Origin: Sphaerisporangium album
GTDB lineage: Bacteria > Actinomycetota > Actinomycetes > Streptosporangiales > Streptosporangiaceae
Length of the DNA: 64,000 bases
Assembly: GCF_003323745.1 (NCBI RefSeq)
Contig: NZ_QOIL01000008.1
Coordinates: 186,001 to 250,000, forward strand
Direction: 5' to 3'
The translations under genes and the position numbers were made by a program. Positions 1-64,000 of the stretch are shown piece by piece. Positions within the stretch are counted from its first letter, which is position 1, and each line of letters opens with the position of its first letter. The notes beneath the pieces are model-generated. The model saw nothing but the letters and a program-made list of their open reading frames with translations, did not search any database and was not told where the DNA came from.

Positions 1-3000
1 CCCGGGTAGCCGGTGAAGGCGCCGGGGTAGACGAAGGCGACGCGGCCGTCGCCGACCGGGCGGCCGGTGCAGTAGCTGCCCGCCGGGGTCGCCCACTCGC
101 CGCCGCCCGCGAGCACGGCCGGCAGGTCGCGCTCGGCGGCGTCCAGCTCGCGGCGCAGGCGGTCCCCGTCGGCGGCGACCAGCACCGCCGTGTAGCGCCG
201 GGACCCGCTGCGCGGCGCCGCCTCGCGGACCAGCTCCCACGGGTCGCGCCCGTGGTCGAGGGCCGAGCGGTACTGGCGGACCAGGTCGGTCATGGTGCCC
301 GCGTCGTCCGCGCTGACCGCGAGCATCAGGTGCCCGGGGGCCTCCCGCCAGTCGGTCTCGACGGCCTTGCCGCGCGTGTCCGCGCCGGCCAGGACGATGT
401 GGGCGGCGGCGTTGCCGCCCGCGAGCGCCCGGCCGTCCCAGGCGGCGACGGCGGCGATCCGGGGCCGGTCGCTCCTGCGGCGCAGGAACGGCGCCGGCTC
501 GCCCGAGACCTCCAGCCGGGTCGGCGGCAGGCCGGCGAGGATCTCGCGCAGCGGCTCCGGCGTCGCGGGCAGCTCGGCGCGGTGCAGCCAGCCCGCCGCG
601 TTGACCAGCGCGGTCAGCACGGACGCCTGCTGGGTGTCGCCCACGAGCGCGGCGGCCCCGCCCACCAGGCAGCCATCGCCGTCCGCCGGGTACGCCCCGG
701 CCAGGTCGGCGGCGACCTCGGCGGGGGACGCCGAGGCGAGCTCCAGGTAGTCCACGTCGCCGACGCCGAGACCGGCGGCCGACAGGCTCGCGCCCGCCGC
801 CGCGGCCAGCGCGGGGCCCGTACCTGCGGCGTCGGAGCGCACCGTTATCGACTCGATGGTGGCGTACACCGTGCGACCGGCCGTGTCACCCGGGCGGGTG
901 ACCACGACGGCCGCGGCGGCGTCGCCGGGCACGGGCGGCAGGCCGCCGCTCAGCTCGGCCAGCGCCGCGCGGGCCGCGACGTTCTCGATGCCTGCCGCCA
1001 GATCCACGCCGCCGACCAGGACCGCCTCCACGGTCGGGTCGAGCAGCAGCAGCGAGGCGACCTCCAGCGCGCGGGCGCCGCCGGTGGCGTCCGCGGCGAC
1101 CGTGAAGGACGGGCCGGTCAGGTTGCGAGAGGACGAGATGCGGCTGGCCATGATGTTGCCGATGTAGCTGAGGACCTCGTTGGCGCCGATCGGGTCGTGC
1201 ACGGCGCCGCGGACGGCGGTCTCCAGCTTGGCCAGGGCGGCCTCGTCCAGGTCCACACCGGCCCTGGCGCACTCGGCGCGCACGTGGGCGCCGATGTCGA
1301 ACCGGGCCCGGTGGGTGTGGGTGCGCGGCTCCAGCTCCATGGAGATGACGACCGCGACCCGGCGCTCGGGAAGCTGGTTCGCGCGCCGCCCGGACTCCCG
1401 CGCGGCGTACCCCGCGTCGGCGAGCGCCTGCTCGGCCGCCTCGAACAGCAGCAGGTGCTGCGGGTTGGCGTGGCCCAGCTCGCCCGGCGGGATGCGGTAG
1501 GTGCGCGCGTCCACGTCGATCGTGTCGGCGTACCCGGCCTTCTCGGCCTGGTCACCGGTGACCGGCGCGGTGTCCGCGTCGGCCAGGCCGTACCAGCGGT
1601 GCCCGGGACGGTCGACCAGCGCGGGCGTGCCGGTGCGGGCCGCGCGCCGCCAGGCCGCGACGTCGGTCAGCGGCCCGGCGCGCAGGCCCAGCCCGACCAG
1701 CGCCATCCGCCCGTCCGCCGGGGCCGTGCCCGGGGCGGTGCCCGCCGCTGTGTCCGTGGCTGTGTCCGTGGCTGTGTCCGTCGTGGCGTTCCCCGAGGGG
1801 AGGACGCCGGCGGCGCGGTCGGTGGTGAGGATCGCGTGGGCGTTGGTGCCGCCGAAGCCGAACGCGGACACGGCGGCCACCCGGTGCTCCGGGTCACGCT
1901 CGACCCGGGGCGCCGGCCAGGGGCGCTCGGTCAGCACGACCCGCTCGGCGGCGGCCCGCGCCTCGGCGGGACGCAGCGGCTCGCCGACGCCCGGCGTCGC
2001 CGGGATCGTCCCGTGCCGCAGCGCCAGGATCGCCTTGAGCATGCTCGTGAAGCCCGCCACGGTCAGCAGGTGGCCGACGTTGGCCTTCACCGAGCCGAGC
2101 GGCGGCACGCCGCCCCGCCCGTCGAAGAACTCCGTCAGGCCGCGCAGCTCGGTGGTGTCGCCGAGCGGCGTGCCGGTGGCGTGGCACTCGATGTAGTCGA
2201 CCTCGGCCGGGTCGATGCCGTGGTCGTCGTAGACCCGGCTGTACGCCTCGACCTGGCCGTCCTTGCGCGGGGTGAGCAGGTGCCCGCCCGCGCCGTCGTT
2301 GCTCAGCCCGATCGGGCCGAGCACCGCGTGGATCCGGTCGCCGTCGCGCCGGGCGTCCGACAGCCGCTTCAGGACGAAGATCCCGGCGCCCTGGCCGGTC
2401 ACGATGCCCTGCGAGCGGCCGTCGAACGGCTGGCTCATCCCGTCGGCGGGGAAGGCCTTGAGGTCGGAGAAGGACAGGTGGATCAGCAGCGGGTCCGGCG
2501 CGCACACCGCGCCGGCCAGCATCACGTCCGCCCGGCCCGTCGACAGGTACCTGCGGGCCAGGGCCAGCGAGTACAACGCGGATGAGCAGGCGGCGTCCAG
2601 CGTCAGCCGGGCGCCGCCCAGACCGAAGGCGTCCGCCACCACCGTGGCCGGAAGGCCGAACGGCCACAGCTCGGCGGGTTCCTCGGCCGCCTCCGGCGAG
2701 GCGGCCTCGGGGAGCTCCAGGCCCGCACGTCGCAGCCCGGCGCTCACCGCCCGCCGGACCAGCGGCACGCAGGAGCGCACCGACGTCTCGGTGGGGAAGG
2801 CGTAGTTGCCCAGGATCACGCCGGTCCGCGCCAAGACCTCCGAGTCCTCGGCGATGCCGGCGTCGGCCAGCGCGCGGCGGGCGGTGTGCAGCGGCCACCG
2901 GACGACCTTGTCCAGCCGGTGCAGCGTGTCCGCCGGGATGCGCAGGCCGGTCAGGTCGATGGGCGGCTCGGTGACGAACCCGCCCCGGGTGGCGGTGACC

Positions 3001-3206
3001 CGGTGGTCCGGGTCACCCCACCCGCCGGGGACGGTCTCGTCCGTGCCGAACATCTCGCGGCCACCGGGGCGACGCAGATCCACCCCGGACCGCAGATTGG
3101 CCCAGAACTGCTCGGGGGTGTCGGCGCCTGGCAGCAGGCAGGCGATCCCGACGATCGCTACGGGTTCCTGTCCAGTGGGATCCGCAACATGCTCTGGCGT
3201 GGACAT
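1..3206 (-). CDS. Pfa-type polyketide/fatty acid synthase subunit, KS-CLF-AT (partial, C-terminus beyond window)
   Basis: The start at 3206 follows a GGATGGAGAG ribosome-binding site. A ketosynthase fills residues about 12-470, with active-site Cys207 in DAACSSA, the ECHATGTP histidine motif and the KANVGH motif. A short Thr-Asp-Ala linker follows. A second ketosynthase-like fold (about 490-950) has ADATGG where the active-site Cys should be, so it looks like a chain-length-factor-like partner. The last visible residues (VAFVYPGAFTGY) look like the opening of an acyltransferase. KS-CLF-AT is the order of the second subunit of polyunsaturated fatty acid synthases. It lies 40 bp after the TE-KS-AT-ACP-KR-DH gene and presumably works with it. 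Its end is not visible, so further domains cannot be excluded. Confidence 0.88.
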   Translation of the reverse strand, partial: MSTPEHVADPTGQEPVAIVGIACLLPGADTPEQFWANLRSGVDLRRPGGREMFGTDETVPGGWGDPDHRVTATRGGFVTEPPIDLTGLRIPADTLHRLDKVVRWPLHTARRALADAGIAEDSEVLARTGVILGNYAFPTETSVRSCVPLVRRAVSAGLRRAGLELPEAASPEAAEEPAELWPFGLPATVVADAFGLGGARLTLDAACSSALYSLALARRYLSTGRADVMLAGAVCAPDPLLIHLSFSDLKAFPADGMSQPFDGRSQGIVTGQGAGIFVLKRLSDARRDGDRIHAVLGPIGLSNDGAGGHLLTPRKDGQVEAYSRVYDDHGIDPAEVDYIECHATGTPLGDTTELRGLTEFFDGRGGVPPLGSVKANVGHLLTVAGFTSMLKAILALRHGTIPATPGVGEPLRPAEARAAAERVVLTERPWPAPRVERDPEHRVAAVSAFGFGGTNAHAILTTDRAAGVLPSGNATTDTATDTATDTAAGTAPGTAPADGRMALVGLGLRAGPLTDVAAWRRAARTGTPALVDRPGHRWYGLADADTAPVTGDQAEKAGYADTIDVDARTYRIPPGELGHANPQHLLLFEAAEQALADAGYAARESGRRANQLPERRVAVVISMELEPRTHTHRARFDIGAHVRAECARAGVDLDEAALAKLETAVRGAVHDPIGANEVLSYIGNIMASRISSSRNLTGPSFTVAADATGGARALEVASLLLLDPTVEAVLVGGVDLAAGIENVAARAALAELSGGLPPVPGDAAAAVVVTRPGDTAGRTVYATIESITVRSDAAGTGPALAAAAGASLSAAGLGVGDVDYLELASASPAEVAADLAGAYPADGDGCLVGGAAALVGDTQQASVLTALVNAAGWLHRAELPATPEPLREILAGLPPTRLEVSGEPAPFLRRRSDRPRIAAVAAWDGRALAGGNAAAHIVLAGADTRGKAVETDWREAPGHLMLAVSADDAGTMTDLVRQYRSALDHGRDPWELVREAAPRSGSRRYTAVLVAADGDRLRRELDAAERDLPAVLAGGGEWATPAGSYCTGRPVGDGRVAFVYPGAFTGYP
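1747..1782. repeat. three 12-bp tandem repeats in KS-CLF linker
   Basis: The unit gctgtgtccgtg occurs three times, the last with one change. On the coding strand it encodes a (Thr-Asp-Thr-Ala)-like run between the ketosynthase and CLF domains. It is an in-frame linker microsatellite, not a regulatory site. Confidence 0.8.
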
Positions 3207-3246
3207 GGCTCTCCATCCGCGGGATATGTCAACGTGCGTGGGGCAT

Positions 3247-6200
3247 TTAGTGCGCGCCGCCGCTGTCGCGGCAGATCGCCTGGACCCCGGCGAACCGGGT
3301 GAGGACCCGTCCGTCGCCGTCGCAGGCGCTGACCGTGCAGCGCACCATGGGGCCGCTGACGGTCACCTCATCGACCACGATGAGGAAGGGCTCGCCCGCG
3401 GGGATCGGCGCGTGCGTCTCGGCGTGGCCGATGCCGGCCGGAAGGCTGGCCTGGCCGGTGTGCCGGCGCACCCACACCAGGACGGCCTGCAGCAGCAGGT
3501 CGGCCAGGACGGGGTCGTAGTCGCCGGTGCCGTACGCGCCGGCGGCGAACGAGGTGCCCGGCAGCTCGGCCCGCAGGACCATGCGCCGTCCCGGGTCCAG
3601 CACCCGGCGAAGACCGCGCAGGCCGTCGCCGTGGAAGAGGGTGCCGTCCTCGTAGGCGGTGCAGGGCTCGCCGGCGTCGAGGCCGGGCAGCCCGGCCAGC
3701 GGTGCCGGCGCGGAGCCCGCGGGCTCCACGACCGCCCTGTAGCGGGGCCGGCCGTTCTCGTCGCGCACGTCGACCTTGGTGCCGGTCGCGTGCGGCGTCA
3801 GGGTGAACCGCAGCTTCGCGGGGGCCTCGGCGTCGAAGACCACGCCCTTGAGGACGGTGAAGTCCCGCGCGCCGCCCGGCTTCGCTCCGGTCACCTCCTC
3901 CGCCGCGGCGAGGATCCCGCCCAGCGCCACCGTGGCGGGCAGCACCGCGTGCTCCCCGATCCGGTGGTCGGCGAGGACCGGCTCCCCGGCCACCGCGCCG
4001 AGGTCCCGGGTCACCGTGACGCCCTTGGCGGGCAGCGCGGGGGGCTCGGCCTCCGACAGGGGCTTGTCCGGCCCGATGACGCAGACCAGGTCGGCCGAAC
4101 GCTCGGCGTCGAACTGCTCGGCGAACATCCGCGCGCCGGTGCGCAGCGGGATCAGATCCACGCCGCGCTCCTTGAAGAGCCGGGCGAGCTCCGGAGTGAC
4201 CATGCCGCCGTCCCAGGCGCCCCAGTTGATCGAGGTGACCCGGGTGCCGGGGTTGGCCCCCCGCAGACGGGACGCGATCCGGTTGAGCGCCTCGTTGGCC
4301 ATGGCGTAGTCGGACTGTCCCTGGTTGCCGAAGAACCCGGCGACCGAGGAGAAGAGCACGACGTGGCGCAGCCTGGCGGGGTCCAGAGCGGCGAGCACAC
4401 CGGCCAGGCCGGCGAGCTTGGTGCCGAGCACCCGGTCGATGTCCTGCGGACGCTTGTCCACGATGAGCTGGTCGGCCAGCACACCGGCGCCGTGCACCAC
4501 CCCGACGACGCGGTCGCGGTAGGCGGCCAGCGCCGTCCGCACCGCCGCCGGGTCGGTGACGTCGACCGGCACGTACGTGGCGTGCGCTCCGGCCTCGGTC
4601 ACCTCCGCCAGGGTCTGGCGGATCTCCCGCTGCGCCTTCAGCTCCCGGAACCGGGGCTCGATGTCGCGCGGGGTCACCTTCAACCCCTCGGCCTTGAGGG
4701 CCGCGGCGATGGCCGGCTTGAGCTTGTCCAGCGGCACGTCCCGCGCCCACGCCGGCTCGTCGGCCAGCGGGGTGCGGCCGAGCAGCAGCACGCCGGTGCG
4801 GTGCCGCTTGGCGAGGTCGATGACGCACGCGGCGGTGACGCCGCGACCGCCGCCGGTCACCACGAGCAGCTCGTCCGCGCCGGGCGGGGCGATCCGCCCT
4901 TCACCGGCGGGGGCGCTCTCGCCCAGGGTCGTCGTCCAGCGGGCGCCGTCGGAGGTGTGGCCCACCTCCCGCAGCGCGACGCGGGCGTCGTACAGCTCGG
5001 CCAGGACGATCTCGCCCACCCGCTCGTACGGCAGCTCGGCCGCGACGTCGATGGCGCGGCAGAACACCGTGGGGGCCTCGATGGCCAGGGTCTTCACCAG
5101 GCCGGAGACACCGCCGAGCGTGACGGCCGCCAGCCCCGCCTCGCCGGTGTCGCCGGGGGACGGGGTGACGCCGAGGCGTCCGTCCAGGCGGGACACGGTC
5201 ACGAAGGCGGCGCGGCCGTTGCGGGCCGACGCCTCCAGGGTGCGCTGGGTGTCGCGGGCCAGCATCGCCGCGTCGCGCAGCGCGGTCAGGGCGGTGGCGG
5301 TGCCGTCGACCTGCTCGGGAGCCACGTACAGCACCACGTCCGGCCCCTCGTCGAGGGCGGCGCCGGGCTCGGCGGTACGCCATCCGGCGCCGCGCAGGGC
5401 ATCGGTCAGCGCGTCGGCGAGCGGGCCGCCCGCCCCGGCCACCAGGGCGACCGGAGCGTGACGGTAGGCGTCCTCCAGCCGGTCGGCGGCCGGCAGCCGG
5501 GTCAGCCCGGCCTGCCAGCGGTCGATCCGCGGGAGGGTTTCAGCTTTTGGGCCGTTCACCACCTCCGCCCCGTTCGGCGCGGAAGCCGATCCGGCGACGA
5601 ATCCGATGATGTCGTTCAGCGTTCGCAGCTCGGCCAGGCGTTCGGGGCTCACCGAGGGGGAGCCGGGGAAGGACTCGCGGAGGGCGCCCATGATCTCCAC
5701 GCGCTTGATGGAGTCGATGCCGAGGTCGGCCTCGACGTCCATGGAGGGGTCGAGCATGTCGGTGGGGTAGCCGGTCTTCTCGGCGACGATGGTGAGCAGG
5801 GTGGTGCGGACGGTCTCGGCGTCGTTGCCGGCCGGGGCGGCCGCGACCGGAGCCGGAGCCTGCACGGGGACCTGCACAGGGGCGGGCGCTGGGGCCGGGG
5901 CGGCGACGGCGGCTCCGGCGACGAATCCGATGATGTCGTCGAGCGTCCGCAGCTCGGCCAGGCGCTCGGGGCTCACCGAGGGGGAGCCGGGGAAGGACTC
6001 GCGGAGGGCGCCCATGATCTCCACGCGCTTGATGGAGTCGATGCCGAGGTCGGCCTCGACGTCCATGGAGGGGTCGAGCATGTCGGTGGGGTAGCCGGTC
6101 TTCTCGGCGACGATGGTGAGCAGGGTGGTCCGGACGGTCTCGGCGTCGTTCCCGGCCGGAGCGGGCGCGACCGGAGCCGGGGCCGGAGCCGGGGCGGCGA

Positions 6201-9200
6201 CGGTGACGGCGACCGTGACGGCGGGCTCGGCGACGGGGGCCGGGGCCACGGGCGCCGGAGCGACGGGGGCCGGGGCGGGGACGGGGGCGGGCGCCTGGGT
6301 GGGAACCGCGAACGTCGCCGGAGCGGCGGGGGCGGCCGTGGTCGCGAAACCGGTCTCGGTCTCCTCGGTCCAGCCCGGGCGGGACATGGTGCCGATGGCG
6401 CGCATCTCGTAGGCCGGAGCGACCGCCTGCGGCAGGCTCGGCGCCGCCATGTCGCCGCCGACCGTACGGCCGGGAGCGATCATGCTGTTCTCGAGCTGGG
6501 CGAAGCTGCGCAGCACCTCGCTGGCCCAGACGTGGCTCTGCCCGATGGCCAGGCTGTGCTCGGTGACGGCGGTGATGCCCGCGATCGTGTTCTCCGACGG
6601 CCCGGCGTCCTGGCGGCTGCCCTCCTCGACGAGGTTGGTGAGCCGCTCGGAGAGGCGGAGCTGGCTGTGCAGGTAATCGCCGTGCATGGCGAGGTGGCTG
6701 GCGGCGATGGCGCCGACGCTCGGGACCGTGCTCGGAGCGTGCCCGTTCCCGTTGTGGCCATTGCCGTTGTGACCGTTGGTGCCGTGCCCGTTGGTGGTCT
6801 GGCCGTTGGTGCCGTGCCCGTTCGTGCCGTGCCCGTTCGTGGTGTGGCCGTTCGCGGCGTGCCCGTTGGAGTGGGCGACGCCGTTGCCCGCGTGTCCGTT
6901 GCTCACGTGTCCGTTCCCCGTGTCCGCGTTGCCGTTGTGTCCGGTGGACGGCTCGGCCGGGGCGCCGCTCGCGGCCACCCCTTCGACCTGGTAGCCGTTG
7001 TCGAGTGCCTCCTGGTACGCCTGGCGGCGCGCCTCTGGCACGTAGTTCACGCCGTTCAAGTCGATCGTCATCCCCTTGGCGGGCGGCTGCTCGGCCGCCG
7101 TCGCCTGGTACCGGTTGAAGCCGGCCAGCGGCAGGCCGAGGACGGCCAGACGCGCGGCGAGCTGCTTGAGAGCGAGGTCGCCGTCGCGACCGGGCCCGGC
7201 GTCGGCCGAGAGCACGACGACGTCGGGGCGGTCGGCGAGGATCCGGCGGACCAGGCCGGTCAGGACCTTCTTCGGCCCGAACTCGACGAAGACCCGGAAC
7301 CCGTCCTGGTACATCTGCTCCACCCTGGGCGCGAAGGCGACCGGGTTGGCGAGCTGCTGGACGAGGATCCGCGCGTTCTCGTCGGTGTTGGCGCCGTACC
7401 TGGCGCCGTCGGTGTTGGCGTAGACCTCGATGGCGGGCTCCGCGACGACCGTCGAGCCGACGGCGGCGCCGAACCTGTCCACCGCGTGCGTGACGTACCG
7501 GGTGTGGAAGGCCGCCGCGACCGGCAGCGGGCGGGCCGTGACCCCGGCCGCCTCGCACGCCTTGACGAAGGCCGCGACCGCGTCACGGCCGCCGCCGACC
7601 ACCGTCTGGTCGGGCGCGTTGATGTTGCAGACCACGACGTCGGGGTGACCGTCGAGCAGGCCCTCGACCGTCGGCACGTCGGCGGAGACGGCGGCCATCG
7701 TGCCCGGGTCGTCCCCGGTGGCCTCGTTCCGCTCGGCCATCGCCGCGCCCCGCGCCCGGGCGAGCCCGAACATCTGCTCGCGGCTCAGGCTGCCCGCAGC
7801 CCAGAGCGCGGTCACCTCTCCGAAGCTGTGACCGAGCGCGCCCTCCGCGGTGAGGCCGAGGCCGGTGAGGTAGGCGTACTGCCCGGCTGAGACCGCGCCG
7901 ATGGCGGGCTGCGCGTAGTCGGTGCGCCGCAGGGCGTCCTCCTGCGCGCGGCGGGTGTCGTCGTCGAACGCGGGCGGCGGGAAGACCACCCGTCCCAGCG
8001 GCTCGGCGCCGGCGAAGTGCGCCGCCGCCGCGTCGAACGCCTCCCGCACCGGCGGGATCGCCATCGCCGCCTGCCCGGCCATGCCGACGTACTGGCTGCC
8101 CTGGCCGGCGAACAGCGCGCCCACCTTGCCCGGCACCGCCGCGGCACGGCGGTAGTACGCGCCGCCGGGAAGCTCGAACGCCTCCTCGGCCGGGTCGCCG
8201 GCGAGGCGCCGGACGGCCTGTTCGCGCAGGCGGTCGAGCTCGGCGTCGTCCCGGGCGACCACGGCGAGCCGCGCGTGCCCGGCCGGGACCGGCGTGGAGT
8301 CCTCCAGCCCGCGCGGGTTCTCCTCGACCTGCTCCAGCAGGGCCTTCGCGTCCTCGCCGTGCCACACGTGCACCCGGGCCGTCCGGTGCAGCACCGTCAG
8401 GCCGGTGCCGCTCGGGTCGTGCTCCTCCAGCACGCAGTGGAAGTTGGTGCCGCCGAAGCCGAACGACGAGACCGCCGCCCGGCGCAGGGGCCGCTCCGGC
8501 TCGGTGATCCACGGCCGCGTCCGGGTGTTCACGTAGAACGGCGAGGACTCGAACTCCATCGCGCCGCGGGGCGTGGTCACGTTGATCGTGGGCGGCAGCA
8601 GCTTGTGGTAGAGCGCCAGGGACGACTTGATCATCCCGGCGGCGCCGGCCGCGGCCTTGGTGTGCCCGATCTGGCTCTTGACGCTGCCGAGGGCGACGTC
8701 CTGGCGGTTCGCGCCCGCGGCCATGAACACCTCGCGCAGGGCGCTGACCTCGGTGAGGTCGCCGACCGGCGTGCCGGTGCCGTGGCACTCGACCAGGCCG
8801 ATCTGCTCGGGGCCGAAGCCCGCGTCCTCGTAGGCCCGGCGCAGGGCGACCATCTGGCCCTCCTTGCGGGGGGCGTAGATGCTCTTGTACCGGCCGTCGC
8901 TGGAGGTGCCGATCCCGCGCAGCACCGCGTAGATGCGGTCCCCGTCGCGCTCGGCGTCCTCAAGACGCTTCATCGCGAGCATGCCGATGCCCTCGCCGAT
9001 CAGCGTGCCGTCGGCGGCCTCGTCGAACGGCCGGATGTCCCCCACCTTGGAGAACGCCGGGGTCTTCGAGAAGCACAGGTACATCAGGATGGTGTTCTCG
9101 GCGTCGCAGCCGCCGGTGATCATCAGGTCGGCGCGGCCGGAGATGAGCTCCGACGCCGCCATGTGCACGGCGGCCAGCGAGCTGGCGCAGGCGGCGTCCA

Positions 9201-10776
9201 GGGTGCAGTTCGTGCCGCCCAGGTCGAAGCGGTTGGCGATGCGGCCGGCCACGACGTTGCCGAGCATGCCGGGGAAGGAGTGCTCCTCCCAGGGGGCGAA
9301 CGCCTTGACGAACTTGGCGGCGATCTCCTCGGCGTCCCGCTCGGTCAGGCCGCAGCTGCGGACGACCTCCTTGAGGACCGGCGTCTGCAGGCGGGTCGCC
9401 AGCGGCTGGGTCAGCGAGTTCGCGCCGGTGATGCCGAGCACCACGCCGGTGCGCTCCGGCCTGTACCACGTGGAGCCGGTCGCGCCTGCGTCGGCCAGCG
9501 TCTGCTTGGCCACCACCAGGCTGAGCAACTGCAGCACGTCGGTGACCTCGAGGGTGTTCGGCGGCAGGCCGAACTCCAGCGGGTTGAACGGCACGGTCGG
9601 GACGAACCCGCCGCGCTTGGCGTACGTCTTGTCCGGCGCCTTGGGGTCGGGGTCGTAGTGGTCCTCGATGCGCCAGTGGGTCTCGGGCACGTCTTCGATG
9701 CAGTCGACGGCGTCGACCACGTTGCCCCAGAACTCGCTCAGGTCGCCGGAGCGCGGGAAGAGCGCCCCGAGCCCGACGATGGCGATGGGGGTGTCCCCCG
9801 TACGCCGGGCCTTGGTGTTGTCGCTGTCCATGACACGGTCCGTTCCGGTTGAGAGCGTCGCGTTGTCGGCGGCGGGCCGCGGGTCGCCGGTGACCCGCGC
9901 CGGTCGGGCGCGGTCGCCCAGCAGTTCGAGCGCGGCCCCGGCGATCCGGTCCACCGCCTCGCGGTCGTGCAGCATCGTGTAGTGGTCGCCGGGGCACCCC
10001 AGCACCGTCAGGTCCTCGGCGAGCCCGGCCCAGCCGAGCGGGTCGGCCACGTCCAGCAGGCCGCGCTCGGGCCGGACCAGGACGACCGGCACCGGCACCC
10101 GGCGCGGCTCGTAGGCCTGGGCCAGCCGGTTGTTGCGCACCAGCCCCTGCAGGTAGGTGTCGAGCACCTTCCGCAGGCCCGGCAGCGTCGTGTCCGGCCG
10201 CAGCGCCCCGTGCTCGCGCGCCGAGTCGAGCACGGCGCGCAGGCCCTGCTCCCGGTCCTTCGGAATCGCCCCGCCGACCGGGATCTCGACGCCCCTGCGG
10301 GCGCCCAGGTACATGGCGAACCAGCGCAGCACCACGTCGTCGTCGAGGTCGCCGTCCAGCCGGGTGTACTCGGGCACCGGCGCGATCGTGTCCAGGGCCA
10401 GCAGCGCCGCCGGCCGCTCGGACTCCTCCAACAGCCCGGCGAGTTCGAGCGCCACCACGCCGCCGAAGGACCACCCCGCCAGGCACCACGGCCGGTCGAG
10501 CAGCCCCCGCCGGCGCAGCTCGCCGGCCGTCCGCTCGGCCAGCGCCGGGATCGACGTGGCCGGCGCGTCGCCGCGCAGGGCCGCCTCGAAGTACTCCGGC
10601 ACGTGCTCCAGGTTGACCACGTGCAGGGCCGCGCCGGGCGCCAGCGCGGACGCCAGGTCCGCGTAGACGGTGGCCGGCAGCGCGCCCGGGTGCACCAGGA
10701 TCACCGACGGCGCGTCCGCGGGCGCGGACCCGACGCGGGTGACCGTCTGGGGCGGCTTTCTATCGCGCCGTCGCAT
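3247..10776 (-). CDS. Pfa-like iterative synthase with N-terminal thioesterase (TE-KS-AT-ACP-ACP-KR-DH)
   Basis: This is a 2,509-residue multidomain synthase. An alpha/beta-hydrolase thioesterase occupies residues 1-300 (Ser103 in GWSFGG, His in PGDHY). The ketosynthase spans about 328-770 (Cys530 in DAACASS, ECHGTGTP, KSQIGH). The acyltransferase spans about 890-1190 (Ser984 in GHSFGE). An Asn-Gly-His repeat linker follows, then two ACPs (Ser1581 and Ser1689 in GIDSIKR), a ketoreductase at about 1920-2190 (TGGGRGV, SSVAG, YAMANEA) and a hot-dog dehydratase-like C-terminus (DHRIGEHAVLPA). KS-AT-ACPs-KR-DH matches the PfaA subunit of polyunsaturated-fatty-acid and secondary-lipid synthases. 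The chosen ATG has GGAG 10 bases upstream and overlaps the ACP gene by 17 bp. The TE is in frame with the KS without a stop. An internal ATG at 9831 could start a TE-less form. The product cannot be named from sequence. Confidence 0.9.
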   Translation of the reverse strand: MRRRDRKPPQTVTRVGSAPADAPSVILVHPGALPATVYADLASALAPGAALHVVNLEHVPEYFEAALRGDAPATSIPALAERTAGELRRRGLLDRPWCLAGWSFGGVVALELAGLLEESERPAALLALDTIAPVPEYTRLDGDLDDDVVLRWFAMYLGARRGVEIPVGGAIPKDREQGLRAVLDSAREHGALRPDTTLPGLRKVLDTYLQGLVRNNRLAQAYEPRRVPVPVVLVRPERGLLDVADPLGWAGLAEDLTVLGCPGDHYTMLHDREAVDRIAGAALELLGDRARPARVTGDPRPAADNATLSTGTDRVMDSDNTKARRTGDTPIAIVGLGALFPRSGDLSEFWGNVVDAVDCIEDVPETHWRIEDHYDPDPKAPDKTYAKRGGFVPTVPFNPLEFGLPPNTLEVTDVLQLLSLVVAKQTLADAGATGSTWYRPERTGVVLGITGANSLTQPLATRLQTPVLKEVVRSCGLTERDAEEIAAKFVKAFAPWEEHSFPGMLGNVVAGRIANRFDLGGTNCTLDAACASSLAAVHMAASELISGRADLMITGGCDAENTILMYLCFSKTPAFSKVGDIRPFDEAADGTLIGEGIGMLAMKRLEDAERDGDRIYAVLRGIGTSSDGRYKSIYAPRKEGQMVALRRAYEDAGFGPEQIGLVECHGTGTPVGDLTEVSALREVFMAAGANRQDVALGSVKSQIGHTKAAAGAAGMIKSSLALYHKLLPPTINVTTPRGAMEFESSPFYVNTRTRPWITEPERPLRRAAVSSFGFGGTNFHCVLEEHDPSGTGLTVLHRTARVHVWHGEDAKALLEQVEENPRGLEDSTPVPAGHARLAVVARDDAELDRLREQAVRRLAGDPAEEAFELPGGAYYRRAAAVPGKVGALFAGQGSQYVGMAGQAAMAIPPVREAFDAAAAHFAGAEPLGRVVFPPPAFDDDTRRAQEDALRRTDYAQPAIGAVSAGQYAYLTGLGLTAEGALGHSFGEVTALWAAGSLSREQMFGLARARGAAMAERNEATGDDPGTMAAVSADVPTVEGLLDGHPDVVVCNINAPDQTVVGGGRDAVAAFVKACEAAGVTARPLPVAAAFHTRYVTHAVDRFGAAVGSTVVAEPAIEVYANTDGARYGANTDENARILVQQLANPVAFAPRVEQMYQDGFRVFVEFGPKKVLTGLVRRILADRPDVVVLSADAGPGRDGDLALKQLAARLAVLGLPLAGFNRYQATAAEQPPAKGMTIDLNGVNYVPEARRQAYQEALDNGYQVEGVAASGAPAEPSTGHNGNADTGNGHVSNGHAGNGVAHSNGHAANGHTTNGHGTNGHGTNGQTTNGHGTNGHNGNGHNGNGHAPSTVPSVGAIAASHLAMHGDYLHSQLRLSERLTNLVEEGSRQDAGPSENTIAGITAVTEHSLAIGQSHVWASEVLRSFAQLENSMIAPGRTVGGDMAAPSLPQAVAPAYEMRAIGTMSRPGWTEETETGFATTAAPAAPATFAVPTQAPAPVPAPAPVAPAPVAPAPVAEPAVTVAVTVAAPAPAPAPVAPAPAGNDAETVRTTLLTIVAEKTGYPTDMLDPSMDVEADLGIDSIKRVEIMGALRESFPGSPSVSPERLAELRTLDDIIGFVAGAAVAAPAPAPAPVQVPVQAPAPVAAAPAGNDAETVRTTLLTIVAEKTGYPTDMLDPSMDVEADLGIDSIKRVEIMGALRESFPGSPSVSPERLAELRTLNDIIGFVAGSASAPNGAEVVNGPKAETLPRIDRWQAGLTRLPAADRLEDAYRHAPVALVAGAGGPLADALTDALRGAGWRTAEPGAALDEGPDVVLYVAPEQVDGTATALTALRDAAMLARDTQRTLEASARNGRAAFVTVSRLDGRLGVTPSPGDTGEAGLAAVTLGGVSGLVKTLAIEAPTVFCRAIDVAAELPYERVGEIVLAELYDARVALREVGHTSDGARWTTTLGESAPAGEGRIAPPGADELLVVTGGGRGVTAACVIDLAKRHRTGVLLLGRTPLADEPAWARDVPLDKLKPAIAAALKAEGLKVTPRDIEPRFRELKAQREIRQTLAEVTEAGAHATYVPVDVTDPAAVRTALAAYRDRVVGVVHGAGVLADQLIVDKRPQDIDRVLGTKLAGLAGVLAALDPARLRHVVLFSSVAGFFGNQGQSDYAMANEALNRIASRLRGANPGTRVTSINWGAWDGGMVTPELARLFKERGVDLIPLRTGARMFAEQFDAERSADLVCVIGPDKPLSEAEPPALPAKGVTVTRDLGAVAGEPVLADHRIGEHAVLPATVALGGILAAAEEVTGAKPGGARDFTVLKGVVFDAEAPAKLRFTLTPHATGTKVDVRDENGRPRYRAVVEPAGSAPAPLAGLPGLDAGEPCTAYEDGTLFHGDGLRGLRRVLDPGRRMVLRAELPGTSFAAGAYGTGDYDPVLADLLLQAVLVWVRRHTGQASLPAGIGHAETHAPIPAGEPFLIVVDEVTVSGPMVRCTVSACDGDGRVLTRFAGVQAICRDSGGAH
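5594..6167. repeat. near-identical tandem ACP-coding repeat, 324-bp period
   Basis: The two ACP segments (about 5594-5843 and 5918-6167) are almost identical at DNA level over about 250 bp, with only a handful of changes, while the Ala/Pro-rich linkers between them diverge. This indicates recent duplication or ongoing gene conversion between carrier domains. Confidence 0.9.
6742..6960. repeat. Asn-Gly-His repeat linker (minisatellite)
   Basis: This stretch on the coding strand encodes about 70 residues built from Asn-Gly-His, Thr-Asn-Gly-His and Gly-Asn-Gly units between the acyltransferase and ACP regions of the synthase. The DNA shows recurring gtgcccgttg-type units. It is low-complexity, in frame and likely flexible. 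It is not a CRISPR array, because the units are very short and lie inside a coding frame. Confidence 0.85.
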
Positions 10777-11050
10777 CGCGCTGCTTCTCCACGATGTAGC
10801 CGGCAAGCTCGTTGATGGTGGGGTGGTACCACAGTGCGGTCGTTTCCAGTTCGAAACCGAGCCAGTTCTCCAATTCACCGGAAAGCACGAGCGCCTCGGT
10901 GGAGTCGAGGTCGAACTCGTCGAAGTACTGGTCGGAGTCCACCTGGTCGGCCGTCACGCCGAGCCGGTGGGCGATCTTCCCGACCAGCCATTCACGGACC
11001 TCGTTCTCGGTCAGTTCCGCGCCGGAGCCGGCAGTCACCTGGTTAGTCAT
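10760..11050 (-). CDS. stand-alone acyl carrier protein
   Basis: This 96-residue protein has the acidic ACP fold, with the phosphopantetheine serine as Ser50 in DLDSTEAL. DST replaces the usual DSL, as in several stand-alone ACPs. It sits directly upstream of the large synthase and overlaps its start by 17 bp, so the two are co-translated. It may load a starter unit, or carry an acyl chain to or from the synthase or to the neighbouring FAD enzyme. That role is inferred from position only. Confidence 0.85.
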   Translation of the reverse strand: MTNQVTAGSGAELTENEVREWLVGKIAHRLGVTADQVDSDQYFDEFDLDSTEALVLSGELENWLGFELETTALWYHPTINELAGYIVEKQRDATAR

Positions 11051-11111
11051 CGCATTCCTCGCTACGGACCGTTTCCGTACGTGTTGTGGAAAAGAGAGGC
11101 CGCTGGACGGC

Positions 11112-12419
11112 CTAGTCGCCCTTCGGGCCGATTCCCGCCGTGCGCCGGACGGCGTCCGCCGCCGCCGCGCCGGAATCGAACGCCGATTCGTGGCTGCCGA
11201 TGATGTCGATTCCCATCTTCCTGGAGTGGAAATAGGAGCCGGCGAACTTGATGCGCGAATCGTCGTTGTTGATCGAGCGGATGTCGCGCTGGAGTGCGCG
11301 CACCTCGGTCGTGAAGACGGGGTGGCGGTAGGCCATTTCCCGGATCACGGCGTCCTCGCGGACCGGCAGCGGGCAGTCCAGCGTGACGAAGTAGTCCTTC
11401 TCCGCCCGCAGGTGCTGCAGTTCGTTGAGGTAGTAGACGACCCAGGACTGCTGGCCCTCGCCCTCGCCGACGCGGCCGTAGTTCCAGCTGCGCCACCGTT
11501 CCCGGTCGGCGGGCATCACCGACGCGTCGCTGTGCAGGATCGCCCGGGTGTCGTGGTAGCGGATCACGTCGAGCCGCCGCTGGGCCGCGGTGGGCTCGGC
11601 GAGCATGCCGAGCGCGTCGTCGGCGTGGGTGGCCAGGACGACGTGGTCGAAGCGCTCGGGGCCGTCGGGACCGTACAGCACCACGTGGTCGCCGTCCTGC
11701 CTGACCTGCTTCACCGCCGCGTCGACCCGCACGTCCACCCCGGAGCGGGCGAACCGGTCGGCCACCCGGCGGACGTAGGAGATGCTGCCTCCGGTGACCG
11801 TGCGCCAGGGCGCGGTCTGGCCGCCGAGTCCTTCGTGGCCGTGCGCGAAGAAGAAGGCGATGACCGTGCTGGCCGGCATCTCCCAGATCCGCTCGGCCGG
11901 CACCGACCAGGCGGCCGTGGCGATCAGCACCACGAAGCCGTACCTGAACGCGGCACTGTAGCCGTTGCGGTCGAGGTACTCCCCGAGGGGAATGTCGGCG
12001 CGCCGCCGGACGAAGTCGCGCGGGGCCTCGGACATGAATCGCCGCGCCTCGCGCCACAGGTCGCTGAAATCGGCGTCGTAGCGCTGCCGGATCTGCTCCT
12101 CGTTGAGCTCGAAATCCTCCGAGACGTAGCTGCGTCCACGGTCCAGGTCGAAGAAGCAGAATCGCCCTGGGTGGTCCTGCGTCGGTACCCCGAGTTCACC
12201 GAAGAACGCGGTGAGCATGGGATAGTGCGCCTCGTTGTACACGATGAAAGCCGTGTCGAGCCCGAGGGTCGTGTCGCCCTCGCGCACTTCGACCGTGTTG
12301 GCGTGGCCTCCCAATCTGGAATCGGCCTCGAACAATGTCACGCGCGCGTCGTCGCGCAGATGATACGCGGTGGACATCCCCGCTATCCCCGCACCGACGA
12401 CCGCCACTCGAGGGGTCAC
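11112..12419 (-). CDS. FAD-dependent amine-oxidase-like oxidoreductase (COG2907-type)
   Basis: This 435-residue flavoprotein has the N-terminal dinucleotide-binding motif VVGAGIAG (Gly9-Gly14), followed by FEADSRLGGH and a C-terminal FAD-contact region (IKFAGSYFHS...GSHESA). Proteins of this class are often encoded near fatty-acid-modifying enzymes, and some act on acyl chains. The GTG start has GGGAGGG six bases upstream. The gene lies 61 bp before the ACP gene on the same strand, so it is likely the first gene of the synthase operon. A plausible role is oxidation or desaturation of the synthase product. The substrate is unknown. Confidence 0.8.
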   Translation of the reverse strand: MTPRVAVVGAGIAGMSTAYHLRDDARVTLFEADSRLGGHANTVEVREGDTTLGLDTAFIVYNEAHYPMLTAFFGELGVPTQDHPGRFCFFDLDRGRSYVSEDFELNEEQIRQRYDADFSDLWREARRFMSEAPRDFVRRRADIPLGEYLDRNGYSAAFRYGFVVLIATAAWSVPAERIWEMPASTVIAFFFAHGHEGLGGQTAPWRTVTGGSISYVRRVADRFARSGVDVRVDAAVKQVRQDGDHVVLYGPDGPERFDHVVLATHADDALGMLAEPTAAQRRLDVIRYHDTRAILHSDASVMPADRERWRSWNYGRVGEGEGQQSWVVYYLNELQHLRAEKDYFVTLDCPLPVREDAVIREMAYRHPVFTTEVRALQRDIRSINNDDSRIKFAGSYFHSRKMGIDIIGSHESAFDSGAAAADAVRRTAGIGPKGD

Positions 12420-12555
12420 CCGTGCCCTCCCGTCTCCATCCGGTTGCGCTTCTCATGGATAAAGAGAGGCCGGTGGGCGGTCTGGATACACGTTCGCGGG
12501 AAGTTTTCCGGATTTGTTCGGGCGCCTGAAGATCGAAATCCAGGGGGTACACGAC

Positions 12556-12590
12556 AAAGTGACCGGCCCACAGTGCGGACCGGTCACTTT
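12556..12590 (-). terminator. hairpin after ECF sigma gene
   Basis: Perfect 11-bp arms (AAAGTGACCGG and CCGGTCACTTT) enclose a 13-nt loop. Read on the minus strand the hairpin is followed by a short T/G-rich run. It lies between the sigma factor and the FAD oxidoreductase, separating the two transcription units. Confidence 0.6.
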
Positions 12591-12725
12591 CGCAGGTCAT
12601 TCGGGAGACGAACTAAGGTTTGGGGGATCGCCCGGATCGCCGGGCGAGGAGAGGCGACGGCCCGTCGGTGAGATCGGACCGGGCGGTGGGCGCGAGTGGG
12701 GCGTTCGGCCGGCGCTACGAACGGA

Positions 12726-13367
12726 TCATGCGACCAGGGCCGGTCGCCGCTGGACGCTGTCGCGGAGGCGACGCAGGATCCGGTTGCGGGTCGGGCCGAT
12801 CGAGCCGCGGGGAATGCCCAGCGCGGCGCTGATCTCGTCGTAGCTCAACGCCGGCTCGTGCAGCAACATGGCCAGCAGCGCTTGGTGGTGCTTGCTCAGA
12901 CCGCGGAACGCTTCGAGCATGCGCGGGTCCTGCCACCGGTCGACGACGGTGTCCTCGACCGACACGGTCTCGTCGGGCCAGTCGTCGAAGGGCGCGTGGT
13001 CGCCCACGGGCACGTGCCGGCGACTGCGCTCGATGAACTTGATCGCTTCTCTGCGGGTGATGGTCACCAGCCAGGACGCGAACTTCGCGGGTTCGCGCAA
13101 CCTTTCGATGTTCTCCACCACGCGCAGCCAGGTGAGCTGGCAGACGTCTTCGCAGTCCGCGCTTCGTAATCGAAACGATCGGGCCACGGACCAGACCACG
13201 GGGGTGTACAGCTTGATGAGCTCGCTCCAGGCCCGCTGGTCGCCCGCCTGGCATGCCGCCGTGAGCATCTCCCGCGGGCACGGGCGGACCGCTCCGGCGT
13301 CGCCCATCTGAGCCGCATCCCCGTGCACGTCTGTCACTCGCCTGGTTTCCTGAACGGCCGCATCCAC
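12726..13367 (-). CDS. ECF-family RNA polymerase sigma factor
   Basis: This is a 213-residue sigma factor with region 2 at about residues 40-110 (DVCQLTWLRVVENIERL) and a region 4 helix-turn-helix at about 150-205 (LSYDEISAALGIPRGSI). The GTG start is fixed by a perfect AGGAGG eight bases upstream. No anti-sigma gene is adjacent. It lies upstream of the synthase operon on the same strand with a hairpin between, and divergent from a TetR gene. It may control the synthase cluster, but this is positional inference only. Confidence 0.88.
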   Translation of the reverse strand: MDAAVQETRRVTDVHGDAAQMGDAGAVRPCPREMLTAACQAGDQRAWSELIKLYTPVVWSVARSFRLRSADCEDVCQLTWLRVVENIERLREPAKFASWLVTITRREAIKFIERSRRHVPVGDHAPFDDWPDETVSVEDTVVDRWQDPRMLEAFRGLSKHHQALLAMLLHEPALSYDEISAALGIPRGSIGPTRNRILRRLRDSVQRRPALVA

Positions 13368-13451
13368 TCGCCTGCCTCCTTCATGGAAACTATTACGATC
13401 GAAGGTAACATCCGTTCTTCCTAGATGCTTCCGCTATCGCCGGACGCTAGA

Positions 13452-13467
13452 GTTAACACCCGGTAAC
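13452..13467. promoter_or_regulatory. candidate operator in divergent sigma/TetR intergenic region
   Basis: An imperfect dyad GTTAACACCCGGTAAC lies between the divergent sigma-factor and TetR genes. A related half (GGTAACAT) occurs about 60 bp away at about 13403. It could be the TetR autoregulatory site. Evidence is limited to symmetry and position. Confidence 0.3.
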
Positions 13468-13554
13468 ACTTGACGAGATGAACCGGACAGGGGTGGATCA
13501 TTCGCTACGGTGCCCGAAGGATCCGCGCGAACAACCGAGCCGTGGAGGGTCGCG

Positions 13555-14271
13555 ATGACTAGTTCGCCACGCCGTCAGAGGGTCCGCGACGCTACGCTGC
13601 GGGAACTGATCTCCGTGAGCCGCGAGATCCTGACCAGTCAGGGGGTCGACGGCCTGACGATCCGCGCGGTGGCGCGCGAGATGGGCATGACGCCACCGGG
13701 CATCTACCGCTACTTCGACAGCCATCGCAAGCTCATGGACGCGGTCATCATCGACACCCTCGAAGAGCTGACCGAGTACATCAGCTCGACGATCTCCGAG
13801 GTCGACAAGGCCGACACCGCGGGCCGCCTCATCGTCGCCAGCCGCGCGCTGCGCCACTGGGCCGTCGAACACGCCCAGGAGTTCCAGCTCGCCCTGGTCG
13901 CCTCCTCTCCCGAGGAGGAGGACGAGTCGGTGGGGGAGGCGCGCCGCCAGGTGGGCGGCCTCTTCGGGGACGTCTTTGTCGACGTCTGGCACGACTACGG
14001 GCTGTCGGCGTCCGTCCCCGGCACGATCTCCGCCGACACCGAGGCGCTGGCCGACCGTCTGCTCGAACGGCTGCAGATCCCGCTGCCGTCCACCCAGGCA
14101 GCGGTCACCTTCACCCGCTGCTGGCTGAGGCTGTTCGGCGTGGTGTGCGTCGAGTCGCTGGGCCTGGCCCGCGCCATGGGGGATCATGGAGGCGCGCTGT
14201 TCGAGGCGGAGCTCGCCGACCTCGTCCGCATGCTCGGTCTGCCAGAGTCCGTCCTGAACACCGCTCGCTGA
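13555..14271 (+). CDS. TetR-family transcriptional regulator
   Basis: This is a 238-residue regulator. An N-terminal helix-turn-helix (LTIRAVAREMGMTPPGIYRYF) at about residues 35-55 is followed by a variable ligand-binding domain with a TetR_C_13/WHG-like look. The ATG at 13555 is preferred over upstream starts because GGAGGG lies five bases before it. It diverges from the ECF sigma factor. It may regulate itself and the adjacent synthase cluster. The ligand is unknown. Confidence 0.88.
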   Translation: MTSSPRRQRVRDATLRELISVSREILTSQGVDGLTIRAVAREMGMTPPGIYRYFDSHRKLMDAVIIDTLEELTEYISSTISEVDKADTAGRLIVASRALRHWAVEHAQEFQLALVASSPEEEDESVGEARRQVGGLFGDVFVDVWHDYGLSASVPGTISADTEALADRLLERLQIPLPSTQAAVTFTRCWLRLFGVVCVESLGLARAMGDHGGALFEAELADLVRMLGLPESVLNTAR

Positions 14272-14298
14272 CGTGCCTTCTTCCCCGCCGAGCGCGAA

Positions 14299-14482
14299 AC
14301 TGGTCCAGCCCGCCGGTTTCCCGGCGGACACACGCCGCCCCGCCGGCCCGTCCCACGACACTGATCCAGTTCGCCCCCGGCGGGGTAAGACTCGCCCCGG
14401 CCCGCCGGTTCCGTCCGGCGGGCATGACATTGACCAATCCCGCCCCGGCGGGGTAACGGTCGCCCCGGCCCGCCCGTTCGCC
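14299..14482. repeat. three degenerate 61-69 bp tandem units in intergenic DNA
   Basis: Units beginning at 14299 (actggtccag), 14360 (actgatccag) and 14429 (attgaccaat) each continue into a GC-rich cccgccccggcggggtaa-like stretch. The second and third copies match best. They fill most of the gap between the TetR gene and the membrane protein gene. No function is evident. Confidence 0.65.
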
Positions 14483-14516
14483 GACTTCCCGCGATTATGT
14501 CCCCGACAGGAGAGCC

Positions 14517-14933
14517 ATGCCCCCCCTGCAGCTCAGCCAGGAGACCCAGTACATCGCCGGTGCCATTCTGCTGACGATCGTGACCATAGAGTTCGGAGGC
14601 TGGTTCCTCACCAGGATCGTCCGCGGTGAGGTGCCCATGACCCCCTTCCAGCAGGCCTTCGCCCGAGCCGGCCACGCCCACGCCGGGGTGCTGGTCATCC
14701 TCAGCCTGGTGTGCCTGATCTTCGTCGACGCCACCGGCCTCGGCGGCGTCGCCGTCTGGGTCGCCCGCCTCGGCGTCCCCGTCGCCGCCATCCTCATGCC
14801 CGCCGGCTTCTTCTTGTCGTCCCTGGGCCGCGACGTCACCAAGCCCAACCGCCTGATGATCCTCCTGTGGATCGGCGCCCTGTGCCTGGCGGCAGGCGTC
14901 CTCACCCTCGGCATCGGCCTGCTGACAAGCTGA
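14517..14933 (+). CDS. small integral membrane protein of unknown function
   Basis: This 138-residue protein has four predicted membrane helices (about residues 10-28, 52-70, 78-100 and 112-135). A conserved-looking GHAHAG segment lies at the start of helix 2. AGGAGA three bases before the ATG supports the start. It resembles small four-helix proteins of the hydroxylaminobenzene-mutase-like type, but I do not assign an activity. It stands alone and converges on the GlxA-like gene. Confidence 0.75.
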   Translation: MPPLQLSQETQYIAGAILLTIVTIEFGGWFLTRIVRGEVPMTPFQQAFARAGHAHAGVLVILSLVCLIFVDATGLGGVAVWVARLGVPVAAILMPAGFFLSSLGRDVTKPNRLMILLWIGALCLAAGVLTLGIGLLTS

Positions 14934-14948
14934 AGCCCACCACCCCCG

Positions 14949-14983
14949 CGAAGGCCGCCCGCGACACTCGCAGGCGGCCTTCG
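14949..14983. terminator. bidirectional terminator hairpin
   Basis: 11-bp arms CGAAGGCCGCC and GGCGGCCTTCG enclose a 13-nt loop. It lies 16 bp after the membrane-protein stop and between two convergent genes, so it can serve both. Confidence 0.65.
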
Positions 14984-15030
14984 CCGTGTCAGGAGATGTC
15001 AATGGACCCGATGATGCGCGGCCTCCAGGA

Positions 15031-15981
15031 TCAGCCGGCCCGGGAGTCCTGGAAGGCGGCCCGGTAGGAGTTGGGAGTGGTCCCGACGACGCGCTTGAAG
15101 CGGTCGCGGAACGCGGTGGGCGAGCCGAACCCGACCTGGGCGGCGATCCGGTCGACGGGGTGGCTGGTGGCTTCGAGCAGGTGCTGCGCCCGGCGGACGC
15201 GGGTGCGAAGCAGCCATTGTAGCGGGGTCGTGCCGGTCTGCTCGCGGAAGCGGCGGTTGAGCGTGCGGGTGCTCATGCCCGCGTGCGCGGCGATGTCCTC
15301 AAGCGTGAGGTCCTTCGCGCAGTTGTCCTCCATCCAGTCCAGCACCGGTTCCAGGACCGAGCCGCGCGGAGTGGGCGGCAGGTCGTGGACGATGAACTGT
15401 GCCTGCCCGCCCTCGCGCTCCAGCGGCATGACGGACAGGCGCGCCGCGTCCGCGGCGACCGCGGAGCCGTGGTCGCGGCGGATCAGGTGCAGGCACAGGT
15501 CCAGTCCCGCCGCGGCTCCGGCCGAGGTGAGGAACTGGCCGTTGTCCACGTACAGCACGTTCGGGTCCACGTCGATCTCGGGATGCCGCTCGGCGAGCCG
15601 GGCGGCGGCGGCCCAGTGGGTGGTCGCGCGCAGGCCGTCGAGCAGTCCGGTGGCGGCGAGGATGAACGCGCCCGAGCAGATCGACGCGATCCGCGTCCCA
15701 CGAGCGGCGGCCCGCCGCAGCGCGTCCAGGACCTCGCCCGGGACGGCGACGTTCTCGGTACGCCCCGGCAGGATGATCGTGTCAGCGTCCTCCAACGCCT
15801 CCAACCCCCACGGCGCCCGCAACGCGAACACCCCGGCGTCGACACTCGCCCCGGCCCCGCACACCCGAACCCGATAGCCGGCCCGCCCATCCGGCAACCG
15901 CGTACGCCCGAACACCTCAACGGGCGTGGCCAGATCGAACGCGACGACCTTGTCCAGCGCGAGGACGACCACCGTGTGCAT
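15031..15981 (-). CDS. GlxA-family transcriptional regulator (DJ-1/PfpI domain plus AraC HTH)
   Basis: This is a 316-residue regulator. Residues 1-190 form a class I glutamine-amidotransferase-like (DJ-1/PfpI) domain with CSGAF around the nucleophile elbow. The C-terminal about 100 residues carry the two AraC helix-turn-helices (LTLEDIAAHAGMSTRTLNRRF and the VGFGSPTAFRDRFKRVVG signature). No ribosome-binding site precedes the ATG, but TATGTT lies exactly six bases upstream, as for a leaderless mRNA. The regulated gene is not evident. Confidence 0.88.
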   Translation of the reverse strand: MHTVVVLALDKVVAFDLATPVEVFGRTRLPDGRAGYRVRVCGAGASVDAGVFALRAPWGLEALEDADTIILPGRTENVAVPGEVLDALRRAAARGTRIASICSGAFILAATGLLDGLRATTHWAAAARLAERHPEIDVDPNVLYVDNGQFLTSAGAAAGLDLCLHLIRRDHGSAVAADAARLSVMPLEREGGQAQFIVHDLPPTPRGSVLEPVLDWMEDNCAKDLTLEDIAAHAGMSTRTLNRRFREQTGTTPLQWLLRTRVRRAQHLLEATSHPVDRIAAQVGFGSPTAFRDRFKRVVGTTPNSYRAAFQDSRAG

Positions 15982-15993
15982 GGCAAGAACATA
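15982..15993 (-). promoter_or_regulatory. putative leaderless -10 element of GlxA-like gene
   Basis: On the minus strand TATGTT is followed by six bases and then the ATG. This matches the TANNNT-N6-start layout seen at several other genes in the window. Confidence 0.45.
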
Positions 15994-16317
15994 GCGCCAG
16001 GCAAAACTGTCATTGGCCGCCGTTACCGTCGGTCCATGGTTCGCGATCCTGCATCTGTTCGATCGCGACGGTCGGCACCTCAGGTCCGAGATCAGTCCGT
16101 TCGTTGACGGCACTGAGGCAGAGCGCGCGTTGAAAGACACACGTGGATGCGATCCATAGCGACGGCCCCGTCTTGGATCACTGGCCGGCCTGCTTCCGGT
16201 CTACAGCTTCAGTGCACGACCCCAAGCGGGCTAGATCGCCAGCGCCAGTCGAACGCCCCGAGACCCTCGCGGCCTGATCGAAGCCGCGAGGACCGGGCTG
16301 GCCGCCAGGGCGCGGGA
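15994..16317. other. intergenic gap with no supported gene
   Basis: Between the upstream edge of the GlxA-like gene and the end of the MerR gene I see no convincing frame, RNA or long inverted repeat. The MerR transcript presumably ends here. Confidence 0.5.
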
Positions 16318-17271
16318 CTACTCCACGCGGGACTGCTGCCCAGTGCGGGCGCGCAAGGCTTGCGTGAACCACGTGAACACCGGCGCCAGGCTGGGCGGGA
16401 CGGGCCATCCGTTGATCACGGCCAGCAGGTGCCAGTAGCGTTCCGCGCGGGGGTCGCCGGCGATCTCCAGGCGGGTCAGCAGCCATTGGAGCAAGTCGGC
16501 GTCGTCGGCGCGGCTGAAGGTCTGCGCATAGCGGGCGGTGAGGGCGTCGATGATCGGTGCGGCCTCGGCCGAGGCCGCACCGATGCCGGCATCGAGCGCG
16601 CGGCCGACGCTGTCCCGAACGGTCTCGGTGAGATCGTGGTGCAAGCCGGTGCGGTCGCCTCGGGCGCGCTCGGCCGCCTGGTACTCCGCCATGCGGCGCA
16701 CGGCGGCGCGGAAGTCGGGATCCTGGGTGAGCTCGGCGAGTTCCACCCAGGCGTCGACCTGCTCGGGTTCGGGGTCGTCCGGCAGTTCGGGCATGGCCGA
16801 GCGCATCATGTCGACGAAGTCGGCGTTGGCGTCGAGCCCACCGAACGTGTCGTCGATGAAGTCGGTGATCAGGCGTCGGCGTTCGTCGTCGGAAAGCTTG
16901 GCGAGCTTGTGCATGAGGTCCATCTCCTCGGGGCTGGAGCCGCGTTTGGCCACCGCGCGCAGCACAGCGCGCCGCAGTCGCAGAGTGCGGATCTGCACCT
17001 CCAGAGCATCGGCGTGCGCGGCCGCGACCTCGGGCACCGAGACCTCCCGGTCCAGCACCTGCCGGATGACGGCAAGGTCGAGGCCCAGGTCACGCAGGGT
17101 GCGCACCAGATCCAGACGTGTGAGCGCGCCGATGTCGTACAGCCGGTAGCCAGCCGGGCTGTGGTCTGTCGGCGGCACGATCCCGGTGTCGGAGTAGAAC
17201 CGGATGGTCTTGACCGTCAGCCCGGTCCGCCGGGCCAGGTCACCGATCGTGAAGAGCGTGTCGCCGTCCAT
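16318..17271 (-). CDS. MerR-family transcriptional regulator
   Basis: This is a 317-residue protein. The N-terminal winged helix (FTIGDLARRTGLTVKTIRFY, then GYRLYD) and the dimerization helix (about residues 75-115) are typical of MerR. The C-terminal about 200 residues form a helical domain with no metal-binding cysteines, suggesting an organic ligand or a TipA-like sensor role. A perfect dyad lies 26 bp upstream of the start, probably its own operator. No target gene is adjacent. Confidence 0.87.
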   Translation of the reverse strand: MDGDTLFTIGDLARRTGLTVKTIRFYSDTGIVPPTDHSPAGYRLYDIGALTRLDLVRTLRDLGLDLAVIRQVLDREVSVPEVAAAHADALEVQIRTLRLRRAVLRAVAKRGSSPEEMDLMHKLAKLSDDERRRLITDFIDDTFGGLDANADFVDMMRSAMPELPDDPEPEQVDAWVELAELTQDPDFRAAVRRMAEYQAAERARGDRTGLHHDLTETVRDSVGRALDAGIGAASAEAAPIIDALTARYAQTFSRADDADLLQWLLTRLEIAGDPRAERYWHLLAVINGWPVPPSLAPVFTWFTQALRARTGQQSRVE

Positions 17272-17297
17272 GCCCGCACTCTCGCGCCTCCCCCTAC

Positions 17298-17320
17298 GGG
17301 AGACTCAACCCCAGTCTCCC
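17298..17320. promoter_or_regulatory. MerR-type operator dyad
   Basis: Perfect 8-bp arms GGGAGACT and AGTCTCCC are separated by seven bases, immediately upstream of the merR-like start. MerR regulators bind such dyads within their own promoters. Assignment rests on symmetry and position. Confidence 0.55.
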
Positions 17321-17475
17321 CGCTGGGGCGCCAATCCACAGGTCTTGACAATTACTCGTGCGCGGCGCGCCGATCAGCGTCTGCGCCAGGGCACGGATGT
17401 CCAACCACCGTAGCGGGATGAGTGAGTGTGCCAGGGCAACCGTGCAGCGGCAGGCGTAGTCACTCAGAAGATCTA

Positions 17476-17506
17476 AAGGCCACTTCCGAAGATCGGAAGT
17501 GGCCTT
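17476..17506 (-). terminator. tRNA-Pro terminator
   Basis: Perfect 13-bp arms AAGGCCACTTCCG and CGGAAGTGGCCTT enclose a five-base loop. The hairpin begins 18 bp past the 3' end of the tRNA on its strand and is followed by a modest T-rich run. Confidence 0.8.
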
Positions 17507-17524
17507 CTAGCTGGTACTGCTGGG

Positions 17525-17598
17525 TCGGGGTGGCGGGATTTGAACCCACGGCCTCTTCGTCCCGAACGAAGCGCGCTGCCAAGCTGCGCTACACCCCG
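17525..17598 (-). tRNA. tRNA-Pro(CGG)
   Basis: The minus-strand cloverleaf has acceptor arms CGGGGTG and CACCCCG with discriminator A. The anticodon stem CTTCG/CGAAG carries loop TTCGGGA (anticodon CGG), and the T-arm contains GGTTCAAATCC. CCA is not encoded. A strong terminator hairpin follows. Confidence 0.95.
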
Positions 17599-17761
17599 GT
17601 GCACGGGCTTTGCTTTGCTCGTGCTCGCATGAGTCTAGCGGACTTTGGGGGTACTCGCGTCACCCTGGAGCGTGGATCGGGGTGGGGTTCCGGTGCGGCG
17701 GAGGGGTCGGGGGCCAGGGGCGGACGGGGTCAGGGAAGCAGCGGACGGCGGGCTTCCGGGG

Positions 17762-18667
17762 TTAGGGGCGGCCGGGGCGGCGAGGGACGAGGGTGAGGAG
17801 GGTGGCCTCGGGGGGGCAGGAGAAGCGGGCGGGGGCGAAGGGCGAGGTGCCGAGGCCCGCCGAGACGTGGAGCCAGGCGGACTCGTGCCGGCTCAGGCCT
17901 TTCACGCGGGCGCGGTCGATGCCGCAGTTGGTCACCAGGGCCCCGTAGAACGGGATGCAGAGCTGGCCGCCGTGGGTGTGCCCGGCGAGCAGGAGCTGGT
18001 AGCCGTCGGCGGCGAAGCGCGACATGTTGCTCGGCTCGGGGGAGTGCATGACGCCCAGGCGAAGGTCGGCGTCGGCGGGGGCAGGGCCGGCGATCTCGTC
18101 GTAGCGGTCGCGGTTGATGTGCGAGTCGTGGATGCCGCCCACGAAGACGTCGAGGTCGCCCGCCTTGACCCGGGCGGTGGTGTTGTTCATGTCCAGCCAG
18201 CCTGCGGCGGTCATGGCGGCGCCCAGCTCCGTCCAGGGCAGGTCGGGGATGTGGCGGCGCCTGTCGGTCTTGGACGAGCGCCACAGGTAGCGGGCGGGGT
18301 TCTTGAAGTGCGGCGAGTACAGGTCGTTGGACCCGTAGACGAACAGGCCCGGACGGGACAGGAGCGGCTCGACCGCGCGCATGTAGGCGGGGATCGCGTC
18401 GGGGTGGGCGAGGGTGTCGCCGGTGTTCACCACCAGGTCGGGTTCGAGCGCGTCCAGGGAGCGGACCCAGTTGATCAGACGCGTGCGCCCAGGGGTGAGA
18501 TGCAGGTCGGAGATCTGCAGGACCCGGACCGGCCGTTGCCCCGGCTCCAGCACCGGTACGTCGAAGCGGCGCAGCCGGAACCAGTTGCGCTCGATGATCG
18601 ACGCGTAGCCGAGCCCGGCGGCGCCGAGACCGAGCAGGGACAGGGGTATCGCGGCAGCTTTCCTCAC
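17762..18667 (-). CDS. membrane-anchored metallophosphoesterase
   Basis: This is a 301-residue calcineurin-like phosphoesterase. An N-terminal hydrophobic anchor (residues about 5-25) precedes the metal-binding motifs SDLHL, NTGDTL, GSND and GHTHGGQ, in family order. The frame requires a GTG start at 18667. It lies next to YqeY and the class A penicillin-binding protein, as in other actinobacteria. It is probably a membrane or cell-envelope phosphoesterase. The substrate is unknown. Confidence 0.88.
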   Translation of the reverse strand: MRKAAAIPLSLLGLGAAGLGYASIIERNWFRLRRFDVPVLEPGQRPVRVLQISDLHLTPGRTRLINWVRSLDALEPDLVVNTGDTLAHPDAIPAYMRAVEPLLSRPGLFVYGSNDLYSPHFKNPARYLWRSSKTDRRRHIPDLPWTELGAAMTAAGWLDMNNTTARVKAGDLDVFVGGIHDSHINRDRYDEIAGPAPADADLRLGVMHSPEPSNMSRFAADGYQLLLAGHTHGGQLCIPFYGALVTNCGIDRARVKGLSRHESAWLHVSAGLGTSPFAPARFSCPPEATLLTLVPRRPGRP

Positions 18668-18796
18668 CCCTTCATCATGCCCGAGCCGGGGTGGGTATGC
18701 CTCCCGCCCGCACGACGAGCCCTGAGGTGGCGGACGGCGGCGTGGTGCGGGGAAATGCGGGCGAGAGTGGCATGGGGACACGGCAAGATGGTGACC

Positions 18797-19252
18797 ATGA
18801 GTGCTTTGAAGGACAAGCTGAAGGCCGACCTCACGACGTCGATGAAGGCGCGGGACGAGGTGCGCACGCGGACGCTGCGCATGGCCCTGGCGGCCGTCAG
18901 CACCGAGGAGGTCGCGGGCAAGGAGGCGCGCGAGCTTTCGGACGACGAGGTCGTCAAGGTGCTGACCAAGGAGGCCAAGAAGCGGCGTGAGGCGTCCGAG
19001 GCGTTCGCCGGCGCGGGCCGCGCCGAGCAGGCCCAGGCGGAGCAGGACGAGCAGGCCGTACTCGAGGAGTACCTCCCGGCGCAGCTCAGCGACGAGGAGC
19101 TCGACCGGCTGGTCCAGGAGGCCATCGCCGAGAGCGGCGCCGAGGGTCCGAAGGCGATGGGCCAGGTGATGAAGGTTCTCAACCCCAAGGTCGCCGGGCG
19201 CGCCGAGGGCGGCAGGGTCGCCCAGGCCGTACGCTCCCGCCTCGCGGGCTGA
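18797..19252 (+). CDS. GatB/YqeY domain protein
   Basis: This 151-residue protein matches the YqeY family (SALKDKLKADLTTSMKARDEV at the start, MGQVMKVLNPKVAGRAEGGRV near the end). That domain is shared with the C-terminus of the amidotransferase subunit GatB, where it contacts tRNA. The stand-alone role is not well defined. An in-frame ATG at 18788 has better spacing to a GGGG element and is an alternative start. Confidence 0.88.
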   Translation: MSALKDKLKADLTTSMKARDEVRTRTLRMALAAVSTEEVAGKEARELSDDEVVKVLTKEAKKRREASEAFAGAGRAEQAQAEQDEQAVLEEYLPAQLSDEELDRLVQEAIAESGAEGPKAMGQVMKVLNPKVAGRAEGGRVAQAVRSRLAG

Positions 19253-19290
19253 GTCCGAGGCACTCGCCCGGCGCCCCACCGGACGGCTTC

Positions 19291-19504
19291 GGCACGCCCT
19301 CGCACACGCGAGCGGCCACCGACATCCCCGGCGACTCGGCGAAGATCTCCAGGGCGATGATCGACGCGCCCGGGCTGCCCAGGTGGCTGCTGCTCGGCTC
19401 AGACGCCGACGCGCGCCGCCCTGAGCGACCGCCTGGCCGCCGTGGAGGCGCAGAAGGACCTCGGCTGGTGCACCGGCGCCGAGGACTACGTGGCCGCCGT
19501 CTGA
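19291..19504 (+). pseudogene. C-terminal remnant of a short-chain dehydrogenase, frameshifted
   Basis: The first part reads in one frame as GDSAKISRAMIDAPGLPRW then LLLGSDA, which is typical of the C-terminus of oxidoreductases of the short-chain dehydrogenase family. After a frame change it continues as ALSDRLAAVEAQKDL and ends at a TGA at 19502. No catalytic core is present upstream. It is a decayed fragment wedged between yqeY and the penicillin-binding protein gene. Confidence 0.6.
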
Positions 19505-19523
19505 AGCGGCGGCCACGGGTGGC

Positions 19524-21773
19524 TCAGTTCCTGGTGTTGGTGGTGGCGGCCGGTACCTGGAACAGGCCGGTGGCGTCGTCGGGGTTGCCGGGAGGGTTGG
19601 GGTTACCGCCGCCGCCACCACCACCGCCGCCACCGTCGCCGCGGCCGTTCGGCACCTCGAACGGGTCGCCGTTGTTGCCGCCGTCGCGGATCGGGTCCTT
19701 CTTCGGCGGCTTGGGCGCGCAGCCTCCGCTGCACCCGCCGAACTCGCTCATGTCCGGCGGTGTGAAGGACGACGCCTCGATGCCCTTCAGGGCGTTGACG
19801 AACGTTTCCTTCCAGATGCGCCCGGAGATCGTCGCACCGAAGACCTCGCCGTAGGTGCGGCCGCCGATGCGGATGTTGCGCAGCGGGTGGGTGTAGGACC
19901 CGCGGGGGTCGCCAAGGCTGACGGCGCCGGCGAGGTCCGGGGTGTATCCGGCGAACCAGGCGGTCATGGAGCCGTCCGTCGTGCCGGTCTTGCCCGCCGC
20001 GTCCCGGCCGATCCCTCCGACGCTGGTCATCGTGCCCTTGGTGAACACCCCGGACAGGATGCCGCTGACCGCGTCCGCGACCTTCTCGTCGAGCGTCTGC
20101 TTGCAGGTGGGCTTGAACGGGGTCGTCTTGCCGTCGCGGTCGGTGATCGAGGTGATCGCCATCGGCTTGCAGTAGTTGCCCCGGGCGGCGAACGTGGCGT
20201 ACGCGGAGGCCACCGTCACCGGGTCCATCTCGTTCACGCCCAGGGTGAAGGTCTCGACCTCGCGCAGCTTGCCGCCGTCGGCGCGCTTGATGCCGAGGTC
20301 CTTGGCGGTCCTGACGACGTCGCACAGGCCGACCTTCTGCTCCAGCCTGAGGAAGAAGGTGTTGACCGAGCCCCAGGTGCCGGTCTGCAGGGTCTTGAAC
20401 CCGCCGCCGCCCTCGGAGTTGTGCGCGACGTGGCTGGGGTCGCCGACGTTCTCGCCCTTGCAGTTCTTGAAGTCGCTGTAGCCGTTCGCCTGGAAGCTGC
20501 TGCCGGAGTTGATGCCGTCCTCGTACCGCATCCCCTCCTTCAGCGCCGTGGCCAGCGTGAAGGCCTTGAACGTCGACCCGGCCTGGAAGCCCGAGCCGCC
20601 GCCGTGCGCGACGTCGGCCACCAGGTTGTAGTTGGACTCGTTCTTCTTCTTGCTGGTGCCGAAGTTGCGGCTCGCGGCCATGGCCTTGATGGCGCCGGTG
20701 CCGGGCTCGATCAGCGCCTCGGCGGCGACCGGCTTGTCGGAGGCGTTGACGAACTTCTTGATCGCCTTGTCCGCGGCCTTCTGCATCTTGGTGTCGAGCG
20801 TGGTCTTGATGATCAGGCCGCCGCGGTTGAGGAACTCCCTGCGCGCCTTCTCGGTCTTGCCGAACTGGCGGTCGTTGAGGATCTCGTGCTGGACGTACAG
20901 GCAGAAGTACGGGTAGGCGCTGGCCTCGCAGCCGCCGGGGATGGCGATGTCCTTGTAGGTCAGCTTCTTGGTCTTGGCCTCGGCGGCCTGCTCGTTGGTG
21001 ATCTTCCCGAGCTCGGCCATGCGGTCCAGCACGACGTTGCGCCGGGAGAGCAGGGAGGCGCGGTGCTGCTTGCCGAGGTTGGGGTCGGTCGCGTTGGGGT
21101 TCTGCACGGCGCCGGCGAGGGTGGCCGCCTCTTCGAGGTTCAGCTCGGAGGCGGGCTTGTCGAAGAACCGCTTGGACGCGGCCTGGATGCCGTACGCGCT
21201 GGCGCCGAAGTAGGCGATGTTGAGGTACCGCTCGAGGATCTCGTCCTTGGTGTACTTCTCCTCGATGGCCATCGCGTACCGCAGTTCGTTCAGCTTCCGC
21301 GACACGGTCGGGGCGATGGCGGCGGCCTTCTCCTCGTCCGACTCGGCCTTGTTGAAGATCACCTGCTTGACGTACTGCTGGGTGATGGACGAACCGCCCT
21401 GCGCGACGCCGCCGGACTTGAAGTTGGTCATCAGAGCGCGCGCGGAGCCCTCGAGGTCGAGCGCGCCGTGCTCGTAGAAGCGATAGTCCTCGATCGAGAT
21501 GATCGCGGTGCGCATGATCGGCGCCACCTTGTCCAGGGGCACCGATTCGCGGTTCTGAAAGTAGAACTGCGCGATCTGTTTGCCCTTGGAGTCGCGGATC
21601 TCCGTCTTCTCCGGTAGCGGAGGCTCTTTCAGGTCTTCGGGCTTGAGGTTGAGCACGTCTGTGGTGCTCTTCACCCCCATGCCCGCTCCGCCCACGGCGG
21701 GCAGCGCGATGGCGGCCGCCAGCACCCCCGCGGCCACGGCGGCTCCGATGAGCCGCAGCAGGTTGACGAACAC
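19524..21773 (-). CDS. class A penicillin-binding protein (transglycosylase/transpeptidase)
   Basis: This bifunctional peptidoglycan synthase of about 749 residues has an N-terminal membrane anchor (LLRLIGAAVAAGVLAAAIAL). The GT51 glycosyltransferase domain shows EDYRFYEHG and GGSSITQQYVK. The transpeptidase domain has active serine in AGSTFK, the SVN triad and KTGTTDGS. The tail is Gly/Pro-rich, with about ten consecutive glycines. The GTG at 21773 is chosen because it gives a short cytoplasmic leader. GTG 21803 or a longer start at 21860 is possible. It diverges from a WhiB-like gene, matching the ponA2-whiB4 arrangement of mycobacteria. There are no PASTA repeats. Confidence 0.92.
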   Translation of the reverse strand: MFVNLLRLIGAAVAAGVLAAAIALPAVGGAGMGVKSTTDVLNLKPEDLKEPPLPEKTEIRDSKGKQIAQFYFQNRESVPLDKVAPIMRTAIISIEDYRFYEHGALDLEGSARALMTNFKSGGVAQGGSSITQQYVKQVIFNKAESDEEKAAAIAPTVSRKLNELRYAMAIEEKYTKDEILERYLNIAYFGASAYGIQAASKRFFDKPASELNLEEAATLAGAVQNPNATDPNLGKQHRASLLSRRNVVLDRMAELGKITNEQAAEAKTKKLTYKDIAIPGGCEASAYPYFCLYVQHEILNDRQFGKTEKARREFLNRGGLIIKTTLDTKMQKAADKAIKKFVNASDKPVAAEALIEPGTGAIKAMAASRNFGTSKKKNESNYNLVADVAHGGGSGFQAGSTFKAFTLATALKEGMRYEDGINSGSSFQANGYSDFKNCKGENVGDPSHVAHNSEGGGGFKTLQTGTWGSVNTFFLRLEQKVGLCDVVRTAKDLGIKRADGGKLREVETFTLGVNEMDPVTVASAYATFAARGNYCKPMAITSITDRDGKTTPFKPTCKQTLDEKVADAVSGILSGVFTKGTMTSVGGIGRDAAGKTGTTDGSMTAWFAGYTPDLAGAVSLGDPRGSYTHPLRNIRIGGRTYGEVFGATISGRIWKETFVNALKGIEASSFTPPDMSEFGGCSGGCAPKPPKKDPIRDGGNNGDPFEVPNGRGDGGGGGGGGGGNPNPPGNPDDATGLFQVPAATTNTRN

Positions 21774-22072
21774 CGACCCCTGGGCTTTGCCTCTCGCTTG
21801 CACAAGTCCAAGGGTATGCCGAAGCGATGACTCAATCAGTACCCAAAGTCCATTTCGCATTGACTCGCGCGCTACCCGCGCGGGGGATGACTAGTCATTC
21901 CCGGCCACATGGCCTGACATGACCATGTGGGAAATTGACCCGCCCGGGGTCTGTCGGTCCGAACGTCTGGTTGCGTACGTTCTCCTCTGCGGCAACTGAA
22001 TAAGGAGGCTCGACGCCCGCGCCCGTCGGCCGCCAAGTGACGACTGACCACCTATAGGGGAGTGGGGTCGAA

Positions 22073-22369
22073 ATGTGGATCACGGATTGGACCTCCCGTG
22101 CCGCCTGTCGAGGTGCGGATCCTGACGCGTTGTTCGTGCAGGGTGCCGCGCAGAACAGGGCGAAGCTCATCTGCCGAGGATGCCCGGTCCGTACGGAGTG
22201 CCTCGCGGACGCGCTGGACAACCGGATCGAGTTCGGTGTCTGGGGCGGAATGACCGAGCGAGAGCGCCGCGCGCTGCTCAGGCGGCGACCGGACGTGACC
22301 TCCTGGCGCGACCTTCTCGAGGTCGCCAAGGAGGAGTACGAGCGGACCAACGAGCTGATCGCCGGCTGA
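22073..22369 (+). CDS. wblA: WhiB-family iron-sulfur regulator, WblA/WhiB4 type
   Basis: This 98-residue protein has the four cluster-binding cysteines Cys12, Cys34, Cys37 and Cys43, then the GVWGG turn and a basic C-terminal region (RERRALLRRR). GGGGAG 10 bases before the ATG supports the start. WhiB proteins carry an oxygen- or NO-sensitive 4Fe-4S cluster and bind sigma factor and DNA. The symbol is inferred from its place between a class A PBP gene and two ArsA-like ATPase genes, the arrangement of streptomycete wblA and mycobacterial whiB4. Confidence 0.88.
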   Translation: MWITDWTSRAACRGADPDALFVQGAAQNRAKLICRGCPVRTECLADALDNRIEFGVWGGMTERERRALLRRRPDVTSWRDLLEVAKEEYERTNELIAG

Positions 22370-22415
22370 GTTCAGGAGCGCCGGGCAGCGTCGCCCCGCG
22401 CTCCACGACATGACG

Positions 22416-22438
22416 GAGGGGCCGAACACCGGCCCCTC
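22416..22438. terminator. hairpin between convergent wblA and ATPase genes
   Basis: Perfect 9-bp arms GAGGGGCCG and CGGCCCCTC enclose loop AACAC, between the two convergent stops. No T-run follows, so termination may depend on the hairpin alone. Confidence 0.55.
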
Positions 22439-22523
22439 GATGGCGCCACCGGGTCCGAGTCCCTTCACCGACTTCCGGCCCGACGACCACGCGGTCGTCG
22501 GGGCCGTCCTGAGGCTCCCGCGC

Positions 22524-23693
22524 TCAGGAGGACAGCAACTCGCCGATCTCCCGCAGACCGGCGAGGTCGTGAACGTCCTCCGGCATCGCGGGAACCTCGG
22601 AGATCGGCACGGTGGGGTGGGCCGATGTGAAGAGTTCTCGTTCCCGGTGCTCGCGCGCGGCGAGTTGCATCCGTCCGGCGTGCAGCCGCAGTACGGCGGC
22701 GGTCAGCTCGTGCTCTCCACGTGCTTCGAGATCTTCGGCGGCGGCCGCACTGCGCGCGGCCGAGAGGGCCGGCGCCGGAGACCGGTGCACGCGGTTGATC
22801 ACCAGGCCCGCCAGGGGCATGCGCTCCTCGGCGAGCCGTTCCACGAAGTACGACGCCTCGCGCATCGCGTCCCGCTCCGGGGCGGCGACGACCACGAACG
22901 CCGTGCCGGGCGCCTGAAGCAGCCGGTACGTCTGCTCGGCCCGCTGGCGGAAGCCGCCGAACACCGCGTCCAGCCCGGCGACGAACGTCTGGATGTCCTT
23001 GAGGAACTGGGCGCCGAGGATCTTCGTCAGCACCCCGGCCACCAGGCCGAAGCCCGCGTTGAGCAGTTTGAACGCGCTACGTCCCCCCGCCTTCGCCGGG
23101 GCCATCAGGATGCGGATGAGCCGCCCGTCCAGGAAGCGGCCGAGCCGTTCGGGGGCGTCCAGGAAGTCCAGCGCCGACCGCGACGGAGGCGTGTCGACGA
23201 TGATCAGGTCCCATTCATCCGAGTGGCGGAGCTGGCCGAGCTTCTCCATGGCCATGTACTCCTGCGTCCCGGCGAAGCTGGACGAAAGCGACTGGTAGAA
23301 GGGGTTCGTCAGGATCTGCCGGGCGCGCTCCGGGTCGGCGTGCGCCTCGATGATCTCGTCGAACGTCCGCTTCATGTCGAGCATCATGGCGTGCAGCTCG
23401 CCCGGCCCCTTCACGCCGGAGACCAGGCGCGGGGTGTTGTCGAGCTCGGTCAGGCCCATGGACTGCGCGAGGCGGCGGGCCGGGTCGACGGTCAGCACGA
23501 CCACGCGGCGTCCGCGCTCGGCCGCCCGCAGCCCGAGCGCGGCGGCCGTGGTCGTCTTCCCGACGCCGCCCGAGCCGCAGCACACCACGATGCGGGTGCC
23601 GGCGTCGTCGAGGATCGCGTCCATGTCGAGCACGGGCGAGACCCGGCGGCCGGCGTCCCCGGCGGCGGTGGGTGCGGGTGCGGTCGAGGTCAT
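22524..23693 (-). CDS. ArsA-like (GET3/anion-transporting type) ATPase, downstream copy
   Basis: This is a 389-residue P-loop ATPase. The deviant Walker A GSGGVGKTTT is followed by VVVLTVDPARRLAQ and IIVDTPPSRSALDFLDAP (switch region). It pairs with the similar gene upstream (76 bp gap) and probably forms a heteromeric complex with it. Actinobacterial homologues sit next to whiB4/wblA. Despite the ArsA name there is no arsenite gene set here, and the role is unknown. Confidence 0.87.
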   Translation of the reverse strand: MTSTAPAPTAAGDAGRRVSPVLDMDAILDDAGTRIVVCCGSGGVGKTTTAAALGLRAAERGRRVVVLTVDPARRLAQSMGLTELDNTPRLVSGVKGPGELHAMMLDMKRTFDEIIEAHADPERARQILTNPFYQSLSSSFAGTQEYMAMEKLGQLRHSDEWDLIIVDTPPSRSALDFLDAPERLGRFLDGRLIRILMAPAKAGGRSAFKLLNAGFGLVAGVLTKILGAQFLKDIQTFVAGLDAVFGGFRQRAEQTYRLLQAPGTAFVVVAAPERDAMREASYFVERLAEERMPLAGLVINRVHRSPAPALSAARSAAAAEDLEARGEHELTAAVLRLHAGRMQLAAREHRERELFTSAHPTVPISEVPAMPEDVHDLAGLREIGELLSS

Positions 23694-23769
23694 GTCGGGG
23701 ACGTCCTCCGGTGGGGGCTGCGCAGATCACACGACGGGCACGCGCGGGGCTTGACGGGCGGACGCGGGC

Positions 23770-24774
23770 TCACGCCGCCCCCTGCGCGCGGATGGCCTGG
23801 GCCAGCTCGTGGAGGCCGGCCGGGTCGGCGCCGTCGGGCAGCAGCGGCAGCTCGTAGCGTGGGGTCTTGGCCTTGGCCAGCGACCGCCGCTCGCGCCGCT
23901 CCAGCGACGTGCGCCGGGCGTGCTCGGTGATCTCGGCGGCGAGGGCCTCGGCGAACGCCGAGGCGTCCGCGGGCCCGTCGGCGAGGCCCGCCGCCTTGAG
24001 CCCGAGCGCGAGCTCCCCGGGGTCGAAGTCGTTCTTCATGGCGGCGTCGAGCGCCGTCTTGGGCAGCAGCTCGGGGCGGACCATGTTGATGAAGACGCCG
24101 CCGACGGGCAGCTTGGCGGCGTGCAGGCTCTGGATGCCGTCCAGCGTCTCCTGGACGGGCATCTCCTCCAGCAGCGTGACGAAGTGGACGGCCGTCTCGG
24201 GCGAGGCCACCACGCCGCGCACCAGGTCGGCGTGGTTCTTGATCGGGCCGATGCGGGCGAGGCCGGCCACTTCCGAGGTCACATTGAGGAACCGGGTGAT
24301 CCTGCCCGTGGGCGGCGCGTCCATGACGACCGCGTCGTACACCCGCTTGCCGGACTTGTCGCGACGGCGTACGGCTTCGCTGGTCTTGCCGGTGACGAGC
24401 ACGTCGCGCAGGCCGGGGGCGATGGTGGTCGCGAAGTCGACCAGGCCGATCTTGTTGAGCGCCTTGCCCGCGCGCCGCATGCCGTAGAACATCTCGACGT
24501 ATTCGAGCATCGCCTCTTCGGGGTCGATCGCGAGCGCGTAGACGTCGCCGCCGCCGGGCGCCACGGCGATCCTGCGCTCCTCGTACGGCAGGGGCGGGAT
24601 GCCGAAGACCTGGGCGATGCCCTGCCGCCCCTCGACCTCGACGAGCAGCACCTTGCGGCCGCCCGCCGCCAGGGCGAGGGCCAGGGCGGCGGCCACCGTG
24701 GTCTTGCCGGTGCCGCCCTTGCCGGTCAGGACATGAAGCCGTACGCCGTCCCAGTCGATGTCGCGAGCGCTCAC
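23770..24774 (-). CDS. ArsA-like ATPase, upstream copy
   Basis: This is a 334-residue P-loop ATPase with deviant Walker A GKGGTGKTTV near residue 20, and VVMDAPPTGRITRFL as the switch motif. The GTG start at 24774 is preferred because TAGCCT lies seven bases upstream, as for leaderless transcription. A TTG further upstream is in frame but less likely. It is the first gene of a two-gene operon with the similar ATPase downstream. Confidence 0.87.
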   Translation of the reverse strand: MSARDIDWDGVRLHVLTGKGGTGKTTVAAALALALAAGGRKVLLVEVEGRQGIAQVFGIPPLPYEERRIAVAPGGGDVYALAIDPEEAMLEYVEMFYGMRRAGKALNKIGLVDFATTIAPGLRDVLVTGKTSEAVRRRDKSGKRVYDAVVMDAPPTGRITRFLNVTSEVAGLARIGPIKNHADLVRGVVASPETAVHFVTLLEEMPVQETLDGIQSLHAAKLPVGGVFINMVRPELLPKTALDAAMKNDFDPGELALGLKAAGLADGPADASAFAEALAAEITEHARRTSLERRERRSLAKAKTPRYELPLLPDGADPAGLHELAQAIRAQGAA

Positions 24775-24999
24775 CTTCCGAAGGCTACCCAACGGTCACT
24801 TGGCGATTCGCCCTTCCCCGCCTCGTGGACATCCCCGCGACGCCTTCCGCCGGTCGGAAACGCCGACGCCGGCGGGCTGCCGCCCGATCGTCCCTTACTT
24901 CGCAAAACGTCCCGCAAACGCCGGGCCCGGATACGCAGGTGACCCGTGGGACGGACGGGCCCGCCACCCCGCCCCTCCGGGTCCGTCTACAGTGCCACC

Positions 25000-25155
25000 A
25001 TGAAGCGCTTCGAATATTCCACGGTCCCTTTGCTGACCCATGCCACCAAGCAGATCCTCGACAACTGGGGACAGGACGGCTGGGAGCTCGTCACCGTCAT
25101 TCCCGGCCCGAACCCCGAGCAGCTCGTCGCCTACATGAAGCGGGAGAAGGAGTGA
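25000..25155 (+). CDS. DUF4177 small protein
   Basis: This 51-residue protein matches the DUF4177 pattern: FEYSTVPLLTH, then the aromatic core DGWELVTVIPG. No ribosome-binding site is present. TACAGT stands six bases before the ATG, so the message is probably leaderless. Its stop overlaps the GTG start of the RidA gene by four bases, suggesting translational coupling. Function unknown. Confidence 0.8.
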   Translation: MKRFEYSTVPLLTHATKQILDNWGQDGWELVTVIPGPNPEQLVAYMKREKE

Positions 25156-25613
25156 GCACGCCCGAGGAGCGCCTCGCCGGGCTCGGGCTGACGCTGCCGG
25201 AGGTCGTCGCGCCGCTGGCCGCGTACGTGCCCGCCGTGCGCACCGGTAACTACGTGTACACGTCCGGCCAGCTTCCGATGGTCGACGGCAAGCTGGGCGT
25301 CACCGGCAAGGTGGGCGCCGAGGTCGATCCCGAGCTGGCCAGGGAGCAGGCCCGCATCTGCGCGCTGAACGCCCTGGCGGCGGTCGCGTCGGTGGCCGGT
25401 GGGTTGTCGAACATCGTGCGGGTCGTCAAGGTGGTCGGGTTCGTGGCGAGCGCGCCAGATTTCACCGGCCAGCCCGGGGTGGTCAACGGCGCGAGCGAGC
25501 TGCTCGGCGAGGTCCTGGGCGAGGCGGGGCGCCACGCGCGCAGCGCCGTCGGCGTCGCGGTCCTGCCGCTGGACGCCCCCGTCGAGGTGGAGCTCATCGC
25601 CGAGGTCGGATGA
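25152..25613 (+). CDS. RidA/YjgF (L-PSP) family protein
   Basis: This 153-residue protein has the RidA core (YVYTSGQLPMVDGKLGVTGKVGAEV, read here as adjoining motifs, and ARSAVGVAVLPLDAPVEVELIAE). RidA proteins hydrolyse reactive enamine/imine intermediates. The arginine usually required for deaminase activity lies in the ARSAVGV segment. The GTG start overlaps the DUF4177 stop. Confidence 0.88.
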   Translation: MSTPEERLAGLGLTLPEVVAPLAAYVPAVRTGNYVYTSGQLPMVDGKLGVTGKVGAEVDPELAREQARICALNALAAVASVAGGLSNIVRVVKVVGFVASAPDFTGQPGVVNGASELLGEVLGEAGRHARSAVGVAVLPLDAPVEVELIAEVG

Positions 25614-25668
25614 TCCGTGTCACCATGGTCCGGCCGAGCCCCGGCCGGTTGGATCATGTGGAGGTGGC

Positions 25669-26502
25669 ATGAAAGGCATCCCGCTGCCCGGCGAGATCGG
25701 CGTTCACGCGCGGGCGGTCCTGGCCGGCGAGATCGCCCCCGTGCCCGCCCGGGACGCCGCGACCGTCGTGCTCCTGCGCTCCGCGCGCGCCGGCGTGGAG
25801 GTCTACATGCTCAGGCGCGCCACGAGCATGGACTTCGTCGCCGGCGCGTACGTCTTCCCGGGCGGCTCGGTCGACCCGCGCGACGACGACCAGAGCCTGG
25901 CCTGGGCGGGCCCGGCCCCCGAGACCTGGGGCCGCGTGTTCGGGGCGGACGTCGCCACTGCGCGCGGCCTGGTCTGCGCGGCCGTGCGCGAGACGTTCGA
26001 GGAGTCGGGGGTGCTGCTCGCCGGGCCGAGCGCGGACACCGTCGTCGCCGACACCACCGGGGACGACTGGGAGGCCGACCGCGAGGCCCTCATCGCGCGG
26101 CGGCTGTCGCTGGCCGAGTTCCTGAACAAGCGCGGCCTGGTGCTCCGGGCCGACCTGCTGCGTCCCTGGGCGCACTGGATCACGCCGGACGTCGAGCGCA
26201 AGCGGTTCGACACGCGGTTCTTCGTGGCCGCGATGCCGCCCGGCCAGCGCACGCGCGACGTGGGCGGCGAGGCGGACGAGGTGGCGTGGCTGCGTCCCGA
26301 TCAGGCGCTGCGCCGGGCGCAGGACGGGGAGATCTGGCTCGTGCCCCCCACGATCCGCACACTCACCGAGATTTCGGCGTTCGCGGACGTCCACTCCGTC
26401 CTCGCCTGCGACCGCGAGATCGTCACCGTCCAGCCCCGTGTCGCCGAAGTGGAGGGCGAGATGTGGCTGGTCATCCCCGACGGCCATGATGGGGTGTCAT
26501 GA
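25669..26502 (+). CDS. NUDIX hydrolase
   Basis: This 277-residue protein has a Nudix box that is recognizable but spread out: FPGGSVDPRD, an insertion, then AAVRETFEESGVLLA carrying the metal-binding REXXEE. GGAGGTGGC stands directly before the ATG. It overlaps the downstream metallo-beta-lactamase-fold gene by four bases (ATGA), so the two are co-translated. The nucleotide-diphosphate substrate is unknown. Confidence 0.87.
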   Translation: MKGIPLPGEIGVHARAVLAGEIAPVPARDAATVVLLRSARAGVEVYMLRRATSMDFVAGAYVFPGGSVDPRDDDQSLAWAGPAPETWGRVFGADVATARGLVCAAVRETFEESGVLLAGPSADTVVADTTGDDWEADREALIARRLSLAEFLNKRGLVLRADLLRPWAHWITPDVERKRFDTRFFVAAMPPGQRTRDVGGEADEVAWLRPDQALRRAQDGEIWLVPPTIRTLTEISAFADVHSVLACDREIVTVQPRVAEVEGEMWLVIPDGHDGVS

Positions 26503-27296
26503 GCGGTCTGCGAATCCCCCTCGACGGCCCGGACGGCTCCGGGACGGCGCGCGCGACCAACGTGCTCGCGCCCAACGCCTCGCCCATGACCCTGGACGGC
26601 ACGAACACCTGGGTGATCGGCGAGCCGGACGCGCCGTCCGTCCTGGTCGTGGACCCGGGGCCCGACGACGAGGGGCATCTGCGCCGCGTGGCCGGGCACC
26701 TGGAGGGCCGTCGCGTCGAGGCGATCCTTCTCACCCACGGGCATTCCGACCACAGCGGCGGCGCCAAGCGGTTCGCCGAGCTCGTGGGCGCGCCGGTGCG
26801 GGCCCTCGACCCCGCGCATGTGCTCGGCGGCGAGGGGCTGCGGGACGGCGACGTGGTGACCGGCGGCGGCCTGGAGTTGCGGATCGTCGGCACGCCCGGC
26901 CACTCGTTCGACTCGCTGTGCTTCTATCTGCCGAGCGACGAGGCGATGCTGACCGGGGACACGATCCTCGGCCGAGGGACGACGGTGATCGCCCCCGACG
27001 GCGACCTGGCCGACTACCTGCGCAGCCTGGACCGCCTGCGGGCCGGCGCCGAGATCATGTCCGCCCGGGCCCTGCTGCCCGGGCACGGGCCGGTGCTGCC
27101 CGAGCCGATCGAGGCCCTGGACGCGTACATCGCGCACCGGCGCGGGCGTCTGGAGCAGATCAGGCGGGCGCGGCGGGAGGGCGCGCGGACGCCGGCCGAG
27201 ATCGTCGACGTCGTGTACGCCGGGCTGGAGGACGGGCTGCGTCCGGCGGCCGAGATGTCGGTGCGCGCGCAGCTGGCGTACCTCGACGGAGTGTGA
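26499..27296 (+). CDS. metallo-beta-lactamase-fold hydrolase
   Basis: This 265-residue protein has the metal-binding motif THGHSDH (His80, His82, Asp84, His85), then GTPGHSFDS and TGDTILGRGTTVI for the remaining ligands. It resembles LACTB2-like RNases and hydrolases. It is co-translated with the NUDIX gene and converges on crp, an order also seen in mycobacteria. Confidence 0.88.
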   Translation: MSGLRIPLDGPDGSGTARATNVLAPNASPMTLDGTNTWVIGEPDAPSVLVVDPGPDDEGHLRRVAGHLEGRRVEAILLTHGHSDHSGGAKRFAELVGAPVRALDPAHVLGGEGLRDGDVVTGGGLELRIVGTPGHSFDSLCFYLPSDEAMLTGDTILGRGTTVIAPDGDLADYLRSLDRLRAGAEIMSARALLPGHGPVLPEPIEALDAYIAHRRGRLEQIRRARREGARTPAEIVDVVYAGLEDGLRPAAEMSVRAQLAYLDGV

Positions 27297-27313
27297 TCGT
27301 CACAGTCTGTGAT
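27293..27313. promoter_or_regulatory. array of CRP-like half-sites
   Basis: TGTGA, TCACA and TGTGA follow one another with three-base spacers, starting in the stop region of the MBL gene and about 80 bp from the end of crp. The half-sites match CRP consensus arms, but the spacing is shorter than the usual six bases and there is no promoter to control here. Confidence 0.3.
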
Positions 27314-27394
27314 CGACGCAGGTCGCGATCGACCTGGCCTTGATGGACGCGGCCCTGGATGGACGCGGGCCTAGATCGCCCGCGGGGCGTTTCG

Positions 27395-28075
27395 CTACCG
27401 GGAGCGGGCGTAGAGGCGGTCGGCGTCCATGATGACCACGGCCTTGGCCTCGATGCGCAGCCAGCCACGCTGGGCGAAGTCGGCGAGCGCCTTGTTGACG
27501 GTCTCACGTGAGGCGCCGACGTACTGCGCCAGCTCCTCCTGGGTGAGGTCGTGATGGACCCGCAGCCCCTCCTCGGTGCGCTGGCCGAAGCGCTCGGCCA
27601 GGTCGAGCAGCGCCTTGCCCACACGGCCCGGCACGTCGGTGAAGACCAGGTCGGCCATGACGTCGTTGGTGCGCCGCAGCCGCTGCGCGAGCGCCCGCAG
27701 CAGGTGGAGGGCGACCTCAGGGCGTCCGGTGAGCCAGGGGCGCAGGTCGTCGTGTCCTAATCCGGCCAGCCGGACGTCGGTCAGGGCGATGGCACTGGCC
27801 GTGCGGGGGCGAGGGTCGAACAGGGAGAGCTCGCCGAACATCTCGCCCGGCCCGAGCACGCTCAGCAGGTTCTCGCGCCCGTCAGGGGCGGTGCGGATGA
27901 GCTTGATCTTGCCGTCCAGGACCACGTACAGCCTGTCGCCGGTCTCCCCCTCACTGAACAGCGTCTGGCCCTTGTGGAGCTCGACCTCCGAGATGCCCGT
28001 ACGCAGCGCGGCCGCCCCCTCGCGGTCGAGCGCGGAGAACAAAGGGGCCTTATGCAGCACGTCGTCGGTATTCAC
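27395..28075 (-). CDS. crp: Crp/Fnr-family transcriptional regulator
   Basis: This is a 226-residue protein. The cyclic-nucleotide-binding beta-roll (residues about 10-125) includes GEMFGELSLFDPRPRTASA, the cAMP phosphate-binding cassette. The C-terminal HTH is LTQEELAQYVGASRETVNKAL. The GTG start has GGAGGG five bases upstream. Its placement next to nth matches actinobacterial crp (Rv3676). It is probably a cAMP-responsive global regulator. Confidence 0.92.
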   Translation of the reverse strand: MNTDDVLHKAPLFSALDREGAAALRTGISEVELHKGQTLFSEGETGDRLYVVLDGKIKLIRTAPDGRENLLSVLGPGEMFGELSLFDPRPRTASAIALTDVRLAGLGHDDLRPWLTGRPEVALHLLRALAQRLRRTNDVMADLVFTDVPGRVGKALLDLAERFGQRTEEGLRVHHDLTQEELAQYVGASRETVNKALADFAQRGWLRIEAKAVVIMDADRLYARSR

Positions 28076-28204
28076 GGTGCCCTCCTCGTTCCGGTGTCGC
28101 GCCCACACGACTGCGCGCCACGCTTGGGGATCGCAGCGCTGCTAGACATTGTGACGTACCGCATCAGGGAACTCTCAGGGAGCCCGTCCGCGTAGGCTGT
28201 CGGG

Positions 28205-28924
28205 GTGCCCCGCAACGTGACCTCCGCTGGGGAGTCCCGGCTCGCCTTGGTGCGCCGAGCTCGGCGAATGCTCCGAATCCTGGCGGAAACGTACCCAGAC
28301 GCCCACTGCGAGCTCGACTTCGGCAACCCGCTAGAGCTGCTGGTCGCGACGATCCTCTCCGCGCAGTGTACGGACAAAAGGGTCAATCTGGTTACTCCAG
28401 TACTTTTTGCCAAATATCGATCAGCCGCTGACTATGCAGGAGCCGACCGCGCGGAGCTGGAAGAGATCATCCGCTCCACCGGGTTCTTCCGGGCCAAGGC
28501 CAACAGCATCATCGGCATGGCGCAGGTCGTCTGCGAGCGCTACGGCGGCGAGGTGCCCGGCAAGCTCAAGGACCTGGTCACGCTGCCCGGCGTCGGCAGG
28601 AAGACCGCCAACGTCGTCCTCGGCAATGCCTTCGACGTGCCCGGCATCACCGTGGACACCCATTTCCAGCGGCTCACCCGCCGATTCGGCTGGACCACCG
28701 AGACCGACCCGGTCAAGATCGAGCACGCCGTGGGGGAGCTGATCCCCAAGAGCCAGTGGACCATGATGTCCCACTACCTGATCTGGCACGGCCGCCGCAT
28801 CTGCCACGCCCGCAGGCCCGCCTGCGGCGCGTGCCCCCTCGCGAGCCTCTGCCCGTCGTACGGGGAAGGCCCCACGGATCCGGCGCAGGCCGCCAAACTG
28901 GTCCGTCCCGGGCCGTTCTCCTAG
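28205..28924 (+). CDS. nth: endonuclease III (DNA glycosylase/AP lyase)
   Basis: This 239-residue base-excision repair enzyme has the helix-hairpin-helix [12 protein letters not shown] carrying catalytic Lys133, and catalytic Asp151 in VDTH. A 4Fe-4S cluster motif is formed by Cys200, Cys207, Cys210 and Cys216 with the canonical 6-2-5 spacing. All key residues are intact. TAGGCT lies six bases before the GTG start, so the mRNA is probably leaderless. It diverges from crp. Confidence 0.96.
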
Positions 28925-29006
28925 AACGGGCTCCGGTACGCGGTCGCTTCTCCCGCGGGGAAGCAGCCGGATGGCGCCGATGTTGCTCCCCGCAGGAGGT
29001 AAAGGC

Positions 29007-29654
29007 ATGAGTTCTCCCGTCCCCGGCTGGCTGACCGACCTCGCGGCGACCGCCGTCGACCGCCCCGTCCCCGCCCCCTTACGGCCCCCCGCCAGCGGTG
29101 GACGCGCCGCGGCCGTCCTGCTCCTGTTCGGCGAGTCCGCCGACGGGCCGGACGTCCTGCTGATCCAGCGCAGCGCCCGGGGCCGCAACCACGCCGGGCA
29201 GCCCGCCTTCCCCGGCGGCGGCGTCGACCCCGGCGACGGCGGGCCGGTGGGGGCGGCGCTGCGCGAGGCCGAGGAGGAGACCGGCCTCGACCCGAGCGGC
29301 GTCCACGTCGTCGGCGTGCTGCCCGAGCTGTACGTCGTGCGCAGTGACAACCGGGTGACGCCCGTGCTGGGCTGGTGGCACACGCCCTGCGCCGTGCACG
29401 CGGCCTCGCCCGACGAGGTCGACGCCGTGGCCCGGGTGCCGATCCGCGAGCTGGCCGACCCCGGCAACCGGCTGCGCCTGCGCCTCCCCGGCGGCTGGGC
29501 AGGCCCGGCGTTCCGGGTACGCGGCATGCTCGTCTGGGGCTTCACGGCGGGCATCCTGGACGACGTGCTGGCGCTCACGGGCTTCGAGCGGCCCTGGGAC
29601 GCCCGCAGGGTGGAGGAACTGCCGCCCGAGACGCTCCGGCTCGCCGCCCGCTAG
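29007..29654 (+). CDS. CoA pyrophosphatase-type NUDIX hydrolase
   Basis: This 215-residue protein combines the CoA-specific NUDIX signature (QRSARGRNHAGQPAFPGG) with the Nudix box REAEEETGLD. That pairing marks enzymes that hydrolyse coenzyme A to phosphopantetheine and 3',5'-ADP. The start is fixed by AGGAGG eight bases upstream. It follows nth, as in mycobacteria. Confidence 0.88.
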   Translation: MSSPVPGWLTDLAATAVDRPVPAPLRPPASGGRAAAVLLLFGESADGPDVLLIQRSARGRNHAGQPAFPGGGVDPGDGGPVGAALREAEEETGLDPSGVHVVGVLPELYVVRSDNRVTPVLGWWHTPCAVHAASPDEVDAVARVPIRELADPGNRLRLRLPGGWAGPAFRVRGMLVWGFTAGILDDVLALTGFERPWDARRVEELPPETLRLAAR

Positions 29655-29704
29655 AGGCAGGCTCCGGCTCGCCGCCGCTGGAGGCCGCGGTGTTCTAGGG
29701 GGTT

Positions 29705-30349
29705 CTAGGGGAGGATCAGGCCGAGCGCCGCCCAGTCGGCGACGTCGTCGTCCGGATCCCTGGCCAGGCGCCGCAGCGCCGCGAGCCCCGCAGGGTCCGG
29801 CGGCCGGCCGAGGACGTGCGACAGCGCGTACGCGGCGCCGTACCGCACGGTCGGGTCCGGATGCGTCGCCAGGTCGATCACCGACGGCAGCGCCCTCTGG
29901 TCGCGCAGGTGACCGAACGCGATCAGGACCGCGTGCAGCACCCGCACATCGTCCTCACACGCCGCGAGATAGCGCAGCACGGACAGGGTCTTGTCGATGA
30001 AGGGCCGCTGCGGCGCGCCGAGCTCGCCCAGGATGTCCACCCCGAGCACCCTCTCGGCCCGTGAGTCGCTGGCACAGAGCCGCCTGGCCTCGGTGAATGC
30101 GTCCAGGTCGCCCCGGGCGTGCAGGACGGCCACGGCCTTCCAGCGGACGGGGCCGTCCGGATCCTCGTCGGCGAGCGCGATGGCGATCAGCTCGCCGACG
30201 GTCCGCGACGTCAGCGTGTGGAGGGTGTCGGCGTTCACCACCGGGCGGTGCCGCGCGCCGGCCGCGCTCCCGTGGGACGGGGAGGCGCGGGTGCCCGTGC
30301 CGGGGTGCTCGTCCGTGCGGCCCTCGCTCGATCCCCCGATCGATACCAT
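29705..30349 (-). CDS. HEAT-repeat protein
   Basis: This is a protein of up to 214 residues. After a poorly conserved Ser/Gly-rich leader it consists of alpha-helical HEAT-like repeats (DPTVRYGAAYALSHVLG, then DPDDDVADWAALGLIL). The true start may be the internal GTG at 30238, which would remove the leader. It converges on the CoA-NUDIX gene and diverges from marP. It is probably a protein-interaction scaffold. Partner unknown. Confidence 0.7.
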   Translation of the reverse strand: MVSIGGSSEGRTDEHPGTGTRASPSHGSAAGARHRPVVNADTLHTLTSRTVGELIAIALADEDPDGPVRWKAVAVLHARGDLDAFTEARRLCASDSRAERVLGVDILGELGAPQRPFIDKTLSVLRYLAACEDDVRVLHAVLIAFGHLRDQRALPSVIDLATHPDPTVRYGAAYALSHVLGRPPDPAGLAALRRLARDPDDDVADWAALGLILP

Positions 30350-30411
30350 GCCGCCAACGATATCGAGCCAAGGCGTGCACGGCGTGTGGCCGCGCTGGAT
30401 ACCGTTGAAGC

Positions 30412-31602
30412 GTGAGCGGCGATCTCCTCGACTTCATCCTGATTGTTCTCGTGATTGCCTTTGCCGTGTCCGGCTACCGGCAGGGGTTCATCATCGGGGC
30501 GTTCAGCTTCATGGGCTTCGTCGGCGGAGGCTTCCTCGGGGTCCTCATCGCCCCGCCGATCGCCCACGCGGTCGTCGGCGCTCCCACCGACCAGGCGCTG
30601 CTCGCGATCGTCATCGTGTTCCTCGCCGCCGTCATCGGCCAGTTCGCCTTCTCGACGATCGGCGCCGTCGTCCGCAGCCACATCACCTGGGAGCCCGCGC
30701 GCACGGTGGACGCGCTCGGCGGCACGTTCACCAGCGCGTTATCGGTTCTCGTCATCGCCTGGCTGATCGGCTCGCTGCTCTCGGTGGCCCCGTTCCCATG
30801 GCTGCGCCAGCAGACCAACGGCTCGCTGCTGCTGCAGACCGTGGACTCGGCCATGCCCCAGACGGCCAAGGACTGGCGGCTCTCCTTCAAGAAGTTCGTC
30901 GACACCTCGGAGTTCCCGCAGGTCTTCAACGCCATCGGCAACGGCGGCATCATCGACGTCCCGCCGCCGGACGCCAGCGTGGTCAAGGGCGCCGGGCTGG
31001 TACGCGCCCGGCGGGGCATCGTCAAGGTCCAGGGCACCGCGCCGTCCTGCCGCAAGCGCATCGAGGGCACCGGCTTCGTCTACGCGCCGCACCACATCAT
31101 GACGAACGCCCACGTCGTGGCCGGGGTCACCCAGGATCTGCGGGTCACCGACTCCAACCGCGCCGGGCACGACGCCCGGGTCGTCCTCTACAACCCCGAT
31201 CGGGACATCGCCATCCTGTACGTCCCCGACCTGGACGTGACCCCGCTGAAGTTCGACTACACGCCAGAGGACCAGGGCAGCGCGATCATCGCCGGGTTCC
31301 CGAAGGGCAAGGGCTTCACCACCGAGCCGGCGCGGCTGCGCGGCAAGCAGACCGCCACGGCGGCGGACATCTACTCGCGCAAGACCGTCACCCGCCAGGT
31401 CTACGCCATCCGCGGGCTGGTGCAGCAGGGCAACTCCGGCGGGCCGCTGCTCACTCCCACGGGGCAGGTGTACGGCGTGATCTTCGCGGCGGCCACCGAC
31501 CAGCCCGACACCGGGTACGCGCTCACGGCCGACGAGGTGCGCCCCGACGCCGACCAGGGCAGCGCCGCCGTCGCCCGGGTGGACACCCAGGACTGCGACT
31601 AG
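30412..31602 (+). CDS. MarP-family membrane serine protease
   Basis: This 396-residue protein begins with four CvpA-like membrane helices in residues 1-125, followed by a chymotrypsin-fold periplasmic protease. The catalytic triad is His234 (TNAHVV), Asp265 (DRDIAIL) and Ser342 (QQGNSGGPL). Two cysteines at the domain ends could form the redox-sensitive disulfide known in MarP. MarP supports acid and envelope stress resistance in mycobacteria. TACCGT six bases before the GTG suggests a leaderless mRNA. Its stop overlaps that of the convergent DUF309 gene. Confidence 0.92.
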   Translation: MSGDLLDFILIVLVIAFAVSGYRQGFIIGAFSFMGFVGGGFLGVLIAPPIAHAVVGAPTDQALLAIVIVFLAAVIGQFAFSTIGAVVRSHITWEPARTVDALGGTFTSALSVLVIAWLIGSLLSVAPFPWLRQQTNGSLLLQTVDSAMPQTAKDWRLSFKKFVDTSEFPQVFNAIGNGGIIDVPPPDASVVKGAGLVRARRGIVKVQGTAPSCRKRIEGTGFVYAPHHIMTNAHVVAGVTQDLRVTDSNRAGHDARVVLYNPDRDIAILYVPDLDVTPLKFDYTPEDQGSAIIAGFPKGKGFTTEPARLRGKQTATAADIYSRKTVTRQVYAIRGLVQQGNSGGPLLTPTGQVYGVIFAAATDQPDTGYALTADEVRPDADQGSAAVARVDTQDCD

Positions 31603-32093
31603 CCGGCCCGCGCGCCCGACCTGAGCAGGTCCGCCACCCGCGCGATCGCGGTCGCGGGGTCGGCCGGCGGGTGCACGGCCAGGTCCCCGGCCACGCGGAC
31701 GACCTCCGGGAGGTCCACGGGCGGCGGCCCGGCGACGTACTCGGCGGTCCTGGCGGCGCCCCGGGCGAGCAGTGTGGACGCTCCCCGGGGGTTGCCCCGC
31801 TGCAGGTGCGTCAGGCCCACGCAGATCTGGGCGAGACCCTGCCAAAGGGGACGCTCGGCGGCGGGGCCGGTCTTCCACCGCGCCTCCAGCACCTCGTGCG
31901 CGTGGAACGGGCGTTCCCGGTCGAGGTAGCCGGCGGCGTCGGCCAGCGCCTGGCCCGCGCTCGGCGCGTAGTCGTCAGGGACGCGCTCCACGCCGGGCGC
32001 CCCCACGGGCAGGGGACGGCCCAGCGCGTCCCTGGGCCGGGCGCTGCGGGGCCGCCCGAGAGGATCCCTGTCCCGTCCTGGTCGCCCGTTCAC
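31599..32093 (-). CDS. DUF309 domain protein
   Basis: This 164-residue protein contains the DUF309 core (ERPFHAHEVLEARWK, then ERPLWQGLAQICVGLTHLQRGN). The HxxHE-like pattern and helical make-up are typical. Its activity is not known. The GTG start has GGGAGGG upstream. It lies 29 bp after the hydrolase gene on the same strand and probably belongs to the same operon. Confidence 0.82.
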   Translation of the reverse strand: MNGRPGRDRDPLGRPRSARPRDALGRPLPVGAPGVERVPDDYAPSAGQALADAAGYLDRERPFHAHEVLEARWKTGPAAERPLWQGLAQICVGLTHLQRGNPRGASTLLARGAARTAEYVAGPPPVDLPEVVRVAGDLAVHPPADPATAIARVADLLRSGARAG

Positions 32094-32122
32094 AAGCCCT
32101 CCCAGGTCATCCTGTGGCCTCC

Positions 32123-33058
32123 TCACCGGTCCGGCTCGGGGTCGCGGAGCCAGTTCAGAAGCTCCTCGTCGAACTGCTCGGGCCGCTCCTCGTGCGGGAA
32201 GTGCCCGGCCCCCTCGATCAGCCGCCAGCGGTAGGGCGCGGCGACGTACCTGCTGGACCCCTGCGCCGTACGGGGCAGCGTGCACGAGTCGAGCGAGCCG
32301 TGCACCTGCAACGTCGGCATCTCCAGCTCGGCGCGCATCAGCCTGCGGTAGCGCCTGCCGTCCGGGCGGATCTGCGAGCGCACGAACCAGCGGTGGTACT
32401 CCAGCGCGCAGTGGGCGACGGTCGGAATGCGGAAGACGTCCCGGTAGGTGCGTGAGACGTCCTCCTGCGGCCACTCCGGGCCCGACCACGCGTCCAGCAG
32501 CCGCCCCACGCGGGCGGCGCCGTTCTTGGTCAGCCGCCGCTCGGGAAGCAGGGGGAGCTGGAACCCGAACAGGTGACCACTGGCCTTGAGCTGCCCGAAC
32601 GGCTCGGTCAGCATGGCCTGGCGCAGCCGCAGCGGGTGCGGGGCCGACACAGTGACCAGGCGGCGCACCACCTTGGGCTCCATCGCCGCCACCGTCCAGG
32701 CCACCAGGCCGCCCCAGTCGTGGCCGATCACGACCGCGCACGTCTCGCCCAGCGCGCGGACCAGGCCCGCGATGTTGCCCGCGATCGTCGGAAGGTCGTA
32801 CCCGCGGGGCGGCTTGTCGCTGGCGCCGTACCCCCGCAGGTCCACCGCGACCGCGCGGTACCCCGCCTCGGGGAGCGACCGGAGCTGGCGCCGCCACGTC
32901 CACCAGAACTGGGGGAAACCGTGCAGCAGCAGCACCAGCGGCCCCTCGCCCGCCTCGGCGATGTGGAACATGCCGTTGCCCGCGTGCACGGAGCGGTGCG
33001 TCCAGGGCCCGGGGATGCGGGCCAGCGACTCGTCGGGACGGGCGGCCATCGGACTCAC
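32123..33058 (-). CDS. alpha/beta hydrolase, epoxide-hydrolase type (EphE-like)
   Basis: This 311-residue alpha/beta hydrolase has the oxyanion motif HGFPQFWW. Its nucleophile elbow GHDWGG carries Asp instead of Ser, as in epoxide hydrolases and haloalkane dehalogenases. A C-terminal GHFPHEERPEQF supplies the catalytic His. Position near marP and acs matches mycobacterial ephE. The GTG start overlaps the upstream holin-family gene by four bases. Confidence 0.88.
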   Translation of the reverse strand: MSPMAARPDESLARIPGPWTHRSVHAGNGMFHIAEAGEGPLVLLLHGFPQFWWTWRRQLRSLPEAGYRAVAVDLRGYGASDKPPRGYDLPTIAGNIAGLVRALGETCAVVIGHDWGGLVAWTVAAMEPKVVRRLVTVSAPHPLRLRQAMLTEPFGQLKASGHLFGFQLPLLPERRLTKNGAARVGRLLDAWSGPEWPQEDVSRTYRDVFRIPTVAHCALEYHRWFVRSQIRPDGRRYRRLMRAELEMPTLQVHGSLDSCTLPRTAQGSSRYVAAPYRWRLIEGAGHFPHEERPEQFDEELLNWLRDPEPDR

Positions 33059-33561
33059 GGCCGCGGGCTCGGGCGCCCGGGACCGCCCTCGCCGGTCACC
33101 GGGAGGTGGTGGTGGCCCACCGCCCCGGCGCTGGACGGCCGCGGCGCGCGCCCGTTGACCGCGGCGGCCTCGCCGGCTTCCAGGTCGACGACGTCCTTCA
33201 GGTTCTTCAGGCTGCGCGCGGTGCGCTTCATGCCGGTGAGACCCTTCAGACGGCGATATCCGACGAAACCCAGCAGAAGCGCCACGACCAGGTAGAAGGC
33301 CGTCACGATCGTGAACGCCAGCCACTGCATCATGCCGAGCTGCACAAGCCCGTAGGCGATCGCGAACGACGCGAGGATCAGGCACAGGTGCAGCATGAAC
33401 GCCGCCACGCCGAACAGCCCCGCGGCCGTGCCGACGCGCTTCGCGTCGAACTTCAGCTCCGACTTCGCCAGCTCGATCTCGGCGCGGACCAGGGTGGATA
33501 TGTGGTTGCTCGCCTGGGCGACGAGGGCGCCGAGAGATTCCTCCTCGGGTGGTGCGGCCAT
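33055..33561 (-). CDS. phage-holin-family (DUF1469/Actinobacterial) membrane protein
   Basis: This 168-residue protein has an N-terminal amphipathic segment (ISTLVRAEIELAKSELKFDAK). Two hydrophobic helices follow (about residues 45-72 and 78-102), then a basic cytoplasmic tail. This is the layout of the holin-superfamily DUF1469 proteins of actinobacteria. It is translationally coupled to the EphE-like hydrolase. There are no phage genes nearby, so a lysis role is unlikely. Confidence 0.82.
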   Translation of the reverse strand: MAAPPEEESLGALVAQASNHISTLVRAEIELAKSELKFDAKRVGTAAGLFGVAAFMLHLCLILASFAIAYGLVQLGMMQWLAFTIVTAFYLVVALLLGFVGYRRLKGLTGMKRTARSLKNLKDVVDLEAGEAAAVNGRAPRPSSAGAVGHHHLPVTGEGGPGRPSPRP

Positions 33562-33681
33562 GTTCGCTCTCCTATCGGATCTTCGGACACATTCATCCTG
33601 CGTGATGTCGCCTATCGTCGCGCTTCCCGGCCCGGCGGACGACTATCACGCCCCGCGCCACGTGTGTCCCGTGCGAAAAGC

Positions 33682-33717
33682 GTAGGGCGCGGACCCGCAG
33701 CCGGATCCGCGCCCTAC
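33682..33717 (-). terminator. terminator after acs
   Basis: Perfect 12-bp arms GTAGGGCGCGGA and TCCGCGCCCTAC enclose a 12-nt loop. It lies about 90 bp past the acs stop and before the next minus-strand gene. Confidence 0.65.
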
Positions 33718-33718
33718 C

Positions 33719-33800
33719 GTGCCTATGGCCGCGCCTTCGGCTCGGCGGTTCGGGGCGCTGTGCCTATGGCCGCGCCTCCGGTACGGCGGTTCGGGGCGCC
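33719..33800. repeat. two-copy 41-bp tandem repeat
   Basis: Two units starting at 33719 and 33760, each beginning gtgcctatggccgcgcct and ending cggcggttcggggcgc, differ at only a few positions. They lie between the acs stop and its terminator hairpin. Confidence 0.8.
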
Positions 33801-33809
33801 CCGAACAGG

Positions 33810-35786
33810 TCAGTCCTCGGTCGGGGCCGAGGGGAGCTTCTCGGAGATCAGGTTCATCACCGAGCTGTCGGCGAGGGTGGTGACGTCGCCGATGCTGCGG
33901 TTCTCGGCGACGTCCCGGAGCAGGCGTCGCATGATCTTGCCCGAGCGGGTCTTCGGCAGCTCCGGGACGACCAGGATCTGCCGGGGCTTGGTGATCGGGC
34001 CGAGCGCCTTGGCCACGTGGTCGCGCAGCTCCTTGGCGATGTCCGCGCTCTCCTCCGCGCTGCCGCGAAGGATCACGAACGCCACGATGGCCTGGCCGGT
34101 GATCGGGTCGGTCGCGCCCACGACGGCCGCCTCGGCGACCTTCGGGTGGGACACCAGCGCCGACTCCACCTCGGTGGTCGAGATGTTGTGGCCGGACACG
34201 AGCATGACGTCGTCCACGCGGCCAAGCAGCCACAGGTCGCCGTCCTCGTCCCGCTTCGCCCCGTCGCCGGGGAAGTACATGCCGTCGAAGCGCGACCAGT
34301 AGGTGTCGACGTACCGCTTCTCGTCGCCCCAGATGCCGCGCAGCATCGACGGCCACGGCTCGCGCACGACGAGGAAGCCGCCGCCCCCGTCCGGGACCGA
34401 CGCGCCCTGGTCGTCCACGACGTCCGCGACGATGCCGGGCAGCGGGCGCATCGCGGCGCCCGGCTTGGCGGCGGTGACGCCCGGCAGCGGGCTGATCATG
34501 ATCGCGCCGGTCTCGGTCTGCCACCAGGTGTCCACGACCGGGCAGCGCTCGCCGCCGATGTGCTCGCGGTACCAGACGTACGCCTCGGGGTTGATCGGCT
34601 CGCCGACCGACCCGAGGACGCGCAGCGAGGACAGGTCGAACTTCGCGGGGATGTCGTCGCCCCACTTCATGAACGTGCGGATCGCCGTCGGCGCGGTGTA
34701 CAGGATGGTGACGCCGTACTTCTGGACGACCTCCCAGAAACGCCCCTTGTGCGGCGTGTCCGGTGTGCCCTCGTAGATCACGCTGGTCGCGCCGTTGGTG
34801 AGGGGGCCGTACACGATGTACGAGTGCCCGGTCACCCAGCCGATGTCGGCGGTGCACCAGTAGACGTCGGACTCGGGCTTGAGGTCGAACACCGCGTGGT
34901 GCGTCCAGGAAGTCTGCGTGAGGTAGCCGCCGGTGGTGTGCAGGATGCCCTTGGGCTTACCGGTCGTGCCGCTGGTGTACAGGATGTACAGCGGGTCCTC
35001 GGCGTCGTGCTGCGGGGCCTCGTGCGCGTCGCTCTGCCGGTCGACCAGTTCATGCCACCAGACGTCCTTGTCCGTGACCTGGACGTCCTGGCCGGTGCGG
35101 CGCACGACGAGCACGTGCTCGATGCCCGGGCACTCGGCGACGGCCTCGTCCACGGTCGGCTTGAGCGCGCTCGGGGCGCCCCGGCGGTAGCCGCCGTCGG
35201 CCGTGATGACGAGCTTGGCGTCGGCGTCCTGGATGCGGCCGCTCAGCGCGCTCGCGGAGAACCCGCCGAAGACCACCGAGTGGATCGCGCCGATGCGGGC
35301 GCAGGCCAGCATGGCGATGGGCAGCTCGGGGATCATGGGCATGTAGATGGCCACGCGGTCGCCCTTGCCCACCCCCAGCTCGGTGAGGGCGTTGGCGGCC
35401 TTGCTGACCTCGCGCAGAAGGTCCGAGTACGTCAGGGTGCGGGTGTCGCCGTCCGGCTCGCCCTCCCAGTGGTAGGCGACCTTGTCACCGCGCCCCGCCT
35501 CCACGTGGCGGTCGACGCAGTTGTAGGCGACGTTCAGCGTGCCGCCCAGGAACCACTTGGCGAACGGCGGGGTCCACTCCAGGGTGGTGTCCCAGCGGCG
35601 ACCCCAGCTCAGGCGGTCGGCCGCGCGCTCCCAGAACCCGAGACGATCTCCCGACGCCTCCTCGTAGGCGTCGGCCGAGACGTTCGCAGATGCAGCGAGG
35701 CCGGCGGGTGGCGCGAAGCGCCGGGTCTCGTGCAGCAGGTTCGACAGGGTCTCCTGGGTCTCGCGACCAGGGGTTTCCGGGGCCAC
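33810..35786 (-). CDS. acs: acetyl-CoA synthetase (AMP-forming)
   Basis: This 658-residue enzyme makes acetyl-CoA from acetate, ATP and CoA. It shows the AMP-binding P-loop [11 protein letters not shown], the TWWQTETG motif, [13 protein letters not shown], and the conserved lysine in [12 protein letters not shown] that is the usual acetylation site. Length and motifs match bacterial Acs. AAGGAG six bases before the GTG fixes the start. A hairpin terminates it before the holin-family gene. Confidence 0.95.
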
Positions 35787-36718
35787 AACGTACTCCTTCA
35801 GATGGCCTGGCTCGATACGGCTGGATCCAACTTCACCAGTCTGGGGGCTGTGCGGACAAGGGGGACGGACGGGCGACGCCGGGCCGTCGACCCTCCGCTG
35901 CGGTTCACAAACGACTTAACCCGGAGTCACAAAAGCAGCGGATTCGTTGTGGGAATGATATCGAAGGATAAATGCGGTAGTAGCAAGAGCGTTTCTCTCG
36001 TCCTCTCGTTGAACGGTACGAACCGCGCGCCGAACGGTCTTGCCCATTCGCGGATCGTGTGCGCGCCGGGGCGACTCTTGACCGTTCCCCGCACTTGTCG
36101 TGAACCGCCCGGTGGTGGCAACGGGTGACGCCGGACCGTACTTGACCCTGTGTTGACCTGCGCTGAGACCTACTCGCCGGTAGCTCCGTGGCCCAGGTCA
36201 CACTTCGCGCCGGTACGGGGTGCCGTGCCCCGGAGTGGCCGATGCCGGGGCTTTGCATCGGTCCCGTACGCGCTTCCCCCGGTGTGTTGCCCCTGAGGCT
36301 GATGTGGCGATCACCGCTGGACGAGGTGGGCAGATGTGCGGTGACCGGTGGGAACGAGGCGCTCAGCGGGGACATTGGGGCGACCACCCGCTTTTGGGTC
36401 TCCGTACGGTCTGGTTAAGGGGCATTTCGGGCCTGGACGGGGTCGGTTCGGTGCGGCGCGACCATGAGTACCCATCGGTACGAGGAACGACCCCACATCC
36501 GCCTGCACTGGGCCGCCCAACCGGCGTCCGCCCCCCTGCCCGTCGCTCGTCGGCCGCCCGCCGCCGGGAACGGTTCTGGACGGTGGGAGTGGTGCTGCGG
36601 CTCGGTGCGTCCTTGGCCGACGGTCCGCGGGCTCTGGTCGTCGGAGGTCTGCCGTGTCCGGGCGGCCATCGGCGGGCTCATCGAAGCCGCGTTCTACCCG
36701 CGGGTAGGGTCAGGTGGC
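35787..36718. other. 930-bp gap between divergent acs and Fic-like genes
   Basis: The gap contains a lower-GC patch at about 35930-36010, probably the acs promoter region, and several open frames with no recognizable sequence. No RNA gene or strong hairpin was seen. Frames running into the Fic-like gene from 36464 are open, but the segment before 36719 has atypical Trp/Arg-rich composition. Confidence 0.45.
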
Positions 36719-37654
36719 GTGAGCGACCCATTGGCTGTAATCGCCGAACTGCCCGGTGTCCCCGAGGCCGTGCGGGAGGCCCGTGCCGCGGTCGACCGTC
36801 TCTACGGCCACCGCGTCCTGCGCCGCCGCCGTCCCGAGGTGACCGCGGAGTCCGCCCTGCGCGGCGCCCGCGCGTCCGCCGCCCTGGAAGGGGCCGACAT
36901 CCCGCTGGACGTGGTGCGCTCCGGGCGGGCGGAATCGGCCGTCGTCCAGGGGGCGCTGCGCGTGTCCTCCGAAGTGGGACGCCTCGGCGACATCTGGCGC
37001 ACGGCGCCGCGTCAGGTCCTCGCGCGGCTGCACGTCCTGGCCGCCGCCGGACTGGTGACGGACGAGAGGCTCCTCGGACGGCCGCGCACGGACGCCGCCC
37101 CGCCGGCGGGGCCGTCCTCCGCTGAGCCTTCGGTCTCGCCTTCCGCTCCGCCGTCGCCGGCGTCCTCCTCCTCCTCGGCCCCATCGCCCGTTGCGTCCGA
37201 TGTCTTCTCCCATGTCCGACCCGGCGTTCCCTCCGGCCTTCTCGACCTGGACGCGGAACTCGGCCTCGGCCCGGCTCCCGGCTCGGAGGCCACGGCCGCG
37301 CGTATCGCCTCGCTGGCGGCCCTGATCAGCGCCCCCTCCGAGGCGCCCGCGCTGGTGCTCGCCGCCATCGTCCACGCCGAGATCGTCGTGCTCAGGCCCT
37401 TCGGGACCGCCGACGGCCTGGTGGCCAGGGCCGCCGAGCGGCTGACGCTCGTCGAGTTCGGCCTGGACCCGAAGTCCCTCGTCACTGTGGAAGCCGGCCA
37501 CTTCGAGCGGCGCGAGGCGTACGGCGAGAGCCTCAGGGGCTACCTGAAGGGGACAGCCGAGGGCGTGGGGGGCTGGGTGCGGCACTGCGCGGAGGCCGTC
37601 CGGCTGGGGGCCCGCGAGACCACCGCCGTCTGCGAGGCGCTGGAGCGGGGTTGA
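36719..37654 (+). CDS. degenerate Fic-family protein
   Basis: This 311-residue protein has the N-terminal Fic autoinhibition motif SAALEG. Its active-site region reads RPFGTADGLVAR instead of the usual HPFxDGNGR: the catalytic His is Arg and the Asn-Gly is lost. A Ser/Pro/Ala-rich low-complexity insert lies in the middle (about residues 125-155). It is probably not an active AMP-transferase and may have another role. It stands before the Tad locus, where mycobacteria and streptomycetes also have a related gene. AGGTGGC precedes the GTG. Confidence 0.72.
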   Translation: MSDPLAVIAELPGVPEAVREARAAVDRLYGHRVLRRRRPEVTAESALRGARASAALEGADIPLDVVRSGRAESAVVQGALRVSSEVGRLGDIWRTAPRQVLARLHVLAAAGLVTDERLLGRPRTDAAPPAGPSSAEPSVSPSAPPSPASSSSSAPSPVASDVFSHVRPGVPSGLLDLDAELGLGPAPGSEATAARIASLAALISAPSEAPALVLAAIVHAEIVVLRPFGTADGLVARAAERLTLVEFGLDPKSLVTVEAGHFERREAYGESLRGYLKGTAEGVGGWVRHCAEAVRLGARETTAVCEALERG

Positions 37655-38388
37655 CCAGGAGGCTCTGGGGGGACCGTTGGTCACGGTGAAATCCGCCCGT
37701 CCCCAACCCGGTCCGCGCCGTTCGATGGAACGATCTTTCCAGGCATGTTGCGCCGGTCGGGTGCCCGGACGTGACCGTGTGGAGCTCATGTCCGGGGCAC
37801 AGGTAACGGCCTGGTGACCTGATCGGCCCGGAAACGGGGTTTTCGGCTCCCACGGACACGTCCGCGACGACGTGATGGCGGGTCGGCGCCCGCTGTGTCG
37901 CGCAGTGCAAGAACGCCGGAGCGGCTGGCCTGTGACGAGAAGATCTGCATCGAAAGGCAGGCCGTGGAGGAAAACTTCAGGGGCCTCGGCGCCTTACCCG
38001 CTGACCCTGCACGCAAGCGAACGGCGTCCCGGGTCGGGGACGCCGTCGCCAGTACGCCACACCGGGTTACCAAGCGTGCACCTCAAATTGTCGGATCGGG
38101 TCAAGCCCGTCTCGACACGCCTCCCGCGGCTGGTCGCGCGTGGGTGCCCGGTGGCCGTACTCGGACACTAGGTCCGTGTCACCTTTCTACGTCGGATTCG
38201 ACCTGATGGGAACCCCCCGCGACGAGACCTTTACTGACTCGTGGACGGCCGGGACTCTCTGTGGCACGGGCCCGCAGGTGGCCGCCCCTCCTGGTGCGCG
38301 CGGGTTCGCGGAGGTTCCTGACAGTCGGCTGTGAAGCCCCTGGTGATCACCGACGGTGATGGGCCCCTGAGGGCCGATTTTCGCGTAC

Positions 38389-38430
38389 TTCCAGTAGCCG
38401 ATCCGCTACGGCAGAAAAAAACTACTGGAA
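38389..38430. promoter_or_regulatory. inverted repeat in AT-rich patch
   Basis: TTCCAGTAG at 38389-38397 and CTACTGGAA at 38422-38430 form a perfect 9-bp inverted repeat around 24 bases that include a run of seven A. It could be an operator or a small RNA stem. Confidence 0.4.
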
Positions 38431-38606
38431 ATTAGAGATTGCTCCTCGACGGAACTCAAGTTCATCGGGCACCATACGTTGGTGTCCGCATGACTGTGGC
38501 GAAGGTGCTTGGCCAAGTTTTGGTACTCCCCTGCCGCGTCACGGTCGCAGACGAAAGCTTTCTTCGAAAACGGGACCGGCTCTACCCCCCCGGAGCCGGA
38601 CCGGTT

Positions 38607-38642
38607 GGCGACCCCCGCTCTCCCCCCCCGGCGGGGGTCGCC
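38607..38642 (+). terminator. strong intrinsic-terminator-like hairpin
   Basis: Perfect 12-bp arms GGCGACCCCCGC and GCGGGGGTCGCC enclose a 12-nt C-rich loop. On the plus strand they are followed by ctaatttct. No known gene ends just before it, so it may terminate a leader or a small RNA starting near 38430. Confidence 0.5.
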
Positions 38643-38847
38643 CTAATTTCTCCCCGAACCACCCGCGCATCGGGTGTCCCCATCCGGCTCCGCGCCGGGC
38701 ACGGCCCGTCCGGTCACGGTGCGAGCCCACCCGCCTGGCCTCCGCGCCGCAATCTGCGACCTTGGCCTGTCGGCGCGGGGTCTTTGAGGACCGGGGGTCG
38801 GTCCGCGCTTGTGCGACGGCGTCGCCGCGTACGGAGTCGGTCTTCGC

Positions 38848-38895
38848 TGTGGATAACGGCCCGGTGTGCGCCCGGTGGTGGCGAAGTTATCCACA
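38848..38895. promoter_or_regulatory. pair of DnaA-box-like sites upstream of Tad operon
   Basis: TGTGGATAA (38848-38856) and TTATCCACA (38887-38895) are perfect DnaA-box matches in opposite orientation, 30 bp apart. They lie about 75 bp before the CpaE-like start. The second is followed by GAATCTCG, a context repeated upstream of the pilin gene. Confidence 0.5.
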
Positions 38896-38969
38896 GAATC
38901 TCGTTCGGGACGTCGGGGCCGGTGCGGGTTTTCGCAAGGTGGGCTCCCAGCGAACGAGGGAGACGACCC

Positions 38970-40010
38970 ATGCACCGGCCTTTGGTGATCACGGAAGACC
39001 AGGAGCTGCTCGACGATCTTCTCCGCGTGGCGGCGGCCGCCGGCGTGGAGATCGACGTCGCGCACGCGGCTCCCCACGCACGCCCGTACTGGAGGCGCGC
39101 CCCGCTGGTCGTCGTGGGCGTGGACGCCGCCGACGCCCTGGCCGCCACGGGCCCTCCTCCGCGCACCGGGGTCCTCCTCGTGACGCACGCCCCGGAAGAC
39201 CCGGAGGTGTGGCGCCGATGCGTGGCCGTCGGAGCGCAGGCCGTGCTCGAACTGCCCGCTGCGGAACGGCGGCTGGTCGACGAGTTCGCCGTGGCGTCCG
39301 AGCCCCTGGTCAGAGCCGGGGAGACCATCTGCGTCGTCGGAGGCAGAGGGGGCGCGGGCGCCAGCGTCCTGGCCGCCTCCCTGGCGCTATGGGGTTCCCG
39401 GCGCGGTCTGCGCAGCCTGCTGGTGGACGCCGACCCGCTCGGCGGCGGCATCGACGTCGTCCTCGGTCAGGAACAGGCCACCGGCGCCCGCTGGCCGGAC
39501 ATCGTCGAGCGCGAGGGCCGGGTCAGCTTCGCGGCCCTCCAAGAGGCTCTGCCGACCTTCGGAGAGCTGACCGTGCTCTCCTGGCACCGCGGCGAGTCCC
39601 CGCCCATCCCTCCCGAAGCGATGCGCGCCGTCCTCGGGGCGGCGCACCGCGGCTGCGATCTGATCGTCGTCGACCTTCCCCGCCACATCGGCCCGGCGGC
39701 CGCCGAAGCCCTCTCACGCGCCGCCTCGACGCTCCTCCTCGTCCACGCGGACGTCCGAGGCGTCCTGGCGGCGTCCCAGGTGCTGATCGAGCTCCGCCGC
39801 CACACCTCGTCCCTGGCGGCGGTGGTCCGCGCGGGGGCGATGCGCTCCGACGTCATCTCCACGTCCCTCGGCATCCCATGCGCCGGCGTCCTCCCGGACC
39901 AGCGCGGTCTCACCGAGGCCCTCAACCGGGGAGACGCGCCCGGGATCGGCCCCCGCACTCCTCTCGGCCGCTTCTGCGCCGACTTCCTCAACGAACTGGA
40001 ACCCCGATGA
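38970..40010 (+). CDS. CpaE/TadZ-like ATPase of the Tad pilus (helicase/secretion neighbourhood)
   Basis: This is a 346-residue MinD/ParA-type protein. An N-terminal receiver-like domain without clear phosphorylation site (residues 1-110) is followed by an ATPase domain. Its P-loop is degenerate: VGGRGGAGASVLAASLA lacks the signature lysine-threonine. VDADPLGGGIDVVLG and IVVDLPRHIG follow. TadZ/CpaE proteins place the Tad secretion machine in the cell. The ATG has GAGGGAG seven bases before it. A small ORF overlaps its stop. Confidence 0.85.
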   Translation: MHRPLVITEDQELLDDLLRVAAAAGVEIDVAHAAPHARPYWRRAPLVVVGVDAADALAATGPPPRTGVLLVTHAPEDPEVWRRCVAVGAQAVLELPAAERRLVDEFAVASEPLVRAGETICVVGGRGGAGASVLAASLALWGSRRGLRSLLVDADPLGGGIDVVLGQEQATGARWPDIVEREGRVSFAALQEALPTFGELTVLSWHRGESPPIPPEAMRAVLGAAHRGCDLIVVDLPRHIGPAAAEALSRAASTLLLVHADVRGVLAASQVLIELRRHTSSLAAVVRAGAMRSDVISTSLGIPCAGVLPDQRGLTEALNRGDAPGIGPRTPLGRFCADFLNELEPR

Positions 40011-40246
40011 GCCGCACGGCCGTCGACGTGCCACCCGTGACGGCCCCCGCGGCGTCGCGACGAGATGGCCGCGGCAGCGAACTGGAACCTCGGAGGACAT
40101 TCACGGTTGTCGGTGTGCCGCCATTGACCGGGGCCGCGGCGGCGGGACGGGACGACGGCGGTGCCGGCGCCTGTGTGCGGCGAGTCGCTGGGTGTGCGCT
40201 CACGGGCATCCTGACGGATCGGCTGTACCGGCTGGATCGCCAATGA
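40007..40246 (+). CDS. 79-residue ORF coupled between cpaE-like gene and tadA
   Basis: This frame starts with an ATGA overlap at the CpaE-like stop and ends with a second ATGA overlap at the TadA start, so ribosomes could move through all three frames. The peptide has two related segments (VPPVTAPAASRRDGRG and VPPLTGAAAAGRDDGG) and two cysteines near the C-terminus. It matches no family I know. It may be a real small Tad accessory protein or a coupling device. Confidence 0.5.
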   Translation: MSRTAVDVPPVTAPAASRRDGRGSELEPRRTFTVVGVPPLTGAAAAGRDDGGAGACVRRVAGCALTGILTDRLYRLDRQ

Positions 40247-41403
40247 GCCGGCTGAGCGTGTCACCAGAGCTCGTCGAGGCCGTCAGGGTGCGGCTGGCGA
40301 GGACGGCGACGGAGCCGTCCGCCGCCCAGGTGGCCGCCGCGTTGCGTGCCGAGCGGGCGGTGCTCGGCGACGCGGAGATCCTCGCGGTCGCGCGCGCCCT
40401 GCGTGCCGACCTGATCGGAGCAGGCCCGTTGGAGCCCCTGCTCGCCGAGCCGGACATCACCGATGTCCTGGTCAACGGCGCCCGCGAGGTGTGGGTCGAC
40501 GATGGCCAGGGGCTTCGCCGCACCTCGGTGGTGTTCTCCACCGAGGACGACGTCCGGCGCCTCGCCCAGAGGCTCGCCGCGGCGGCGGGAAGACGCCTCG
40601 ACGACGCGTGCCCGTACGTCGACGCCCGCCTCTCCGGCGGCGTACGGCTGCACGCGGTACTCCCACCTGTGGCACCCGAGGGCACGTGTCTCTCCCTCAG
40701 GCTGCCGCCCCGCAGATCGTTCACGCTGGAGGAACTCGTTCCCGGCCACGGCGCCGTGGCGCTCCGCGCGATCCTCGCCGCGCGGCTCGCCTTCCTCGTG
40801 ACCGGCGGAACTGGAACCGGGAAGACCACGCTTCTGTCCGCCTTGCTGTCCCTGGCCGATCCCGGCGAAAGGCTGCTCCTGGTCGAGGACTCCTCCGAGC
40901 TACGCCCGGTTCACCCCCACGTCGTCCGCCTGGAGACCAGACCGTCCAATCTGGAAGGCGTCGGAGAGGTGAGCCTTCGCGATCTCGTTCGCCAGGCCCT
41001 GCGCATGAGGCCCGACCGGCTGGTCGTCGGCGAGGTACGAGGTTCCGAAGTAGTCGATCTTCTGGGCGCGCTCAACACCGGACACGACGGCGGTTGCGGC
41101 ACGCTGCACGCCAACAACCCCGCCGACGTCCCCGCCAGGCTGGAGGCGCTCGCCTGCGCCGCCGGGCTGACCCGCGAGGCCGTCCACAGCCAGATCGCGG
41201 CGGCGCTCGACGCGGTGATCCACGTGGTCCGAGACCCCGGCGGCGGGAGGCGCAGGGTCGCCGAGATCTGCCTGGCCGAGCGTGCGCCCGCCGGGTTCGT
41301 CCAGATGGTGCCCGCCCTGATCTTCCCCGCCCGCGGAGACCCTCACCCGGGCCCGGCCCTCCCCTCCCTCCTCGCCCGAGCCCCTGGCGCGGTGACCCCA
41401 TGA
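40243..41403 (+). CDS. tadA: TadA/CpaF-type secretion ATPase
   Basis: This is a 386-residue secretion ATPase of the type II/IV superfamily. It has an N-terminal domain (EPLLAEPDITDVLVNG), Walker A GGTGTGKT at residues 188-195, the Asp box LLLVEDSSEL, and Walker B RPDRLVVGEVRG followed by the His box TGHDGGCGTLHAN. It powers assembly of the Flp/Tad pilus. The start overlaps the preceding small ORF. Confidence 0.94.
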   Translation: MSRLSVSPELVEAVRVRLARTATEPSAAQVAAALRAERAVLGDAEILAVARALRADLIGAGPLEPLLAEPDITDVLVNGAREVWVDDGQGLRRTSVVFSTEDDVRRLAQRLAAAAGRRLDDACPYVDARLSGGVRLHAVLPPVAPEGTCLSLRLPPRRSFTLEELVPGHGAVALRAILAARLAFLVTGGTGTGKTTLLSALLSLADPGERLLLVEDSSELRPVHPHVVRLETRPSNLEGVGEVSLRDLVRQALRMRPDRLVVGEVRGSEVVDLLGALNTGHDGGCGTLHANNPADVPARLEALACAAGLTREAVHSQIAAALDAVIHVVRDPGGGRRRVAEICLAERAPAGFVQMVPALIFPARGDPHPGPALPSLLARAPGAVTP

Positions 41404-41439
41404 GCCGCCTGCCCGACCAGCGCCGCCCGGGAGTATGAC

Positions 41440-42156
41440 GTGTTGACGCTGGCGGTGCTCCTGGCCATGGGTGCGGCGCTGATGTGGACCGGCCCCTCAC
41501 GAGAAGACGTCCGGCTGCGCGCGTTGGTGCGCTCACAGGACGAGACGGCGTGGTGGTCCGGCCCCCGCCTGGCGAGGCTCGCCCAGCGGACCGACCGTGC
41601 GCGGCGCGCCGCCGAGTGGCGCAGAACGTCGATCGAGCTCTGCCAGGGCATCGTGGCCGAGCTGTCGACCGGTCGCACCCCGGGAGAGGCCCTGGTGCGC
41701 GCGGCTTCGTGTCTGGACCCTCCCGATCCGGGCGTGCTCCGGCCGGTGGTCGCGATGGCCCGCGACGGCGGAGACGTGGCCTCGGCCCTGGAGCGCGCCG
41801 CCCCTGACCCCGGCGGCGAAGGCCTCGTCCGTCTCGCGGCCTGCTGGCGCGTCGGCCTCACCGTCGGTGGGGGGCTGGCCGCGCTGATCGAACGACTGGG
41901 CGCCTCCCTACGGGAGGCGGAGGCACACCGCGCCGAGGTGACCGCCCAACTGGCGGGTCCACGCTCCACGGCGCGCCTGCTCGCCGGACTTCCGGCCCTC
42001 GGCCTGTTGCTGGCGGCGGGCCTGGGCCTACGCCCGCTCTCGTTCCTCTTCGGCAGCCCCGCCGGCTTCGCATGTCTCGCGGTCGGCGTGCTGCTGGACA
42101 TGGCAGGCGTCTGGTGGACCAACCGGCTGGCGGCCCGCGCGCAACGGACGGATTGA
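41440..42156 (+). CDS. tadB: TadB-like type II secretion system F-domain protein
   Basis: This 238-residue membrane protein has an N-terminal hydrophobic segment, the T2SSF domain (CQGIVAELSTGRTPGEAL and GEGLVRLAACWRVGLTVGGGL) and two C-terminal membrane helices. It forms the inner-membrane platform of the Tad pilus with TadC. The GTG start has GGGAG six bases upstream. A 12-codon ORF (41400-41438) begins at the tadA stop and ends just before it. Confidence 0.87.
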   Translation: MLTLAVLLAMGAALMWTGPSREDVRLRALVRSQDETAWWSGPRLARLAQRTDRARRAAEWRRTSIELCQGIVAELSTGRTPGEALVRAASCLDPPDPGVLRPVVAMARDGGDVASALERAAPDPGGEGLVRLAACWRVGLTVGGGLAALIERLGASLREAEAHRAEVTAQLAGPRSTARLLAGLPALGLLLAAGLGLRPLSFLFGSPAGFACLAVGVLLDMAGVWWTNRLAARAQRTD

Positions 42157-42311
42157 CGCGGGTTCCGAGTTCGCCGCGCCTCCGGTCGTTCCTCTTGAGG
42201 CATGGCTGAGAGCCGGGAGACGGTCACGACGACGCGCCGTGATCAGCCCGTTCGCCCTATCCACCTCCTACGAGCGCGGCGCGTGGTGCCGCTCGCCCGA
42301 TTGGATGCCCG

Positions 42312-43127
42312 ATGAACGTTCTCCTGGCCGCTGCGGCGATGGCGCTCGCGGTATGGCTGTGGGTCACCCCATGGGATCCAGTTGAACGGCTGGCCGGTCT
42401 GTGGAGCAGTGACCTGCGGCATCTGAAGCAGAGGTTCGGGCAATCATCGGACGTGGCCCCGCGCGTGTCCGAAGTCCGGAGGGCCTTGGATGCAGCCACC
42501 GAGTCCGAGAGCGGCGGGCGAGGCCCGGAGGCCGTTCGGGAGGCGTTGACCCTGGCCGCGACGGCCCTTGGTGGCGTGCTCTTCGTCGGCGGATGGCCAG
42601 GTCCGGTGGTCGGCATCGCTGTCGGTGTGGTGGTGGTGGTCATCCGCCGTCGCCGGATGCCGGGCGACGTGCGCGGACGACAACAGCGCATCATCGCCGA
42701 TCTTCCCTACGCCCTTGACCTCATGGTCGCCTGCCTGCGAGCGGGTCAGCCCGTCGGCGGCGCTGTCGAGGCCACGGCCCAGGCGATACGGGGTCCTCTG
42801 GGCGAAAGCCTCGCACGGGTCAACGGCCGGCTACGGCTCGGCGCCAGTCCGGAATCCGCCTGGCAGGTCCTGGAATCGGACCGTCCGCTGGCCGCGCTGG
42901 CGCGGGGAATGACACGGGCCGCGCTGAGCGGGGCACCGGTCGCCGACGTGCTGGCGCGGCTGGCCGATGACGCGCGTCAGGAGTCCCGGACCGCCTCCTC
43001 CGCCGCGGCCCGGCGCGTGGGCGTCCAGGTCGTCGCACCTCTCGGGCTGTGCTTCCTGCCCGCCTTCGTCTTCCTGGGGATCATCCCGGTCGTCGCCGGC
43101 CTCGCCGCCCAGGTCTTCCCTGGCTGA
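42312..43127 (+). CDS. tadC: TadC-like type II secretion system F-domain protein
   Basis: This 271-residue membrane protein has hydrophobic segments near residues 5-18 and 85-110. The T2SSF core (ADLPYALDLMVACLRAGQPVGGAV, then AALSGAPVADVLARLADD) is followed by a C-terminal membrane helix. It is the second Tad platform protein. A 155-bp gap separates it from tadB. Confidence 0.88.
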   Translation: MNVLLAAAAMALAVWLWVTPWDPVERLAGLWSSDLRHLKQRFGQSSDVAPRVSEVRRALDAATESESGGRGPEAVREALTLAATALGGVLFVGGWPGPVVGIAVGVVVVVIRRRRMPGDVRGRQQRIIADLPYALDLMVACLRAGQPVGGAVEATAQAIRGPLGESLARVNGRLRLGASPESAWQVLESDRPLAALARGMTRAALSGAPVADVLARLADDARQESRTASSAAARRVGVQVVAPLGLCFLPAFVFLGIIPVVAGLAAQVFPG

Positions 43128-43239
43128 TCCGGGCCACCGTGCTCAACACCACAGCACCTACGTGCGGGGCGCCGGGTGACGTCGCACTCCACTCTGCGGA
43201 GGGCCAGGGATGCGTCAGGGCCGCGATTAGCGTGGGGCC

Positions 43240-43422
43240 ATGTCAGTAGAGATCGTGTTCGAGACGCATTCCTGGAGCGAGGACAACGATCGAGGGATCG
43301 CCACCGGGTGGCGGCATGGACGCCTGTCCGAGCGGGGCAGGCGCCTGGCCGTGGAACTGGGCGACCGTCGGCGTGAGGACGGCCTCACCGCCGTTTTCAC
43401 CTCCGACCTCACGGCCCCGTAG
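43240..43422 (+). pseudogene. truncated histidine-phosphatase (phosphoglycerate-mutase-like) gene
   Basis: The 60 residues match the N-terminus of small histidine phosphatases: VEIVFETHS, GRLSERGRRLAVELG and TAVFTSDL. They stop at a TAG exactly where the family continues into the RAVETA helix. In the adjacent frame similar-looking sequence (RGVAAAHSRPGIRARHLDL) follows, so a frameshift is likely. The catalytic core cannot form. Confidence 0.6.
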
Positions 43423-43800
43423 TCGCGGTGTCGCAGCCGCTCATTCCAGGCCGGGCATCCGAGCCCGGCATCTGGATCTGAGCATCCGGCCTCGCCCCGT
43501 CTTCCCCTTGGCGTCCTGCGTACTCACTCGGATCTGCCGTCCGGATGCCTCGCATGTCCCTTCATCACCCGGCCCGCTTGGCTGTCGCGCAGAGCTTGGG
43601 AGCGCGTTCTCGCAGCTGGCGACGCTGACGAGCTGTCTCGTGGGCGGGTTATCCACAGGCTGTGCCGCAGAGCGGACTCTTCATCCACAGAATCGCGCTC
43701 GGCCCCGAATTCGCCTGGTCGTCTGGGCCATTCTCGTCTCGCCTGCCGGGGCCGGTGGAGGTCGTTCACCGGCCGCGATGACGACTCAAGGGGAGGTCCG
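43423..43800. other. gap with decayed sequence and promoter region of pilin gene
   Basis: The first part probably carries frame-shifted remains of the histidine-phosphatase gene. The second part holds two DnaA-box-like elements and the pilin leader. No other gene is supported. Confidence 0.4.
43649..43689. promoter_or_regulatory. DnaA-box-like pair upstream of pilin gene
   Basis: TTATCCACA at 43649-43657 is a perfect match and TCATCCACA at 43681-43689 has one mismatch. The second runs into GAATCGCG, matching 15 of 17 bases with the site at 38887. The pair sits about 110 bp before the pilin start. Confidence 0.45.
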
Positions 43801-44097
43801 ATGGACAGGTGGATCCACGCATGTGGTCGGCGCACACCAGTGGTGCGGCTGATCGGGAGGGGGCTCACGGCCGGGCGTCGGCTGCGGAGGTGGGGCGAGC
43901 GGTTTCGCGGCTCCAGGCTGCGGCTCACCGTAGTGGCGCGCCCGAGGGGCGAGGCGGGCATGTCGACCGCCGAGTACGCGGTCGGAACCATCGCGGCCTG
44001 CGCGTTCGCCGGCCTGCTCTACAAGATCGTCAGTAGCGAGGAGGTGCGGAAGATGCTCTCGGACGTCATCGGCCGAGCGCTGAAACTGGCCACCTGA
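43801..44097 (+). CDS. Flp/Tad pilin-like protein (DUF4244)
   Basis: This 98-residue protein has a long basic N-terminal leader, then MSTAEYAVGTIAACAFAGLL, the prepilin-type hydrophobic helix of DUF4244 proteins with the usual Glu at position five of the mature part. It is the likely major pilin, cleaved before the hydrophobic helix. GGAGG stands before the ATG. Confidence 0.87.
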   Translation: MDRWIHACGRRTPVVRLIGRGLTAGRRLRRWGERFRGSRLRLTVVARPRGEAGMSTAEYAVGTIAACAFAGLLYKIVSSEEVRKMLSDVIGRALKLAT

Positions 44098-44146
44098 GGC
44101 CTGAATGCGGTCCGTTCCTTGGGCGGCGGCCTCCGCTAGGGGCGGG

Positions 44147-44205
44147 GTCCTCCTAGGGCGGAGGCCGTTCAGGACATGGTCCTCTTAGGGCGGAGGCCGT
44201 CCAGG
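44147..44205. repeat. two 27-bp direct repeats, 32-bp period
   Basis: Copies at 44147-44173 and 44179-44205, both reading gtcctc then tagggcggaggccgt, differ at two positions. A third weaker copy lies just upstream. Confidence 0.7.
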
Positions 44206-44209
44206 GCGG

Positions 44210-44227
44210 GGCCGTCCTAGGACGGCC
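44210..44227. repeat. perfect 18-bp palindrome
   Basis: GGCCGTCCTAGGACGGCC is a perfect palindrome directly after the direct repeats. As RNA it would form a very tight hairpin without a loop, so a DNA-binding role is as likely. Confidence 0.5.
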
Positions 44228-44334
44228 TGGCCCGGCTGCCGTACAGGCGGACTGGCCCAAGGCACTCGGTCCGTGCCCTTGGTGACATCACGTTGATCAC
44301 GATCGGCGTCCATCTTACGAGCGCGACGCCAGGA

Positions 44335-44382
44335 CGACCGGCGTCCGGCGGGCCGGGGCAACCATCCGTCGGACGCCGGTCG
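44335..44382 (+). terminator. hairpin before TadE-like genes
   Basis: Perfect 13-bp arms CGACCGGCGTCCG and CGGACGCCGGTCG enclose a 22-nt loop and are followed by a short T-rich stretch. It lies 28 bp before the TadE-like start. It could end the pilin transcript or act as an attenuator. Confidence 0.55.
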
Positions 44383-44409
44383 CCCGGATTCTTTGGATCT
44401 GAGGTGGCC

Positions 44410-44958
44410 ATGTTGGGTGCAGCTTGTACCGGTTGGTTCTGGAGGGCGGGCTATTGGCGGGTTCGCCGGGGCGCGGGGTCGTGGGGGCCGGTCAGCCGGT
44501 TCATGGGGGTGTGGCGGCTCGGGGTCCTACTGGTGCCCGTCTTTGGCCGCCGGTTTTCCGGGTTGGGTGGTCGATGGGCTCGGGGAATCCGGCTGTCGGA
44601 CAGGGGGTCGGTGACCGCGGAGATGGCTGTGGCCTTGCCCTCGCTGGCGCTCGTGCTCGGGGCGGCCTTGTGGGCCCTCACGGTCGTCGGCGCCCAGATG
44701 GAGTGTGTCGACGCCGCCCGTACGGGGGCGAGAGCCGCCGCGAGGGGTGAGCCGCTGGAGGCCGTGCGCCACGCCGCCGCACGGGCCGGGCCTCCCGAGG
44801 CGACCGTCTCGGTGGTCCGTCAGTCAAGGACGAGTCGCGTCACCGTCTCGGCCTCGATACGGCCAGGCTGGGCCATCGCCGTACCCCCGATCTCAGTGAG
44901 CGCGTCGGCGGTATCCGCCACAGAGCCGGGTGCGGACGACCCTACGACCCTCCCGTAA
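44410..44958 (+). CDS. TadE-like pseudopilin
   Basis: This 182-residue protein has a Trp/Arg-rich N-terminal segment with hydrophobic stretches, then DRGSVTAEMAVALPSLALVL, the TadE prepilin motif with Glu five residues after the processing site. MECVDAARTGARAAARGE is the typical following helix. GAGG five bases before the ATG supports the start. It is a minor pilin of the Tad system. Confidence 0.83.
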   Translation: MLGAACTGWFWRAGYWRVRRGAGSWGPVSRFMGVWRLGVLLVPVFGRRFSGLGGRWARGIRLSDRGSVTAEMAVALPSLALVLGAALWALTVVGAQMECVDAARTGARAAARGEPLEAVRHAAARAGPPEATVSVVRQSRTSRVTVSASIRPGWAIAVPPISVSASAVSATEPGADDPTTLP

Positions 44959-45021
44959 AAGGTGATGCTCTCCGGTTCCGGTGAAGCGTGTGGAGGGTCC
45001 TGAAGGTCTGGTGAGAAGGCG

Positions 45022-45438
45022 GTGGTGTTCGTGGTGGGCCGCGTGCGCAGAGGCTCGGGCAGGGGATCGGGGACGCGGCGGGTCTCGTTGAGGGGTGTGG
45101 CCGGGGATCGCGGGTCGGCCACCGTCTGGGTGCTCGGGCCTATGGCGCTGGTTTGGTTGCTGGCCGGGGTGATGCTGCTGGCGGGGGTGGCGCGGGTGGG
45201 GCGGGACCGAGCGCAGTCAGCGGCCGACCTCAGCGCGCTGGCGGGGGCGGGGCAGGCGCTCGCCGCTCCTGAACGGGCCTGCCGCCTGGCGGGCGATATC
45301 GCGCATGCCAACGGCGCCAGTCTGAGGAGGTGTGTCGTTGATGCCGGAGTCGTGGACGTCAGCGTGATCATCCCGTTGAAGCTCCCTTGGGTGGGTCGGC
45401 GATCGATCACGGCAACGTCCCGAGCCGGCCCTCGCTGA
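45022..45438 (+). CDS. second TadE-like protein (helicase/secretion neighbourhood type)
   Basis: This 138-residue protein has GDRGSATVWVLGPMALVWLL as a prepilin-like hydrophobic helix lacking the usual Glu, then GRDRAQSAADLSALAGAGQAL, the signature of the TadE-like proteins encoded beside the DECH helicase in actinobacteria. It is likely a minor pilin or assembly factor. Confidence 0.82.
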   Translation: MVFVVGRVRRGSGRGSGTRRVSLRGVAGDRGSATVWVLGPMALVWLLAGVMLLAGVARVGRDRAQSAADLSALAGAGQALAAPERACRLAGDIAHANGASLRRCVVDAGVVDVSVIIPLKLPWVGRRSITATSRAGPR

Positions 45439-45517
45439 CCCGTCCCGCCTCCAGCCGGGGTGGTGGCCGATTGGGTTCGGGTCGGCGTGCTGGGGTGGGT
45501 GGCGGCGACGTCCCGGA

Positions 45518-47872
45518 TCACCGGGCTTGCTGGGAGTGGTGGTCCTGTGGTCCGGGTGGGGCCAGGAGGATTCGGAGGAGGGTTAGGGCGCCTTGTTTGT
45601 CCAAGGGGTCGTTGCCGTTGCCGCACTTGGGGGACTGGATGCAGGACGGGCAGCCTCGTTCGCATTCGCAGGAGGCGATGGCCTCGCGGGTGGCGGTGAG
45701 CCAGTCGTGGGCGCGGGCGTAGCCGCGTTCGGCGAAGCCGGCGCCGCCTTCGTGGCCGTCGTACACGAAGACCGTGAGCAGGCCGGTGTCGAGGTGTACT
45801 TCCGTGGAAACGCCGCCGATGTCCCAGCGGTCGCAGGTGGCGAAGAGCGGGAGCAGGCCGATGGAGGCGTGCTCGGCGGCGTGCGCGGAACCGCCGAGGT
45901 CGTACCCGGCCGCCAGAAGCGGGGCCACGGCCTCGGGCGGCAGCGTCCACCACACGGCCCGCGTCCGCAGGGTGCGCGGCGGAAGGTCCAAAGGCTCCTC
46001 GCCGAGCACTTCGCCGCTCTGCGCGCGGCGCTTGAGGAACGAGACCACCTGCCGGGTCACCTCCACGGTGCCGAAGTGCAGCTCACCGGGCCCGAAGGGG
46101 TGCGACCGCAGGGACTCCAGCACGGAGATGTCCGTGACATCCCTGGCGAAGGTGGAGTAGTCGGGCGTGGCTTCGGAGACGAGGGCGACGCTCGCGTCCA
46201 GGTCGAGCAGGTCGACGAGGTAGGTGTCCCCCTGGTGGAGGTACACCGCTCCCGTGTGGACGGCGGTGTGGGCGGACGGCTCGTCCACCGTGCCGAGCAG
46301 CCGTCCCGTGGACGACTCCACGACGTGCACCGGCGGACCGCCCGAGCCCCGGATGTCGGCGAGGTTGGCCGCGCGGTCACGGCGGGTCCAGAACCAGCCC
46401 TGGGCACGCCTGCGCAGCAGCCCGCGCCGGACGAGGTCTTCCAGGACCTCCTCCGCCGAGGGGCCGAACACCGGCAGGTCTGCCTCGGTCAGCGGCACCT
46501 CGGCCGCCGCCGCGCACAGGTGCGGCCCGAGGACGTACGGGTTGTCCGGGTCCAGCACGATCGCCTCGACCGGTCGCCCGAAGAGGGCTTCGGGGTGGTG
46601 GACGAGGTAGGTGTCGAGCGGGTCGTCACGGGCGATGAGCACGGCGAGCGCGTCCTGGCCGTCACGGCCGGCGCGGCCCGCCTGCTGCCACAACGACGCC
46701 CTGGTGCCGGGCCAGCCCGCGATCAGCACGGCGTCCAGGCCCGAGACGTCGATGCCGAGTTCCAGCGCGTTGGTGGTCGCCAGGCCCGTGACGGCCCCCG
46801 ACCGTAAAGCTTTCTCCAACAATCGCCGGTCCTCGGCGAGGTACCCGGCGCGGTACGCGGCGACCTTGGCCGGAAGCTCGGGGGAGATCTCCTCCAGGTT
46901 GCCGCGCGCGATGAGCGAGACCGTCTCGGCGGCGCGGCGCGATCGGACGAAGGCGAGCGTACGCACGTCGTCGATCACCAGGTCGGTCAGCAGGTCGGCG
47001 GTCTCGGCCGTCACAGTGCGCCGGACGGGGGCGCCCCCCTCGCCCCGCAGATCGGTCAGGGGCGGCTCCCACAGCGCGAAGGTGGTGGAACCCCGGGGAG
47101 ACGCGTCCGAGGTCACCTCGGCCATCTCAAGCCCTGTCAGGCGCATCGCGGCGACTGCGGGGTCGCTGACCGTGGCCGAGACGAGGATGAATACCGGACG
47201 CGAGCCGTACTTGGCGCATATCCGGCGCAGGCGGCGAAGGATCTGGGCCACGTGCGATCCGAAGACGCCGCGATAGCCGTGGCACTCGTCCACGACGACC
47301 ACCTTCAGCCGCCGCCAGAAGGACGTCCACGCCGAATGGTGGGGCAGCATCGACCGGTGGAGCATGTCGGGGTTGGTCAGCACGTAGTTGGCGTGCCGCC
47401 GCACCCACTGGCGCTCGTCGGGCGGGGTGTCCCCGTCGTAGGTCGCCGCCCGCACCTGTTCGAGCTCCAGCCGCCTGAGCGACCGAAGCTGGTCGGCGGC
47501 GAGGGCCTTGGTCGGCGTCAGGTAGAGGACGGTGCCTCCGGAGAGGATCTCCGACACGGCCGGCACCAGGTAAGCAAAAGATTTTCCCGAAGCCGTACCT
47601 GTGGCAATGATCACGTTTTGGCCACGATGTACCAGGTCGGCGGCCATCGCCTGGTGCTCCCAGAGGCCGTCCACGCCCAGATTTCTCATACGGCTGACGA
47701 GGGGCTCCCCAACCCAGTCCGGCCAATGCACATGACCCGCCTGACGTGCGGGAACGTGCTCCACATGGGTGACACGCTCCCGGCGTGCGGGTGCCGCGAG
47801 CAGGCGCGTGAGGATCGGGCCTGGTCGCCGTGAGGGTGAAGTAGTCGCAGTCACTGGTTTCCAGTTTGGCAT
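45518..47872 (-). CDS. DECH-box superfamily 2 helicase with DUF1998 zinc-binding tail
   Basis: This is a 784-residue helicase. It has Walker A ATGTASGKSFAYL, motif II DECH, motif III SATVSDP, and motifs V-VI LELGIDVSGLDAV and QQAGRAGRDG. A C-terminal DUF1998 segment carries CERGCPSC and a later Cys for zinc. This is the helicase that marks the helicase/secretion locus of actinobacteria (Rv3649 type) and is related to MrfA-like repair helicases. The start is uncertain: ATG 47872 lacks a ribosome-binding site and GTG 47854 has GGAAA upstream. It is convergent with the TadE-like genes. Confidence 0.9.
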   Translation of the reverse strand: MPNWKPVTATTSPSRRPGPILTRLLAAPARRERVTHVEHVPARQAGHVHWPDWVGEPLVSRMRNLGVDGLWEHQAMAADLVHRGQNVIIATGTASGKSFAYLVPAVSEILSGGTVLYLTPTKALAADQLRSLRRLELEQVRAATYDGDTPPDERQWVRRHANYVLTNPDMLHRSMLPHHSAWTSFWRRLKVVVVDECHGYRGVFGSHVAQILRRLRRICAKYGSRPVFILVSATVSDPAVAAMRLTGLEMAEVTSDASPRGSTTFALWEPPLTDLRGEGGAPVRRTVTAETADLLTDLVIDDVRTLAFVRSRRAAETVSLIARGNLEEISPELPAKVAAYRAGYLAEDRRLLEKALRSGAVTGLATTNALELGIDVSGLDAVLIAGWPGTRASLWQQAGRAGRDGQDALAVLIARDDPLDTYLVHHPEALFGRPVEAIVLDPDNPYVLGPHLCAAAAEVPLTEADLPVFGPSAEEVLEDLVRRGLLRRRAQGWFWTRRDRAANLADIRGSGGPPVHVVESSTGRLLGTVDEPSAHTAVHTGAVYLHQGDTYLVDLLDLDASVALVSEATPDYSTFARDVTDISVLESLRSHPFGPGELHFGTVEVTRQVVSFLKRRAQSGEVLGEEPLDLPPRTLRTRAVWWTLPPEAVAPLLAAGYDLGGSAHAAEHASIGLLPLFATCDRWDIGGVSTEVHLDTGLLTVFVYDGHEGGAGFAERGYARAHDWLTATREAIASCECERGCPSCIQSPKCGNGNDPLDKQGALTLLRILLAPPGPQDHHSQQAR

Positions 47873-48027
47873 CTTGGGGGAGAGTCGCCCGGAGTCGTGA
47901 TTTCGTATAGACACGAAGACGGGGCGTGGTTGAATGCCGCGCGTCAGGGTATTGCGCGCTGGGACCTGGGGTCCCAGCATGTCAGACCCCTCGTCGTGGA
48001 CTCAGCAGGCAAGGCGCTGGAGGATCT

Positions 48028-48378
48028 GTGGATCTGAAGTTGGACCACCACACTGAAGACAGACTCACCATCGTGGAAGTCGAGGGTGAGATCGACGTCT
48101 ATACCGCGCCGAGGCTGCGTGAGCTGCTGATCGACCTGGTCAACAAGGGCAACTTCCACCTCCTCGTCAACATGGAGAAGGTGGACTTCCTCGACTCCAC
48201 GGGTCTTGGTGTCCTGGTCGGCGGGCTCAAGCGCGTTCGGGCGCACGACGGCTCCCTGGAGCTCGTCTGCACGCAGGAGCGCATCCTCAAGATCTTCCGG
48301 ATCACCGGTCTGACGAAGGTCTTCGGGATTTACGCCTCGGTCGAAGAGGCCAAGGAAGCTCACGGCCGAGACAAGTAG
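48028..48378 (+). CDS. bldG: anti-anti-sigma factor BldG
   Basis: This 116-residue STAS-domain protein has the phosphorylation site Ser57 in DFLDSTGLG, the position known for BldG. The GTG start has GGAGG upstream. Its place beside the DECH helicase and before an anti-sigma-like kinase is the bldG arrangement of streptomycetes, where BldG controls morphology and antibiotic production by binding anti-sigma factors. Confidence 0.93.
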
Positions 48379-48380
48379 TC

Positions 48381-48854
48381 ATGGCCACCGTCGAGCTGAC
48401 GTTCAGCGCGCTACCGGCTCATGTGCGCACCGCGCGGCTGGTCGCCACCGCGATCGCCCGGCGTACCGGGGTGGCGGAGGCGCTGCTGGACGAAGTGCGG
48501 CTCGCCGTGGGTGAGGCATGCTCACGGGCAGTGGAGGCGCATCGCGTTCACTGCCCCGGCGAGCCGATCCGCATCGAGCTGTGCGATGAGTCGGGACGCT
48601 TCGAGGTCACCGTCACCGACTCCGCGCCGAGCGACGATCTCGAACAGGCGTACAAGGACGAGGACGGGCCGCCGGTCGCCGTCAACGGCACCGAGCTGGC
48701 CAGTCTGCTTCCCGCCGATACGCTGATGTCCGGGTTCGGCATCGCCGTCATCGCCGCGCTGGCCGATGACGTCGAGGTGTTCCCGAGCGCCAAGGGGCTG
48801 CGGATCAGGATGAGCTGGCCCGCCGCCGCCACCGGCTTCGCGGCCACCGGCTGA
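48381..48854 (+). CDS. RsbW/SpoIIAB-like anti-sigma kinase-type protein
   Basis: This 157-residue protein has a GHKL ATPase fold: LLDEVRLAVGEACSRAV is the N-box region and MSGFGIAVIAALADDVEV the G-box region. It starts two bases after bldG, so the pair is co-translated. It is the probable partner that is switched off by BldG. The sigma factor it controls is not encoded here. The ECF gene at 12726 is far away and of a type not usually controlled this way. Confidence 0.86.
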   Translation: MATVELTFSALPAHVRTARLVATAIARRTGVAEALLDEVRLAVGEACSRAVEAHRVHCPGEPIRIELCDESGRFEVTVTDSAPSDDLEQAYKDEDGPPVAVNGTELASLLPADTLMSGFGIAVIAALADDVEVFPSAKGLRIRMSWPAAATGFAATG

Positions 48855-49974
48855 CGCCTCGCAGGGTCGGCCGTACGCGTTCCCGAAACCGCGTGCGTCA
48901 CCGAACCCCGCGTGGGCCGAGGCGACTGCGACGCCGAGGTGTGTGTACGACGTCGGCGCGAACGGGTGTCGGCGAGATCGATGGGAATCGAAGCGATTCC
49001 GAAACCTCCGAGCGTCTCGGACCTGGTGTCCGAGCGCTCCGGCGGAGGCCGTGCGTGAGTGTGGAGCGGTCCGCGCCGGACGTGAGTGCCATCCGCCACG
49101 CGCCGAATTCGGCCTGCCGGCGTCCAGATCGGCAGGCGGGTGAACCGCCGTACATGACGGCGGACGGTCGCCGTCGCCCGTCCCTGACCGGTGCGCCCTC
49201 GGGAACGGCCGCGGCTTCGAAGCGGCTGCCAGCAGCATCGGCGGCCCGTATGAGCCCCAGAAGAACACGGCCGAACCTCCCGGTGAACAGAACCGCACCA
49301 TGATCCTGAGTCGGCTCGTGAGCCCGGCAGATGACACATGCCGCCGCGGGCCGGGGCTCAACCCCACGGTGCCTCGCTGCCGGACGCCCGTCCGGGAATG
49401 CGTTCGGTCCAAGAGCCGGGGAAAGGTTCCGTCCTCGGGAATGGTTCCGGGAGGAAAGCGCCTGGAGGGGGTGACGGGGGAGAGAAAGGTCCGTGGCGGT
49501 TTCGTGACGGCGATGTGAAGAGAAGGGCCCCGGGGCTTGGGAAACGGACGGGCGGGACGCCTGGCGTTCCCTCTGAGAGGGTGCGAGACGCCGGTCGGGG
49601 GCTCGGGGAGCCGGGGCGCGCGGGTATGTCTCCGTAGTTATGGACACAAAGCTATGGCAATAATTCCCCGTCCGTAATCCGGACGTCGCCCGGCATCATG
49701 CCTGGAAAACCGTGTCCTTGCGGGGCAAAGGCGCGCCGCTTACTGGACGGACCCCTAATTAGCTGGCCGAAGAGGCTTCATATCTGGCGCGTGCCTGCGT
49801 AGACTCCCCGCACCGGCCAAGGTTTATGTCCCCGCAGATCGACGATGCCCTGCGGGAGGTCTGCGGACGTTACCGGAAGCGGCACTGCCAATCCAGCTCG
49901 GATGCGCGCCGCCCCCCGACTCATTCCGCAGCGCGGTCTGAGCTTGGACCTACCCGTCTGGCCGAGGAGGACGG
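48855..49974. other. 1.1-kb gap before the H+-pyrophosphatase gene
   Basis: Open frames cross it on both strands but have Arg/Pro/Ala-rich, unrecognizable translations and no ribosome-binding sites. An AT-richer stretch at 49635-49680 and a possible promoter near 49777-49805 are the only signals seen. Confidence 0.45.
49777..49805 (+). promoter_or_regulatory. candidate promoter of hppA
   Basis: TTCATA and TAGACT are separated by 17 bases, 170 bp before the hppA start. The -35 match is weak, so the assignment rests mainly on the -10 element and on position. Confidence 0.3.
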
Positions 49975-52311
<2,337 letters not shown>

Positions 52312-52351
52312 TCCACTGCCGGGCCTTCGTGTGAGGCCCTGGGACGCGAAA

Positions 52352-52388
52352 CGTACGGCTACCGCCCGTGGAGGGCGGTAGCCGTACG
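52352..52388 (+). terminator. terminator after hppA
   Basis: Perfect 16-bp arms CGTACGGCTACCGCCC and GGGCGGTAGCCGTACG enclose a five-base loop, 40 bp after the hppA stop. It is the second longest perfect stem in the window. Confidence 0.8.
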
Positions 52389-52411
52389 CGTGTAATGGGA
52401 TAGTTGAGGGG

Positions 52412-52894
52412 ATGAACACGCTGATCGTCCTGAGACACGCCAAGGCCGCGCACGTCCCCGGGCTGGCCGACCGGGAACGTCCGCTCACCGATCGCGGTGA
52501 GCGCGACGCCGGGCGTATCGGGCAGACCCTGAAGAGGATGGGCCTGTCTCCCGATCTGGTGCTGTGCTCGCCGTCCCTGCGGACGCGGCAGACCGCCGAG
52601 CTGGCCCTGGCAGACCTCGCGCCGGCCGCTCCGCTGCACCTGGAGAGCGAGATCTACGAGGCGTACCCGGACGAGCTGCTCGAACTGATCGGGCGCACCG
52701 ACGACGACGTCTCGACCCTGCTGCTGGTCGGCCACAACCCGGGCGTGCACGAGCTGATCATGAACCTGAGCCTGTCGCGGGACGACGAGGGTTTCCCGCC
52801 GGGGGCGTTCGCGGTGCTGGAGACGGGCGGCTGGGCGGGGCTCGGCCCGGGGGACGCGCGGATGATCAGCCGCTGGACGCCGAAGGACGACTGA
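52412..52894 (+). CDS. SixA-type histidine phosphatase
   Basis: This 160-residue protein has the phosphorylated His in LRHAKAA (His9), the CSPSLRTRQTAE motif, and the second catalytic His in LVGHNPGVHEL. SixA proteins remove phosphate from protein histidines or small molecules. The substrate here is unknown. All catalytic residues are present, unlike the truncated relative at 43240. Confidence 0.87.
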   Translation: MNTLIVLRHAKAAHVPGLADRERPLTDRGERDAGRIGQTLKRMGLSPDLVLCSPSLRTRQTAELALADLAPAAPLHLESEIYEAYPDELLELIGRTDDDVSTLLLVGHNPGVHELIMNLSLSRDDEGFPPGAFAVLETGGWAGLGPGDARMISRWTPKDD

Positions 52895-53038
52895 AGCGCG
52901 GACCGGAAGGGCGCCGAGCCGGTACGAAAACCGGGCAGGTGCGAAACCGGGCGGGCACGGAAAGGCGCCGGGCGGGCGTGGACGAGCGCCGTGAGGCGTC
53001 CGGGCGCGGGTGGCGCGCCCGGGAACCTGGGAACGCGG

Positions 53039-54277
53039 TCAGTGGAGCGGGCTGCCGGTCGCGGGCGGCGTCAGGCCGTCTTCGGCGTCGGCGGCCTCGA
53101 CCTCCTCGCGGGAGATGCCGAGCAGGTAGAGGATCGTGTCGAGGTAGGGGACGTTGACCGCGGCGTCGGCGGCCTGCCGCAGCACGGGCTTGGCGTTGAA
53201 GGCGATGCCGAGGCCGGCCGCGGCGATCATGTCGAGGTCGTTGGCGCCGTCGCCGATGGCGACCGTCTGGCTGATGGGGATGCCCGCCTGCCGCGCGAAC
53301 CGCTCCAGGGCACGAGCCTTGCCCGGACGGTCGACGATCTCGCCGACGACACGGCCGGTGAGCTTGCCGTTCACCACTTCCAGGGTGTTGGCGGCGGAGT
53401 AGTCGATGCCGAGGTCCTCCACCAGAGCGTCGGTGATCTGGGTGAAGCCTCCGCTCACGATCGCGAAGCGGTAGTCCAGGCGCTTGAGCGTGCGTACCAG
53501 GGTGCGCGCGCCCGGGGTGAGGACGACCTCCTCGCGGACGCGCTCGAACACGTCGGCGGACAGCCCTTCCAGCAGCGCCACCCGCTCGCGCAGGGAGGCG
53601 GCGAAGTCGAGCTCGCCGCGCATCGCCGCCGAGGTGATCTTCTCGACCTCGTCCATGCAGCCGGCGTGGCCGGCGAGCAGCTCGATGACCTCGCCCTGGA
53701 TCAGGGTGGAGTCGACGTCCATGACGATGAGCCGCTTGCTGCGCCGGAGGAGGCCGGAGCGCTGCACGGCGACGTCGACCTGCTGGAGGACGGCCTCGGC
53801 CGCGAGCGCGGTGCGCAGGGCCAGCGGATCGGCCCCGGAGACCTCCAGCTCGATGCACGTGACCGGCAGGTGCGCCAGCCGCTCGATGCGGTCGATGTTG
53901 GCCCCGGCGGCGGCGATGCGGCCCGCGATGCCGGCCAGGGCGGCGGGCTGCATCGGGTTGCCGAGGACGGTGACGTGGAGGCGCCCTCTGCGGCGCTTCT
54001 CCTTGGTGTCGGTGCCGGTGGCGAGCTCGACCTCCATGCCGAGGTCTTCGGCCACGCGCTCGACGGCCGCCCACATGGCGCCGATAGTGCCGCCGGTTCC
54101 CGTGGGGGGCCCGCCGGCGTACATGACGAGCACGCCGAGGACCAGGCGGCCACGGATGACGACCTGTTCGACGTCGACGACGTTCACCGGGAAGGACGCC
54201 AGCGTGCTGAACAAGCGGGACGTCACCCCGGGCCGGTCGGGGCCGGTGAGTGTGATCAAAAGCGTGCGCTGCTTCAT
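53039..54277 (-). CDS. serB: phosphoserine phosphatase SerB with N-terminal ACT domain
   Basis: This 412-residue enzyme performs the last step of serine synthesis. N-terminal ACT-like domains (LLITLTGPDRPGVTSRLF and the HVTVLGNPMQP region) fill residues 1-165. The HAD phosphatase follows with Asp187 and Asp189 in MDVDSTLIQGE, SGGFTQITD and GDGANDLDMI. The ATG at 54277 is preferred because the ACT fold begins immediately after it. It diverges from the GNAT gene. Confidence 0.93.
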   Translation of the reverse strand: MKQRTLLITLTGPDRPGVTSRLFSTLASFPVNVVDVEQVVIRGRLVLGVLVMYAGGPPTGTGGTIGAMWAAVERVAEDLGMEVELATGTDTKEKRRRGRLHVTVLGNPMQPAALAGIAGRIAAAGANIDRIERLAHLPVTCIELEVSGADPLALRTALAAEAVLQQVDVAVQRSGLLRRSKRLIVMDVDSTLIQGEVIELLAGHAGCMDEVEKITSAAMRGELDFAASLRERVALLEGLSADVFERVREEVVLTPGARTLVRTLKRLDYRFAIVSGGFTQITDALVEDLGIDYSAANTLEVVNGKLTGRVVGEIVDRPGKARALERFARQAGIPISQTVAIGDGANDLDMIAAAGLGIAFNAKPVLRQAADAAVNVPYLDTILYLLGISREEVEAADAEDGLTPPATGSPLH

Positions 54278-54389
54278 CGGGCACAACGCTACCGACCGCT
54301 CAGAGTGAACGCGTAAGCGGTTCACCATACGGACGGGAGATGGTCATCTCCCCATGTCTTCATGGGTGTGCCACACGAGGAGGCATGCC

Positions 54390-55259
54390 ATGACCCAGGT
54401 CTTCACCGACCGTGTCCACGGCGGGAGCGGCTCTGTCGCCCAGGCCGCCGTGCCCGCTGATCCCCCCACAGCCGCCGCCCCCGCCGGTCTTCCCGATCTT
54501 TCCGGGCCGAACGGGATCGCCGGAGTCCCGAGGCTCCCCGATCGGGGGCTGACCGACGCGCGCGGACGTTACACGGTGGGGCTGGCCAGGACGGCCGCCG
54601 ACCTGCGCGCGGCGCAGCGGCTGCGCTACGAGGTGTTCGCCGAGGAGATGGGAGCCCGGCTGGACTCGCCGATCTCCGGGCTGGACGTGGACAGGTTCGA
54701 CGCCTACTGCGACCACCTGCTGGTGCGGGAGGGCGACGCGGTGGTCGGCACGTACCGGATGCTGGCGCCGGGGCGTTCCGACCGGCTCTACTCCGACGGC
54801 GAGTTCGACCTGTCGGCGCTTTCCGGCATCCGGGGCGGCATGGTGGAGGTCGGGCGTACGTGCGTCCACCCCGCGCATCGCGGCGGCGCGGTGATCGGCC
54901 TGATGTGGGCGGGAATCGCCCACTACATGGTCAGCGGCGGCTTCACCTGGCTGGGCGGCTGCTGCTCGATCCCGCTGGACGACGGCGGGACGACGGCCGC
55001 CGGGGTGCTGGACAAGATCCCGCTCGGACCGGACGAGTACCGCGTGACGCCGCACCGGCCGTGGTCCGGTGAGGGCGTGGTGCGTCCGGACCGGTTCGTG
55101 ATCCCGCCGCTGCTGCGCGGCTACCTGCGGCTCGGCGCGTGGATCTCCGGCGCCCCGGCCCACGACCCGGAGTTCGGCACGGCGGACTTCTTCGTCCTGC
55201 TCTCGCTGGCCAACGTCGACGTCCGCTACCTGCGGCACTTCCTGGGGGTGACCGAATGA
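54390..55259 (+). CDS. GNAT-family N-acyltransferase (OlsB/hemolysin-like)
   Basis: This 289-residue protein starts with a Pro/Ala-rich leader (about 50 residues). The acyltransferase domain follows: QRLRYEVFAEEMGARL, DAYCDHLLVREGDAVVGTYRML and VEVGRTCVHPAHRGGAVIG. These motifs match the ornithine-acyl-ACP acyltransferase-like group. The start has GAGGAGG six bases upstream. It overlaps the PlsC-like gene by four bases, matching olsB-olsA pairs that make ornithine lipids. That product is inferred. Confidence 0.84.
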   Translation: MTQVFTDRVHGGSGSVAQAAVPADPPTAAAPAGLPDLSGPNGIAGVPRLPDRGLTDARGRYTVGLARTAADLRAAQRLRYEVFAEEMGARLDSPISGLDVDRFDAYCDHLLVREGDAVVGTYRMLAPGRSDRLYSDGEFDLSALSGIRGGMVEVGRTCVHPAHRGGAVIGLMWAGIAHYMVSGGFTWLGGCCSIPLDDGGTTAAGVLDKIPLGPDEYRVTPHRPWSGEGVVRPDRFVIPPLLRGYLRLGAWISGAPAHDPEFGTADFFVLLSLANVDVRYLRHFLGVTE

Positions 55260-56134
55260 CCTGGCTTCCTGTGGCGTCGTGCACGGTCGGCGCCTGCGTG
55301 ACGGCTCCGGTGAGGACGACGGGCCGCGTCCGGCGGGTGCTCCGCGTGCTCGGGGCCGTGGCGGTGGTGGTCGCGGGCGTCCCGTGGTCGTTCGCCGCCC
55401 GCGGGTTCGACGCGAAGCGGCGCAGTGAGATGACGATGAGCTGGGCCCGCTTGCTGCTGCGGGTGCTCGGCATCCGCCTGGAGGTCGTGCAGGGGTTCTC
55501 GGTGCTGGGCGGCTCGGCCGTGCTGCCGGTGCCGGCGCCCGTCGAGGGGACGGTCCCGGGGGGCACGCTGCTGGTGGCCAACCACGTCTCGTGGCTGGAT
55601 CCGCTGGTGCTCGCGGCGATCATGCCGTGCAAGCCCCTGGCCAAGAGCGACATCGCCCGGTGGCCGGTGATCGGCTCGCTGGTCGCGGGCGGCGGCGCGA
55701 TCTTCATCGACCGGGAGCGGCTCTCGACGCTCCCCGGCACCGTGCGGGACGTCGCGGACGCGCTCGCCGAGGGGCACGACGTCGCCGTCTTCCCCGAGGG
55801 CACGACGACGTGCGGCCGGGGTATGGGGGCGTTCCGTCCGGCGATGTTCCAGGCGGCGATCGACGCGGGCGCGCCGATCCGGCCGATCCGGCTGCGTTTC
55901 CGCGACGGCGACCAGGACCCGGCGACGGGGCCGGCGTTCGTGGGCGACGACACGCTGCTGGCGTCCCTGGGACGGGTGATCGCGGCGCGCGGGCTGGTGA
56001 TCGAGGTGACGATGTTCCCGGTGATCGCCTACGGGCGGGGGAGCGGGGTCTCCCGGCGGTCGCTGGCGGGCATCGCGCACGCCACGGTGTCCGGTGACTC
56101 GCCGAGGCGGCACGACGTGCTCGTGGCGGCGTGA
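55256..56134 (+). CDS. 1-acylglycerol-3-phosphate O-acyltransferase-like protein (PlsC/OlsA-like)
   Basis: This 292-residue membrane-associated acyltransferase has the catalytic HX4D motif in NHVSWLDPL, then FIDRERLSTLPGTV and the glycerolipid-binding FPEGTTT. A hydrophobic segment lies near residues 30-50. It is translationally coupled to the GNAT acyltransferase, so the two probably act in sequence, as OlsB then OlsA in ornithine-lipid synthesis. Confidence 0.87.
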   Translation: MTWLPVASCTVGACVTAPVRTTGRVRRVLRVLGAVAVVVAGVPWSFAARGFDAKRRSEMTMSWARLLLRVLGIRLEVVQGFSVLGGSAVLPVPAPVEGTVPGGTLLVANHVSWLDPLVLAAIMPCKPLAKSDIARWPVIGSLVAGGGAIFIDRERLSTLPGTVRDVADALAEGHDVAVFPEGTTTCGRGMGAFRPAMFQAAIDAGAPIRPIRLRFRDGDQDPATGPAFVGDDTLLASLGRVIAARGLVIEVTMFPVIAYGRGSGVSRRSLAGIAHATVSGDSPRRHDVLVAA

Positions 56135-56217
56135 CGCGCGGCCGGAGGAGTGCCGGGCTCCGCCGTGGCGGCGTGACGCTCGGCCGGTGGTGCCGGCCGG
56201 AGGAGTGTGGGGCTCCG
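56123..56217. repeat. imperfect duplication of the plsC-like 3' end
   Basis: Sequence beginning gtggcggcgtgacgc, which includes the plsC-like stop codon, recurs at 56165 and both copies run into ggccggaggagtg and gggctccg. The second copy has a 13-bp insertion. Confidence 0.7.
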
Positions 56218-56290
56218 ACGGCCTGGTCTCGGGGATCCGCCGCGGCGGAGGGTCGCCCGGCCGTTCGCGGGCGGACGACCCTCCGCGCGG

Positions 56291-56917
56291 TCAGCCGACG
56301 ATCTTGGTCTTCACGGACTTGGTGAAGTACCAGCTCTTGATGCCGATCTTCTTCAGTTCCTCGCGACTCAGGTTCTCCGAGCCGGTCGGCCAGTCCCAGC
56401 TGTTGACGCCGAGCTTCGCGGCCACCGTGCCCTTGGTGCCCTTCTTGAGCCGGACGGTGATGGTCAGCCAGCTGTCCTCGCCCTTCTCAAGGACGTACGG
56501 CGGCCAGCACCAGAAGCCGTCGGGGAAGAAGCCGCACTTGGTCCCCTTCGGCCCGTCGAAGTACACCGTGCCGCGGATGCCCTTGGGCAGGGTGCCGCCG
56601 AAATAGTAGTCGTCGGCCGTCCACGGGCCCTTGTTGAGGCCCTTGATGCGGTAGGTGATCTCCCCGCCCGGCTTGGCCTTCTTCGGCCCGGTGACCTGCA
56701 CGGAGAAGGTGGAGTACGCGTCGTCGTCGGCCGCCTTCGTCGTGGTGGTGGCGGTGCCGGTCGAGACGGCTGTCAGGGGCGAGGTGGTCGTCACGCTGCT
56801 CGCGCGGGTCGCGGGGCCGACCGGCGCCGCTGAGGCGGGGGTGGCGGCGAGCAACAGGGCGCCCGTCATCGGGACGGCCACGGCCGCGGTCGCGATCTTG
56901 GCGATCGGGTGGCGCAT
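56291..56917 (-). CDS. secreted protein of unknown function, paralogue A
   Basis: This 208-residue protein has a signal peptide (MRHPIAKIATAAVAVPMTGA, cleavage after PASA). A Thr/Ser-rich stretch is followed by one DUF11/beta-sandwich-like domain (PGGEITYRIKGLNKG, GTLPKG, then a Cys pair around FFPDGFW). The C-terminus has EELKKIGIKSWYF and ends KTKIVG. GGAG six bases before the ATG fixes the start. It is clearly related to the next upstream gene (57399-57956), sharing order, NKG-W, LPKG, the Cys pair and the KTKIV ending. It is probably an exported surface or matrix protein. Confidence 0.78.
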   Translation of the reverse strand: MRHPIAKIATAAVAVPMTGALLLAATPASAAPVGPATRASSVTTTSPLTAVSTGTATTTTKAADDDAYSTFSVQVTGPKKAKPGGEITYRIKGLNKGPWTADDYYFGGTLPKGIRGTVYFDGPKGTKCGFFPDGFWCWPPYVLEKGEDSWLTITVRLKKGTKGTVAAKLGVNSWDWPTGSENLSREELKKIGIKSWYFTKSVKTKIVG

Positions 56918-57234
56918 GCGGATCTCCAGATAGTGGGGGACAGACGAGGACCGCGCGCGCGTCATGGGAACGTTCCCGTGACGCGAGGCCGCGTGGTCCC
57001 GTGTGCCGGGGGACGCGGAGGTTCCCCGGCGTGTGGAACGTGGGTTTCCGGGCGGGAGAGGAGCCGTTCCCGGCGGCGGAACGGGGTCGCCGCCTGGGAC
57101 GCGAGAAGCCCGGGTGCGGGAGCGCCGAAGTTCCCGGGGAACGGGTGCCTCGGGCGGAAAGCCCGCGTAAACGGCACCGTTTCTATCATGATCCACGCGC
57201 GAGTACGACTTCTTTACAATTTATCCGCATTTTA

Positions 57235-57268
57235 TTACTCAGAAGCGGACAGCGATATCTCTGAGTAA
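57235..57268. promoter_or_regulatory. dyad in AT-rich region upstream of secreted paralogue A
   Basis: TTACTCAGA and TCTGAGTAA are perfect 9-bp arms separated by 16 bases, in the only markedly AT-rich stretch nearby. GAGTAA also occurs in the upstream region of paralogue B. It could be a shared regulator site. Confidence 0.4.
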
Positions 57269-57282
57269 CGGAACAGAATAAC

Positions 57283-57320
57283 GACGAGGCGGCCACCGTG
57301 CGTACGGTGGCCGCCTCGTC
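57283..57320 (-). terminator. terminator after secreted paralogue B
   Basis: Perfect 17-bp arms GACGAGGCGGCCACCGT and ACGGTGGCCGCCTCGTC enclose a four-base loop, about 80 bp past the paralogue B stop. It is the longest perfect stem seen in the window. Confidence 0.8.
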
Positions 57321-57398
57321 ACGACCCGCGGGCGTCACCGCCCCCATGAAGGCGCACACCCGCTTCGTCGCGCGCTCGTCCAGGACGTGAGCCCGCGA

Positions 57399-57956
57399 TC
57401 AGCGCACGATCTTGGTCTTGAACGACTTCCAGAGGACCTCGTTCTGGATGTCGAGCTTGTTGAGCTCCTCCTCGTTGGTGACGTCGACGCCGGCGGGGAC
57501 GTCGATGGAGAAGTGGCCGAACTCCGCGACCGCCGTGCCACGGGTGCTCTTCTTCAGCCACACCTTCACCTTGAGTCCGGCGGACTTGCCCGGGTCGAGG
57601 GTGTCGTAGATGCAGAACAGGTCGCGGCCGGAAAGCTCGCAGAACGCCTTCGACTTGCTCACGACGCGGACCTTGCTCGCCCCCTTGGGAAGGGTGGCGA
57701 AGAGCCCGGCGAGGTCGGTCGCCCACTCGCCCTTGTTGGTGCTCTTCAGCGTGTAGGTGATCGTGCCGCCGACGCGGACCGCCTTGTTCCAGACCACCTT
57801 GGTGGTCAGCGGGGACTGCGGCTTGACGGCCACATGGGCGGCGCTCGCGGGGGCCGACGCGGCCGAGATCGCCGCGGTGGCCGGGGCGGCGAGCGAGGCG
57901 CCTACCAGGGTTCCGGCGACGGTGAGTGCGGCGAGAGCGGAGAGGTGCCGACGCAT
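57399..57956 (-). CDS. secreted protein of unknown function, paralogue B
   Basis: This 185-residue protein has a signal peptide (HLSALAALTVAGTLVGASLA, cleavage after PATA). A beta-sandwich-like domain follows: VGGTITYTLKSTNKGEWATD, ATLPKGASKV, and a Cys pair flanking ELSGRDLF. The tail is EEELNKLDIQNEVLWKSF and ends KTKIVR. GGGAGAA precedes the ATG. Positions of the Cys pair and the C-terminal motif match paralogue A. Each gene has its own terminator or promoter signals, so they are probably separate units. Confidence 0.78.
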   Translation of the reverse strand: MRRHLSALAALTVAGTLVGASLAAPATAAISAASAPASAAHVAVKPQSPLTTKVVWNKAVRVGGTITYTLKSTNKGEWATDLAGLFATLPKGASKVRVVSKSKAFCELSGRDLFCIYDTLDPGKSAGLKVKVWLKKSTRGTAVAEFGHFSIDVPAGVDVTNEEELNKLDIQNEVLWKSFKTKIVR

Positions 57957-58044
57957 GGAGTGTTCTCCCGTTGTGTGACTGAACGACGTGTAGAGCATCG
58001 AACTTCGGACTTGGAACGTCCTTGTATGTCACTTTATTGGATAT

Positions 58045-59049
58045 TTACTCATGCATGATCAGATGAAGGTCCCCGAATTCATGCCATAGGTATCCTTCGC
58101 GCAGCGCTTCCTCGTACGACCGGGCGACCAGTTCCTCGCCCGCGATGGCCGAGAGCATCATCAGATGGCTGGAACGCGGCTCGTGCAGCCCGGTGACCAG
58201 CCCGTCCACCGCCCTGACGCCCTGCGCCGGGGTGACGACGTGCGAGGTGAAGCCCTCCGCCGCCCGCACCCTGCCCGGTCCCCGCACCCCCAGCGCCGCC
58301 GTCTCCAGCGCCCGTACCACCGTCGTGCCGACCGCGATCACCCGTCCCTCGGCCTGGTTCACCAGACGGGCGGTGTGCGCGGGGACCGCGAACCGCTCCG
58401 GGTAGGGCGGCTCGTCCTTCTCCGGCGAGGCGACGCCGGTGTGCAGGGTGATCGGCGCGATCAGGATCCCCCGGCTGACCAGCGCGGTCACCAGCTCGTG
58501 GCTGAACGGCCGCCCGGCGCTCGGCATCTCGGCGCTGCCGGGCCGTACTCCGAACACCGTCTGGTACGCCGACAGCGGCCAGTCATGCTCCACGTAGGAG
58601 TACCGGATTGGAACTCCATATTGCCGCAGATAGCCGGGCACGTCCCGGTCCAGGGCAGCCCGCCAGAGGCGCGGCGTCTCGCGCTCCAGCAGCCGCAGCG
58701 TGGCGCCCCCCGGCAGCGGCAGCCACTCGCCGGGCGCGCCTCCCGGGTACGGCGCCGTCGTGGTGCCCGTACGGCGGCGCAGCTCCACCAGCCACGTGCC
58801 GTCCTCGCGGGCGGTGGAGAAGTGGACGGCGAGCCGGTCCAGCGGGACGGCGGCGGGCAGCGTGATCGAGTCGTTGACCACCAGCACGTCTCCGGGCCGC
58901 AGTAGGTCCGGCAGCTCGGTGAAGCTGTGGTGGGTGATCGAGCCGGAGTCCGTGACGGAGACCATCAGCCGTACGTGGTCGCGGGCGAGCCCGCGCGCCT
59001 CCGGCGGCTCGTGGGCCTCCCGGGCCCGGGGCAGGTCGAAGGTGATCAT
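58045..59049 (-). CDS. queA: QueA-like S-adenosylmethionine:tRNA ribosyltransferase-isomerase
   Basis: This 334-residue protein has QueA motifs: LRPGDVLVVNDSITLPA, the SAYQTVFGVRPGSAEMPSAGRPF region and HTGVASPEKDEPP, then VGTTVVRALETAA and GLHEPRSSHLMMLSAIAG. QueA transfers ribose from SAM to make epoxyqueuosine in tRNA. No other queuosine gene is nearby, so its true substrate is open. The ATG overlaps the stop of the SDR gene by three bases, so the two are co-translated. Confidence 0.85.
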   Translation of the reverse strand: MITFDLPRAREAHEPPEARGLARDHVRLMVSVTDSGSITHHSFTELPDLLRPGDVLVVNDSITLPAAVPLDRLAVHFSTAREDGTWLVELRRRTGTTTAPYPGGAPGEWLPLPGGATLRLLERETPRLWRAALDRDVPGYLRQYGVPIRYSYVEHDWPLSAYQTVFGVRPGSAEMPSAGRPFSHELVTALVSRGILIAPITLHTGVASPEKDEPPYPERFAVPAHTARLVNQAEGRVIAVGTTVVRALETAALGVRGPGRVRAAEGFTSHVVTPAQGVRAVDGLVTGLHEPRSSHLMMLSAIAGEELVARSYEEALREGYLWHEFGDLHLIMHE

Positions 59050-59759
59050 CGGCTCACCCGTCCGCTCGCGGGCCGCCGCTCGACCAGGTCGACGATGAAC
59101 GGCGCCACCGCGTCAGGATCGGCCGCGCCGGCCGCCTCCTCCTCGCCGACGGCGTCGGCCAGCATGCGGGTGCGCATCTCGCCCGGGTCGACCGACCACA
59201 CGGCGATGCCCGGCTCCTCGGCCGCCAGCACGCGCGAGAGCTGGTCGAGCGCCGCCTTGGTGAGGCCGTAGCCGCCCCAGCCCTCGTACGCCTCGACCGC
59301 CGCGTCCGAGGTGATGTTGACGACGGCGCCGCCGCGCTCGCGCAGCCCGCGCAGCGTCGCCTGGATCAGCGCGAGCGGGGCGATCACGTTGGCGCGCAGT
59401 GCGTCGGCGAGGGTGTCGAGGGGGTAGGACGCGAGCGGGGGCAGGGGGACGGCCCCGAGCGTTCCCGCGTTGTTTACCAGCAGGTCCAGGCTGCCCAGGT
59501 CGTTGGCCACCCGCGCCAGGTTCGCCCGGTGCGCGGGGTCGGCGACGTCGCCGGGGACGGCCGTCGCGCCGGTCTCCCACGCGGCCTTCTCCAGGTCGGC
59601 GGCGCCGCGCGCGGTGATGATCAGATTCCAGCCCCGCGCCGACAGGGCCCGCGCGAGGGCGAGCCCGAGGCCGCGGGAAGCGCCGGTGACGAGCGCGGTG
59701 CGCCGCCGCCCGGAAGCGGCGTCCGCCGGGGTGGTGGTGGTGGGGGTTTCGTCAGCCAT
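59046..59759 (-). CDS. short-chain dehydrogenase/reductase
   Basis: This is a 237-residue NAD(P)-dependent oxidoreductase of the SDR class. It has the cofactor motif TGASRGLG, DLLVNNAGTLG, and the catalytic Ser (NITSDAA), Tyr and Lys (YGLTK). After a short Thr-rich leader the length is typical. It is the first gene of a pair with queA-like downstream. Substrate unknown. Confidence 0.88.
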   Translation of the reverse strand: MADETPTTTTPADAASGRRRTALVTGASRGLGLALARALSARGWNLIITARGAADLEKAAWETGATAVPGDVADPAHRANLARVANDLGSLDLLVNNAGTLGAVPLPPLASYPLDTLADALRANVIAPLALIQATLRGLRERGGAVVNITSDAAVEAYEGWGGYGLTKAALDQLSRVLAAEEPGIAVWSVDPGEMRTRMLADAVGEEEAAGAADPDAVAPFIVDLVERRPASGRVSR

Positions 59760-59882
59760 GCCCCGACGGTAGGAGCGCGCGGCGGAGTGGGCATCGGGCC
59801 CGGGACCGGCTCCGGCCTGCGCTGATGGGCCTAGGACCATCGGCGGAGCCCTCGTCCCCGCCGCCGCGCCTACAGTGTGGGC

Positions 59883-61067
59883 GTGACATCCGAACCCGGC
59901 GGCGACCGGGACTTGGCGAGGGACGACCGGGACCTGACGGGCGGCGACCGGGACGCCGTGCTGCACGCGGTCAGCTCCGCGGTGCTGGCCGTGACCCGGC
60001 ACCTGTCGGTCCGCGAGGTGCTGCAGGTCATCGTCCGCTCGGCCCGCACGCTGCTCGACGCCCGGTACGCCGCGCTCGGCGTGCCGGACGACGACGGCTC
60101 GTTCGCCGAGTTCGTCGCCGAGGGCGTCAGCGACAAGCAGTGGGACGCGATCGGCCCGTTGCCCCGTCAGCACGGCATGCTCGCCGCGATGCTCAGGGAC
60201 GCCGCGCCGGTGCGCCTGCCCGACATCCGCGAGGACCCGCGCTTCGAGTGGTGGCCGAGCGCCCACCCGGTGCTCAAGGACTTCATCGGCGTGCCCATCC
60301 GCGACGCCGACCAGGTGCTCGGCATCATCTTCCTGTCCAACAAGCGCACGCCGGGCGGGTTCACCCTGGCCGACCAGGACCTGCTCACGCTGTTCGCCGC
60401 GCACGCCGCCATCGCCCTGACCAACGCCCGCCTGTACGAGCGGGGACGCGAGCTGACCGTCGTGGAGGAGCGCACCCGCATGGCCCGCGAGCTCCACGAC
60501 GCGGTGACGCAGAAGCTGTTCTCGCTGCGGCTCACGGCCCAGGCGGCGGCGTCCCTCGTCCGGGCCGACCCCGAGCGGGCCCTGACCGAGATCGACCGGG
60601 TGCAGCGGCTGGCGGGGGAGGCGCTGGCCGAGCTCAGGGCCGTGATCGTCGAGCTGCGCCCGGCCGAGCTGGACCGGCACGGGCTGGTCGAGACGTTGCG
60701 CAAGCACGTCTCCCTGCTGGACCGCCTCTACTCGGAGAGGATCACCTTCGACTCCCCTGAGGACGGGGACGCGTGCGACCTGACGCCCGCGACGGAGGTC
60801 ACGGTGCTGCGCGTGGCCCAGGAAGCCGTCCACAACGCCCTCAGGCACGCGCGGGCCTCCTCCATAGCGGTACGCCTGAGCGTGCCCGGATCGCGCCTCA
60901 CGCTCGAAATCAGCGACGACGGGGACGGCTTCGAGGTGGACGGCCCGACGTCCCGGGGCCTCGGCCTGGTCTCGATGCGCGACCGGGCCGAGGGCGCGGG
61001 CGGGTCGCTGCGCGTGGCCTCCGAGCCGGGGGCGGGCACCACGGTCTTCCTGGAGGTGCCCGCGTGA
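59883..61067 (+). CDS. GAF-domain sensor histidine kinase (NarL-type partner)
   Basis: This is a 394-residue soluble kinase. A GAF domain (residues about 40-185, [20 protein letters not shown]) is followed by a HisKA_3 dimerization helix with His205 in [12 protein letters not shown] and a GHKL ATPase ([13 protein letters not shown], then [16 protein letters not shown]). No membrane helix is present, so the signal is cytoplasmic, possibly heme- or redox-borne as in DevS-like proteins. GTG 59883 lies six bases after TACAGT (leaderless). GTG 59877 is an alternative. It overlaps its response regulator by four bases. Confidence 0.9.
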
Positions 61068-61708
61068 GCGCGGTGGTCCGCGTCCTCATCGCCGACGACC
61101 ACCCGGTCGTGCGCCAGGGCCTGCGCACGTTCCTCGACCTGCAGGACGACCTCGACGTGGTCGGCGAGGCGTGCGACGGGGCCGAGGCCGTGGAGCTGTC
61201 CGCCTCGCTGGCCCCGGACGTGCTGCTGCTCGACCTGAAGATGCCCGTCCTGGACGGGCTGGGCGCCCTGCGCCTGCTGTCGGAGCGGGGCCTGAGCGTG
61301 CGGGTCATCGTGCTGACGTCGGTGAGCGACCGGGGGGACGTCGCGCCGGCGATGCGCTCGGGGGCCTCGGGATTCCTGTACAAGGACGTGGACCCGGCCG
61401 CGCTGGTGCAGGCCATCCGCGCGGTGCACGGCGGCCAGGTGCTGCTCGCGCCCGAGGCGGCCGAGGCCATGCTCGCCGGCCCCGACGCGGCGGCGACGGA
61501 CGGTCCCGCGCCGATCGCCGTGCTGACCGAGCGCGAGCGGGAGGTGCTGGCGCTGATCGCCTCGGGCCGGTCGAACCGCGAGATCGCCCGCGAGCTCGTC
61601 GTCGCCGAGAAGACCGTCAAGACCCACGTCTCGAACGTGCTGATGAAGCTCGGCGTCCAGGACCGCACCCAGGCGGCGCTGTACGCCGTGCGTCACGGTC
61701 TGGCCTGA
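61064..61708 (+). CDS. NarL/FixJ-family response regulator
   Basis: This is a 214-residue regulator. The receiver domain has acidic residues Asp11-Asp12, phosphoacceptor Asp57 (LLLDLKMP) and the conserved Lys in FLYKD. The C-terminal LuxR-type helix-turn-helix is [20 protein letters not shown] then [12 protein letters not shown]. It is translationally coupled to the upstream kinase and is its evident partner. Targets unknown. Confidence 0.92.
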
Positions 61709-61761
61709 GCCCTGAGATCACGACCCTCTGCGGCGGGCTTACGACCGCGTGCCTCGGCCCG

Positions 61762-62523
61762 TCAGGAGCGTGGGCCCGGAGGCGTCCTCAGCCCGCCCGG
61801 GGCCTGCCGGCTCTCGATGATCGCGTTGTGCGCGGCCACCCGCGCCCGCCGCACCGCGCGGTCCAGATCGCGCAGCGCCTCGCCGCGCACCGCGATCTGC
61901 CCCGACGTGAGCCCGCGCTCGTCGGCCAGACGCAGCACCGAGGCGAGCCGCGCGGTCAGGGCGGCGACGCGGTGGGCCCGGGCGGGGTACCCGGGGGCGA
62001 GGCCGTCGTCGGCGTGGGCGATCGAGGGCTGGCCAATGTCCGGGCCGTCGACCGTGAGCAGAGCGTCGGTCGCCGAGCGCATGGCCATGGTGAGCGCGTG
62101 CTCGGCCTCGGCCAGGCTCGGGACGTCGGGCGGGATGGCGGAGGCGTCCATGGCCGTCCAGCGGATCCCGGAGTAGGACGAGCCGCGGCGGTCGATGGAC
62201 GGGATCAGGCCGAGGCAGCGTCCGGAGAGCACGGCCGTGACCGCCTCACCGGCGTCGACGGCGGCCATGGTGAAGGGGGGAGGCCCGGTCAGACCGAGCG
62301 GGTCGCCCGCGGAGGGGAGCGAAAGGCGCAGACCGGTCAGGCCGTCGACACGTTGCTCGGCGAGGAAGACGCGCAGGGGGGTCTCGTCCCCGTCGGCGGC
62401 GACGACGTGGGGACCCGCGGCGCGCTCCAGCCGGTCCACGGCTTCATCAAGACCGACATGTCCGGCAAGCCAAGCGTTGCCCCATGCGACCAAGGTGGCG
62501 GAGATCGGTGAATCGGGGTGCAC
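61762..62523 (-). CDS. conserved-looking protein of unknown function
   Basis: This 253-residue protein is rich in Ala, Asp and Arg, with no membrane helix, signal peptide or known motif. The N-terminal half is compact alpha/beta-like (WGNAWLAGHVGLDEAVDRL), the middle has LGLIPSIDRRGSSYSGI, and the C-terminal half is long and helical (AHRVAALTARLASVLRLADE). The GTG start at 62523 is chosen because TATCGT lies exactly six bases upstream. A longer ATG start at 62571 exists. It diverges from the ABC ATPase. Confidence 0.68.
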   Translation of the reverse strand: MHPDSPISATLVAWGNAWLAGHVGLDEAVDRLERAAGPHVVAADGDETPLRVFLAEQRVDGLTGLRLSLPSAGDPLGLTGPPPFTMAAVDAGEAVTAVLSGRCLGLIPSIDRRGSSYSGIRWTAMDASAIPPDVPSLAEAEHALTMAMRSATDALLTVDGPDIGQPSIAHADDGLAPGYPARAHRVAALTARLASVLRLADERGLTSGQIAVRGEALRDLDRAVRRARVAAHNAIIESRQAPGGLRTPPGPRS

Positions 62524-62657
62524 CGATCCACGATATGCGTTGATGCTGCAATAGGTTTGGTCCGGAGACATCGGGCGGGGGCTACTCGCCCGGTGAAGCC
62601 GGGTCGTCCCGGGGTTGCCCGGACCGGCCCGGATCAGATGTCAGGGAGGTATTGGCG

Positions 62658-63452
62658 ATGGGTGGTCAGGTGCTTCGGCTCCAGGACGTCGCCGTCCGCA
62701 GAGATGGCGCGGCCCTGTTGCGGGGCATCGACTGGACCGTCGAGGAGGACGAGCGCTGGGTCGTCATCGGCCCCAACGGAGCGGGCAAGACGACGCTGCT
62801 CCAGGTGGCGGCGGCGCTCCTGTACCCCAGCGAAGGCTCGGTCGAGATCCTCGGCGAGCGGCTCGGCCAGACGGACGTCTTCGACCTGCGGCCCCGCATC
62901 GGCCTCGCCAGCGCGGCGATCGCCGAGAAGGTTCCCGCCGAGGAGAAGGTCATCGACCTCGTCCTCACCGCCTCGTACGCGATCCTCGGCCGGTGGAACG
63001 AGGAGTACGACTCGGGGGACGTGACCCGCGCGGTCGAGCTCATCGACCAGCTCGGGTGCGCTCATCTGATCCGGCGGAAGTTCGGCACGCTGTCGGAGGG
63101 CGAGCGCAAGCGCGTCCAGATCGCGCGCGCCCTGATGCCCGATCCCGAGCTGCTGCTCCTCGACGAGCCGGCCGCCGGGCTCGACCTCGGCGGGCGCGAA
63201 GACCTCGTACGCCGCCTGTCCGCGCTCGCGTACGACGCCACGGCCCCCACGATGGTGCTGGTCACGCACCACGTCGAGGAGGTGCCGAGCGGCTTCACGC
63301 ACGTGCTGCTGCTGCGCCACGGCTCCGTGGTGGCCCAGGGTCCGATCGAATACGTCATGACCGCCGACAACCTCAGCCGCACCTTCGGCGTCCCCCTAAG
63401 TCTGGAGAGAAGCTCCGAGGGCCGCTGGTACGCCCGAGCCCTCCCGGGCTGA
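62658..63452 (+). CDS. ABC transporter ATP-binding protein
   Basis: This is a 264-residue ABC ATPase. It has Walker A GPNGAGKTT, signature LSEGERKRVQIARAL, Walker B LLLLDEP and switch His in VTHHVEE. There is no permease gene next to it, and it resembles the stand-alone YlmA/ModF-like group. GGAGG eight bases before the ATG fixes the start. An SPFH gene follows 40 bp downstream on the same strand. Confidence 0.9.
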   Translation: MGGQVLRLQDVAVRRDGAALLRGIDWTVEEDERWVVIGPNGAGKTTLLQVAAALLYPSEGSVEILGERLGQTDVFDLRPRIGLASAAIAEKVPAEEKVIDLVLTASYAILGRWNEEYDSGDVTRAVELIDQLGCAHLIRRKFGTLSEGERKRVQIARALMPDPELLLLDEPAAGLDLGGREDLVRRLSALAYDATAPTMVLVTHHVEEVPSGFTHVLLLRHGSVVAQGPIEYVMTADNLSRTFGVPLSLERSSEGRWYARALPG

Positions 63453-63492
63453 TCCACGCGAACGAAGAAAAGCGCCCGAACAAGGGAGCGTC

Positions 63493-64000
63493 ATGACCCA
63501 GCTCGTCGTCGCCATGGTCGTGGTGGCCGTCGCCGGTTTCGCGTTATATCGGACCATCCGCATCGTCCCGCAGGCGCAGGCGTACATCGTCGAGCGGCTC
63601 GGGCGCTACCACCGCACGCTGACCCCCGGCCTGAACATCGTCGTGCCGTTCGTCGACATGGTGAAGACGACGGTAGACCTGCGCGAGCAGGTCGTCTCCT
63701 TCCCGCCGCAGCCGGTGATCACCTCGGACAACCTGGTGGTGTCGATCGACACGGTGATCTACTTCCAGGTGACCGACGCCAAGGCCGCGACGTACGAGAT
63801 CGCGAACTTCCTGACCGGCGTCGAGCAGCTCACCGTCACCACGCTCCGCAACGTCGTCGGCGGCATGGACCTGGAGCGCGCGCTGACCTCCCGCGAGGAG
63901 ATCAACTCCGAGCTGCGCGGCGTGCTGGACGAGGCCACCGGCAAGTGGGGCATCCGGGTCAACCGGGTCGAGTTGAAGGCGATCGACCCGCCGGCCTCGA
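63493..64000 (+). CDS. SPFH/stomatin-like membrane protein (partial, C-terminus beyond window)
   Basis: The first 169 residues show an N-terminal membrane helix (LVVAMVVVAVAGFALYRTI) and the start of the SPFH domain (RIVPQAQAYIVERLGRYHRTL, DLREQVVSFPPQPVITSDN and the ALTSREEINSELRG segment). This is the flotillin-like paraslipin/QmcA group. AGGGAG four bases before the ATG supports the start. The C-terminus and any NfeD partner lie outside. Confidence 0.9.
   Translation, partial: MTQLVVAMVVVAVAGFALYRTIRIVPQAQAYIVERLGRYHRTLTPGLNIVVPFVDMVKTTVDLREQVVSFPPQPVITSDNLVVSIDTVIYFQVTDAKAATYEIANFLTGVEQLTVTTLRNVVGGMDLERALTSREEINSELRGVLDEATGKWGIRVNRVELKAIDPPAS

Follow-up and report, generated by a model that had tools for sequence, protein, structure and literature searches.

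A PUFA-type synthase operon with a free acyl carrier protein, paired ACADs and a UfaD-like FAD enzyme in Sphaerisporangium album

Introduction

Pfa-like synthases are found in many bacteria, including actinobacteria, where they have for years been recorded with no product attached; PMC3098273 distinguishes 14 types with uncharacterised products. The canonical pfaABCDE operons of Shewanella, Colwellia and Photobacterium share with the locus considered here PfaA of the KS-AT-ACPn-KR-DH type, PfaC comprising KS-CLF and FabA-like dehydratases, and PfaD. The differences are that the ketosynthase (KS) domains of our locus form separate clades, that its PfaB-like acyltransferase (AT) is fused into PfaBC, and that the operon additionally encodes a PF00975 thioesterase (TE), a free acyl carrier protein (ACP), two acyl-CoA-dehydrogenase-like proteins (ACADs), a UfaD-like FAD enzyme, an exporter and its own acetyl-CoA carboxylase (ACC) genes. 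The same fusion, pfaBC (KS-CLF-AT-DH2), with pfaD at the 3' end is known from the Type C secondary lipid synthase of Shulse and Allen in Desulfatibacillum; however, this synthase comes from another phylum, and section 7 of its description, on which the comparison is based, does not mention TE, free ACP, ACAD or FAD partner (PMC3098273).

The lipopeptide tail cassette FAAL-ACAD-ACAD-ACP (RthH-I-J-K of rotihibin; ramoplanin) likewise combines a discrete ACP with two ACADs, each of about 590 aa and encoded in tandem, whereas our operon contains neither FAAL nor NRPS, and its chain would come from its own PUFA synthase. According to PMC8552735, rotihibin and ramoplanin are the precedent for the proposed desaturation of a lipopeptide fatty tail by an ACAD pair. 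Finally, UfaD from furan fatty acid synthesis in Rhodobacter is a demonstrated acyl desaturase that makes a conjugated diene (PMC7380195). The FAD enzyme of our locus is similar to UfaD in superfamily and in the operon context of its relatives, the likeness being judged by these features and not by direct alignment, but it belongs to a clade of its own, and the Pfam scan of its operon has identified no DUF1365 or CMAS gene.

Results

Structure of the operon

The analyzed DNA (the window) is a stretch of 64,000 nt from Sphaerisporangium album. The minus strand of its positions 1-12419 carries genes encoding a FAD amine-oxidase-like enzyme, a free ACP, a TE-KS-AT-ACP2-KR-DH protein and a KS-CLF protein, the latter entering at 3206, and the domains of these proteins have been confirmed, in agreement with the initial annotation, which had assigned these genes to one apparent operon. 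The last gene had been annotated there as KS-CLF-AT; the KS-CLF part does lie in the window, while the AT, confirmed on the contig extension, is almost wholly outside it. The operon continues past position 1, where the extension contains the rest of PfaBC, PfaD, ACAD1, ACAD2, a PPTase, an MFS protein, a PF13826 protein and the ACC genes (AccDA/BCCP/BC); the suggested extension has yielded two FabA-like dehydratases, PfaD and the PPTase.

The resulting order is compact: ECF sigma factor, FAD, ACP, TE-PfaA, PfaBC, PfaD, ACAD1, ACAD2, PPTase, MFS exporter, small monooxygenase-like protein, ACC genes. From the sigma factor gene to the biotin carboxylase gene it covers C61:170095-199367. With the start codons as chosen, neighbouring genes from PfaD through MFS overlap by 4 bp. 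The MFS protein is of the efflux type (TIGR00711 above the cut-off). An ORF of >1000 aa, having no Pfam match, runs antisense to PfaD/ACAD1. The gene block is retained in two congeners (G006 and G008) at 71-94% amino acid identity and, given this conservation and the PfaA and PfaD scores above curated cut-offs, is not a chance assembly. These scores also agree with the previous assignment to Pfa-like clusters with no assigned product, and literature searches aimed at the gene set or its parts (open-licence papers only, hence weak evidence) have found no description.

The synthase

The PfaA-like synthase TE-KS-AT-ACP-ACP-KR-DH (3247..10776, minus strand; TIGR02813, Pfam domains, start candidates) lies in an ORF spanning 3247-10878, about 2500 codons, whose likely start is the ATG at 10776, so that the synthase gene overlaps the 3' end of the ACP gene. 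It scores 1750.8 bits against TIGR02813 (cut-off 1010.1). Its domains, all on the minus strand, are the TE (PF00975, 10336..10704, ORF residues 59-181, motif GWSFGG at 10476), KS (8578..9792, PF00109/PF02801, active site DAACAS), AT (7234..8115, PF00698, motif GHSFGE), two tandem ACPs (5596..6141, two stretches of PF00550 and an ACP model match, LGIDSIKRVE at 6048 and 5724), ketoreductase (KR; 4210..4863, PF08659) and a PKS-type dehydratase (DH; 3280..4020, PF21089 and PF14765 above the cut-off). The AT and the ACPs are separated by a linker of Asn-Gly-His repeats, seen in the sequence at 6736..6942 (minus strand). The LGIDSIKRVE motif occurs twice in this PfaA, and a similar motif only once in each PfaA of G006 and G008.

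The 5' part of the PfaBC gene (1..3206, minus strand; Pfam and 6riw matches) encodes KS-CLF and the start of the AT region. In full, the gene extends to C61:181818 on the same contig and encodes 2462 aa, with the AT followed by two FabA-like dehydratases (two stretches of PF07977, motif CHFxxDP twice). Residues 14-871 match the solved protein 6riw, which we take to be PfaC KS-CLF, with E 2.7e-141. The PfaB-like AT, almost wholly outside the window (residues 999-1409, motif GYSLG at about position -259), scores 101.5 bits against TIGR02816, below the cut-off of 144.3, and PfaD scores 627.6 bits against TIGR02814, above the cut-off of 449.25. Motifs are present for KS, AT, KR, FabA-like dehydratase and TE. 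By its PfaA, PfaD, PfaC-type KS-CLF with dehydratases, and tandem ACPs, the cluster is assigned to the PUFA (Pfa)/secondary lipid synthase kind.

Ketosynthase phylogeny

The KS trees included marine, cyanobacterial and one enediyne row as references, the marine genera being taken as PUFA producers; two long rows were left out of the final PfaA-KS tree. The KS of PfaA falls inside an actinobacterial clade of 25 rows (support 100/99), which excludes the marine and cyanobacterial rows as well as the one enediyne row, and the KS of PfaBC inside an actinobacterial clade of 20 rows (SH-aLRT 99). The phylogenetic check proposed by the initial annotation thus does not refute it: neither KS is found inside the marine, cyanobacterial or enediyne clade, the rows of these trees representing no product-checked strain, and we know of no product for members of either actinobacterial clade. 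In the midpoint-rooted PfaBC-KS tree, the actinobacterial clade adjoins a group of 14 rows that holds marine PfaC sequences (SH-aLRT 87). An enediyne synthase was rejected, the PfaA KS being far from the annotated enediyne row and enediyne companion families being absent from the operon genes scanned.

Distribution of the cluster

The cluster type recurs in other actinobacteria, as judged by homologous regions, one plasmid-borne relative being that of the S. globosus plasmid (L124). The FAD and ACAD1 genes co-occur in 19 of 25 related regions, the other six having neither; the free ACP is present at an identity of at least 59% in the same 19 regions, with weak matches of 28-29% in two of the six. 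In Nocardia pseudobrasiliensis and Amycolatopsis acididurans the stretch upstream of PfaA is not joined, and the absence of FAD is based on a separate search, which gave no strong orthologue in either (Amycolatopsis has a 39% paralogue). ACAD2 is present in 17/25 regions, a count that leaves out two rows with less than 40% identity, since both matched the ACAD1 gene. Moreover, distances between FAD, ACAD1 and ACP sequences track those of PfaD (r 0.93, 0.96 and 0.92, respectively; Mantel test, 0/5000 permutations), a linkage not separated from shared organism phylogeny. A further PfaD copy at G000:C9 was rejected as a second cluster of this type: it is 47% identical and has one internal TGA, and the only match in its 36-kb neighbourhood is one of 33% at the KS level, with none for FAD or ACAD.

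The TE fusion and the FAD partner had both been considered unusual. The former is indeed peculiar to the genus of the window, as PfaA has an in-frame TE in three of the 19 TE-bearing regions, all from this genus, while on two annotated plasmids TE and PfaA are separate genes. Several draft-genome PfaA genes are split, and thus the lack of fusion in drafts may partly reflect assembly. A TE next to pfaA is itself known, as orf6 in marine clusters and as a TE domain in Schizochytrium (PMC4882568), and the FAD partner, given its presence in most of the related regions, is no oddity of the strain.

These patterns bear on the possibility that the locus is an ordinary pfa cluster making membrane PUFA (EPA/DHA-like), and that the FAD, ACAD and MFS genes are neighbours with a loose link to it. 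The complete synthase, with PKS-type and FabA-type dehydratases and PfaD, and the tree position of the PfaBC KS next to marine PfaC would fit such a cluster, but we consider it unlikely, as FAD, free ACP and ACAD1 accompany the synthase across the 19 regions and have no match in the 11 listed non-actinobacterial loci L069-L079 (up to 10 kb on each side of PfaD, the stretch before pfaA being outside this range), while the efflux-type MFS protein and the TE point to release and export.

Free ACP and the ACAD pair

The two ACADs are the best clue to the function of the cluster. They are encoded in tandem, each being of about 590 aa, while the gene of the discrete ACP (96 aa; 10760..11050, minus strand; PF00550, 45.4 bits) is located away from them, upstream of PfaA. 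Homology was measured on three lipopeptide-type cassettes instead of the rotihibin or ramoplanin proteins: ACAD2 shares 36-37% identity with their first ACAD, and the free ACP 33-35% with their ACPs. Both ACADs have Asp in the position where classical ACADs carry Glu; at this base position, the second ACAD of the three lipopeptide-type loci has His, and ACAD1 has Asp. A beta-oxidation operon was rejected as a setting for these ACADs, as neither enoyl-CoA hydratase nor hydroxyacyl-CoA dehydrogenase families are found among the operon genes by the Pfam scan.

An ACAD pair with an ACP of the lipopeptide-cassette kind could also mean that the cluster provides an acyl tail, and that enzymes encoded elsewhere complete the larger molecule (lipopeptide or aryl-lipid) to which this tail belongs, consistent with Streptomyces sp. 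NBC_00503, where salicylate synthase, KSIII, AMP-binding and carrier-protein genes adjoin the cluster. This seems improbable to us, since acyl-AMP ligase and NRPS families are absent among the scanned operon genes, and a crude GC-based gene call in C61:150001-250000 has identified no gene of >1000 aa outside the cluster, except for the antisense ORF.

The FAD enzyme

The UfaD-like FAD-dependent oxidoreductase of the amine-oxidase superfamily (435 aa; 11112..12419, minus strand) is identified by PF01593 (78.3 bits) and by the loci of its relatives. In the FAD tree, from which one paralogue with a stop was left out, the cluster enzymes form their own clade of 19 and are 34-40% identical to relatives linked to DUF1365/CMAS. 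The typical context of these relatives is FAD-DUF1365, often with CMAS or sigma-ChrR: the FAD-DUF1365 layout is observed in 3/3 opened alphaproteobacterial loci (out of 140 matching plasmid records), and DUF1365 or CMAS lies beside the FAD paralogue in 4/4 scanned actinobacterial loci (of eight fetched). The UfaD operon has a similar layout, and thus the relatives appear to sit in lipid-modification operons resembling that of this desaturase.

Among solved structures, the FAD protein is best matched by the amine oxidase LkcE (E 1.7e-21), so that nitrogen chemistry has to be considered, and fatty-acid isomerases exist in the same superfamily; still, an amine/amide oxidase or double-bond isomerase, giving a nitrogen-bearing or merely isomerised product, is quite improbable in view of the lipid-modification neighbourhoods of the opened non-cluster loci and the absence of aminotransferase, amidotransferase and adenylation families among the operon genes scanned.

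Proposed pathway

We somewhat favour the explanation that this is a stand-alone biosynthetic operon, whose product is a fatty acyl compound that is highly unsaturated and is secreted. From the gene content, domains, intact motifs, family membership, synteny and linked inheritance, all established at the sequence level, we infer the product and its chemistry, including the step order, the transfer of the chain to the free ACP, the sites of the added double bonds, release as an acid, export and regulation. AccDA/BCCP/BC would supply malonyl-CoA, from which TE-PfaA, PfaBC and PfaD, acting as an iterative synthase of the PUFA type, would assemble a long, multiply unsaturated chain on the tandem ACPs. 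Once complete, this chain would be passed to the free ACP, most likely by the PfaB-like AT; PfaB is able to act as a terminal acyltransferase, and off-loading to a soluble ACP has been proposed (PMC12895367). On the free ACP, ACAD1 and ACAD2 may introduce double bonds towards the carboxyl end of the chain, by analogy with the proposal for the homologous pair in lipopeptide tail cassettes, and the UfaD-like enzyme may form a further double bond in conjugation with one already present, after which the fused TE would release the product and the MFS protein export it.

This explanation relies on the PfaA and PfaD cut-offs, the match of PfaBC to 6riw, the intact motifs and the 4-bp overlaps; on the co-occurrence of FAD, ACAD1 and ACP and their tracking of PfaD, the likeness of ACAD2 and ACP to the cassettes, and the context of the FAD relatives; and on the PfaB precedent and the lack of hydratase, glycerol acyltransferase, acyl-AMP ligase and NRPS families among the scanned operon genes. 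We count against it the LkcE match, the sub-threshold score of the PfaB-like AT, Asp replacing Glu in both ACADs, ACAD2 not being found in two of the 19 FAD-bearing regions (Saccharopolyspora rosea and Actinoalloteichus), and no TE being seen in another, that of Catenulispora. PPTase (9/19 FAD-bearing regions), MFS at 45% identity or more (15/19) and ACC genes of like kind (5/19) are non-universal neighbours, which also counts against it, as does the fact that the linked inheritance may reflect shared organism phylogeny.

It is possible, though less than probable, that the pathway is an undescribed one, in which a discrete ACP receives its chain from a PUFA synthase instead of an acyl-AMP ligase, and a pair of Asp-for-Glu ACADs together with a UfaD-like flavoenzyme oxidise the chain to a secreted polyene acid, adding conjugated double bonds to a PUFA skeleton. 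To our knowledge, this chemical class is not known from actinobacteria. The cluster type is sharply defined. In the genus of the window it is also self-contained, since it includes a PPTase and provides its own malonyl-CoA, and expression of the whole cluster in a single piece should therefore be feasible. It would illustrate the way in which tailoring desaturases are recruited by PUFA synthases, and its candidate catalysts are unusual: ACADs whose base position is occupied by Asp, and a desaturase of the UfaD kind that would operate alongside a PUFA synthase.

Regulators and flanking genes

The first gene of the conserved block encodes an ECF-type sigma factor (12726..13367, minus strand; PF04542, TIGR02937 above the cut-off), conserved in both cluster-bearing congeners, G006 and G008. 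Divergent from it is a TetR-family regulator (13510..14271, plus strand; PF00440), 74-75% identical in these congeners and 38% in Actinopolyspora; together, they may control the operon. The sigma and FAD genes are separated by a near-perfect palindrome of 35 bp (12556..12590; 17-nt arms, 88% complementary), a possible operator. A paired site is present in G006 and G008 and in none of the other 22 regions, and, being limited to this genus, the palindrome was rejected as a family-wide operator.

The AraC gene at 15-16 kb is away from the cluster in G006 and G008 and was not assigned to it. The downstream glutamine-synthetase-like gene flanks the cluster in three bearing congeners and was judged a neighbour, since it also exists in five congeners without the cluster. 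A small protein of 138 aa (14517..14933, plus strand; no Pfam match) has 56-71% identical copies in the vicinity of some related clusters, at Actinopolyspora, the MAG locus L044 and G021, whereas the search of the G006 and G008 regions gave no copy.

Organization of the cluster

The window (C61:186001-250000) is part of a 9.3-Mb genome of 62 contigs, whose relatives are actinobacterial. On its minus strand, in the direction of transcription, come the FAD enzyme, a UfaD-like flavoenzyme of the amine-oxidase superfamily (12419-11112), a free ACP (11050-10760), PfaA with the domain order TE-KS-AT-ACP-ACP-KR-DH (ORF 10878-3247, with an ATG at 10776 inside the 3' end of the ACP gene), and the 2462-aa PfaBC (KS-CLF-AT and two FabA-like dehydratases), which runs leftwards from 3206 past position 1. 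The initial annotation described a Pfa-like cluster and proposed a search for DH, ER and phosphopantetheinyl transferase (PPTase) genes beyond this point; extending the contig yielded both FabA-like dehydratases and a PPTase gene, as well as PfaD and two acyl-CoA-dehydrogenase-like proteins (ACADs). In particular, PfaBC is followed by PfaD (534 aa), ACAD1 and ACAD2 (598 and 590 aa), the PPTase (PF01648), a predicted EmrB-type MFS exporter (above TIGR00711), a small PF13826 protein, and AccDA, BCCP and biotin carboxylase, in that order. From PfaD to the MFS gene every junction is a 4-base overlap, given the chosen start codons. An ECF sigma factor gene lies upstream of the FAD gene, and beyond it a divergent TetR gene.

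A 35-bp near-perfect palindrome is located between the sigma and FAD genes (12556-12590); the paired site is also present in both cluster-bearing congeners (G006 and G008), and is absent from the remaining 22 related regions searched. PfaA contains an Asn-Gly-His repeat linker between the AT and the ACPs (6736-6942), with a shorter similar repeat in the same congeners. A 138-aa protein without a Pfam match (14517-14933) recurs near the clusters of Actinopolyspora, a MAG (L044) and G021.

Synthase identity and ketosynthase phylogeny

PfaA and PfaD score above the cut-offs of TIGR02813 (1750.8 bits, cut-off 1010.1) and TIGR02814 (627.6 bits, cut-off 449.25), respectively, and the PfaB-like part is below that of TIGR02816 (101.5 bits, cut-off 144.3). 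The solved protein 6riw ('ORF10'), a PfaC KS-CLF, is matched by PfaBC over residues 14-871 (E 2.7e-141). Expected motifs were found in the KS, AT and KR of PfaA, the KS, AT and both dehydratases of PfaBC, and the TE. The CLF has AADATGG, which we read as the counterpart of the KS cysteine motif.

The PfaA KS tree (48 rows, that is, 50 less two long ones) contains a 25-row actinobacterial clade (support 100/99), with the window KS in a 12-row subclade (100/99); Shewanella, Colwellia, Photobacterium, Psychromonas, cyanobacterial and enediyne rows are outside. The PfaBC KS tree, built from 42 rows by a quick method, has an actinobacterial clade of 20 rows (SH-aLRT 99), which unites the 19 loci with FAD and MAG locus L044. 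In four FAD-less relatives the only match of the PfaBC KS query is to a KS placed among PfaA-type sequences. The initial annotation left the product unassigned, naming as the contrary outcome both KSs within a known-product clade with the same gene order; the trees, whose rows include no product-verified sequence, do not refute its reading, each KS falling in an actinobacterial clade.

Conservation of the core partners

Among the 25 related regions compared, FAD, free ACP and ACAD1 occur together in 19. Both FAD and ACAD1 are absent from the other six (Nocardia pseudobrasiliensis, Saccharopolyspora indica, Amycolatopsis acididurans, S. cattleya, R. opacus and G021), two of which are incomplete upstream; across the six, matches to the ACP query are limited to two regions and do not exceed 28-29%. 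ACAD2 is present in 17 of the 19 FAD-bearing regions and was not found in those of Saccharopolyspora rosea and Actinoalloteichus, where the query lands on the ACAD1 gene. Neighbouring genes are more variable (PPTase in 9/19, MFS at ≥45% in 15/19, ACC genes of the window kind in 5/19). Of 21 genomes searched in full, 17 have a strong FAD orthologue (50-68%) and one more has a 101-residue fragment. In the window's subclade the FAD gene precedes the ACP; in that of Streptomyces/Kitasatospora it lies downstream of ACAD2. A single clade (SH-aLRT 100) contains all 19 cluster FADs, and its two subclades resemble those of the KS tree. Moreover, distances of FAD, ACAD1 and ACP at the 19 loci correlate with PfaD distances (Mantel r 0.93, 0.96 and 0.92; 0/5000 permutations as high), for which shared organism phylogeny may be partly responsible.

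TE and KS form one continuous reading frame in the window cluster and its G006 and G008 counterparts, and not in the remaining 16 TE-bearing regions (other frame in 14, intervening stop in two); the Catenulispora region has no TE match.

Possible roles of the FAD enzyme and ACADs

The top solved-structure match of the FAD enzyme is LkcE (E 1.7e-21). Relatives of the FAD enzyme on three alphaproteobacterial plasmids (three loci opened out of 140 matching records) adjoin DUF1365, with CMAS and sigma-ChrR each in two of three, and actinobacterial FAD paralogues have a DUF1365 or CMAS neighbour at all four loci scanned (eight fetched). This layout is presumably that of the Rhodobacter UfaD operon. 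The UfaD product is described as a conjugated diene (PMC7380195).

Plasmid relatives of ACAD2 outside the cluster type were opened in Streptomyces sp. NBC_01244, NBC_00963 and Burkholderia glumae, and all three loci are FAAL-ACAD-ACAD-ACP cassettes adjoining NRPS or condensation genes. ACAD2 is 36-37% identical to their first ACAD; between the free ACP and the cassette ACPs, identity is 33-35%. In classical ACADs the catalytic base is a Glu; by alignment to solved ACADs, this position is Asp in ACAD1 (19/19 orthologues) and ACAD2 (17/17), and Asp and His in the first and second cassette ACADs, respectively. A role in desaturating the fatty tail of rotihibin is proposed for such a pair, with ramoplanin as precedent (PMC8552735). 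In the window cluster, the PUFA synthase would replace the acyl-AMP ligase of lipopeptide cassettes.

Gene content, domain order, motifs, family membership and linked occurrence are established by sequence; the following scheme is proposed. PfaA, PfaBC and PfaD would build an acyl chain, which would be transferred to the free ACP and desaturated by ACAD1, ACAD2 and the FAD enzyme; the TE would release the product for subsequent export. The TE, PfaB-like AT and EmrB-type MFS are putative clues to release and export. PfaB has been described as a terminal acyltransferase, onward transfer to a soluble ACP being proposed, though unconfirmed (PMC12895367). Small monooxygenase-like proteins recur among related clusters: the PF13826 protein of the window (34-37% matches at the SW4 and Actinopolyspora loci) and DUF3291 (S. 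globosus and NBC_00503, with three more loci at or just under the cut-off).

Comparison with other clusters

Shulse and Allen described 14 secondary lipid synthase types with uncharacterised products (PMC3098273). Their Type C has the order pfaBC [KS-CLF-AT-DH2], pfaD in common with the window cluster, but section 7 does not mention the TE/ACP/ACAD/FAD set. Fused pfaBC clusters with a metallophore-type NRPS are named for Streptomyces in a survey of hybrid PUFA-synthase clusters from 2026, whose passages on them do not name the window type (PMC13291983). No other description of this gene set was found in open-licence papers.

The genome has a second PfaD-like gene (G000:C9:200905-202308), 47% identical and with one in-frame TGA; its neighbourhood gives a KS-level match only, with no FAD or ACAD match, and thus probably belongs to another PKS type. 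Genes for salicylate synthase, KSIII, AMP-binding and carrier proteins and isochorismatase stand next to the plasmid-borne cluster of Streptomyces sp. NBC_00503 (9585-19398), and may make it part of a hybrid aryl-lipid pathway.

Distribution

In G006 and G008 the block from TetR through sigma, FAD, ACP, PfaA, PfaBC, PfaD, ACAD1, ACAD2, PPTase, MFS, AccDA and BCCP to BC is conserved in order (71-94% identity), the PF13826 protein being missing from it. The cluster type is found in three of 11 genomes of the genus, own genome included; a fourth PfaD match (46%) is of a different kind. At least 7 of 396 genomes in the phylum sample have a PfaD match at E ≤1e-100, and the best identity outside the own genome is ≤52% (three candidates per genome scored), so the cluster type looks rare there. 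A PfaD-alignment scan of named genomes gave at least 573 relatives, the best 80 of which were retained, including loci of Streptomyces, Kitasatospora, Lentzea, Saccharopolyspora, Catenulispora, Actinopolyspora and Actinoalloteichus; additional plasmid records are from S. globosus, Streptomyces sp. NBC_00503, S. albogriseolus (pSALBX2), S. cattleya and Rhodococcus opacus.

A glutamine-synthetase-like gene (C61:167883-169427) adjoins the cluster end in all three cluster-bearing congeners and is also present in five congeners without the cluster; it is a possible marker of a fixed site of cluster insertion or loss. Window positions 32122-53974 suggest a place in Streptosporangiaceae or a neighbouring family, as they are partly collinear with the DNA of Nonomuraea gerenzanensis (24-kb query, 39% of it aligned at 83% identity).
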